This document shows positions 1-38,365 of a stretch of DNA of 38,365 nucleotides, piece by piece (the first letter of the stretch is position 1; each line of letters opens with the position of its first letter). The notes below the pieces were generated by a model. That model ran no database searches. It saw only the letters and a program-made list of their open reading frames with translations, and had not been told where the DNA came from. Source of the DNA: an uncultured Prevotellaceae bacterium. GTDB taxonomy: Bacteria; Bacteroidota; Bacteroidia; Bacteroidales; Bacteroidaceae. The stretch is taken from assembly GCA_947167515.1 (NCBI GenBank), contig CAMVIM010000033.1, forward strand, positions 1-38,365. Reading direction: 5' to 3'. A program made the position numbers and the translations under genes.

Positions 1-40
1 AAGAGAATACAAGAAATAAACAAATAATCATCAAAAGACA

Positions 41-1576
41 ATGAAAACAACAACTCTTAAACTTATGATGGTGGCACTGGGTGTGCTGCTGTCAATCTAT
101 GCACATGCGTATGATTTTAAAGTCGGTAATTTTTATTATAATATTACATCACTCCAAAGTCTTACAGTGGAAGTAACAAATGCTGGTGATAATGCTCCTG
201 CTGGTAACTATTCGGGAGATGTTGTTATACCATCTACGGTATCTTACTCTAATAAAATATTTACTGTTACCAGACTGGGGGATTATTCCTTTAGCAATTG
301 TAAAAATATGACAAGTATATCTATTCCCAATATGGTAACAAGTATTGGCAAATACACGTTTCGCAATTGCCGTTCACTAACATCGCTCCAAATTCCATCA
401 TCAGTAACGAAGATAGATCAAGGAACTTTTACAGGATGTTCAAATTTGTCCAAGTTAATCTTAGAAGATGGCAATCAACATCTCTATCTTACATACAAAG
501 AATATCAAGTAGGTAACTATGCCTGTTTTCTTGATTGCCCGTTAAAATATGTCTATTTGGGAAGGACTATAAGTGGATCTTTTGGGAGAGTTGAAGATTT
601 ATATCATGCAGCTTTTTATAAGCAAAAAGCACTTACATCACTGGTCATAGGCCCACAAGTTACAGCTCTTTGTGATTTCGTAGGATGCTCCAATTTAGAA
701 ACTTTAGAAATTCCAGCTAATGTTCAACTGATTCTACGTTGGGGCTTTGCCTATTGTAGCAGTATAAAAGAAATCTTTCTACAGGAGGGATTAGAGAGAA
801 TAAATCAATCGGCATTTATGGGGTGCCAATCGGTAACAACAGTTCATATTCCCAGTACAATAAAGAGTGTTGAAACATCTGTGTTTGAGAATTGTACAAA
901 TATTAAGACTGTTTATTCAGCATCAATAACGCCTATACCCATACCAGAGTCCACTTTCCCGGGAATCGTATATCTCAACGCTGTTCTATACGTTCCTACT
1001 GGGACGAAAGAGCTATATAAAGAAACCGATGGTTGGAAAGATTTTGCAAATATTATGGAGGTTGGGGAAGGAGAAACTCCCGAAGTGAAGAAATGTGCTA
1101 CTCCAACCATTGCATACGCTAATGGAAAATTGGTGTTTGAATGCACAACAGCAGGGGCTGAATGCGTGGCAAACATCAGTGATACGGACATCAAGACCCA
1201 TTATGGCAATGAGATAGACCTGACGGTGACGTATAACGTAAGCGTATATGCTACGGCTACGGGTTATGATAACTCCGAAACAGCTACGGCCACTCTTTGC
1301 TGGATAGATAAAGAACCTCAAACAGAGGGCCTTACCACCAGCATGGCAGAAGTGAATGCTCGTCCTGTACTGATTCAGAGCCGCAACTGTGTGCTGACCA
1401 TCACTGGTGAGACCGCCGATGAAACCATTCCTGTCAACGTGTATAATATGGCTGGCATACAGACAGGTTCCACCATGCTGACGGATGGGACAGCCATCAT
1501 CGACACCCATCTGCAAAGCGGCGAAACGGCCATCGTCCGAATCGGCAACAGAGCTGTCAAAGTCCTTGTCAAGTAA
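41..1576 (+). CDS. BspA-like leucine-rich-repeat surface protein
   Basis: A secreted protein of 511 residues. A signal peptide (about 1-23, ending in a run of small residues before YDF) leads into LRR_5/BspA-type repeats at about 50-330. These show the recurring pattern of phenylalanine or isoleucine, N-C, then 'IP..V..I' (for example ISIPNMVTSIG and LQIPSSVTKI). A small beta-domain with the TPTIAYANGKLVF opening, common in Prevotella BspA proteins, spans about 355-425. The last 80 residues contain VYNMAGIQ and end in VKVLVK, resembling a type IX secretion-like sorting tail. BspA proteins usually bind host or bacterial surface ligands; the ligand here is unknown. Upstream sequence is A-rich and has no clear Shine-Dalgarno. 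Base composition changes from AT-rich in the repeats to more GC-rich from about 1170 onward. Confidence 0.88.
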   Translation: MKTTTLKLMMVALGVLLSIYAHAYDFKVGNFYYNITSLQSLTVEVTNAGDNAPAGNYSGDVVIPSTVSYSNKIFTVTRLGDYSFSNCKNMTSISIPNMVTSIGKYTFRNCRSLTSLQIPSSVTKIDQGTFTGCSNLSKLILEDGNQHLYLTYKEYQVGNYACFLDCPLKYVYLGRTISGSFGRVEDLYHAAFYKQKALTSLVIGPQVTALCDFVGCSNLETLEIPANVQLILRWGFAYCSSIKEIFLQEGLERINQSAFMGCQSVTTVHIPSTIKSVETSVFENCTNIKTVYSASITPIPIPESTFPGIVYLNAVLYVPTGTKELYKETDGWKDFANIMEVGEGETPEVKKCATPTIAYANGKLVFECTTAGAECVANISDTDIKTHYGNEIDLTVTYNVSVYATATGYDNSETATATLCWIDKEPQTEGLTTSMAEVNARPVLIQSRNCVLTITGETADETIPVNVYNMAGIQTGSTMLTDGTAIIDTHLQSGETAIVRIGNRAVKVLVK

Positions 1577-1618
1577 ATACCATGACATATATCTGTCATA
1601 ATAGATTTGTTTGACTCA

Positions 1619-1655
1619 GAGTCCGCTTGCTGTGTCAATGGCAGCAAGTGGACTC
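1619..1655 (+). terminator. Hairpin downstream of the BspA-like gene
   Basis: GAGTCCGCTTGCTG (1619-1632) pairs with CAGCAAGTGGACTC (1642-1655). The stem is 14 bp with one G-U pair and the loop is nine nt. No T-run follows, so it may be an mRNA-stabilising or processing hairpin rather than an intrinsic terminator. Confidence 0.45.
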
Positions 1656-1708
1656 ACCTTCAAGAAAGAAGAACGTGCTGGTGAAGTGAGCCTTTTAGAC
1701 AACATAAC

Positions 1709-1764
1709 AAAAGCAAACTGCCTGCCACCTCTTTCAAAGAGTAGCAGGCAGTTTGCTTTTTGTT
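1709..1764 (+). terminator. Rho-independent terminator
   Basis: A perfect 17-bp stem joins AAAAGCAAACTGCCTGC (1709-1725) to its complement (1744-1760). The loop is 18 nt and contains a smaller CTTT/AAAG pairing. The right arm ends in a T-run that continues as TTTTTG. The A-run on the left arm means it could also work on the opposite strand. Confidence 0.85.
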
Positions 1765-1836
1765 TCTTTCACCTCTTATGCCTTTGCAGCAAAGGATGTT
1801 ACATTGAAGAAAAAAGTGTGAATATTCCTGAAACTT

Positions 1837-1870
1837 TTTGTAGTTGTTTGACTTTTTTTCATTACATTTG
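1837..1870 (+). promoter_or_regulatory. Bacteroidetes sigma-70 promoter for the MBL-fold gene
   Basis: The -7 element TACATTTG (1863-1870) matches TAnnTTTG. A TTTG lies 22 nt upstream at 1837-1840 and a second, closer one at 1847-1850. The spacing is slightly outside the usual 19-21 nt, so the -33 assignment is uncertain. Confidence 0.5.
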
Positions 1871-2018
1871 CCACGTAAATGCGCTAACCGATAATCAAAA
1901 GTTTAGATAGGTTTCGCTCATCATCAAGACATTGGAAAGATACATTCTAAAATACAGTAAGAAAATGAAGAATTTGACGCAATGGGTGCTTTGAATATAT
2001 GATGATAAATAGAAAAGT

Positions 2019-2804
2019 ATGAGATGGACTGTATTATCAGACAATCGCAGAAGTGATGGCAGTAAATTGCTGACAGAGCATGGGCTGAGCATCCTGTTAG
2101 ATACGGAACAGCACCGCATCTTGTTGGACACGGGTGCCAGCGATCTCTTTATCCGTAATGCTGAATTGTTGGGCATTGACCTTGATACGGTGGACTATGT
2201 GTTCATCTCTCATGGACACAATGATCATGCAGGAGGACTGCGCTATCTGCTGCAGCAGAACAACAGGACAAAGGTCATCGTATCGCCTGAGGCTATGGTG
2301 GGACACTATTATTCCAAACGGCACGGGCTGCATAGCCTTACGGCAGAATGGCCTGACGTGCCGAAAGAAAGATTGATGGCTATAGACGAGACATGTGAGG
2401 TTGCTCCAGACATACGCGTCATAGCTCGCGTCCCTCACGTTCATCCTATGCCCAAGGGCAATGAATACCTGATGGTGGAGGATAAACAGGGGAATCTAAT
2501 ACAAGACGATTTCCGTCATGAAATAGCTCTCTACGTTGACGGCCTGCTGTTTACAGGTTGTGCACATAGCGGACTGGAGAATATCCTCGCAGCTTGCCCC
2601 TGGAATGTGCGCACGGTTGTGGGAGGCTTCCATCTTCTCGACAATCATGAGAGCACAGAAGAACTTGTGGACTTGGCTCGCAGACTGATGGAAAACTATC
2701 CCGACACACGCTTTTTTACCAGCCATTGTACGGGTGACAACGCCTTTGCCACGATGCGGGCTGTTATGGGAGACCATCTGCAAAGATTTGGATTAAAAAT
2801 ATAA
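2019..2804 (+). CDS. MBL-fold metallo-hydrolase (COG1237-like)
   Basis: A cytoplasmic metallo-beta-lactamase-fold protein of 261 residues. The metal-binding motif SHGHNDHAGG gives H65, H67, D69 and H70 for a dinuclear metal site. Later ligands are probably in HVHP (near residue 147), GCAHSGLENI (near 180) and SHCTG near the C terminus. The length and the GCAHSG motif match the family annotated as 7,8-dihydropterin-6-methyl-4-(beta-D-ribofuranosyl)-aminobenzene-5'-phosphate synthase-like. That name comes from an archaeal homolog, so the substrate here is unknown. The ATG follows an AAAAGT stretch. The DUF3089 gene begins 12 nt after the stop, so the two are probably one operon. Confidence 0.85.
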   Translation: MRWTVLSDNRRSDGSKLLTEHGLSILLDTEQHRILLDTGASDLFIRNAELLGIDLDTVDYVFISHGHNDHAGGLRYLLQQNNRTKVIVSPEAMVGHYYSKRHGLHSLTAEWPDVPKERLMAIDETCEVAPDIRVIARVPHVHPMPKGNEYLMVEDKQGNLIQDDFRHEIALYVDGLLFTGCAHSGLENILAACPWNVRTVVGGFHLLDNHESTEELVDLARRLMENYPDTRFFTSHCTGDNAFATMRAVMGDHLQRFGLKI

Positions 2805-2816
2805 TGTATTGAAGAG

Positions 2817-3836
2817 ATGAAACAATTGAAACTATGGATACTTACCGCTATCTTTATCATTAGCGGCATTACTTTGTTCGCATCATTTTCAGACAATGAA
2901 GACAATCCGTATGAACAGAGTGACCAGGCATCCTTCATTCCTAAGGCCCCCGACTATGCCGACCCGACTATGTGGACTGTCGTCAATGATGACTCGGAAG
3001 GTATAGGAGCCGACATCTTCTACGTTGTATCGACGTGGGAGGAAGACTGGACGACGGAGGATGGCAGGATATGCCATTATGCCGACGTGTGGAACCCCGA
3101 GCACCGCAGGCGCATGGGCGATTTGGAGATTAATAAGGTGGCGGCGTATATGTCGCCTGGCAATCGTTTTTATGCACCATATTATAGACATACTACGATT
3201 GATGCGTGGTTAACACAGAACGAAGATACAATAAACCGACGCATAAAATTGTCTATGGATGATGTTCGTGCAGCCTTTGACCACTTTCAGGCACAGCGCG
3301 ACCCAAACCGTCCACTCATCATCGTAGGATTCAGCCAGGGCGGCAGGGCAATGGTGGAATTACTGAAATACATCAGCGATGAGACATACAGCAAGTTGGT
3401 TGCTGCTTATGTGTTGGGCTATAAAGTGACTAATGCTGATATGGCAGCGTGCAGTCACATACTACCAGCCAAGAGCGAGACTGACACTGGTGTCACAATA
3501 TGTTACAACACCGTTAAGGACGTAAGGTACGCTAAGCCCGTTATTGCAGGTTCTGACATCTGTATTAATCCCGTAAACTGGCGAACGGATGATGTGCCTG
3601 CTACGTTGCATTATACACAGCAGCTGGAGAACGAGACGCACGAACTCGATATTACCGTCACAGTGTCCCCCGAACATCATGTGCTCGTCGTAAGCGGCTA
3701 TGACGGAGCTGAATATCAACCTTATAAAGACTTAATTAATGTGGGCGATATTCACAGTTGTGAGCCGTGGCTCTATAGCGAGTGTCTAAAGAAGAATTTC
3801 GCTGCGAGAACCAAAGCTTGGCGCACGACTCACTAA
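2817..3836 (+). CDS. DUF3089 alpha/beta-hydrolase-like exported protein
   Basis: A protein of 339 residues with an N-terminal hydrophobic segment (about 5-24) that is a signal peptide or membrane anchor without a clear lipobox. The body matches the DUF3089 hydrolase layout: an early ADIFYVVSTW strand, the NRFYAPYYRH segment, then the nucleophile elbow GFSQGG with S173 preceded by the IIV strand. The acid may lie in the TVSPEHHVLVVSGYD region, with H near the C terminus. The substrate is unknown; esterase-like activity is inferred from the serine elbow. It is the second gene of the MBL-fold pair and converges on ettA with only ten bases between the stops, leaving no room for a terminator. Confidence 0.8.
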   Translation: MKQLKLWILTAIFIISGITLFASFSDNEDNPYEQSDQASFIPKAPDYADPTMWTVVNDDSEGIGADIFYVVSTWEEDWTTEDGRICHYADVWNPEHRRRMGDLEINKVAAYMSPGNRFYAPYYRHTTIDAWLTQNEDTINRRIKLSMDDVRAAFDHFQAQRDPNRPLIIVGFSQGGRAMVELLKYISDETYSKLVAAYVLGYKVTNADMAACSHILPAKSETDTGVTICYNTVKDVRYAKPVIAGSDICINPVNWRTDDVPATLHYTQQLENETHELDITVTVSPEHHVLVVSGYDGAEYQPYKDLINVGDIHSCEPWLYSECLKKNFAARTKAWRTTH

Positions 3837-3846
3837 TTGTTCTGTC

Positions 3847-5544
3847 TTATTCGTCCATCAGCTTTCTGTAGCGGATGCGTTTCGGCTCTTCTAGTCCCAG
3901 ACGTTTGGCTTTGTTGGCTTCGTAGTCGGTGTAGGAACCTTCGAAGAAGAAGACGTTGCCATCGCCTTCGAAGGCGAGGATGTGTGTGCAGATGCGGTCA
4001 AGGAACCAGCGGTCGTGGCTGATGACAACGGCACAACCTGCAAACGATTCGAGACCTTCTTCTAAGGCACGGAGCGTGTTCACGTCGATGTCGTTGGTTG
4101 GCTCATCGAGCAATAGCACATTTCCCTCCTGCTTCAGGGCAAGTGCCAGTTGCAGACGGTTTCTCTCACCACCGGAGAGCACACCGCACTTCTTCTCCTG
4201 GTCGGCGCCGCTGAAGTTGAACTTGCTCAGGTAGGCTCGCACGTTCACGTCCTTGCCTCCCATGCGGATGGTTTCGTTACCACCGCTCACCACTTGATAG
4301 ACGGTCTTTTCTGGGTCGATGTCCTTGTGCTGCTGGTCCACATAGGCGAGTTTAACGGTCTCACCCACCTCAAACGTGCCAGCATCGGCTGTGTCGAGTC
4401 CCATGATGAGGCGGAAGAGGGTAGTCTTACCCACACCATTGGGACCGATAACTCCCACGATGCCGTTGGGCGGCAGGTTGAAGTTGAGGTCGGTGTAGAG
4501 CACTTTTTCCCCGAAAGACTTAGCCACATGCTGGGCTTCGATAACCTTATTGCCGAGACGTGGACCGTTGGGGATGAAAATTTCGAGTTTTTCCTCTTTC
4601 TCTTTCTGCTCCTCGTTCAGCATGCGATCATAGGAGTTCAGACGAGCCTTGCCCTTAGCTTGTCGTGCCTTGGGAGCCATGCGTACCCATTCCAGCTCAC
4701 GCTCCAGCGCTTTGCGCCGCTTCGAGGCGGTCTTCTCTTCTTGTTCCATGCGTTTGCTTTTCTGCTCCAGCCATGAGGAGTAGTTGCCCTTCCAGGGGAT
4801 ACCTTCACCGCGGTCGAGTTCTAGAATCCACTCCGACACATCATCGAGGAAGTAACGGTCGTGGGTGACGGCAATGACGGTGCCCTCATACTGCTGCAAG
4901 TGCTGTTCCAGCCAGTCGATGCTCTCGGCATCGAGGTGGTTGGTCGGCTCGTCGAGCAGGAGCACGTCAGGCTTCTGGAGCAGGAGCCGACACAGGGCAA
5001 CACGGCGTCGCTCACCGCCAGAAAGGTTCTTGACAGACCAGTCGGCAGGAGGACAACGGAGAGCATCCATGGCGCGCTCCAGCTTTGAGTCCATGTTCCA
5101 GGCATCGGTGGCATCGATGATGTCCTGCAGCTCGGCTTGACGGGTCATGAGCTTCTCCATCTTGTCGGGGTCTTCGTAGTATTCAGGCAAACCGAATTTG
5201 GCGTTGATGTCATCGTATTCGGCCAGTGCATCATACACGTGTTGCACACCCTCCATCACGTTCTCCTTCACTGTCTTCTCTTCGTTTAGTGGCGGATCCT
5301 GTGGCAAGTAGCCCACCGAGTATCCGGGTGCCCACACTACTTGTCCCTGATACTGCTGGTCAATGCCAGCAATAATTTTCATTAGCGTCGATTTGCCCGC
5401 ACCGTTCAGACCCACGATGCCAATCTTGGCTCCGTAGAAAAACGAGAGGTAGATGTTCTTGAGCACTTGCTTCTGATTCTGCTGGATGGTCTTGCTCACT
5501 CCGACCATCGAGAATATCACTTTTTTGTCGTCAACTGTTGGCAT
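3847..5544 (-). CDS. ettA: Energy-dependent translational throttle protein EttA (ABC-F)
   Basis: An ABC-F protein of 565 residues, close to the usual 555. It has two ATPase domains: Walker A GLNGAGKST and GPNGVGKTT, signatures LSGGERRR and LSGGERNR, and Walker B LLLDEPTNHLD and LLLDEPTNDID. There are no membrane segments. Between the domains is a charged linker rich in K, R and E that corresponds to the tRNA-interaction segment. In E. coli EttA binds the ribosomal E site and slows the first peptide bond when ATP is low. The ATG at 5544 follows a spacer of 7-bp repeats shared with the end of nadE. It is the last gene of the leftward GH43-GH2-nadE-ettA run. Confidence 0.95.
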   Translation of the reverse strand: MPTVDDKKVIFSMVGVSKTIQQNQKQVLKNIYLSFFYGAKIGIVGLNGAGKSTLMKIIAGIDQQYQGQVVWAPGYSVGYLPQDPPLNEEKTVKENVMEGVQHVYDALAEYDDINAKFGLPEYYEDPDKMEKLMTRQAELQDIIDATDAWNMDSKLERAMDALRCPPADWSVKNLSGGERRRVALCRLLLQKPDVLLLDEPTNHLDAESIDWLEQHLQQYEGTVIAVTHDRYFLDDVSEWILELDRGEGIPWKGNYSSWLEQKSKRMEQEEKTASKRRKALERELEWVRMAPKARQAKGKARLNSYDRMLNEEQKEKEEKLEIFIPNGPRLGNKVIEAQHVAKSFGEKVLYTDLNFNLPPNGIVGVIGPNGVGKTTLFRLIMGLDTADAGTFEVGETVKLAYVDQQHKDIDPEKTVYQVVSGGNETIRMGGKDVNVRAYLSKFNFSGADQEKKCGVLSGGERNRLQLALALKQEGNVLLLDEPTNDIDVNTLRALEEGLESFAGCAVVISHDRWFLDRICTHILAFEGDGNVFFFEGSYTDYEANKAKRLGLEEPKRIRYRKLMDE

Positions 5545-5550
5545 CTCTTT

Positions 5551-5586
5551 ATTTGCAATTTGACAATTTACGATTTACCATTTAAC
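5551..5586. repeat. Heptamer array between nadE and ettA
   Basis: Five units of 7-8 bp on the plus strand: ATTTGCA, ATTTGACA, ATTTACG, ATTTACC and ATTTAAC. The array supplies the nadE stop codon (TTA on the plus strand, 5582-5584) and fills the whole spacer up to the ettA leader. Confidence 0.75.
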
Positions 5587-7570
5587 TCTCGAGGTCTGCC
5601 AGCCAGTCACTACTGCTGGCATCGCTGGGCATACGCCAGTCACCACGGGGTGAGAGACTGACGGAACCGACCTTGGGACCGTCGGGCAGGCAGCTGCGCT
5701 TGAACTGCTGGGTGAAGAAACGACGGCAGAAGATGTGGAGCCACTTCTGGATGACCTCTTCGGTGTAGGTGCCGATAGGCATGCCGTCTTTTGCCACTTC
5801 GGGATGGGGCTGTCTGATGAAGGCCTGCTCTGCCAGATAGAGTATCTTGGCAGGACGGAAGCCGAGACGCAGGAAGTGGTAGAGGAAGAAATCGTGGAGT
5901 TCGTAGGGTCCCACGAGGTCTTCGGTCTTCTGCTGGATGGTGCCGTCGGCGTTGGCTGGGATGAGTTCGGGGGAGATGGGGGTTTCGATGATGTCGAGCA
6001 GGGTTTCTTTCGAGGTTTCATCCACGCTGGTCAGAGCAACCCATTTGACGAGGTACTTGACGAGTGTCTTGGGGATGGAGCCGTTCACACCGTAGTTGGA
6101 CATGTGGTCGGCATTGTAGGTACACCAACCCAGCGCCAGTTCGGAGAGGTCGCCTGTGCCGATGACGAAGCCGTTGCACTGGTTTGCCACGTCCATGAGA
6201 ATCTGGGTGCGTTCGCGGGCTTGTGCATTCTCGTAGGTGACATCGTGATTGTCGATGTCGTGACCGATGTCCTTGAAGTGCTGGATGCAGGCTTCCTTGA
6301 TGCTGATTTCCTTGATGGTGATGTCGAGCGACTTCATCAGGGAGATGGCATTGTTGTAGGTTCGGTCGGTGGTGCCGAAGCCTGGCATAGTGACACCGAT
6401 GACTTCCTTGCGCGGACGCTGGAGCAAGTCCATCGTTTTCACACACACAAGGAGGGCAAGGGTGGAGTCGAGTCCGCCGCTGATGCCCACCACGATGCTG
6501 CGGGCACCTGTGTGGACAATGCGTTTGGCGAGGGCGGATGTCTGGATGGAGAAGATTTCCTCGCAGCGTTCGTTCAGCGCATTGCCGCCTGGAACGAAGG
6601 GGTGGGGATTGATCCATCGGGTCAGTTCAAAGTTATAAACGGGGTTCACCGTCTGGCACTGAATGTTGACAGTTGACAGTTGACAGCTGACAGTTGACAG
6701 TTGCGATGCCAGACGAACGTTGTCGCCGAAAGTGGTGTTGTGGCGGCGCTCGGTGAGGAGACGCTCGGTGTCGATTTCGGAAATGACCATCTGCTCTTCG
6801 AGGCTGAAGCGTTTGCTTTGTGCGATGAGTGCCCCGTTTTCGTAGATGAGGGCATTGCCAGCAAAGACGAGGTCTTGTGTCGATTCGCCAAATCCGCAGG
6901 AACTATAGACATAGCCAGCGATGCAACGTGCGCTCTGTTGGCTGATGAGCGAGAGCAGATACTGGTGCTTGCTGATGAGTTCGTTGGTGGCACTTAGGTT
7001 GAAGATGATTTCAGCCCCTTTCATCGCCAATTCGCTGCTGGGGGGGATAGGTGCCCAGAGGTCTTCGCAGATTTCGATGCCGAAACAGGTCTTCTGTGTG
7101 TGGAAAAGCAGGTTGCGACCGAAAGTGACTGTTTGGGCGCAGAGGTGGATCTGTGTGACGTTGACAGCGGTTGCTGGAGCAAACCAACGCTTCTCGTAAA
7201 ACTCCTTGTAGTTCGGCAGATAGGTCTTGGGCACCACACCGAGAATCTTGCCGCCCTGCACGACTACCGCACAGTTCATCAGCACTGCACCCACTACGAC
7301 GGGCATGCCGACGATGGCGATGATTTGGAGCGAACGTGTGAAGTCGAGCAGTTTGAACAGGCTTTCCTCACACTTTTCGAGCAGCAACTGCTGGCCGAGG
7401 AGGTCTTGGCAGGTGTAGCCACAAATGCTCAATTCTGGAAAGACGATGATTTCCACGCCTTTACCTTCAGCCTGAATGATGAGGCTCTCGATCTGCTGGA
7501 TGTTGTAGGTGCAGTCAGCTACTTTCAGCGAGGGAATGGCTGACGCTACTTTTACAAAACCGTAATTCAT
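5582..7570 (-). CDS. nadE: Glutamine-dependent NAD(+) synthetase
   Basis: A cytoplasmic enzyme of 662 residues that makes NAD from deamido-NAD using ATP and glutamine. Residues 1 to about 275 are a nitrilase-type glutaminase, with E in FPELSICGY, a lysine in PKTYLPNYKEFYE and the nucleophile C in GIEICEDLW. From about 330 onward is the synthetase, with P-loop SGGLDSTLAL and the GTGDLSELALGW and YNADHMSNYGVN motifs. The length fits the two-domain bacterial form. The interdomain linker (about residues 290-302) is encoded by a 7-bp tandem repeat that reads in frame as LSTVSCQLSTV-like sequence. Both flanking spacers are also heptamer arrays. Together with nadA further downstream, the window carries two steps of NAD synthesis. 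Confidence 0.95.
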   Translation of the reverse strand: MNYGFVKVASAIPSLKVADCTYNIQQIESLIIQAEGKGVEIIVFPELSICGYTCQDLLGQQLLLEKCEESLFKLLDFTRSLQIIAIVGMPVVVGAVLMNCAVVVQGGKILGVVPKTYLPNYKEFYEKRWFAPATAVNVTQIHLCAQTVTFGRNLLFHTQKTCFGIEICEDLWAPIPPSSELAMKGAEIIFNLSATNELISKHQYLLSLISQQSARCIAGYVYSSCGFGESTQDLVFAGNALIYENGALIAQSKRFSLEEQMVISEIDTERLLTERRHNTTFGDNVRLASQLSTVSCQLSTVNIQCQTVNPVYNFELTRWINPHPFVPGGNALNERCEEIFSIQTSALAKRIVHTGARSIVVGISGGLDSTLALLVCVKTMDLLQRPRKEVIGVTMPGFGTTDRTYNNAISLMKSLDITIKEISIKEACIQHFKDIGHDIDNHDVTYENAQARERTQILMDVANQCNGFVIGTGDLSELALGWCTYNADHMSNYGVNGSIPKTLVKYLVKWVALTSVDETSKETLLDIIETPISPELIPANADGTIQQKTEDLVGPYELHDFFLYHFLRLGFRPAKILYLAEQAFIRQPHPEVAKDGMPIGTYTEEVIQKWLHIFCRRFFTQQFKRSCLPDGPKVGSVSLSPRGDWRMPSDASSSDWLADLES
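6665..6703. repeat. In-frame heptamer repeat inside nadE
   Basis: Units of GTTGACA (one reads GCTGACA) are repeated 5.6 times over 39 bp. Because 39 is a multiple of three, the nadE frame is kept. It encodes the linker between the glutaminase and synthetase domains. Confidence 0.9.
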
Positions 7571-7576
7571 AATTAT

Positions 7577-7612
7577 ATTTACAATTTGACGATTTACAAT
7601 TTACTATTTGCA
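7577..7612. repeat. Heptamer array between the GH2 gene and nadE
   Basis: Plus-strand units are ATTTACA, ATTTGACG, ATTTACA, ATTTACT and ATTTGCA. The words are nearly the same as in the array after nadE. It contains the GH2 stop codon (CTA on the plus strand, 7604-7606) and ends seven bases before the nadE start codon. Confidence 0.75.
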
Positions 7613-10129
7613 GTTGATGGTGGCGGTGGCTGGTTTCAAGCCTTTGCCTGTCACTTTCACGGTGGCATCGCCAGGTTTGCCGTTGCTTTGGATGCCGATG
7701 ACAAGTTTTCCGTGGAAGGCCTTCATGGTGGGCTTTGTGAAAACTTCGAGGCTGGTGGCATCACCGTTACAGATGCCCTTGAACTGTGCTGCGCCTGTCA
7801 CTCTGACGTTGAGGGAGTTATCTGCATCGGGGACGAGGTTGCCGTTGGCATCGAGAATGTTCACCGTTATGAAGGTCATGTCCTCTCCGTCAGCCTTAAG
7901 GGGCTTGATATTTGCGCCGAAGTCACCTGTCAACTCAATCTGCGAGGCTGTACCAGCAGTCTTGACGGTTTGAATGCCGGCTTCTTTACCATTCTCATCA
8001 TAGACCACAACTTTCAGTTCGCCCGGTTCATACTTCACGTTGTTCCAGCGAAGACGGTAGCGGTCAATGGCGGGATCGTTGATGTCGGAAATCTTGCCAT
8101 CCTTGCCTGCACCGCTCTTCACGTCAGTTTTTTTTGTGATGCGTCCTTGCGATTGTCCGTTCACGAAGAGTTCGGCAGTGGGATAGTTGGTGTAGCAATA
8201 GACGGGAGTCACTTCGCCTTCACGTCCATTCCATGTCCAGTGGGGCAGTAGGTGGATGGTCTTCTCGTTCTTGTTCCAGCGAGAACGATAGAGGTAGTAG
8301 CGGTCTTTGGGCAGCCCTGCGAGGTCAAAGATGCCAAAATAGGAGGAACGGCTTGACCAGAACTCATCGTATGGTGTGGGTTCACCGAGATAGTCAAAGC
8401 CTGTCCATACGAACTCGCCAATCACCCAAGGCTCATCGTCCTGCAAGAGCCAATCCTCTTCTGGAATGTTTGACCACCAGCAAGCCTCGGTGTCGTAGCT
8501 GGAGCATTGGCCGTCGTCGTATGCTTTACCGTCAAAACGTCCCACGGGGAACTTGTACACGCCGCGCGAAGAGACGGTGGAAGCCGTTTCGCTGCCTAGC
8601 ACATAGCCTTGTCCGAGGTTTTTGTGTGCATTCTTATAAAGATGTGTGCGGTAGTTCATGCCTGGCACATCGGCCACTTGAGCAAAGCCGCTCTTGATGG
8701 CGGCATCGATGCGGTCCATGCCGTTGGTGATGGGGCGAGTGTTGTCAAACTTGCGAACCAAGTCTTGCAGGTGGCGCAGAATCCTGGCACCTTCGGCAGA
8801 GCCTTGCTCAGGAATCTCATTGCCCACACTCCACATCACGAGGCTGGGGTGCAGACGGTTGGCACACACGAGGTTCTCGATGTCACGATCGCTCCACTCC
8901 TTGAAGAAACGTGCGTAGCCATTTTTGCATTTAGGATAAATCCACATGTCGAAACTTTCTGCCATCACCATCATGCCGAGGGAGTCATACACCTCCATCT
9001 GCATTTGGCTGGGGCAGTTGTGCGACGTGCGGATGGCATCGCATCCCATGCTCTTCAGCAGTTCCACCTGACGGATGAGGGCAGCTTTGTTGATGGCGGC
9101 ACCCAGCATGCCGAGGTCGTGGTGCAGACATACACCCTTGAACTTGCGGCTTTGTCCGTTCAATTGGAAGCCACCTTCAGCAGAGCATTTAACGGTTCGG
9201 AAACCTATCTTCTTCACTTGTTTGTCGAGGACGCGGTCGGGTGCTCCGTCGCGAATGGTATAGAGCGTCACTTGCAAGTTGTAAAGTTTTGGGTTCTCAG
9301 GTGTCCAGAGGGTCACGTTCTCCATGTTGCCAATCACCTGCGCCAGTCCGTTCTCGTCAGCGTATGCCAAGAAGGTTTGCTGCTTTCCCTTGTCGTTCTT
9401 CACGCTGAACTCGAAGGCGTAGCGCACTTTGGGTTGCATGCCAGCCACTTGTGCCTTGAACTCCTCCGCCACATTCTGTCCGATGGTCAGCGTGTTGGCT
9501 ACGATGCCCCATTGCTCAATGGCGGTCTTGGGAGTCTGAATGAGTGTGACAGGACGGATGAGGCCAGCACCTGGGTACCAGCGGCTGCTTTCCTCTACAT
9601 TCTTCAAGTGGACAGCCAGCGTGTTGGGCGAACCGTCTTTGTTCACGAAAGGTGTGATGTCGATGTTGAAACTGCTGTAGCCATATTTCCACTCGCCAGC
9701 TTTCTGGCCGTTCACATACACTTCGGGTTCAGCCATCGCGGCATCGAAATTGAGCAAGGCACGGGGACAGTCTTTCGCGACCGTGAACGTGGTACGGTAC
9801 CAGCCTTCTCCAATCCAAGGCAGAGAACCTGAGCGTCCGGTCTTCTCGGTGGCTTCCTTCTCACCGTTTTGTACGATGGCTACGGTTTGTTTATCGATTT
9901 CCTTGTCGAAAGGACCGCTGATGGCCCAGTCGTGGGGCACCTGAACGGTTTGCCATTTCTTGTCGTTGTAGCTCACTTCCGCAGGTGCGGTGGCATCCAG
10001 CCCTTCGCCACGTGAGAACTTCCATCCGTCGTGCAGGATGGTCTCTTTGCGTTGTGCCGTTGCCGTGAGTGCGGCTGCTGTCATGCCGAGCAGCAGCAAT
10101 CCTCTAAGAATGTTCCGATAGTTCGTCAT
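7604..10129 (-). CDS. Glycoside hydrolase family 2, probable beta-galactosidase
   Basis: A periplasmic or secreted enzyme of 841 residues with a signal peptide (about 1-26, ending ATAQ). Domain order is GH2 sugar-binding (about 30-200), immunoglobulin-like (about 200-310), TIM barrel (about 310-620) and C-terminal beta-domains (620-841) typical of Bacteroidetes GH2 with DUF4982. The acid/base is E438 in SVGNEIPEQG and the nucleophile is E572 in IGEFVWTGFDYLGEPTPY. Both are intact, so activity is expected. Retaining GH2 enzymes cleave beta-galactosides, beta-glucuronides or beta-mannosides; the tail favours galactosidase, but specificity is inferred. It starts 22 nt after the GH43 stop, pointing to joint use on an arabinose- and galactose-containing plant glycan. 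Confidence 0.92.
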   Translation of the reverse strand: MTNYRNILRGLLLLGMTAAALTATAQRKETILHDGWKFSRGEGLDATAPAEVSYNDKKWQTVQVPHDWAISGPFDKEIDKQTVAIVQNGEKEATEKTGRSGSLPWIGEGWYRTTFTVAKDCPRALLNFDAAMAEPEVYVNGQKAGEWKYGYSSFNIDITPFVNKDGSPNTLAVHLKNVEESSRWYPGAGLIRPVTLIQTPKTAIEQWGIVANTLTIGQNVAEEFKAQVAGMQPKVRYAFEFSVKNDKGKQQTFLAYADENGLAQVIGNMENVTLWTPENPKLYNLQVTLYTIRDGAPDRVLDKQVKKIGFRTVKCSAEGGFQLNGQSRKFKGVCLHHDLGMLGAAINKAALIRQVELLKSMGCDAIRTSHNCPSQMQMEVYDSLGMMVMAESFDMWIYPKCKNGYARFFKEWSDRDIENLVCANRLHPSLVMWSVGNEIPEQGSAEGARILRHLQDLVRKFDNTRPITNGMDRIDAAIKSGFAQVADVPGMNYRTHLYKNAHKNLGQGYVLGSETASTVSSRGVYKFPVGRFDGKAYDDGQCSSYDTEACWWSNIPEEDWLLQDDEPWVIGEFVWTGFDYLGEPTPYDEFWSSRSSYFGIFDLAGLPKDRYYLYRSRWNKNEKTIHLLPHWTWNGREGEVTPVYCYTNYPTAELFVNGQSQGRITKKTDVKSGAGKDGKISDINDPAIDRYRLRWNNVKYEPGELKVVVYDENGKEAGIQTVKTAGTASQIELTGDFGANIKPLKADGEDMTFITVNILDANGNLVPDADNSLNVRVTGAAQFKGICNGDATSLEVFTKPTMKAFHGKLVIGIQSNGKPGDATVKVTGKGLKPATATINCK

Positions 10130-10151
10130 ATATAAATATGGTGTTAGTTAA

Positions 10152-13043
10152 TTATTTCTGATAGATGATAAAATCCTTGAGTTTCACCCACGAGGGGTTC
10201 TCCGTGTAGGTGGTTTGATAGGTTCCTACACGCAGTGTTGGGGTGGTCACCTCGACGGGTGAGCCGGGCATGTTGCTCCAAGTCTTGCCGTCCTTGCTGG
10301 TGCGGGCGAAAAGTTGGTTGCCGCGACGCTCGAATTGCAGATAAGGGTCGAAGTCATAGCCCTTGTAGTTTGGGTACTGAGGACGGCCTTGGTCGCTCAG
10401 GATGGTGAACATGTTGCCGCAGTTGTAGAGAGGGAAGACCCCCAGTTGGTAGTAGTTGCCATAGCCATCGGTGACGAAGATGCCTCCTTCGTTATAGCCC
10501 TTCACGTTGTGTTCTTTCAGCCCCTCCATGTCGGTGATGGTAGCCAAAGCCACAAAGTCGCCTGTGGGGAGATTGTAGATAGTGGCTCCATGTGCCAGTG
10601 GGTCTTCGTTGAAGTTGCCCGTTTTTGCCGAAAGGGTGATTTCGTCATGTTTCTCACACGTTGGTTTCATGTCGGGTGAAAGGGTGAACTTGCTGTCGGG
10701 GTCAATCTCCTCGAAGTCATCATCGCCGAGGGAAGGTGTGTCGCTGTATCTGCTTTGTTCATAGGCTTGTCGAATCCTATCTTCAGGCATCGCCACAGGA
10801 ACGATAGACATAGCATTGATGTACCCCATGAAATTGTTGGCTCCTGATCCATTGGCACCAATCGTGATGCGTCCGTCTGGGCGAACCATCAGGAAGTTGT
10901 TCTTCTCTTTCAGCAGTTTACCGTTCAGATAGACACGTTCCATCCAACCGTCGAACGTGACTGCCCAGAACTGCCATTTGCCTTCACCCTCCTTGATTTC
11001 TTGGGGTGCACCACAGCTCTCGAACGAGCCATTGTGATTGATGAGTCCTGTGGATGGGTCGGTGCCGAGTCGGAACTCTGTGGTGGCAAGGTCGGCACGA
11101 GATGAAGAAAGCGATACCACTGTGGAAACGGGTCCAGTCTTTGTGCTGAGCACCCAAGCAGCAATCGTGTAGGGTGCGTTGTATCGGTAAGTGGCAGGAA
11201 GGGGCTTCTCGCTGACCAGTTGCTGTGTGCCATTGAAGAAAAGAGCCCATTTGCCATCCTTCACACGGGCACGGATGGGTTTGTTTGCCTTGAAGGTCAT
11301 GGACGTTTGGTTGAGGTCGCCTGTGCCAAATGCCACCTCAGTCACATCGAAAGGTTGCTTCCTGTCTTTTGCTAAGACATCCGCGTTGAAGTTCATCAAG
11401 GCTGCAATATCCATCCGCTCGTTAGCTTCTACATCTTTTTTATGCATGCCCGGATATCCGTCGTTACTCTCCACGTTGGTTTCTGGCAGGGCAGGGGCTT
11501 TTGCCCAAATCTTCACGTTCCAGATGGCTGGCATGTGTCCGTTTTTCTGTGTGTCGGTGATGCTGATGCGGATGTATTGTGCTTTGACCGTACCCTTATC
11601 AATCATAGGTGAACCTTGCTGAGTATTGTTCGTGCGGTCGGCATAAAGCGTCCAGTTCTGTCCGTCTGTGGAGATTTCAATCTTATATTGATAGAAGAAT
11701 GTGGCATACTCAAACTGTGTCCACACCTCGTTGAATTTCATCGGTTTGCCCAAGTCGATTTGCAACCATTCGTCGTGTCTGCGACCTTGCCAGTTGCAAT
11801 TTCTCGCTTTCCACAATGTTGCATTATTGTCATCTACAGCGTATTCGGGCTTGAACCATTCATCATAATAAGATGAAGCTGTGACCTTGGCACCAAAAGC
11901 CAAATTCTTGTATTTGGATGCACCCTTGAAGATGTTCACGTTCTGAGCGTTGTGGGTGGGGATGATGGGGATGATATTGCCTTGTGCGTCGAATTTCAGT
12001 TCGTCGATGCATACCTGACGGTTGAAGCCGTGGATGGACTTCGGGTTGTTGTGGCGGTGATAGACGATGTAATACTTGCTGTCAATTTCGATGATGGAAT
12101 GATGACCAGGACCGTGAACGGTTTCGTCTTCGTTGGTGGTTAGCAACTCACCTTTATATTCAAACGGTCCCATAGGTCCGACAGTCGAGGTGGCGTACTG
12201 CACACGGTAGGTGTCGGTGTGGCATGAGCCAGACGAATAAGTGAAGTAGTAGATGCCGTTGCGCTTGAACACAAAGGGAGCCTCGAAAATGTCCTTCAGC
12301 TCGGTGTTTGGAATCAGTCGTTTCTCCGTGAAGAACTCATCGGCGGCGATGGGGAAGGGGTGGTTCTCGTTCCAACGACGGGCATCTTTTGCCACATCTT
12401 TTGAAAGTGCGTTGAGGTCGAAGTCGCCATCCTTCAACTTTGCCGTACCACATCCGAAGCCGTTGTAGATGCCCCAAGTGGTGAAGTAGAGATACTGGCT
12501 CTTGTCGTCATCGGTGAACAGTTGGGGGTCGAGGGTAATCACGTTATGTACATATCGGTCGGGCACCATCACGGCATCCGCTCCGCTGACACCATCTTTA
12601 TCTCCCAAGATGTTGTGCCAAGGGCCGATAGGGGAATCGCTTTCGCCAATGTTGATGTTGCAGGGTTCGCAATAGAAGTAGCGGAACTTGCCGTTCGTCA
12701 TCTGTACCACATCGGGTGCCCACACCACTTCGGTGATTGGCCAGTTCATGACGATGTTCTTCCAGTTGATGAAATCCTTGCTTACCCACACCTGTGCAGG
12801 GCCGTAGCCGTTGCCTGTTCCGTCAGTAGTGGCATACAAATAGTAGGTATCGCCAAACTTCCTGATGGTAGGGTCGGCGAAATAACCTGGAATGAAGGGG
12901 TTGGCATTCCCTGGTTCATTCCAAGCTGTACCCACTACGGGCGACGGTGTGTACTCTCGCGGTCGCTGCTGGGTCTGAGCCAACATGGCGTTTGAGACCA
13001 TCAGCAGGAGCGGTAAAACAAATCTTTTCATTTTCATTTTCAT
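10152..13043 (-). CDS. Multidomain GH43 glycosidase (arabinofuranosidase/xylosidase type)
   Basis: A secreted enzyme of 963 residues. The leader MKMKMKRFVLPLLL has three in-frame ATGs (13043, 13037, 13031), and any could be the start. The GH43 five-bladed propeller spans about 45-375, with the base D57 in GYFADPTIRK, the pKa-modulating D in WAPDV and the acid E in IFEAPFVF. A discoidin/F5-8C carbohydrate-binding domain follows (about 385-515, with KVTASSYYDEWFKPEYAVDD and an EIST-DGQNW core). Then come a LamG-like lectin domain (about 600-770) and a C-terminal concanavalin-like domain (about 800-963). The substrate is probably an arabinose- or xylose-decorated plant polysaccharide. No SusC/SusD pair or regulator is adjacent. 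The promoter was not located. Confidence 0.92.
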   Translation of the reverse strand: MKMKMKRFVLPLLLMVSNAMLAQTQQRPREYTPSPVVGTAWNEPGNANPFIPGYFADPTIRKFGDTYYLYATTDGTGNGYGPAQVWVSKDFINWKNIVMNWPITEVVWAPDVVQMTNGKFRYFYCEPCNINIGESDSPIGPWHNILGDKDGVSGADAVMVPDRYVHNVITLDPQLFTDDDKSQYLYFTTWGIYNGFGCGTAKLKDGDFDLNALSKDVAKDARRWNENHPFPIAADEFFTEKRLIPNTELKDIFEAPFVFKRNGIYYFTYSSGSCHTDTYRVQYATSTVGPMGPFEYKGELLTTNEDETVHGPGHHSIIEIDSKYYIVYHRHNNPKSIHGFNRQVCIDELKFDAQGNIIPIIPTHNAQNVNIFKGASKYKNLAFGAKVTASSYYDEWFKPEYAVDDNNATLWKARNCNWQGRRHDEWLQIDLGKPMKFNEVWTQFEYATFFYQYKIEISTDGQNWTLYADRTNNTQQGSPMIDKGTVKAQYIRISITDTQKNGHMPAIWNVKIWAKAPALPETNVESNDGYPGMHKKDVEANERMDIAALMNFNADVLAKDRKQPFDVTEVAFGTGDLNQTSMTFKANKPIRARVKDGKWALFFNGTQQLVSEKPLPATYRYNAPYTIAAWVLSTKTGPVSTVVSLSSSRADLATTEFRLGTDPSTGLINHNGSFESCGAPQEIKEGEGKWQFWAVTFDGWMERVYLNGKLLKEKNNFLMVRPDGRITIGANGSGANNFMGYINAMSIVPVAMPEDRIRQAYEQSRYSDTPSLGDDDFEEIDPDSKFTLSPDMKPTCEKHDEITLSAKTGNFNEDPLAHGATIYNLPTGDFVALATITDMEGLKEHNVKGYNEGGIFVTDGYGNYYQLGVFPLYNCGNMFTILSDQGRPQYPNYKGYDFDPYLQFERRGNQLFARTSKDGKTWSNMPGSPVEVTTPTLRVGTYQTTYTENPSWVKLKDFIIYQK

Positions 13044-13103
13044 ATAAGCTAAATCTAAACAAATTCGTCTGTTTCGTTGTCCCCCTAAAGGCTACGTCGT
13101 CAT

Positions 13104-13172
13104 CGTAATTATGTTTGCGCCGTTGGCGTAATTACCTTTACGTCGTTACCGTAATTACGTTTACGACGTTAC
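13104..13172. repeat. 23-bp tandem array, three copies plus a partial
   Basis: Three consecutive units of exactly 23 bp (13104-13126, 13127-13149, 13150-13172) each begin CGTAATTA, continue with TTT and carry a CG-CGTT core. The last two match at 21 of 23 positions. A degraded partial copy precedes them (13090-13103). GTAATTAC is itself palindromic. The array lies between the mltG and GH43 genes on the upstream side of GH43. Confidence 0.85.
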
Positions 13173-13251
13173 TGTTTCGGCACCTCTTCCGCTGTTGCTT
13201 TTGTACAAATTTTACTGCTGTTTTTATGGCAGCTCTGCTATTTGTGGAAGT

Positions 13252-14295
13252 TCAGCGAAGTATTCCCCTTTGGTTGAGTGCGTGGGTGTATTTTGCCGCA
13301 TTGCGCAGATGCTCTCCGTAGGATACGGCATAGTTGTGGGTGCCCGAGAAGTCTTCCTTGGCGCACATATAGATGTAGTCGTTTTTGTCGTGGTTCAGCA
13401 CCGCATCGATGCCCGCAATGCTGGGCACACGGATGGGGCCAGGTGGCAAGCCTAAGTTCTGGTAGGTATTGTAGGGCGATTCCACTTTCAGATGCTCGTG
13501 CAGCACACGGCGGATGGAGAAGTCACCTATGGCGTAGATGACCGTCGGGTCGCTTTGCAGGGCCATTTGTTTGCGGAGACGGTTCATGTAGAGGGCGGCA
13601 ACCGTGGGCTTCTCTGCGTCGTTGGCTGTTTCGCTATCGACGATGGAAGCCAGCGTGATGACCTTCTCCTTCGTCATCTCCTCGCCAGCATATTGGCTCA
13701 CTTCCTTCAATTTGGCGGTGCGCTCTTGGTTCCAGAAGCGTTCATTCTCCTTCTGCATACGCTCCATCAGCTTTTCGATGCTCACGTCCCAATATACCTC
13801 GTAAGTGTTCGGAATGAACAATCCTGGCAACGACTCACGGGTATAACCCAAAGCCGTGATGTGGGCTTCGTTGGCAAGATATTGGGCAATGCTGACGGAA
13901 TCCACCATCAGTTGATTGGCTAATTTACCAGCCATCGCCTCCATGGTTCGGGTGGAAGGTACCACGAGCATGATAGGTTTCTCGTTGTGGTTGCGGATAT
14001 TGCGGATGAGATTCAGCATGGTCAGGTCGCTGCTCACCTCATACCGTCCTGTGCGGATGTGGTCTTTCAGGTTCAGCAATCCTGCAAAAAGGTGAAACAC
14101 CCGCATGCTTTCGGGCTTTGTCTGCTTTTCCACCTTCTGGGCGATGGAGTCCACCGTGTCGTCTGCGTCAATGTAAATATAGGTGAGTTCACTCAGTTTG
14201 AAGCTGCTCCAGTACATCCACCACGTACCAGCACCTGCCATCACAACGATGCATAGCAGCACCCAAAACCATATATCCTTCTTCTTTTTTGCCAT
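13252..14295 (-). CDS. mltG: Endolytic murein transglycosylase MltG
   Basis: A 347-residue inner-membrane enzyme that cleaves nascent glycan strands to set their length. After the basic MAKKKKD start a single membrane segment spans about 8-26, followed by a LysM-like region and the YceG catalytic domain. The conserved ASIVxxET stretch reads ASIVDSETAND, and the C terminus has the typical SDPTVIYA, YNTYQNLGLPPGPI and Y-hydrophobic-FSGTHNYAVSY motifs. An upstream in-frame ATG at 14319 would add eight residues. I prefer 14295 because the upstream extension overlaps the promoter -7 element (14324-14317) and the basic start fits a membrane anchor. Confidence 0.93.
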   Translation of the reverse strand: MAKKKKDIWFWVLLCIVVMAGAGTWWMYWSSFKLSELTYIYIDADDTVDSIAQKVEKQTKPESMRVFHLFAGLLNLKDHIRTGRYEVSSDLTMLNLIRNIRNHNEKPIMLVVPSTRTMEAMAGKLANQLMVDSVSIAQYLANEAHITALGYTRESLPGLFIPNTYEVYWDVSIEKLMERMQKENERFWNQERTAKLKEVSQYAGEEMTKEKVITLASIVDSETANDAEKPTVAALYMNRLRKQMALQSDPTVIYAIGDFSIRRVLHEHLKVESPYNTYQNLGLPPGPIRVPSIAGIDAVLNHDKNDYIYMCAKEDFSGTHNYAVSYGEHLRNAAKYTHALNQRGILR

Positions 14296-14316
14296 CTTTT
14301 TGTATAAATAATGTGG

Positions 14317-14324
14317 CAAAGGTA
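14317..14324 (-). promoter_or_regulatory. -7 element for mltG
   Basis: On the minus strand TACCTTTG (14324 to 14317) matches TAnnTTTG exactly, 22 nt before the mltG ATG at 14295. A degraded TTTA about 20 nt further upstream may be the -33 element. Confidence 0.6.
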
Positions 14325-14413
14325 AGAAATACTAATGAAATGGTAAAGGGATTTGCGAAGTTTTCCGCGGGTCATCCTGAAAAACGATGAATGTGGAGAA
14401 AAAATGTTGGAGT

Positions 14414-14448
14414 TTTGCGAAGTATTTCAGATAAATTCTCTACCTTTG
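14414..14448 (+). promoter_or_regulatory. Promoter for the TraB/GumN gene
   Basis: TTTG at 14414-14417 and TACCTTTG at 14441-14448 fit the Bacteroidetes promoter, although the 23-nt gap is slightly long. The leader to the ATG at 14476 would be about 20 nt. Confidence 0.6.
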
Positions 14449-14475
14449 CAAGCGATATAACGAACAACAAAACCA

Positions 14476-15420
14476 ATGAATAAGAAAATCATCATTGCAG
14501 CTGTGCTTGGCCTGCTTACAATGACAGCGAACGCCCAGTTCCTCTTCCGCATCAGTGGCAATGGATTGGAGAAACCTTCGTACATACTTGGCACCATCCA
14601 TACGCTGCCGGGATCTCTGCTTGACAGCATTCCCGCATTTCTGGATGCTGAGGCTCAATGCCAGCAGGTGTATGTGGAAAGCAATGTCACCGACCAGCAG
14701 ACAATGAATGATATGGCAAATGCCGGAATACAGGTTATGACGCTGCCCGACGGCAAAACCATCTTCGACGTGCTGAACAAAGAGCAAATGGATTTGCTAA
14801 GCAGCAAGTACAAAGAGGTGCTCCATATCAATTTGGTGGATTCGACATCGAAATCAGTGTGGAACTACTCACCTGTTGCCCATATACTCACTTTCAACGC
14901 GGTTATGACAGCCATCGAGATGCAAACACATCCAGGATTGGGATTTTCAGGAATGCCCATAGATGTCGTGTGTATGTCGAGGGCAAAGGAACGTGGAATA
15001 TCCCTCGGAGAGCTTGATGAGAAGTTGAATCAGGAGCATTCTGACAAGGCGCACGATGAGATGACGCAGAATTTGGATGCGCAGGTGGATTCGCTGATGG
15101 CATTTCTCAACAGCATTGAGGAACGCAGACAGGGCATCTTGAAGGAGCAGCAGTTTGTGGCGCAGACGAGCGAGCTATGGAGAAAGGGCGATTTCGACAG
15201 CTTTGCAACAGACGGTAATTGGCTTTCGGAAATTGAAAAGAATCCAGTCCTTTACAAAGAGCGCAACGACAAGTGGGTGCCCAAGATTCTGGCTGCTATG
15301 CGTAAAGCTCCCACGATGTTTGTCTTTGGAGCAGGACATTTGGTGGGCAAGGATGGTGTCATCCAGCAGCTCAGCGAGGCAGGGTATAACGTCGAACAGG
15401 TGAAGGAAAGGAATGAATAA
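14476..15420 (+). CDS. TraB/GumN family protein
   Basis: An exported protein of 314 residues with a signal peptide (about 1-21, ending ANAQ). The TraB/GumN signature ILGTIHTLPGSLLDSIP lies at about 38-55, followed by the E-rich strand QQVYVES. Near the C terminus the FVFGAGHLVGKDGVIQQLSEAGYNVE motif carries the second conserved G-x-H. The fold is related to the Tiki metalloproteases, and these two histidine-bearing motifs are the presumed catalytic elements, but bacterial members have no firmly assigned substrate. The nitroreductase gene begins 25 nt downstream, so the two may share a transcript. Confidence 0.85.
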   Translation: MNKKIIIAAVLGLLTMTANAQFLFRISGNGLEKPSYILGTIHTLPGSLLDSIPAFLDAEAQCQQVYVESNVTDQQTMNDMANAGIQVMTLPDGKTIFDVLNKEQMDLLSSKYKEVLHINLVDSTSKSVWNYSPVAHILTFNAVMTAIEMQTHPGLGFSGMPIDVVCMSRAKERGISLGELDEKLNQEHSDKAHDEMTQNLDAQVDSLMAFLNSIEERRQGILKEQQFVAQTSELWRKGDFDSFATDGNWLSEIEKNPVLYKERNDKWVPKILAAMRKAPTMFVFGAGHLVGKDGVIQQLSEAGYNVEQVKERNE

Positions 15421-15445
15421 TAACAAATAAAACTCGATAGGGAAA

Positions 15446-15985
15446 ATGGAAAACTTTAGAGATTTAGTGCAGAAGCGCCGTAGTGTGCGCAAGTTCACCG
15501 ACGAGGACATCAAGGCGGAGGATTTGCAGACGATTCTTCGTGCTGCATTGATGTCACCTACCAGCAAGGGCACTCGTGCCTGGCATTTTGTGGTGGTGGA
15601 CGATAAGGCATTATTGGAGAAGATTTCTCTGTGCCGACCGATGGGCAGCCAGTTCATCGCAGGAGCCAAGGTGGCGATAGTGGTGTTGGGCGACAGAGAC
15701 GTGACTGACGCATGGTGTGAGGATGCATCGTTGGCAGCCGTCACCATGCAGTATCAAGCTGCAGACCTCGGTTTGGGCTCCTGCTGGTGCCAGATTCGCA
15801 ACCGCTTCATGGAGAATGGAGAACCATCAGACAACGTGCTTCGTTTCCTGCTCCGCTATCCAGAAAACCTGACAGCTGAATGTGTCATTGGCATTGGTTA
15901 TCCCGCCATTGAACGCAAACCGCAGGATGAGGATAACTTGAAGTGGGAAAATGTGCATGTCGGTCCTTTCCCTGAGGAGGATTGA
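15446..15985 (+). CDS. Nitroreductase family protein
   Basis: An FMN-dependent oxidoreductase-like protein of 179 residues, within the small nitroreductase size range. The RRSVRKFTDEDI motif at about 10-22 binds the FMN phosphate. SPTSKGTRAWHFVVVDD supplies the second FMN contact, and GLGSCWCQIRNR plus the closing IGIGYPA give the C-terminal FMN-binding and dimer elements. Such enzymes use NAD(P)H to reduce nitro compounds or quinones; the physiological substrate is unknown. It starts at GGGAAAATG without a clear ribosome-binding site. The stop codon is the TGA inside the first unit of an 8-bp repeat array that fills the gap to the next gene. Confidence 0.9.
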   Translation: MENFRDLVQKRRSVRKFTDEDIKAEDLQTILRAALMSPTSKGTRAWHFVVVDDKALLEKISLCRPMGSQFIAGAKVAIVVLGDRDVTDAWCEDASLAAVTMQYQAADLGLGSCWCQIRNRFMENGEPSDNVLRFLLRYPENLTAECVIGIGYPAIERKPQDEDNLKWENVHVGPFPEED

Positions 15986-16027
15986 AAGATTGAAGGATTG
16001 AAAGATTGACGGATTGAAGATTTGAAG
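15980..16027. repeat. 8-bp tandem array (GATTGAAA-type)
   Basis: Six octamers in a row: GATTGAAA, GATTGAAG, GATTGAAA, GATTGACG, GATTGAAG and ATTTGAAG. The array contains the nitroreductase stop codon and ends six bases before the next start codon. Confidence 0.9.
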
Positions 16028-16033
16028 TCGGCT

Positions 16034-16831
16034 ATGAAAGTAGTTTTGATAGGAGCGGGCAATCTTGCCACGAATTTGGGTAAGGCGCTGTTTCGTGCAG
16101 GACATGAAATCGTGCAGGTGTATAGCCGGACAGAGGAATCTGCCTGTGCTTTGGCGGAGGTGCTGAAATGTGCATATACAACCGATCTGGCAGCCGTGCC
16201 AACAAGTGCCGATGTGTTCATTTTCGCACTGGCGGACGATGCGGTGGAGCGGATTGCCTGTTTGCTGAGGAAGGGACGGGAAGAGCAACTGTTTGTTCAC
16301 ACAGCAGGAAGCCTTCATCTGGATGTGCTGCCAACTGCACGGCGTGGCGTTTTCTACCCGATGCAGTCTTTCTCGAAGGATAAAGAGGTGGATTTCAGTA
16401 TTATACCTTGTTTTGTTGAGTCTTTTCTAAAGAAGGATTTGGAGCTATTGTTGGCATTGGCCAGGACTGTTTCCGACACGGTGTATGAGTTGAGCAGCAA
16501 TGACCGGAAATATCTGCATCTGGCGGCAGTATTCTGCAACAATTTCGCCAACCATTGTTTCGCTCTTGGAGCGCATTTGCTGAAGGAGCATGGAAATCTC
16601 CCGTTCAGTGTGATGCTACCTCTGATAGATGAGACTGCCAGCAAACTGCATGTCATGTCTCCCCATGAAGCACAGACAGGTCCGGCCAAACGTCGGGACA
16701 AACGGGTGCTGGAGAAGCATCGGATGTTGTTGGCTACCAAACCGGAAATGGGCAAAATCTATGAACTTTTCTCAGATAGTATTTACTATGATCAATTACG
16801 ACTTAAAGAAGATACGTGCGGTATTTTTTGA
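16034..16831 (+). CDS. Rossmann-fold and DUF2520 domain protein
   Basis: A soluble protein of 265 residues. An N-terminal NAD(P)-binding Rossmann domain has the motif [17 protein letters not shown] at residues 3-19, like F420-dependent NADP reductases and pyrroline-5-carboxylate reductases. The C-terminal DUF2520 helical domain (from about 125) includes the [11 protein letters not shown] stretch. Function is unknown; it may be a dehydrogenase. A TTG at 16022 lies upstream in frame, but the ATG at 16034 sits directly before the Rossmann strand and outside the octamer array, so I use it. The next gene overlaps by 44 nt. This cluster order (DUF2520, KdsC-like, Maf) recurs in Bacteroidetes. Confidence 0.85.
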
Positions 16832-17306
16832 TGTGGATGGTGTTCTCTCCTGCGAAACCATTCCGCAGCATCCCAATGGCGACCCCATGCGAACCGTCAA
16901 CATCAAGGATGGATATGCCATGCAGCATGCCGTGAAGTGCGGACTTATTCTTGCCATCATCACAGGCGGCAGAACGGAAGCCGTGCGCATCCGTTACGAG
17001 GGGCTGGGATTGAAAGATGTCATCCTGGGTGCTGCCGTTAAAATCAAGACCTACAATGAACTGAAGGATAAGTATAATCTCAAGGACGAGGAGATTGCCT
17101 ACGTGGGTGATGATATACCTGACTACGAGGTGCTGCAAAAGTGTGGCTTGCCTTGCTGCCCTGCCGATGCCGCTCCTGAAATCAAAGATATGTGTACATA
17201 CGTGTCCCATAAAAACGGGGGACAGGGGTGCGCACGCGATATCCTCGAACAAATTCTCAAAGCACAAGACTTATGGATGCACAACAGCACAGCCTTCGGT
17301 TGGTAG
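16788..17306 (+). CDS. kdsC: KdsC-like HAD phosphatase (3-deoxy-manno-octulosonate 8-phosphatase type)
   Basis: A cytoplasmic protein of 172 residues, the normal size for C0-type HAD phosphatases without a cap domain. Motif I is FFDVDGVL with nucleophile D15 and D17, motif II is the IITGGR threonine, motif III is the lysine near YNLKDEE, and motif IV is [12 protein letters not shown]. KdsC removes phosphate from KDO-8-phosphate in lipopolysaccharide inner-core synthesis. A related phosphatase activity cannot be excluded from sequence alone. The ATG at 16788 lies within the end of the DUF2520 gene, and the 3' end overlaps maf, so the three are likely translationally coupled. Confidence 0.88.
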
Positions 17307-17872
17307 AGGGTTATCGGGTTATCCTTGCCAGCAATTCGCCTCGGCGCAAGGAACTGTTGGATGGGCTCGGCATCGACTTTGAGGTGCGCACCTTGCAGGG
17401 CATCGACGAGAGTTATCCAGACACCTTGCAGGGCGAGGAGATTCCCATGTACATTTCTGGCAAAAAGGCCGAAGTCTATCAGCGTACGATGGCTGATAAC
17501 GAGATGATTATCACGGCAGACACCATTGTATATGACAACGGGCAGGTGCTTGGTAAACCGAAGGATAAGGAAGAGGCCATTCAGATGCTCCGCCAACTCT
17601 CAGGGCATGCTCATGAGGTCATCACGGGCGTGTCGATTGTGACGAAAGGGAAGACCGCCCAGTTCGCCTCCACCTCCAAAGTGTTTTTCGCGCCTCTGAC
17701 CGATGAGGAAATCACTTATTACGTGGACAACTATCGCCCTTTTGACAAGGCTGGTGCCTATGGCATCCAAGAGTGGATTGGCTACGTGGCAGTCACCCGC
17801 ATCGAAGGCTCCTACTTCAATGTGATGGGATTGCCCATCCAACGGCTCTACACCGAACTTAAAAGTTTTTAA
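17273..17872 (+). CDS. maf: Maf family nucleoside triphosphate pyrophosphatase
   Basis: A 199-residue cytoplasmic protein. The Maf signature [16 protein letters not shown] is at about 18-33, the SGKKAEVY element near 63, the [19 protein letters not shown] motif around 82-100, and the closing YGIQEWIGY and [11 protein letters not shown] near the C terminus. Maf proteins hydrolyse non-canonical or excess nucleoside triphosphates (dTTP/UTP type) to monophosphates and are linked to septum control. The ATG at 17273 overlaps the kdsC-like gene by 34 nt. An earlier in-frame start at 17228 would lengthen the overlap and is less likely. Confidence 0.92.
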
Positions 17873-17890
17873 CCTCACCCCCTCAAAAAA

Positions 17891-17921
17891 AACTCCTAAC
17901 TCCTAACTCCCAACTCCCAAC
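17891..17921. repeat. Heptamer array before the Lrp gene
   Basis: Units AACTCCT, AACTCCT, AACTCCC and AACTCCC run straight into AAC followed by the start codon region. The array fills most of the 50-bp gap after maf. Confidence 0.9.
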
Positions 17922-17922
17922 A

Positions 17923-18396
17923 ATGGAAACTTACATTCACGAACTCGACGCTATCGACCTTCATATTCTCCGTATTCTGCAAGACAACAGCCGCCTCACC
18001 ACCAAGGAGCTGGCGCTGAAAATACATTTGTCCGTCACGCCCACCTATGAGCGTCAACGTCGCTTGGAACGGTTGGGCTACATCAAGGGCTATGTGGCGG
18101 TGCTCGATGCGAACAAGTTGGAACGTGGATTCATGGTGTTTTGTAGCGTGTCGATGAAGCAAATCAACAAGCAGATAGCCAATGACTTCAAGAATACCGT
18201 AGCCACATGGCCCGAAGTGACGGAGTGCTACAACATCTCAGGCGATGGAGACTACCTGCTCAAGGTCTGTGTGAGTAGCATGCAGAGATATCAGCAGTTC
18301 ATTCTCGACAAATTGGGTGACTTCCCATACATTTCGAAAGTCAGTTCCAGCTTCGTCATGGACACCCTCAAACTCACCTACGGCTTCACCGTCTGA
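17923..18396 (+). CDS. Lrp/AsnC family transcriptional regulator
   Basis: A DNA-binding regulator of 157 residues, standard Lrp/AsnC length. The N-terminal helix-turn-helix (about 9-60) opens with LDAIDLHILRILQDNSRLTTKELA and continues LSVTPTYERQRRLERLGYIKGY. The C-terminal RAM/AsnC effector domain (about 70-150) has VTECYNISGDGDYLLKVCV, the usual amino-acid-binding G-x-x-D loop. The effector and target genes are unknown. The start lies at the end of a heptamer array two bases after its last full word. Its last 19 bases overlap the end of the convergent DUF3298-like lipoprotein gene. Confidence 0.93.
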   Translation: METYIHELDAIDLHILRILQDNSRLTTKELALKIHLSVTPTYERQRRLERLGYIKGYVAVLDANKLERGFMVFCSVSMKQINKQIANDFKNTVATWPEVTECYNISGDGDYLLKVCVSSMQRYQQFILDKLGDFPYISKVSSSFVMDTLKLTYGFTV

Positions 18397-19238
18397 TCGG
18401 CATTCATCACCTCTTTGGCTTCATCATATCCTAAACAAATGGTGAACGTTCCATAGGAGTAGGGGGCGATGTCGTATTCGTTGTAGTGAAACTCGATGCT
18501 GTCCTCGCGCAAGGCGATGTTGTTGCTGACGAACATATCCGTCATTTCCAGAATGCCCTTCTTGTGCAGTTCATCCAGCGAACGGACATGCAGGTTCTCC
18601 ATGAGCCGGCGCAAAAGCATCTCTTTCAGTTGGTCCTTTTTTGTAGCGGGGAAGAGGTTGTCGGCTGTAATCATCTCGCCCGTCTTTGTGTTGAACCTCA
18701 GGATGGTGGTCACGATGCAAGGATGAGCACCGCCGTTGAAAGCTTCTTCCACCAGCCGGTAGTTGATGACCTGCCCCATGCCGTATTCGGCGCGTCCCGT
18801 CAAATGGTCACGGTAGATGTCTGCTACCTCGTCGCTGTGGAACTCCCCTTTCACATCATCTATATATTGTGCCACCGCTTCATCGGCACTGAGTTCGCTG
18901 GATTGATGCAGCAAAATCTCAATCAGTTGGGCGTTGATGAGTTGGCATACCCGCTCGTTGGTGTCCTTGTCCGATTTCAGAAACTGCATATCCACCTTCA
19001 CATCCATTTCTCTCTTCAAACCCGTGTGAAGCTGGGTGAACTTGTCCTCCACCGAGTCCTCGTCTTCCGTATTCTCCTCGTCTGTATCGTCCAAAGGGGA
19101 CTCGCTCAGCTGCTCCTGCTTCTCCACCTTGTAGAACTCGATGTCGTTCCATTGAGACTCGGAAGCGCATGCCACAAAAAGAAGGGTAAAAATTGCTCCT
19201 AAAAACTGAAATATGTAATGTAACGTGTATCTTTTCAT
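18378..19238 (-). CDS. RsiV/DUF3298-like lipoprotein
   Basis: A predicted lipoprotein of 286 residues. The signal MKRYTLHYIFQFLGAIFTLLFVACASES has a C acceptor after the FVA motif. An acidic, low-complexity stretch follows (about 45-65). The DUF4163/DUF3298 domain covers the rest: the NAQLIEILL helix, NYRLVEEAFNGGAHPCIVTTILRFNTKTGEMIT, a LF....KDQLKEMLL helix and the closing EFHYNEYDIAPYSYGTFTICL. The family includes the extracellular domain of RsiV (a lysozyme sensor) and stand-alone proteins; with no sigma factor nearby, sensing is speculative. A longer frame from 19463 exists, but it reads back through the promoter and heptamer array, so the ATG at 19238 is preferred. It overlaps the Lrp gene tail-to-tail. 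Confidence 0.82.
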   Translation of the reverse strand: MKRYTLHYIFQFLGAIFTLLFVACASESQWNDIEFYKVEKQEQLSESPLDDTDEENTEDEDSVEDKFTQLHTGLKREMDVKVDMQFLKSDKDTNERVCQLINAQLIEILLHQSSELSADEAVAQYIDDVKGEFHSDEVADIYRDHLTGRAEYGMGQVINYRLVEEAFNGGAHPCIVTTILRFNTKTGEMITADNLFPATKKDQLKEMLLRRLMENLHVRSLDELHKKGILEMTDMFVSNNIALREDSIEFHYNEYDIAPYSYGTFTICLGYDEAKEVMNADQTVKP

Positions 19239-19261
19239 CGTCCTTTTTCCAAAATCGGGTG

Positions 19262-19321
19262 CAAAGGTACAAAAAAACTCCTTACTCCTGTCTTCTAACT
19301 CCCAACTTTTTTCTACCTTTG
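19262..19321. promoter_or_regulatory. Divergent promoter region with a heptamer array
   Basis: A leftward TACCTTTG (19269 to 19262) serves the lipoprotein and a rightward TACCTTTG (19314-19321) serves the membrane-protein gene. The 44 bp between them holds a five-unit heptamer array (19276-19310: AACTCCT, TACTCCT, GTCTTCT, AACTCCC, AACTTTT). No clear TTTG -33 element is seen for either; the array occupies that space. Confidence 0.65.
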
Positions 19322-19356
19322 TCGCGAAAAAAGCAAAAAGGTGTTTCAGAACAATC

Positions 19357-19824
19357 ATGCAGCGCAGAAATTCATACAGTGACCTTGGCCTTGTAGTCGC
19401 TCTCAGCGTCTTCATCTGCATTCTTGTCAAGTGTCTCCTTTTCGGATTCACATGGGTCGGCATCGTCTGGCTGTTGCTTGCGTGTACTTATTTCTTCCTG
19501 TCGTGGCGCTATCCCTCCGATAGCAAGGTGGTGAAGCATGCCACCACCACGTTCCTCGCATTGTCGGTCCTTGCCGTAGCGGGAGTGTTGCTGTTCGACA
19601 AAAACGCACGCCCCGTCATGCATGCCTTCGAAGGGACGGGCGATACCATCAAGGACGCCGAAGTGGTGGAGGAAGAACCCATAGTCCCCATCTATGTGCC
19701 ACAGCCAGAAGATACCGTGACTGAAGACACCCTGCCGCTGGAAGAAACAATAGCCTTCGATTCATTGATAAACGAGAACATCAACTCAACAACAAGTATC
19801 GATAGTACAAAGATTGAGCAATAA
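19357..19824 (+). CDS. Three-helix membrane protein of unknown function
   Basis: A protein of 155 residues I do not recognise. Three hydrophobic segments are visible at about 10-30 (LGLVVALSVFICILVKCLLF), 33-51 (WVGIVWLLLACTYFFLSW) and 66-83 (TTTFLALSVLAVAGVLLF). They are followed by an acidic tail rich in E, D, T and S. The helices put it in the inner membrane, and the tail is probably periplasmic if the N terminus is inside. The start at 19357 follows the promoter and a leader of about 30 nt; a longer frame from 19225 would include the promoter. The zinc-ribbon protein follows 12 nt later, so the two probably share a transcript. Confidence 0.75.
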   Translation: MQRRNSYSDLGLVVALSVFICILVKCLLFGFTWVGIVWLLLACTYFFLSWRYPSDSKVVKHATTTFLALSVLAVAGVLLFDKNARPVMHAFEGTGDTIKDAEVVEEEPIVPIYVPQPEDTVTEDTLPLEETIAFDSLINENINSTTSIDSTKIEQ

Positions 19825-19836
19825 AACAAGTCTATT

Positions 19837-20913
19837 ATGTCATTAGTTAAATGCCCTGAATGTGGCCGAGAAGTAAGCACACTGGCCACCTCTTGTCCAC
19901 ACTGTGGATGTCCTCTTGGTGCACAAGCTGCCCGGCAACCAAAAGTGCCGAATTCACCCCAGAAAAAGACCAATGGTCATGCTGTGGCCACCATTGTTGT
20001 CGTGTCTATCGTCATCGTGACATTGGCCGCAGCAGCCGCATGGCACCTTTTCTTCCGCGGCAGCGACAATGTGGATGAACGCACCGCCTATAACACCATT
20101 CTCCGCTATCAGAATGCGGGACAACTCGATTCTCTGGCCGAAGCGCTGAATTTCTACTTTGACACCTACAATCCCGATGCCTACCACTATTCGCAGTTGA
20201 AGGAACTCAACGACCGTTTCTTTGCAGAACGCACCGACTGGCAGACAGCCGAGGCAACACCCACTCTCGCCTCCGTGCGTCATTTTCTCGATGTACATCC
20301 CGACGGGCTTTACCTCAGTCAAGCTCGCACCAAGCTCGACTCCCTTTCCTTCATCGAAGCCACTCAAAGCGATACCCGCGAAGCATACGAACACTATCTG
20401 ACTCAATTTCCGCAAGGACGCTTCGTAGCCGATGTGCGACAGAAGATGAACGAACTCGACAACGTGGAGCTGACCACCGAAGAGGAAACTTCCATCAATG
20501 GAATCCTCGATGCCCACTTCAACGCTTTGGCTGACAACAACCGCGCGGCTATCGAGACGACCCTCGCTCCGGTTGTCAGTTCCTACATCGGCAAGGCCAA
20601 TCCTGAATTGGAAGACATCTACGCCTATATGCAACGTGTCCATTCTTCGGCGCGCACCCTCATCTTCAGCGTGAAAAACCCCACCATCACCAAAGTGAAA
20701 CTCCAGGGACGCAGCATCTACAATGTTCAGTTCATCCTCGACGAGGAAACCTATTCGGGTTCCTCACACCATGCCACCCTCGACACGGAAGCAGGGGCAC
20801 CCTCCAATGGCGATGAAACTGACGCACCCAAACCCGACAACGTGAAGCATTTCTCTGGCACTGCCGTTCTTGACGAGTCCATGAAGATTACTTCCCTTGT
20901 ACTTCGGCAGTAA
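19837..20913 (+). CDS. Zinc-ribbon membrane protein with extracytoplasmic repeat domain
   Basis: A protein of 358 residues. The N terminus is a zinc ribbon with CPEC and CPHC pairs (residues 6-9 and 20-23). A proline- and lysine-rich linker leads to one membrane segment (about 48-72, AVATIVVVSIVIVTLAAAAAW), and the remaining 280 residues are extracytoplasmic. Within these, helical repeat-like sequence (VRHFLDVHPDGLYLSQAR, then AYEHYLTQFPQGRFVADVRQKM) recalls tetratricopeptide or YbgF-type repeats, and a possible nuclear-transport-factor-like domain follows (about 220-358). The architecture suggests an inside zinc ribbon tied to a periplasmic sensor or scaffold. The family's function is unknown to me. 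Confidence 0.8.
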   Translation: MSLVKCPECGREVSTLATSCPHCGCPLGAQAARQPKVPNSPQKKTNGHAVATIVVVSIVIVTLAAAAAWHLFFRGSDNVDERTAYNTILRYQNAGQLDSLAEALNFYFDTYNPDAYHYSQLKELNDRFFAERTDWQTAEATPTLASVRHFLDVHPDGLYLSQARTKLDSLSFIEATQSDTREAYEHYLTQFPQGRFVADVRQKMNELDNVELTTEEETSINGILDAHFNALADNNRAAIETTLAPVVSSYIGKANPELEDIYAYMQRVHSSARTLIFSVKNPTITKVKLQGRSIYNVQFILDEETYSGSSHHATLDTEAGAPSNGDETDAPKPDNVKHFSGTAVLDESMKITSLVLRQ

Positions 20914-20951
20914 AGTGAATACCGTGTCTCCGCTCGAAGACGCGTTTGTCA

Positions 20952-21089
20952 GCACGGCGAAACCACTTCATGTGTAGTGCCGTGCAAATTGCAATAGGTA
21001 CGGCGTACACATTATAATTGGAGTGCCGTACAATTTACATACGCAACGGCGTAGCACGTAGAGTGTCTGCGCCGTTGCAAATGTTAAAA
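20952..21089. repeat. 23-bp array of six units forming three hairpins
   Basis: Six consecutive 23-bp units alternate between an ACGGCG form and a GTGCCGT form, so they pair into three hairpins of identical geometry. The stems are GCACGGC/GCCGTGC (20952-20958 with 20979-20985), GTACGGC/GCCGTAC (20998-21004 with 21025-21031) and CAACGGC/GCCGTTG (21044-21050 with 21071-21077). Each loop is 20 nt, and 12 nt separate successive hairpins. Stem bases differ between hairpins but remain paired. Confidence 0.85.
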
Positions 21090-21112
21090 GTTCGTCTTTA
21101 TTTCTTCTCACG

Positions 21113-21144
21113 TTTGTACAAGAAAGAAAAAAGTGCTACCTTTG
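21113..21144 (+). promoter_or_regulatory. Consensus Bacteroidetes promoter
   Basis: TTTG (21113-21116) and TACCTTTG (21137-21144) are separated by exactly 20 nt, an ideal match. The predicted leader is about 88 nt and A/T-rich. Confidence 0.85.
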
Positions 21145-21237
21145 TTCCCGAATTCTAAAAAGCGTGAACCGAAACGAGATAGAATAACAGATTTGATATC
21201 AACAAATAGATTACTAAACTAACTAATTTTATTAACT

Positions 21238-23616
21238 ATGAGAAAAATTTACACTTTTCTTTTGGCATCGGCTTTAATGCTGGTGTCAGCGACGGCAAGT
21301 GCGTGGTCTTATGACATTCCGGCAGCGAATGCCGTGCTTGAAGGCGAGGACTACAATCTGATTCTTTCTAAAAACTATGACTTCTATAACGGTAAGTATA
21401 ACGGTGAAAATTTCTCCAATGCTGCTGGTGAGAGGGTATCAGGCGACGGATGCTTAGTTTTGTTAGATGAGAAAGCGCCGTTTAAATTGAATGGATTTGA
21501 TTCGTACCAAATAGCGGCACCTGTTCAGATGGATAACTTTTTTATTCAAATTGGTACTGGAGCTATCAATCTGCGTTCTAATATCAATAGAACAGGTCTT
21601 CACAATTACGCAAACGGTCTGCGATACTTTGCAATAGCAAATGTGAGAGAAGGCCAAGTTATTGTGTGCCAGTGGGGAGGCCATAACTCTCCAAAGTCGG
21701 ATGGTAAAGTTGTACAGCCATCTTCTTCCATTTCTGGTGTAACAGCTTGTACGTGGGAAGATTTGACTGATGAAATTCATGCCGCCCAAGAAGGTTTGGA
21801 GGAAGGTTCCGCTGATAACTTTTCATATTGGCGTGCTACCAGTGATGGCTATTTTGTTGTGGAAATGCAACACTATACAGCTATTCAAGGCCTTCAGATA
21901 TGGAAAAATGCTAATGAGACAGAGTCTGTTTCATTGCCATCTATGAGTGTTGTGAGCGTAAACGGAGGTTCTCGCACGTATGCCTTCAAGTCTGGTGAGT
22001 CAACGGAAGGAAATGAAGTTTATACTTTCTACAACTTTGTAGATGATAACGGTGATGACCCTGAGACATCGGTTGCAGTGGCTGATCCAATCTATTGGAA
22101 AGATTCGGATGAGTTGCTTTATTATACATATACCGATTTAGAAGGTACTGTTTCTAAATATACTGTGGAGCAGTATGACGCGGATGAGTTGCCCGACGGG
22201 GTGGTGAAAGAGGACCTTGTTGCTGTGTATAAGCAAATCCCAGATTTAGAGAATACTTTTGAAGGCTGGACAGAAGGTGATGCTATCGACCCCGATAATT
22301 ATTTAGGTGATGGCAATGTCTATGACCCTGATGCTCCCATCGAGATTACACTTAATGATGGTAAAGCTGTAGAGTCTGATGGAAGCGGTAATGTGACGAA
22401 AGCAATCGTGACTATCAAATATATTTCTATTTCTACCACAGGCGTTGTTTCTGAGATGGTGACTCAGAAGATTGAGATTGAGAATTTGACTCTTAATGCT
22501 CCTACGCTGGAACTTGTGGGCTTTGACGGCACTCAGCGTCAGTATAGAATCGGATGGGTAAACAACAAGAAGGCCGATAAGAATGTATATAATATCAGTT
22601 GGACAGCCGATGATGATACTCGTGGTGAGGAAGGCGTGGCTGTAGGCAGTGTTATTGCATTCGAGCATGCGGTGAAGGTAACCGTGAGTGCCGATGGCTA
22701 CGAAGATGGTGTGTTGGAAATGACCGCAGACCTTGAAGGTATGGACATCAAACGCAAGTCTGTTACCCCCGGTGGAGAAGTTGATGCACCCCACGATTGG
22801 GACTTTGTGAACATCTCTGATTATCAGAAGGCTCTCTTTATTCAAGCCCCCCAAAATCTTCCAGACGATTTGATTGAGCAATACAGTAAAACAACAGGTG
22901 AGGGTACAGAGGCTATGACTGAATATATGTCGAAAGAAGAGTATGCACAGCGTTATGCGGCAGAGGAAGACCTGACAGGTTGGAAACCAGTGGTGAAGCC
23001 TACTGGATGGAACCCACGTGATGCTAACATGCGCTCGAACCGTACCGTCATTGAAGGTGGCGTAAATCAGAATTCTAATGGTCTTGGCTATAGTGAAGAC
23101 CTTAGCGGAATCTTTAAGACAGGGCTTGATGTGGATTGTGCTCCTAATGCGAAGGGTGCTTCAACCATCATGGTATATACAGATAAAGCAGATTTGGAAA
23201 AAGAGGGTGGGTATAATGGAGATGGCATCACTCGTTTGGGCATCTACTTTATGGCAAGACCTACACTTACCTTCTCACGTGAGGTGGCAAAGCCTGGTGA
23301 AATCGTTGTTATCTATTATGGAACAGGTGGCTCGAACTACACCAACTATCGTGCACAAAAAGTTTACACGGTTCCTGCTGACGATTTGCTCAAGGTGACG
23401 GACCTCCCTGGCAATGGTGTTCACCTCTTCTACATTGATGTCTATACCTACGACGGTGTTGAGGATATTGATGACGAATACACGACCGCTATCGATGCTG
23501 TGGATGTTCAGCCTGCCAAGAAGTCCACTTTCATCTACAACCTTGCAGGTCAGCGTGTTGACAGCAACTACAAGGGCATCGTCATCAAGAATGGCAAGAA
23601 AGTGCTGATGAAGTAA
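21238..23616 (+). CDS. Large secreted protein with Prevotella-type C-terminal tail
   Basis: A protein of 792 residues that I do not assign to a functional family. The signal peptide is clear (about 1-22, ending ATASA). The body is acidic, rich in D, G, T and Y, with beta-sandwich-like strands and no cysteine-rich or catalytic motif I recognise. A segment near 400-520 (EITLNDGKAVESDG...) resembles repeated beta-domains used in adhesins. The C terminus YNLAGQRVDSNYKGIVIKNGKKVLMK is a tail found on many exported Prevotella proteins, probably a sorting signal for export to the surface. It has its own consensus promoter and a strong terminator, so it is a single-gene unit. Confidence 0.85.
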   Translation: MRKIYTFLLASALMLVSATASAWSYDIPAANAVLEGEDYNLILSKNYDFYNGKYNGENFSNAAGERVSGDGCLVLLDEKAPFKLNGFDSYQIAAPVQMDNFFIQIGTGAINLRSNINRTGLHNYANGLRYFAIANVREGQVIVCQWGGHNSPKSDGKVVQPSSSISGVTACTWEDLTDEIHAAQEGLEEGSADNFSYWRATSDGYFVVEMQHYTAIQGLQIWKNANETESVSLPSMSVVSVNGGSRTYAFKSGESTEGNEVYTFYNFVDDNGDDPETSVAVADPIYWKDSDELLYYTYTDLEGTVSKYTVEQYDADELPDGVVKEDLVAVYKQIPDLENTFEGWTEGDAIDPDNYLGDGNVYDPDAPIEITLNDGKAVESDGSGNVTKAIVTIKYISISTTGVVSEMVTQKIEIENLTLNAPTLELVGFDGTQRQYRIGWVNNKKADKNVYNISWTADDDTRGEEGVAVGSVIAFEHAVKVTVSADGYEDGVLEMTADLEGMDIKRKSVTPGGEVDAPHDWDFVNISDYQKALFIQAPQNLPDDLIEQYSKTTGEGTEAMTEYMSKEEYAQRYAAEEDLTGWKPVVKPTGWNPRDANMRSNRTVIEGGVNQNSNGLGYSEDLSGIFKTGLDVDCAPNAKGASTIMVYTDKADLEKEGGYNGDGITRLGIYFMARPTLTFSREVAKPGEIVVIYYGTGGSNYTNYRAQKVYTVPADDLLKVTDLPGNGVHLFYIDVYTYDGVEDIDDEYTTAIDAVDVQPAKKSTFIYNLAGQRVDSNYKGIVIKNGKKVLMK

Positions 23617-23646
23617 TCTTGTGAAGAACCCTATATAATAAGCGGG

Positions 23647-23685
23647 GCGGCATTTCGGGAACATCGGAATGTCGCTCTTCTTGTT
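23647..23685 (+). terminator. Intrinsic terminator of the secreted-protein gene
   Basis: GCGGCATTTCG (23647-23657) pairs with CGGAATGTCGC (23665-23675) through 11 pairs including two G-U, with a seven-nt loop. It is followed by TCTTCTTGTT. Confidence 0.8.
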
Positions 23686-23723
23686 ACATAGTCGCTCTTC
23701 ATATTACAGACACATATATAATA

Positions 23724-23761
23724 ATAGGAGCCAACGCTGTGAGTGCAGCATTGGCTCCTAT
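23724..23761. terminator. Bidirectional hairpin between convergent genes
   Basis: ATAGGAGCCAA (23724-23734) pairs with TTGGCTCCTAT (23751-23761). The stem continues after one mismatch with GCTG/CAGC. It lies between the convergent secreted-protein and DUF4738-like genes and can serve both, although T-runs are short. Confidence 0.65.
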
Positions 23762-23785
23762 GTGTGTTGGAAGAAGTTCGGTAGT

Positions 23786-24376
23786 TTATACGGCATCCTC
23801 GCTGGGGTCGATGTTGAGGCCTGTGCTGATGGGAGCCGTCTCGAGGTTTTCGGCTTTCTTGATGGAGAAAGAGCCGTCGGGCACCACTTTGAGTTCGAGG
23901 GGGTAGGCCATGCCATCGGAGGTCTCGTCGGGGTCACCTACGGTGACGATGAAGTAAAGTGCTGAACGGTCTTCGTCACGTTTGATGAAGTTGTAGTTCA
24001 CACCCACCATTGTGGAAGACTTCAAGAATGCGGCGGGAACTTGGTCCTTGAAGTTATTCTTGTAGAAAGTCTTGTCGAAAATGGTTGAGCTGTCTCGGCG
24101 GACGCTGATGCGTACACGGCTCTCGCGGTATTCAAGTCCTTGCGAATTGATGACTGTGGGCATGGAATCGACGTGCTCTAACCCGCAGGAGTACTTGTAA
24201 AGTTTGCCGCCAATGGTGATGGTGTCATCTATGGTGTAGTCTCTCAAAGAAATGATGCCTGTTGCAGGGTCAACATCTTCCACTTCGCGCACGGTGGAAA
24301 CGGGCTTCTGCTCGCTCGTGCAAGCCAGTGTCATCAGTGCAAGCAATGCTGCGGCTGTTGTCTTGAATGTTTTCAT
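23786..24376 (-). CDS. DUF4738-like lipoprotein
   Basis: A predicted lipoprotein of 196 residues with signal MKTFKTTAAALLALMTLACTSEQ and the acceptor cysteine in the LALMTLAC lipobox. The mature part is a small beta-rich domain: YTIDDTITIGGKLYKYSC, VNSQGLEYRESRVRISVRRDSS, TFYKNNFKDQVPAAFLKSSTMVGVNYNF and FIVTVGDPDETSDGMAYPLELKV. I associate this with the DUF4738 family of Bacteroidales, from memory of the pattern, with moderate certainty. Function is unknown. It is transcribed leftward from a promoter that shares its dyad with the rightward map promoter. Confidence 0.75.
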   Translation of the reverse strand: MKTFKTTAAALLALMTLACTSEQKPVSTVREVEDVDPATGIISLRDYTIDDTITIGGKLYKYSCGLEHVDSMPTVINSQGLEYRESRVRISVRRDSSTIFDKTFYKNNFKDQVPAAFLKSSTMVGVNYNFIKRDEDRSALYFIVTVGDPDETSDGMAYPLELKVVPDGSFSIKKAENLETAPISTGLNIDPSEDAV

Positions 24377-24400
24377 TGGTAGGTAAGTTTTAGTGTTTCT

Positions 24401-24439
24401 GTTTGCAAAGGTAAGAAAAAAATGCGTACCTTTGCAACC
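24401..24439. promoter_or_regulatory. Compact symmetrical bidirectional promoter
   Basis: The 13-bp arms 24401-24413 and 24427-24439 match at 12 of 13 positions as an inverted repeat around a 13-bp centre. Rightward TACCTTTG (24427-24434) has TTTG 21 nt upstream at 24402-24405. Leftward TACCTTTG (24413 to 24406) has TTG about 21 nt upstream. Each promoter's -33 region overlaps the other's -7 region. Confidence 0.75.
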
Positions 24440-24454
24440 TAATTAGTGAAAAAA

Positions 24455-25318
24455 ATGGGACTGTTGAAAAAAAATCCAAGGAACTGGCATGTGAAGAGCG
24501 GTCAACCCCTCACGGAGATGGATAAGAAGATTCTGTATTTTCAGAACAAAGGGCATCTCGTTCCTAAGCGTGAACTGATAAAAACTCCTGAACAGATAGA
24601 AGGCATCCGCAAGGCGGGTGTGCTCAATACGGCGGTGCTCGACCTTGTGGCGGAGAAGATTCGTGAAGGCATGACCACACTGGAGATTGACCAGTTGGTG
24701 TATGACTTCACCACGAGGCATGGAGGTATTCCTGCCCCCCTCAACTATGAGGGCTTTCCCAAGAGTTGCTGCACCAGCATCAATGAGGTGGTGTGTCATG
24801 GCATCCCTTGTGAGGAAGATGTGCTGGAGGAAGGCGACATCATCAATGTGGATTGCACCACGATTCTTGATGGCTACTTTGCCGATGCGAGCCGTATGTT
24901 CATTATTGGACGCACCACACCAGAGCGTGAACGTTTGGTGCAGGTGGCGAAAGAGTGCATGGAGATTGGGGCAGAGGCTTGCAAGCCCTACACGTTTGTG
25001 GGCGATCAGGCGGCAGCTGTCACTAAATACGCTCACAAGAATGGCTACTCCGTGGTGCGCGACTTGTGCGGACACGGTGTTGGCAATGCTTTCCACGAAG
25101 ATCCCGACATGGAGCACTGGGGCAAGAGGGGCACGGGAATGTTGCTGGTGCCAGGCATGGTGTTCACCATCGAGCCGATGATTAACGCTGGCGGCTGGCA
25201 GGTGTTTGTAGATAGTGACGATGACTGGACCGTGGTGACCGACGACTATAGCGACTCGGCGCAGTGGGAACACACCTACCTGATGACCGAAGATGGGCTG
25301 GAAATACTAACGTATTAA
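24455..25318 (+). CDS. map: Type I methionine aminopeptidase
   Basis: A 287-residue cytoplasmic metallopeptidase that removes the N-terminal methionine from nascent proteins. The metal ligands are all present: two aspartates in VDCTTILDGYFADASRMF, the histidine in CGHGVGNAFHEDP, and glutamates in VFTIEPM and QWEHTYLMTEDG. The conserved NEVVCHGIP substrate histidine is intact. About 40 residues precede the catalytic domain (MGLLKKNPRNWHVKSGQ...), an extension like that of other Bacteroidetes forms. A GTG at 24446 is also in frame. The ATG at 24455 is preferred because a TSS near 24441 would leave only about 14 nt of leader. It probably begins the long operon that continues to murU. Confidence 0.95.
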   Translation: MGLLKKNPRNWHVKSGQPLTEMDKKILYFQNKGHLVPKRELIKTPEQIEGIRKAGVLNTAVLDLVAEKIREGMTTLEIDQLVYDFTTRHGGIPAPLNYEGFPKSCCTSINEVVCHGIPCEEDVLEEGDIINVDCTTILDGYFADASRMFIIGRTTPERERLVQVAKECMEIGAEACKPYTFVGDQAAAVTKYAHKNGYSVVRDLCGHGVGNAFHEDPDMEHWGKRGTGMLLVPGMVFTIEPMINAGGWQVFVDSDDDWTVVTDDYSDSAQWEHTYLMTEDGLEILTY

Positions 25319-25353
25319 ATCCTAATTCTGAACTATTAACTCTGAACTCTGAA
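25319..25353. repeat. Heptamer array between map and tsaD
   Basis: Five units follow directly on the map stop: ATCCTAA, TTCTGAA, CTATTAA, CTCTGAA and CTCTGAA. They end two bases before the tsaD ATG. Confidence 0.9.
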
Positions 25354-25355
25354 TC

Positions 25356-26369
25356 ATGTATATACTTGCAATAGAAAGTTCGTGTGACGATACGAGTGCT
25401 GCAGTGCTCAAGGATGGGATTTTGTTGAGCAATGTGACGGCCTCTCAGGCGGTGCATGAAGAATATGGTGGGGTGGTGCCAGAGTTGGCATCGCGAGCTC
25501 ATCAGCAGAACATCGTGCCCGTGGTGGATGCAGCCATCAAGCGGGCGGGCATCACGAAGGAAGACCTCAATGCGGTGGCTTTCACACGGGGTCCAGGACT
25601 GATGGGAAGCCTCTTGGTGGGTGTTTGCTTCGCCAAGGGGTTCGCGAGAAGTCTGGGTATTCCGATGATTGATGTGAACCACTTGCAAGGGCACGTGTTG
25701 GCACATTTCATCCGTGAGAGCGAGGATGACCACGACCAACCGACATTCCCTTACTTGTGTCTGCTGGTGAGTGGGGGCAACAGCCAGATAGTGAAGGTGA
25801 ACTCGTATAAGGAGATGGAGATTTTGGGACAGACCATTGACGATGCGGCAGGCGAGGCGATAGACAAGTGCTCGAAGGTGATGGGCTTAGGTTACCCTGG
25901 TGGCCCTATCATTGACAAGTTGGCGCGTCAAGGCAATCCCGATGCGTTTGAGTTTTCGAAGCCCGACATTGCTGGTTACGACTATAGTTTTTCGGGCTTG
26001 AAAACATCGTTCCTCTATCATCTGAGGGATTGGCTGAAGGATGACCCCGACTTCATCGAACACCATAAAGAGGACTTGGCAGCTTCGTTGGAGAAGACGA
26101 TAGTGGATATTCTGATGAAGAAACTCCGTAAGGCGGTGAAGGACACGGGCATCAAGCAGGTGGCTGTGGCAGGTGGTGTGAGTGCCAACAACGGATTGCG
26201 CAATGCGTTCCGCGACCATGCCAAGCGTTACCATTGGAAGATCTTCATCCCGAAGTTCTCTTATACGACGGATAATGCGGCGATGATTGGCATTACAGGC
26301 TACTTCAAGTATCTTGACAAGGACTTTGCGCCGATAGATTTACCTGCGTATGCACGAGTGAGCAGTTAA
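25356..26369 (+). CDS. tsaD: tRNA N6-adenosine threonylcarbamoyltransferase TsaD
   Basis: A 337-residue cytoplasmic enzyme that moves threonylcarbamoyl onto A37 of ANN-decoding tRNAs with TsaB and TsaE. Conserved features are IESSCDDTSAAV (start), VPELASRAHQQ, the metal-binding NHLQGHVLAH with H109 and H113, LVSGGNSQIV, DDAAGEAIDK, GYPGGPIIDK, SFSGLKT and the C-terminal AGGVSANNGLR and TDNAAMIG. The length is normal and nothing is missing. It lies 37 nt after map, with the gap made of heptamers, and six nt before rsmE, so it is part of one transcript. Confidence 0.97.
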   Translation: MYILAIESSCDDTSAAVLKDGILLSNVTASQAVHEEYGGVVPELASRAHQQNIVPVVDAAIKRAGITKEDLNAVAFTRGPGLMGSLLVGVCFAKGFARSLGIPMIDVNHLQGHVLAHFIRESEDDHDQPTFPYLCLLVSGGNSQIVKVNSYKEMEILGQTIDDAAGEAIDKCSKVMGLGYPGGPIIDKLARQGNPDAFEFSKPDIAGYDYSFSGLKTSFLYHLRDWLKDDPDFIEHHKEDLAASLEKTIVDILMKKLRKAVKDTGIKQVAVAGGVSANNGLRNAFRDHAKRYHWKIFIPKFSYTTDNAAMIGITGYFKYLDKDFAPIDLPAYARVSS

Positions 26370-26375
26370 TGTAAA

Positions 26376-27134
26376 ATGAAAGAGGTTCGTTTCTTCTATG
26401 TCCCTAACGCGTCCAGCGTGAATGAGCTTCCAGAGGAGGAGGCCCAGCATGCTGTGCGTGTGCTCCGCATGGAGATGGGCGACGAGATGATGCTGATGGA
26501 TGGGGAGGGCACGTTTTATCGTGCAGTCGTGACAGAGGCAACGAAAAAACGCTGCTTGTATCGTATAGAAGAAACGCTGCCTCAGGAGCGACAGTGGCAG
26601 CCTCACTTGCATCTAGCTATGGCTCCCACGAAGAATATGGACAGGACAGAGTGGTTTGCCGAGAAAGCTACAGAGATAGGCTTCGACGAACTGACATTCC
26701 TGAAATGCAGATGGTCGGAGAGAACCGTCATCAAGACCGAACGCATCGAGAAGATTCTCATTTCGGCCATGAAGCAGAGCCACAAGGCATGGAAGCCTGT
26801 GCTGAACGAGATGACGGATTTCAAGGCATTTCTGCAAAAGATAGAGGAAACAGAGAAGGCGAGTGGTAAGGCGATGCAGAAGTTCATTTGCCATTGCTAT
26901 GACGACTCAGACCCAGCAATGGGAATCGCCAAGCGCGTGGGCTTGCTGAAAGATGCTGTCAGAAGAGGGGAAGACGTATTGGTGCTGGTGGGACCTGAAG
27001 GAGATTTCTCCCTTGACGAGGTGAAGATGGCTGAAGCACAGGGCTTTCAGAGTGTGACCCTTGGCAAGAGCCGTTTGCGCACCGAGACCGCAGCATTGGT
27101 GGCGGTGCATCTGATGAATTTGAAAAATCAATGA
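26376..27134 (+). CDS. rsmE: 16S rRNA (uracil-1498-N3)-methyltransferase RsmE
   Basis: A 252-residue SPOUT-class methyltransferase that methylates U1498 of 16S rRNA using S-adenosylmethionine. The N-terminal PUA-like domain includes HAVRVLRMEMGDEM (about 25-38). The SPOUT domain has LAMAPTKNMDRTEWFAEKATEIG, the RSERTVIKTER-type catalytic stretch (here WSERTVIKTERIEKIL), and the cofactor knot LVGPEGDFSLDE with GKSRLRTETAALVA near the C terminus. Length and motifs are normal. It starts six nt after tsaD; the lipoprotein gene begins 44 nt later. Confidence 0.96.
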   Translation: MKEVRFFYVPNASSVNELPEEEAQHAVRVLRMEMGDEMMLMDGEGTFYRAVVTEATKKRCLYRIEETLPQERQWQPHLHLAMAPTKNMDRTEWFAEKATEIGFDELTFLKCRWSERTVIKTERIEKILISAMKQSHKAWKPVLNEMTDFKAFLQKIEETEKASGKAMQKFICHCYDDSDPAMGIAKRVGLLKDAVRRGEDVLVLVGPEGDFSLDEVKMAEAQGFQSVTLGKSRLRTETAALVAVHLMNLKNQ

Positions 27135-27178
27135 TAATAGAAACTATTGTATAACAAATGTTTAAATCACAAAGAACG

Positions 27179-28660
27179 ATGAAAAAAATTAGCGTTATCT
27201 CATTTGTTGCTCTGATGGTGCTGTCCCTGTGTTCATGCAGTAACACGGACTATCAGAAAGTGATTCCAGCCAATTCGCCGTTGGTGGTGAAAGTGGATGT
27301 TCGGTCTTTAGCCGATAAGAGCGAGTTCGACAAGTCGGAGGCGATGCAGACGATGGAGAATGCCCTGACGGCGATGGTTTCCGACAAGGACATGGACCAA
27401 GTGAAGAAACTGATGAAGGATCCTATGGAAATGGGTTTTGACTTGAGCATGCCTGTCTATGCGTTTATGGCTGACATGGAAACATTCGGTCTCACGATGA
27501 AGGTGAATGATGAAGAGGCTGTGAAGGAATTCCTTCTGTTGCTCAATCGTCAGAGCATGAGTTCAAAGCCTGTGGAGAAAGACGGGTTGATGTGTGGCAC
27601 CTTGCTCGATGATTTCACTTATGCCTACGATGGTCAGAGTTTCCTCTTGTTGGGTTCCTCGAAGGGAGCTGGTAAGGCTGATGATTTGGCGCATCAGTTG
27701 ATGAATCAGGACGAGAAGCAAAGTTTTGTGTCATCCGAAGGCTACGAGCGTCTGGAAGATGTGGAGAAGGATGTCGTGATGTATATGGACTTTGCAAGTC
27801 TGCCTGAAAAGGCGATGAAGGATTATGCTGAGATATTGCCAAAGTCCTTGAAATATAAAGACCTAGAGGCTGTGGCGAGCCTGATGTTTGAGAAGGGTGA
27901 GGCTCAACTCTCTGCAAAAGTGTTTGGCAAGACTCAGGCAGCCAAGGACATCATTAAGGAGACCAACGACCATCTGGATGAGATAGATGGTGAATACCTC
28001 GATAAGGTGTCGGATGAGGCTGTTCTTTGGCTCGGTGCAGGCGTGAAAGGTGAGTGGTTGCTGAGCAAAATCAAGGAAAGTAAGGCTCTGAACGAGTTGC
28101 TCTTTGTGTTGGAACAGGCCATTGACGTGGAACAGATGATTCGTTCCATTGACGGTGATGTTTCGTTGGAGATTCCCACTTTAGATGCAGAGCGTGGTGG
28201 CATGGAGTTCGTTGCCTATGCAGAACTGGATAACTCGAAATTCTTGGCCGATGTGGAAGATTGGAAGAAGAGCCAGAAAGACTTTGGCATCGAGATGAAG
28301 GAGCAGGGCAAGAACCAGTACATTCTTACCATGAAGGGTGAAACCTTCAACTGGGGAGTGGATGACGATGACCTCTATATGGGTACCACTCGTGCGTTCA
28401 ACCATAGTAAGGAATCGACGGGTGCCTTGCTGAAGCCCTACAAGAAGCAGATTAAGGAAAGCCAGATGTTCTTGCTCGTGAACATTGCTGCTATGGGCTT
28501 GGATAACCAAATCAGTGACCGCTCAAAGGGTGCAGATTGGGCGAAGAAGAACCTGAAAGGCATCGACGCCATCATCTTGAAATCGGCATCGGCTGACGAG
28601 GGCACCTTGGTGATTGAGATGAAGAATAAGGATGAAAACTTCCTGAAACAAATTCTTTAA
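27179..28660 (+). CDS. DUF4836-like lipoprotein
   Basis: A predicted lipoprotein of 493 residues. The signal MKKISVISFVALMVLSLCSCS gives a lipobox cysteine. The mature protein starts with VIPANSPLVVKVDVRSLADKSEF, typical of Bacteroidales DUF4836 proteins, then repeated beta and helical segments with LLG and GVDDDDLYMGTTRAF-like strands. Function is unknown. A frame start at 27158 adds MFKSQRT, but the shorter start gives a proper signal peptide. The TAA overlaps the ATG of the ABC ATPase gene by one base (TAATGG), so the lipoprotein, ATPase and permease are likely translated together. Confidence 0.85.
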   Translation: MKKISVISFVALMVLSLCSCSNTDYQKVIPANSPLVVKVDVRSLADKSEFDKSEAMQTMENALTAMVSDKDMDQVKKLMKDPMEMGFDLSMPVYAFMADMETFGLTMKVNDEEAVKEFLLLLNRQSMSSKPVEKDGLMCGTLLDDFTYAYDGQSFLLLGSSKGAGKADDLAHQLMNQDEKQSFVSSEGYERLEDVEKDVVMYMDFASLPEKAMKDYAEILPKSLKYKDLEAVASLMFEKGEAQLSAKVFGKTQAAKDIIKETNDHLDEIDGEYLDKVSDEAVLWLGAGVKGEWLLSKIKESKALNELLFVLEQAIDVEQMIRSIDGDVSLEIPTLDAERGGMEFVAYAELDNSKFLADVEDWKKSQKDFGIEMKEQGKNQYILTMKGETFNWGVDDDDLYMGTTRAFNHSKESTGALLKPYKKQIKESQMFLLVNIAAMGLDNQISDRSKGADWAKKNLKGIDAIILKSASADEGTLVIEMKNKDENFLKQIL

Positions 28661-29304
28661 TGGATAAGATTCAACTGATTGATACACTTCCAAATGTATT
28701 TGTCAATCGCGATGATGTTGTGAGTGACATCTGGAACAAGGAAGTGTCATTTGAACGAGGAAAACTGTATCTGGTGGAAGCTAATTCTGGTACAGGAAAA
28801 TCCTCTTTGTGCAGTTACATTTATGGCTATCGCCACGACTATCAGGGACGCATCCTCTTCGACGGAGAGGATGTGCGTCTCTATTCGACTTCCCGATGGA
28901 CCGACATTCGCCAGAAGCGTTTTTCGCTCTTGTGGCAGGAACTGCGCATCTTTCCCGAACTGACAGCTCTGGAAAATGTCAACATCAAGAATAAGCTGAC
29001 GGGTTATCAGAAGAAGACGCAAATACTGGAGTGGTTCGAGATGCTGGGCATAGCCGATAAACTCGATGCGAAGATGGGGCGTATGTCTTTCGGACAGCAG
29101 CAGCGCGTGGCGCTCATCCGAGCCTTGTGCCAGCCTTTCGATTTCCTCTTTGTCGATGAACCTATCAGCCACCTTGACGATGCTAACTCTGACATCATGG
29201 GGCGTATCATGGCTGCTGAGGCCAAGCGTCAGGGAGCAGGCATCATTTCTACAAGCATTGGCAAGCACATCGAGTTGCCCTACGACCAAGTCTTTAACCT
29301 ATAA
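28660..29304 (+). CDS. ABC transporter ATP-binding protein (LolD-like, atypical)
   Basis: A 214-residue ATPase. Walker A is EANSGTGKSSLCS (about 41-50), the Q-loop LLWQELRIFPELTALENV (about 91-108), the signature MSFGQQQRVALI (about 142-153, SFGQQ replacing LSGGQ), Walker B DFLFVDEP with E167, and the D-loop SHLDD. The usual switch histidine after Walker B is not seen: the equivalent stretch reads GIISTSIGKH. The partner is the FtsX-type permease 14 nt downstream. Together with the upstream lipoprotein this resembles a MacB/LolCDE-type lipid, lipoprotein or cell-wall module. Substrate and direction are unknown. Confidence 0.85.
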   Translation: MDKIQLIDTLPNVFVNRDDVVSDIWNKEVSFERGKLYLVEANSGTGKSSLCSYIYGYRHDYQGRILFDGEDVRLYSTSRWTDIRQKRFSLLWQELRIFPELTALENVNIKNKLTGYQKKTQILEWFEMLGIADKLDAKMGRMSFGQQQRVALIRALCQPFDFLFVDEPISHLDDANSDIMGRIMAAEAKRQGAGIISTSIGKHIELPYDQVFNL

Positions 29305-29318
29305 TAGCGAGAAGGAAG

Positions 29319-30518
29319 ATGAATTTAGTTTGGAAACTTTTGAGACAGCACATCAGCATTCCGCAGTTTGTCGGCTTCTTCTTTGCCAATCTGGTCGGAG
29401 TGGTCATCATCCTGTTGGGTGTGCAGTTCTATCATGACTTTCAGGCACTCGACAAAGAGGATAGCTTTATGAAAGCCAGCTATCTGATTGTCAATAAGAA
29501 GATAAGTGCGTTTTCTACGTTGACTGGTGCTCAGCAGACCTTCAGCAAGTCCGATGTGGCTGACTTGAAGAACGAGGACTTCGTGGAGCGTGTCGGAGCC
29601 TTCACACCCAGTTCGTTCAATGTACGTGCCCGTTTTGATGTGCAGGGATTTGTGAACTTCTCCACTGAAATGTTTTTCGAGAGTGTGCCCGACGATTTTG
29701 TCGATGTGGCGAGTGAGGCATGGAACTATCAGGAAGGCAGCACTCAGATACCCATCATCTTGCCTAAGAACTATCTGGATCTCTATAACTTTGGCTATGC
29801 TCAGGGCAAGGGGCTTCCCAAACTCAGTGAAGGTATCCTTGGTGCCATGAAACTGAAGGTGCAGATTGCTGGTAATGGCGAAGTGGGCGACTTCGATGGT
29901 CGCATCGTGGGTTTCTCATCCCGTCTCAACACCATTCTCGTGCCTGAAAAGTTCATGCAATGGGCCAACCTGAAGTATGCCAGCAGCGAGAACACCAAGG
30001 AACCCACTCGGCTCATCATGGAAGTGAACAACCCTGCCGACGAGCGCATCACTGCTTATCTGCAAGACCACGACTACGAGACAGACAAAGAGAAACTCGA
30101 TGCATCCAAGACCACCTTCATCCTGCGTGTCATCGTCAGCATCGTCATGGTCATTGGTGCGGTCATCAGCATCCTTTCGTTCTACATTCTCATGCTCAGC
30201 GTCTTCCTGCTGGTGCAGAAAAACAGTACCAAACTCGAAAACCTGTTGCTCATTGGTTATTCGCCAGCCAAGGTTTCTTTCCCTTATCAGACTTTGACTG
30301 TCGGACTGAATGTCCTTGTATTCATCCTTGCTGTGGTCATCATGTGTGTGGCAAGAAACTACTATATCGGCATGTTTGAAAGTTTCTTTCCCGACTATAC
30401 AGTGCCGGACATCCTGCCAGCCTTGGGTGTCGGATTGGCCTTGCTCCTCATTGTCAGCATCTTCAATATCATGGCTGTATATGGCAAGGTGATGAGCATT
30501 TGGAAACGTAAAGATTGA
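29319..30518 (+). CDS. FtsX/LolE-type ABC transporter permease
   Basis: A 399-residue inner-membrane protein. A single helix at about 15-40 is followed by a periplasmic domain of about 220 residues. Three more helices lie near 267-300 (VIVSIVMVIGAVISILSFYILMLSVFL), 320-345 (LNVLVFILAVVIMCVARNYY) and 360-388 (ALGVGLALLLIVSIFNIMAVYG). This four-helix layout with a large first periplasmic loop is that of FtsX, LolC/E and MacB permeases. It follows its ATPase by 14 nt. Substrate cannot be inferred; the operon suggests an envelope role. The kinase/RapZ fusion begins seven nt after the stop. Confidence 0.85.
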   Translation: MNLVWKLLRQHISIPQFVGFFFANLVGVVIILLGVQFYHDFQALDKEDSFMKASYLIVNKKISAFSTLTGAQQTFSKSDVADLKNEDFVERVGAFTPSSFNVRARFDVQGFVNFSTEMFFESVPDDFVDVASEAWNYQEGSTQIPIILPKNYLDLYNFGYAQGKGLPKLSEGILGAMKLKVQIAGNGEVGDFDGRIVGFSSRLNTILVPEKFMQWANLKYASSENTKEPTRLIMEVNNPADERITAYLQDHDYETDKEKLDASKTTFILRVIVSIVMVIGAVISILSFYILMLSVFLLVQKNSTKLENLLLIGYSPAKVSFPYQTLTVGLNVLVFILAVVIMCVARNYYIGMFESFFPDYTVPDILPALGVGLALLLIVSIFNIMAVYGKVMSIWKRKD

Positions 30519-30525
30519 CGGATAG

Positions 30526-32070
30526 ATGGAAAGAATTACGCAATTATACAAGCAACAGACGGGACAGGTGCCTAAGAGCATCACCCCTTTGGCTGGCGCT
30601 GGCAGCAATCGCCGCTACTATCGGGTATGCGGAGAAGAGGGGCAACCGCCACTCATTGCTGTCATTGGCACCCATCCGGAAGAGAACGAGGCCTTCATTG
30701 CATGGGCGAGTTTCTTCGGGAAAAACGGACTTCCCGTGCCCGAACTCATGGCGGTGTCGGCTGACCGCATGGTCTATTTGCAAGAAGATTGTGGCAACAC
30801 CTCCCTCTATGACTACATGGTGGCAGGACGAAACTCCGATGGCACCTACAACGCTGAGGTCGTTGACGTTCTTCGCCAAACCATCAAGTGCCTTCCGCTT
30901 TTCCAGTTTTCGACAGAGGGCAACAGCGACCCCGACGAGGTATTCTCCCGTTGCTATCCCCAGCAAGAGATGGATCGAACCAACGTGATGTTCGACCTCA
31001 ATTATTTCAAGTACTGCTTTCTCAAACTGCGAGGCGTTGAGTTCAACGAGTTCAAACTCCAGCAGGACTTTGAACGTCTGGCCGATGCCCTCTTGGCCGA
31101 GCAGGGCAGCACCTTTCTCTATCGCGACTTTCAGTCACGCAACGTCATGCTGAAAGAAGGAAAGCCGTATTTCATTGACTTCCAAGGCGGTCGCCGAGGC
31201 CCCATCTACTACGATGTCGCCTCCTTCCTCTGGCAGTCCTCTGCCAAGTTCTCTGATGCGTTGCGCGGCCAACTCATTGACGAATACTTAAAAGCTCTCC
31301 AGCCTTTCAAGTCCTTGTCGAAAGCCGAATTTCTGCCCCAACTTCACCTCTTCGTCTTCTTCCGTATCCTGCAAGTGCTGGGAGCCTACGGCTATCGAGG
31401 ACTTTGGGAAAAGAAAGCCTACTTCATCAACAGCATTCCCCTTGCCATCACCAACCTGCAAAAGGAACTCGCTTTAGGCACCTGCGATGCCTATCCCTAC
31501 TTGAAAGAAATCGCTCAAACCCTCATCGTTCAAAACGAGCAGGAAGAAAAGAGTAAGGCTGCCGAAGATGCCAAGAAAGCCAAGGTCACCGCCTATCTGC
31601 AAAACGATACCACCTACATTCCCCAAGCCTCCCTCCCCATTACGGGAAAGGGTCGGGGAGAGGGTCTTCTTCATGTCAATGTCTTCTCCTTCTCCTTCAA
31701 GAAAGGCATCCCAGCCGATGAATCCGGCAACGGAGGTGGCTATGTGTTTGACTGCCGCAGCACCCACAACCCTGGTCGTTACGAAGAGTACAAGCCGCTC
31801 ACAGGACTTGACCAACCCGTCATAGACTTCCTTGAGGCAGATGGAGAAATCCTCACCTTCCTCGACAGCATCTACAAACTCGTCGATTTCCATGTGGCAC
31901 GTTTCATCGAACGCGGCTTCACCCATCTGCAAATCTCCTTTGGATGCACAGGTGGTCGCCACCGTTCCGTCTATTCCGCCCAGCATGTGGCAGAACACAT
32001 CCACAAGAAGTTTGGCGTGGAAGTTTACATTTGCCACCGCGAACAAAACATCACCCAAGTATTGAAATGA
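30526..32070 (+). CDS. Amino-sugar kinase fused to RapZ C-terminal domain
   Basis: A 514-residue cytoplasmic fusion. Residues 1 to about 340 are an aminoglycoside-phosphotransferase-like kinase similar to AmgK: GAGSNRRYYRV nucleotide loop, catalytic loop YRDFQSRNVM with D201 and N206, and the metal-binding FIDFQGGRRGPIYYD. Residues about 378-514 match the RapZ C-terminal domain, with FSFKKGIPADESGNGGGYVFDCRSTHNPG, PLTGLDQPVIDFLE and the invariant GCTGGRHRS (473-481). The normal RapZ N-terminal P-loop domain is absent. The linker (367-380) contains a GKGRGEG stretch from a GC-rich repeat. AmgK phosphorylates MurNAc at C1. RapZ in E. coli senses glucosamine-6-phosphate and delivers RNA to RNase E. 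The murU-like gene overlaps by ATGA. Confidence 0.85.
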   Translation: MERITQLYKQQTGQVPKSITPLAGAGSNRRYYRVCGEEGQPPLIAVIGTHPEENEAFIAWASFFGKNGLPVPELMAVSADRMVYLQEDCGNTSLYDYMVAGRNSDGTYNAEVVDVLRQTIKCLPLFQFSTEGNSDPDEVFSRCYPQQEMDRTNVMFDLNYFKYCFLKLRGVEFNEFKLQQDFERLADALLAEQGSTFLYRDFQSRNVMLKEGKPYFIDFQGGRRGPIYYDVASFLWQSSAKFSDALRGQLIDEYLKALQPFKSLSKAEFLPQLHLFVFFRILQVLGAYGYRGLWEKKAYFINSIPLAITNLQKELALGTCDAYPYLKEIAQTLIVQNEQEEKSKAAEDAKKAKVTAYLQNDTTYIPQASLPITGKGRGEGLLHVNVFSFSFKKGIPADESGNGGGYVFDCRSTHNPGRYEEYKPLTGLDQPVIDFLEADGEILTFLDSIYKLVDFHVARFIERGFTHLQISFGCTGGRHRSVYSAQHVAEHIHKKFGVEVYICHREQNITQVLK

Positions 32071-32825
32071 ACGCACTCATCTTTGCAGCCGGATTGGGCA
32101 CTCGTCTCAAACCGCTCACAGACACGATGCCCAAAGCGATGGTGCCTGTATGTGGCAAACCGCTCGTGCAAATCCTCATCGAGAAACTGAAAGGCATCGG
32201 CGTTGACCACATCGTCATCAACGTCCATCACTTTGCCCAGCAAATCATCGACTTTGTTCAGGCCAACCGCAGTTTCGGCATCGACATCCAGTTCAGCGAC
32301 GAGACTGACATGCTTCTCGAAACGGGTGGGGGATTGAAGAAGGCCGCTTGCCTCTTTCCCAATGCTGACCCCATCCTTGTTCACAATGTTGACATCCTTT
32401 CCAACGCCGACCTCCTTTCCCTCTACAACGAAGGGCGCACCACCGATGCAACCACCCTCCTTGTGTCCGACCGAAAGACCCAGCGCTACCTCCTTTTCGA
32501 TGCAGCCGACCGTCTTGTGGGTTGGGTGAACATGGCGACGGGACAGGTGAAGTCGCCCCATCCCGAATTATTGGCTCATGAGGGTGACACCACCTATTTT
32601 GAGCAGCATCCCACGTTCAAGAAATACGCCTTTGCCGGCATTCAAGTTTTTCAGCCCTCGCTCCTTCCCCTCATGGGTTCTTGGGAAGGAAAGTTCTCCA
32701 TCATCGACTTCTACCTCGCCATCTGCGACCAGGTGCCCATCCGTTGCCACTTCGACCCCCAACTCCATTTGCTCGATGTGGGAAAACTCGACACCATCGC
32801 CAAAGCAGAGGAATTTCTGTCATAA
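32067..32825 (+). CDS. murU: MurU-like MurNAc-1-phosphate uridylyltransferase
   Basis: A 252-residue nucleotidyltransferase. The signature AAGLGTRLKPLTDTMPKAMVPVCGKP is at about 6-31, followed by an NVHHFAQQI stretch, SDETDMLLETGGGLKKA (about 73-90), the metal-binding VHNVDIL, and AFAGIQVFQPSLLPLM near 190. This is the MurU/RmlA-like fold without an acetyltransferase tail. In Pseudomonas MurU makes UDP-MurNAc from the AmgK product, so the pair bypasses de novo MurA/MurB synthesis. Another hexose-1-phosphate could be the substrate, but the kinase partner supports MurNAc. The ATG at 32067 is in the stop region of the kinase fusion. Confidence 0.87.
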   Translation: MNALIFAAGLGTRLKPLTDTMPKAMVPVCGKPLVQILIEKLKGIGVDHIVINVHHFAQQIIDFVQANRSFGIDIQFSDETDMLLETGGGLKKAACLFPNADPILVHNVDILSNADLLSLYNEGRTTDATTLLVSDRKTQRYLLFDAADRLVGWVNMATGQVKSPHPELLAHEGDTTYFEQHPTFKKYAFAGIQVFQPSLLPLMGSWEGKFSIIDFYLAICDQVPIRCHFDPQLHLLDVGKLDTIAKAEEFLS

Positions 32826-32858
32826 ATCCATCACTCTTTCCGAGGAACGGTAGAAGCC

Positions 32859-32973
32859 TCCTGTGCCTCTGCGGCACAACTTTTTTCGCCCTTGCGTAAT
32901 AGCCTCTTTCGCCTTTACGTAATATCCACCTGTACCCTTGCGTAATAACCTCCTGTGCCTCTGTGCCGTTTCC
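32859..32973. repeat. 23-bp tandem array, five copies
   Basis: Units at 32859-32881, 32882-32904, 32905-32927, 32928-32950 and 32951-32973 are each exactly 23 bp. Three contain GCGTAATA or ACGTAATA, and the outer two begin TCCTGTGCCTCTG. Units two and three match at 19 of 23 positions. The last unit also contains GTGCCGT, the core word of the 20952-21089 array. Confidence 0.9.
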
Positions 32974-32989
32974 ACTTTAGATTCATTCT

Positions 32990-33073
32990 ATGAATCATAA
33001 AAATCATACTATGAATTATACAATTCAAAGAATGAATCATATAATTCATAGTATGAATCTAAGAATTTGACTG
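32990..33073. repeat. 21-bp tandem array, four copies plus a partial
   Basis: ATGAAT recurs at 32990, 33011, 33032 and 33053, a strict 21-bp period, and a partial unit precedes it (32976-32989). Units also carry ATTCAT, so each has internal dyad symmetry. The outer 23 bp (32977-32999 and 33040-33062) form an inverted repeat with 21 of 23 matches. Confidence 0.9.
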
Positions 33074-33109
33074 TGGTGCGGAATCACGTCTTTTGACGCA
33101 TTCCATGTG

Positions 33110-33141
33110 CAAAGATACACATTTGGGATGGGACTATCAAG
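33110..33141 (-). promoter_or_regulatory. Possible leftward promoter toward the repeat arrays
   Basis: On the minus strand TATCTTTG (33117 to 33110) fits TAnnTTTG, with CTTG 20 nt upstream (33141 to 33138). It points away from guaA and would transcribe both arrays. No gene lies in that direction until the end of murU. Confidence 0.4.
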
Positions 33142-33270
33142 CGTTTTCCCCTTTTTCTTGTGGGCGGTCGTGCACTTTCTCGGACATGCCAACTTCATCA
33201 GGAAAAACGAGAAAGGCGTGTTCAGACCGATAATTTCTCCCGATAACGAAAGTTTTTTGTGGTGGCAAGC

Positions 33271-33299
33271 CTTGATGTTAAGATTTTTATGTATATTTG
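33271..33299 (+). promoter_or_regulatory. Promoter for guaA
   Basis: TATATTTG (33292-33299) matches TAnnTTTG. The nearest -33-like word is CTTG at 33271-33274, a 17-nt gap. The leader to the guaA ATG is about 30 nt. Confidence 0.5.
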
Positions 33300-33335
33300 C
33301 ACTTTCTAATGGCAATTACACATATTATATAATAT

Positions 33336-34943
33336 ATGCAGAAAATCATTATTTTGGATTTTGGTTCGCAAACCACTCAGCTCATCGGCCGTCGTGTGCG
33401 TGAGTTGAACACGTTTTGCGAGATTATGCCTTACAACAAGTTCCCTCAGAATGACCCCGATGTGATTGGCGTGATTCTGTCCGGCTCGCCTTATAGCGTG
33501 TATGAGGAGCGGGCGTTCAAACTCGACTTCTCGCAGATTCGCGGCAAGTATCCCATTCTCGGCATTTGCTACGGTGCCCAGTTGATGGCGCACACGTTTG
33601 GCGGCAAGGTGGAGCCGGAAGGCACACGAGAATACGGTCGTGCCAACCTCGAATTTATGGAGGAGGGCAATCCGCTCCTGAAAGGGTTTGCGGAGAACAG
33701 CCAAGTGTGGATGTCGCACGGCGACACCATCACGAAGTTGCCCGACGGTTTCCGTTGCATCGCTTCGACCGCTACGGTGAAGTTTGCTGCATACGCTGCC
33801 AACGACGAGAAGATTTGGGGTGTGCAGTATCATCCGGAGGTGTTCCACAGCATCGATGGCACTCAACTTCTGAAGAACTTCGTGGTCGATATCTGTGGTG
33901 GCAAGCAAGACTGGTCACCTGCCTCGTTTGTTGACCAGACGGTGGCGGAACTCCGCGAGCAGGTGGGCGACGATAAGGTCATCCTTGGCCTTTCGGGCGG
34001 TGTCGATTCGTCGGTGGCAGCCGTGCTGCTCAATCGCGCCATTGGCAAGAACCTCACCTGCATCTTTGTCAACAACGGCCTGCTCCGCAAGAACGAATTC
34101 ACCGATGTGTTGCGCGACTATGAGTGCCTCGGCCTCAATGTGGTGGGTGTCGATGCTTCGGAGAAGTTCTACCGCGAACTGGCAGGTGTGAGTGAACCCG
34201 AAAAGAAGCGCAAGATTATCGGTGCAGGCTTCATCGACGTGTTTGAGGCCGAAGCCAAGAAGATAGAAGGTGCCAAGTGGCTGGCTCAGGGCACGATTTA
34301 CCCCGACCGCATCGAGTCGCTGAACATTACGGGCAAGGTCATCAAGTCGCATCACAATGTGGGCGGTCTGCCTGAGAAGATGGGCTTGAAACTTTGCGAA
34401 CCGCTGAAGTGGCTCTTCAAGGATGAAGTGCGCCGTGTGGGTCGCCAACTCCAGATGCCCGAACACCTCATCACGCGCCATCCGTTCCCAGGTCCTGGCT
34501 TGGCTGTGCGCATCTTGGGCGACATCACGCCAGAGAAGGTGCGTGTGCTGCAAGATGCCGACGACATCTTCATCCGTGGTCTTCGTAACTGGAAGGTGAA
34601 ACTCTCTGGCGAAGAAGCCCGCAAGGTGCTGGCTGCCGGAGTGCCTGCTGACATGAAGGACGGCGAGATAGAGGTGTCTCTTTATGACCAAATATGGCAA
34701 GCCGGTGCCATCCTTCTCTCCGACGTGAAGAGCGTTGGCGTGATGGGCGACGAACGCACCTATGAGAATCCCGTGGCCCTTCGTGCCGTCACCTCAGCCG
34801 ATGCCATGACTGCCGACTGGGCCAAACTCCCCTACGAGTTCCTGGCCGAAGTGAGCAACCAAATCATCCGCAACGTCAAGGGTGTCAACCGCGTTTGCTA
34901 CGATGTGTCCTCCAAACCACCAGCAACCATCGAGTGGGAGTAA
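33336..34943 (+). CDS. guaA: GMP synthase (glutamine-hydrolysing)
   Basis: A 535-residue cytoplasmic enzyme that converts XMP to GMP with ATP and glutamine, slightly longer than the usual 510-525. The class I glutaminase (1 to about 190) has catalytic C78 in [10 protein letters not shown] and the H-x-E pair in QYHPEVFHS. The ATP pyrophosphatase domain has P-loop [10 protein letters not shown] (near 216-225). The dimerisation domain contains [12 protein letters not shown] and ends with the typical PATIEWE. All motifs are complete. It has its own promoter; the export lipoprotein gene follows 24 nt later. Confidence 0.97.
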
Positions 34944-34967
34944 AATATCTATTCGTAAACGGAAATA

Positions 34968-35777
34968 ATGCTTAAAATGAAAAAATCTATTTATATGTCA
35001 CTTGCAGCAGTTCTTCTGCTGCTGGCGAGTTGCACGTCTTACAAGAATGTGCCTTATCTGCAGAACAGCGACAAAGTGGATTTGAGTCCTGCCACGATGC
35101 TGTATGATGCTAAGATTATGCCTAAGGACCAACTGGTTATCAATGTGAATTATCCGACTGACCCAGATGCGGTGAAGATGTTCAATCTGGTGACAGTGGC
35201 AGAGAACACTACTTCGGCCACTTCATCAAGACTTTCATCGCAGATGCAAGTGCAGACCTATCTGGTGGATAACGAGGGCTACATCAACTATCCACTTTTG
35301 GGTCGTCTGCATGTGGGTGGACTGACGAAGACGGAACTGGAGAATCTGCTGGCTTCGAAAATACAAGGCTCATACACGAAAGAGGCTCCGCTGGTCTATG
35401 TGCAGATGTCGAACTACAAGGTGTCGGTGCTGGGCGAGGTGGCTCGTCCTGGCCAATATATGGCCACAACGGGTAAGGTCAACATCTTTGAGGCATTGGC
35501 TATGGCAGGCGACCTGACCATCTGGGGACAGCGCGACTGTGTGAAGATTATTCGCGAAAATGAAAAGGGCGAAAAGAAGATCGTTCCGATGAATCTGAAC
35601 GATGCCAACATCATCAATTCTCCTTACTATCAGTTGCAGCAGAACGACATCGTGTATGTGACACCTAACAAGACTAAGGCTAAGAACTCTGGTGTGGGTT
35701 CGGAAACAAGTCTCTGGTTCACTTCGACCAGCATTCTCGTCTCACTCACATCGCTGCTCTACAACATTCTTAAGTAA
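34968..35777 (+). CDS. Wza-like polysaccharide export lipoprotein
   Basis: A 269-residue outer-membrane lipoprotein. The signal MKKSIYMSLAAVLLLLASC gives the acceptor cysteine, after which comes SYKNVPYLQNSD, usual for Bacteroidetes Wza homologs. The Poly_export domain spans about 40-130, with the YLVDNEGYINYPLLGRLHVGGLTKTELENLL motif. A SLBB domain follows (about 140-220, VSVLGEVARPGQY), and a C-terminal membrane segment (WFTSTSILVSLTSLLYNIL) may form an outer-membrane helix. It starts at ATG 34968 or, equally well, 34977. No Wzc kinase, glycosyltransferase or flippase is nearby. Confidence 0.92.
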   Translation: MLKMKKSIYMSLAAVLLLLASCTSYKNVPYLQNSDKVDLSPATMLYDAKIMPKDQLVINVNYPTDPDAVKMFNLVTVAENTTSATSSRLSSQMQVQTYLVDNEGYINYPLLGRLHVGGLTKTELENLLASKIQGSYTKEAPLVYVQMSNYKVSVLGEVARPGQYMATTGKVNIFEALAMAGDLTIWGQRDCVKIIRENEKGEKKIVPMNLNDANIINSPYYQLQQNDIVYVTPNKTKAKNSGVGSETSLWFTSTSILVSLTSLLYNILK

Positions 35778-35844
35778 GTGGCCCGATTCTTGAATAAGCG
35801 ACCGACAGAAGTAAATAACAGGACTTCATAAAAAAACGAAGATT

Positions 35845-36864
35845 ATGCAAGTGAAGGATTCTTGGAAGGAGAAAGGCTATGTGGATGAGCCTATTCCTGC
35901 GGACATTGATTTGAATGCGGAAATCCGCAGGATGTGTAAGGAGAAGAACGCCGTGATTCTGGCGCATTACTACACGGATGGGGCAGTGCAGGATATTGCA
36001 GATTTCGTGGGGGATTCGTTGGCGTTGGCACAATGGTCAGCCAAGACCGATGCCGACATCATCGTGATGTGTGGGGTGCATTTCATGGGTGAGACGAACA
36101 AGATTCTTTGTCCCGACAAGAAGGTGCTGGTGCTGGATTTGAATGCAGGATGTTCGTTGGCGGATAGCTGCAAGGCTGAGGACTTGAAGGCGTTTATGGA
36201 TGAACATCCTGGCTATAAGGTGGTGAGTTATGTGAACACAACCGCAGCCGTGAAGGCTCTGACCGATGTGGTGGTGACTTCAAGCAACGCTAAATTGGTG
36301 ATTGACTCATTCCCTCAGAATGAGAAACTTATCTTTGGACCAGATAAAAACCTTGGCAACTATATCAACTCTGTGACGGGACGTGAGATGCTCCTTTGGA
36401 ATGGTGGATGTCATGTGCATGGACAGTTCTCGTTGGAGAAGATTCTTGCTATCAAGGCGGAACATCCGAAGGCAAAGATTCTGGTGCATCCCGAGTGCCC
36501 AGCCCCCATTCAGAAGGTGGCGGATGTGATTGGTTCGACTGCCGGATTGCTGAACTTTGCCATCAAGGATGAAGCCACCGAATTCATCGTGGCTACAGAG
36601 AGCGGCATCCTGCATGAGATGAAGAAGGCATGCCCCGACAAACTCTTCATTCCTGCGCCACCTGAAGCAACGGAGACCATCGGGTGTTCGTGCAACGAAT
36701 GTGAGTTCATGAAGCTGAACACGCTGAAGAAACTCTACAACACCTTGAAGTATGAATGGCCCACCATCGAAGTGGATGCGGAGATTGCCGAGAAAGCGGT
36801 GAAGCCCATTGACAAGATGCTGGAAATCAGCCGCAACATGAAAACACCATTGTCAAATAAATAG
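35845..36864 (+). CDS. nadA: Quinolinate synthase NadA
   Basis: A 339-residue cytoplasmic iron-sulfur enzyme that makes quinolinate from iminoaspartate and dihydroxyacetone phosphate. Family motifs are complete: ILAHYYTDGAVQDIADFVGDSLALA, IIVMCGVHFMGETNKIL, AGCSLADSC, YVNTTAAVKA, GPDKNLG, HPECPAP and GCSCNECEFMKLNTL. Cysteines in the second half of this list supply the [4Fe-4S] ligands. NadB and NadC are not in the window. The ATG follows 67 bp of spacer after the export lipoprotein without a clear promoter. The folded 9-mer element begins six bases after the stop. Confidence 0.96.
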   Translation: MQVKDSWKEKGYVDEPIPADIDLNAEIRRMCKEKNAVILAHYYTDGAVQDIADFVGDSLALAQWSAKTDADIIVMCGVHFMGETNKILCPDKKVLVLDLNAGCSLADSCKAEDLKAFMDEHPGYKVVSYVNTTAAVKALTDVVVTSSNAKLVIDSFPQNEKLIFGPDKNLGNYINSVTGREMLLWNGGCHVHGQFSLEKILAIKAEHPKAKILVHPECPAPIQKVADVIGSTAGLLNFAIKDEATEFIVATESGILHEMKKACPDKLFIPAPPEATETIGCSCNECEFMKLNTLKKLYNTLKYEWPTIEVDAEIAEKAVKPIDKMLEISRNMKTPLSNK

Positions 36865-36870
36865 TTTAAA

Positions 36871-37015
36871 ACAACGAATGAAACGAAGTGAACGAATTTT
36901 ATAGTGATTGAATGCCGCAAGCGGCGACGAATTGGGCGAATGCCATTCGTTTATATTCGACGCACCGAAGGTGCATTTGGTGAAAGAAATTCGTTTATTT
37001 CGTTTAATTCGTTGT
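36871..37015. repeat. Folded element with 29-bp inverted 9-mer arms
   Basis: The left arm (36871-36899) and right arm (36987-37015) match at 25 of 29 positions as inverted repeats, and two differences become G-U pairs in RNA. Each arm is three ACGAA-type 9-mers. Inside are three small hairpins: GCCGC/GCGGC (36914-36925), CGAAT/ATTCG (36937-36949) and GCACC/GGTGC (36962-36974). No reading frame is supported. Confidence 0.85.
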
Positions 37016-37025
37016 AAAAAAGTTA

Positions 37026-38111
37026 ATGAACGTAGCTGCATTAGTATCAGGAGGGGTCGATTCTGCTGTTTCGGTGCATTTGCTGAAAGAGCAGGGGATT
37101 GACCCGCATCTGTTTTATATCAAGATTGGACCAGACGAGGACACGGAGTGGAACTGCACCTCGGAGGAGGATGTGGAGATCTGTCAGTGGCTGGCTCGAA
37201 GGTATGGCTTGAAGTTGGACGTGATTGACTTGCACAAGGAGTATTGGGACAAAGTGGTCGGCTACACGATGGATAAGGCGCGTGTGGGTTTGACTCCTAA
37301 CCCTGATGTAATGTGCAACAAACTCATCAAGTTTGGCTGCTTTGAAGAGGTGGCAGGTAAGGACTTTGATTATACGGCCACAGGGCATTATGCTACAACA
37401 ACGAAGATGAGCGATATGGTGTGGCTTTCGACGTCACCTGACCCTGTGAAAGACCAGACGGATTTCTTGTGTCAGATTGACTCCTTGCAGGTAAATAAGC
37501 TGATGTTCCCTATTGGACATCTGTGGAAACATGAAGTGCGTGCCATTGCAGAGAAGGCACATCTGCTGAATGCAGAACGGAAAGACAGTCAGGGCATCTG
37601 CTTCTTAGGTAATATTGATTTCCATGATTACATCAAGGCACATCTGGGGGAGAATCCAGGCGATGTGCGTGAGATAGAGACGGGGCATAAGATAGGGGAA
37701 CACAAAGGCTTGTGGTTCTATACGATAGGTCAACGTAAAGGTCTTGGTTTTGGGGGTGGTCCTTGGTTTGTGGTGAAGAAGAACATCAAACGCAACATCC
37801 TTTTTGTGTCGCATGGCTATGATTCCGAGAAGGTGTATAAGGATCATGTGACGATGAATGACTTTCACTTCATCAGTGGCAATCCTTTTGAGGAAGGGTG
37901 GGGCGAAGAACTCAATGGAGAGAAGACCATGCGCGTGACCTTCAAGATTCGCCATACACCCGAATATCTGGGTGGTGTTCTTTCTCAGAAAGAGGATGGC
38001 CGTTGGTTCCTGCAAGCCGACGAGAAGATTCATGGTGTTGCCCCAGGGCAGTTCTGCGTGGTGTATGACAAGGAGCATCACCTGTGTTTCGGAAGCGGAG
38101 AGATTGATTGA
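37026..38111 (+). CDS. mnmA: tRNA-specific 2-thiouridylase MnmA
   Basis: A 361-residue cytoplasmic enzyme that thiolates U34 of tRNAs for Lys, Glu and Gln using ATP and persulfide. The PP-loop is SGGVDSAVSV (residues 8-17). The first catalytic cysteine is C97 in NPDVMCNKLIKFG and the second is C192 in GICFLGNIDF. The central FYTIGQRKGLGFGGGPWFV and C-terminal beta-barrel (AAPGQ-like VAPGQFCVVYD) are present. Several Bacteroidetes carry more than one MnmA paralog, so this may be one of a set. Its ATG comes ten bases after the right arm of the folded element, and a second inverted element follows the gene. Confidence 0.95.
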   Translation: MNVAALVSGGVDSAVSVHLLKEQGIDPHLFYIKIGPDEDTEWNCTSEEDVEICQWLARRYGLKLDVIDLHKEYWDKVVGYTMDKARVGLTPNPDVMCNKLIKFGCFEEVAGKDFDYTATGHYATTTKMSDMVWLSTSPDPVKDQTDFLCQIDSLQVNKLMFPIGHLWKHEVRAIAEKAHLLNAERKDSQGICFLGNIDFHDYIKAHLGENPGDVREIETGHKIGEHKGLWFYTIGQRKGLGFGGGPWFVVKKNIKRNILFVSHGYDSEKVYKDHVTMNDFHFISGNPFEEGWGEELNGEKTMRVTFKIRHTPEYLGGVLSQKEDGRWFLQADEKIHGVAPGQFCVVYDKEHHLCFGSGEID

Positions 38112-38365
38112 AATCACAAAATACGAAATAATGGTTTCAACTTTCGCAAGTTGAGATTTGAAGAGTAGTAGAGTAGTTAAAAGGGAGTTAAAGGAAAGTT
38201 ATAGGGACGTATGTTTAACCATTAGCAAGGTATCGTCCCCGTAACTCCACTATAACTTCTACATAACTCCCCCATAACTCCAAAGAAGTGAAGCTTGCGA
38301 AACTTGAATAATGAGCCCACTTTAAAAAGTGGCAGTTTTACATAAATTCTGATATTCGGTTTTGT
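38112..38365. other. Spacer after mnmA
   Basis: The spacer holds the 11-mer inverted element (38136-38308) and a small hairpin CCACTTT/AAAGTGG near 38315-38332 followed by CAGTTTT, which could be a weak terminator. Nothing else is visible up to the window edge. Confidence 0.55.
38136..38308. repeat. Folded element with inverted 11-mer arrays
   Basis: Outer arms TTCAACTTTCGCAAGTT (38136-38152) and the inverted copy (38291-38308) match at 15 of 17 positions. Inside, four units with an 11-bp period carry TAACTCC or TAACTTC (38241-38281). Three 11-bp units in reverse orientation (about 38170-38205) face them. Inner arms AGTTATAGGGACG (38197-38209) and CGTCCCCGTAACT (38234-38246) pair at 11 of 13. 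Confidence 0.8.

Follow-up and report, generated by a model that had tools for sequence, protein, structure and literature searches.

AnmK generates MurNAc-6-phosphate (MurNAc-6P), which needs either MurQ or a phosphatase. The salvage route reported for Pseudomonas runs from AnmK through MupP and AmgK to MurU (PMC13041923); the search for MupP, a HAD protein, had looked for a gene that accompanies amgK and is lacking in murQ-bearing genomes (PMC5371407). The second described system of relevance is the RapZ/YvcJ family. The anion site of E. coli RapZ is reported to be formed by loop residues together with H190 (PMC5737377).

The locus analysed here lies in a window of 38,365 nucleotides from an uncultured Prevotellaceae bacterium, to which all coordinates refer, and encodes a kinase fused to the C-terminal domain of RapZ (RapZ-C), followed by a murU-like gene. 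The arrangement resembles the AmgK-MurU pathway of Pseudomonas, which includes MupP, in that the gene for an anomeric sugar kinase lies beside murU and the same order of reactions is predicted. It differs from that pathway in that the kinase carries, or precedes, a RapZ-C domain, the fusion protein contains no HAD domain in a Pfam scan and no AnmK was found in the window's own genome. Compared with RapZ/YvcJ, the N-terminal P-loop domain (PF03668) is absent from the fusion protein in Pfam and was not found in its own genome, the residues H190, W191, R238 and K270 are not kept in the fusion, and a GGG insertion has been added. The fusion protein very probably belongs to MurNAc salvage. No description of such a fusion was found in a search of the open-licence literature; within the same literature, nothing was found on RapZ together with AmgK, and RapZ together with 'aminoglycoside phosphotransferase' led only to what appears to be a gene-detection assay.

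Data sets and definitions

Genomes were sampled at the level of the phylum and of the class of the window; the two samples overlap, with six RapZ-C genomes common to both. A murU gene was considered directly downstream if it lay on the same strand with a gap of -200 to 600 nucleotides. Loci L028-L107 were found by patterns containing GCTGGQHR or [NH]GGG[FY]VFD, which biases the conservation seen in the alignments A2 and A3. The fair set for conservation consists of 39 domains found by HMM, one of them (L190) incomplete, from which the window copy was left out. These 39 domains and 30 acidobacterial RapZ-type domains were compared with E. coli RapZ. The logic of the MupP search was reused by comparing the presence of RapZ-C with that of MurQ among AnmK-positive genomes.

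The fusion gene and its kinase domain

The fusion gene (30526..32070, forward strand) is an open reading frame of 514 amino acids with an ATG start. It carries the APH domain PF01636 at residues 19-257 (30580..31296, forward strand; 60.6 bits against a Pfam cut-off of 23.2) and the RapZ C-terminal domain PF22740 at residues 383-507 (31672..32046, forward strand; 117.6 bits against a cut-off of 27, profile positions 2-120 of 121), and the two matches within one frame bear out the kinase-RapZ fusion proposed in the initial annotation. The AlphaFold2 model of the whole protein has a pLDDT of 92.9, with a linker of low confidence (pLDDT below 50) at residues 363-379 (31612..31662, forward strand). 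The possibility that the G-rich stretch of the linker is a genomic repeat was rejected, with one match in the window and two in the genome, one of these with two mismatches.

The APH kinase fold with the catalytic Asp and Asn is present in the fusion protein. Residues D201 to N206 in the motif YRDFQSRN (31126..31143, forward strand) presumably form the catalytic loop, as judged from the invariance of D201 and N206 and from their role in the APH family; an alignment of 22 fusions including the window copy shows no variation at D201, N206, D218 and Q220, and D201, N206 and the IDFQGG stretch occur as originally described. The structural match to 3csv, a putative aminoglycoside phosphotransferase of Silicibacter sp. 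TM1040 with 17% identity, extends to residue 342 of the fusion, the 333-residue chain of 3csv matching the kinase part only. Where 3csv has the His of an HRD motif, each of the 22 aligned fusions has Tyr or Phe instead (YRD/FRD; residue 199).

The murU-like gene and the nature of the sugar

The murU-like gene (32067..32825, forward strand) encodes a sugar-1-phosphate nucleotidylyltransferase of 252 amino acids (PF00483, 59.3 bits). The expected ATGA overlap between the stop of the fusion gene and the start of murU was found at 32067..32070 (forward strand), and the span 30526-32825 that had been assigned to the pair covers both genes correctly; the program-made list of open reading frames places the murU-like start further upstream, at 31944.

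Both proteins are most similar to the MurNAc salvage enzymes at scores under the equivalog cut-offs. The fusion kinase reached 49.9 and 30.4 bits with the AmgK models NF045759 and NF045698 (cut-offs 550 and 500), still the best kinase models in NCBIfam, and the murU-like protein 114.8 and 105.3 bits with the MurU models NF045761 and NF045697 (cut-offs 250 and 370), the best two of 39 matching models. These low scores, together with a polysaccharide export gene at 34968-35777 of the window, might suggest that the substrate of the two enzymes is not MurNAc but a different sugar, such as a precursor of an exopolysaccharide. Such a role is improbable, given that AmgK and MurU are nevertheless the best NCBIfam models for the two proteins, that the pattern of MurQ (see below) argues against it, and that AmgK and MurU of T. 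forsythia are reported to support labelling with MurNAc probes in E. coli (PMC13041923), the available part of that source not establishing the T. forsythia AmgK as a fusion. By position, the murU-like gene has the neighbourhood of a MurU, as it adjoins an amgK-like gene.

Distribution and partnership with MurU

Of the 247 genomes sampled from the window's phylum, 27 contain PF22740. The domain forms a fusion with the kinase at 22 of these loci, stands as a separate gene between the kinase and murU at four, and lacks a kinase nearby at one (G180). Full-length MurU (at least 146 bits) is present in 26 of the 247 genomes, all 26 of which have RapZ-C, so that 26 of the 27 RapZ-C genomes have full-length MurU (Fisher p 2.6e-34, a value that is too small since related genomes are not independent). 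The co-occurrence holds also in five genomes of this sample with murU on another contig. The next MurU-like matches, of 120 bits in G009 and 117 bits in G231, are both in genomes without RapZ-C, and the rest do not exceed 87 bits.

The number of murU neighbours across genomes bears out the coupling with MurU that had been predicted from the single locus, since murU lies directly downstream in 21 of 27 phylum loci, in 12 of 13 new loci of the class sample and in 56 of the 80 named loci (the best 80 of 583); among 41 genomes of the genus to which G247, a Tannerella sp. MAG, belongs, 13 have the domain, with 13/13 copies fused and 13/13 having murU directly downstream. The named relatives, again the best 80 of 583, are fused in 80 of 80 cases, in a search by the fusion alignment that favours fusions, which argues against a chance or assembly join; they include MAGs of Elusimicrobia, Acidobacteriota, Ignavibacteriales and Saprospirales. 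Thus, the fusion and its link to MurU are real and widespread, and the proposed connection to amino-sugar metabolism is supported along with them. The regular pairing with MurU in related bacteria suggests that the RapZ half probably serves the recycling of cell-wall sugars and not the control of RNA.

The suggestion that the kinase has replaced the P-loop domain stands in part. It agrees with the lack of PF03668 in the window's own genome, but since 4 of 27 loci have RapZ-C as a separate gene between the kinase and murU, it is equally possible that RapZ-C was added to a kinase-murU pair already in place. In the Acidobacteriota, PF22740 occurs in 101 of 119 genomes, mostly in frames near the length of RapZ; as a second test, this phylum offers too few copies of fusion length. 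Three of its genomes (G260, G337 and G348) have a frame of RapZ length (315-350 aa) and a separate frame of fusion length (482-580 aa) with PF22740, and seven further single copies lie in open frames of 499-635 aa.

Individual genomes depart from the common arrangement. G009 carries a kinase-murU pair without RapZ-C (L138:4090-5801), in a genome without an AnmK match or a clear MurQ; G231 has both AnmK and MurQ. The RapZ-C gene of G180 (L140:8935-9336) is free-standing and encodes 133 amino acids, with no kinase or murU found in the 18 kb covered; its genome possesses AnmK and a MurU-like gene of 78 bits and lacks a clear MurQ.

Conservation of the phosphate loop and of the RNA face

The window domain has the fold of the E. 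coli RapZ C-terminal domain (CTD), with 36% identity over the fold, and the fusion protein scores 100.8 bits with the NCBIfam RapZ model NF003828, below its cut-off of 244. A C-x5-R-S loop that follows a strand and leads into a helix is the signature of cysteine phosphatases. The loop CTGGRHRS (residues 474-481, corresponding to C247..S254 of E. coli; 31945..31968, forward strand) has a predicted strand before it and a helix after it, an arrangement that the window domain shares with the PTP-type cysteine phosphatases, in which C-x5-R-S/T lies between strand and helix. The comparison of folds does not single out phosphatases.

The motif GCTGGRHRS is intact at residues 473-481, as first noted. 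The ligand pocket as a whole is not: five of the six RapZ pocket residues (H190, C247, T248, G249, H252 and R253) are kept in the window, those of the loop, and the sixth, H190, is Gly. All 39 relatives and all 30 acidobacterial domains share C247, T248, G249, G250, H252, R253 and S254 with E. coli RapZ. The equivalent of H190 is Gly in the 39 relatives as in the window, and His in 18 of the 30 acidobacterial domains; a glycine-rich (GGG) insertion that directly precedes the YVFD strand occurs in the Bacteroidota set only. Judged from these alignments, selection acts strongly on the phosphate loop and only in part on the RNA face of E. coli, and the sugar side of the pocket appears to have been remodelled. 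A role of RapZ-C with a sugar-phosphate is strongly indicated.

The initial annotation had also proposed control at the RNA level, with the domain binding small RNAs or mRNA like E. coli RapZ. Besides the overall homology, this could find favour in the equivalent of K170, which is basic in 36 of 39 relatives, in R184, kept in 38 of 39, in the equivalent of R196, which is Lys in 31 of 39, and in Lys or Arg at the positions of K281 and R282 in some relatives. The proposal is not supported, as the E. coli RNA contacts H190, R238 and K270 have given way to other residues in all 39 relatives and the basic run at the C-terminus of E. coli RapZ is missing from the window, where K281, R282 and K283 correspond to I, T and Q (mixed in the relatives). 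The position of R238, replaced in the window, is aromatic in all 39 relatives and Lys or Arg in all 30 acidobacterial domains; that of K270, likewise replaced, is non-basic in all 39, and the median net charge of the tail is 0.5 in the relatives versus 2.0 in the acidobacterial set. A basic residue at K270 is rare in the acidobacterial domains as well (Arg in 3 of 30), which would follow if the RNA-binding part of the enterobacteria is a special case. That part is said to be restricted to the Enterobacteriaceae in the available portion of one source (PMC7073468), and YvcJ homologues are likewise described as being without it in that of another (PMC7525490). Binding of RNA by the domain is thus highly improbable.

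A purely structural role, with RapZ-C doing no more than dimerising the kinase or docking MurU, would agree with the retention of F181 and D182 in 38 of 39 relatives (a gap in the remaining one), these residues being implicated in the dimer of the E. coli CTD (PMC5737377). A scaffold would not need invariant loop residues, and the pair in G009 exists without RapZ-C; such a role is unlikely.

A possible phosphatase or sensor

The module as a whole is very probably one of MurNAc salvage of the anabolic AmgK-MurU type. On the basis of their families, the N-terminal domain is expected to phosphorylate C1 of MurNAc, perhaps also that of GlcNAc, and MurU to convert the product of the kinase into UDP-MurNAc. 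The target of RapZ-C would be a sugar-phosphate from this pathway rather than RNA; the domain may bind an amino-sugar-6-phosphate in the C-x5-R-S loop and remove the phosphate, chemistry and substrate both being conjectural. It would then be a cysteine phosphatase, a non-HAD counterpart of MupP, handing free MurNAc to the attached kinase. The probability that RapZ-C is such a built-in MurNAc-6P phosphatase of the salvage module is put at roughly 0.4.

Several reports on the family are consistent with hydrolysis. A review of E. coli RapZ likens the pocket to the loop of the tyrosine phosphatases (PTP) and suggests possible hydrolysis (PMC7199280). The E. coli variants C247A and C247S are reported to be inactive, and the density seen in the E. 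coli CTD with GlcN6P is described as 'likely a chemically transformed product' (PMC9841335). Both NTPase and phosphatase activity have been ascribed to YvcJ, the active domain not being specified in the available part of the source (PMC7525490).

The same loop would also suit a sensor, in which RapZ-C binds a sugar-6-phosphate (GlcN6P or MurNAc-6P) without hydrolysis and switches the kinase, matching salvage to the de novo supply of precursors. The E. coli CTD alone binds GlcN6P with a reported KD of 10 nM, and full-length RapZ is reported to give no response with GlcN or Glc6P (PMC7073468). The invariance of the phosphate loop and the covalent attachment of RapZ-C to a pathway enzyme also fit sensing, as does the window's order, since a sensor does not need AnmK. 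On the other hand, Gly at H190 in 39 of 39 relatives, with the GGG insertion nearby in sequence, means that the ligand may differ; the invariance of the Cys exceeds what binding seems to require, and the AnmK/MurQ pattern is left unexplained. Sensing is quite possible, with the phosphatase slightly ahead of it.

The pattern in question appears when AnmK-positive genomes are divided by MurQ, which was scored absent if the best E-value exceeded 1e-40 (this includes a partial match of 1e-20 in G544); the genome lists were compiled by eye, partly by hand, and the AnmK counts include partial or weak matches in G216, G390, G490 and G510. In the phylum sample, 8 of 8 MurQ-negative genomes carry RapZ-C, versus 10 of 163 MurQ-positive ones (p 2.8e-9, kinship ignored). 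The overlapping class sample gives 9 of 18 versus 3 of 212 (p 2.3e-9, kinship ignored), and nine of its genomes have AnmK with neither MurQ nor RapZ-C. A simple association of AnmK with RapZ-C was rejected (18/27 versus 153/220); only the pattern conditioned on MurQ holds.

AnmK itself is unevenly distributed. Among the RapZ-C genomes of the class sample, it is found in 12 of 12 outside the window's order and in 0 of 7 within its family or order, the window's genome included. A selection of 18 fusion genomes from the named loci (the best 80 of 583) includes 7 with AnmK, namely the Tannerella sp. MAG and six outside the Bacteroidales, one of them by a partial match. Since AnmK is missing from the window's lineage, a phosphatase there would have to obtain MurNAc-6P by a different route; alternatively, the domain may now have another function, such as sensing. 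No recurrent phosphatase gene was recognised nearby among the 23 clusters of open reading frames found in at least 6 of 81 loci, the leading sequences having been judged by eye and some clusters being antisense frames.

It is conceivable, but doubtful, that RapZ-C was at its root a cysteine-dependent amino-sugar-6-phosphate phosphatase, acting as a non-HAD MurNAc-6-phosphate phosphatase in or beside AmgK in Bacteroidota and a few other phyla, and that the sensing of GlcN6P and the binding of small RNAs by E. coli RapZ are a later re-use of the old active site. If RapZ-C is the phosphatase, a role of the RapZ C-terminal domain outside the enterobacteria would be shown, the phosphatase step of cell-wall recycling could be filled in the Bacteroidota that carry the fusion, and RapZ as a GlcN6P-transforming enzyme would be directly testable in a protein without the key RNA contacts. 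Even if the domain is a sensor, the fusion would provide one polypeptide in which control of a salvage kinase by a ligand is measurable.

Neighbouring genes and repeats

Two co-directional genes lie upstream of the fusion gene, one for an ABC ATPase (28660-29304, forward strand) and one for an FtsX-like permease (29319-30518, forward strand; PF02687 at 19.7 bits, under the cut-off), which ends 7 nucleotides before the fusion gene; both are probably on the same transcript as the fusion. The permease-like gene recurs in 8 of the 81 loci compared (80 named loci and the window), and a functional tie to the fusion is only putative. The intergenic region after murU (32850-33064) contains imperfect tandem repeats of 23 nucleotides at 32866-32975, followed by an AT-rich inverted repeat of 41 nucleotides with arms at 32977-33017 and 33022-33062 that are 83% complementary.
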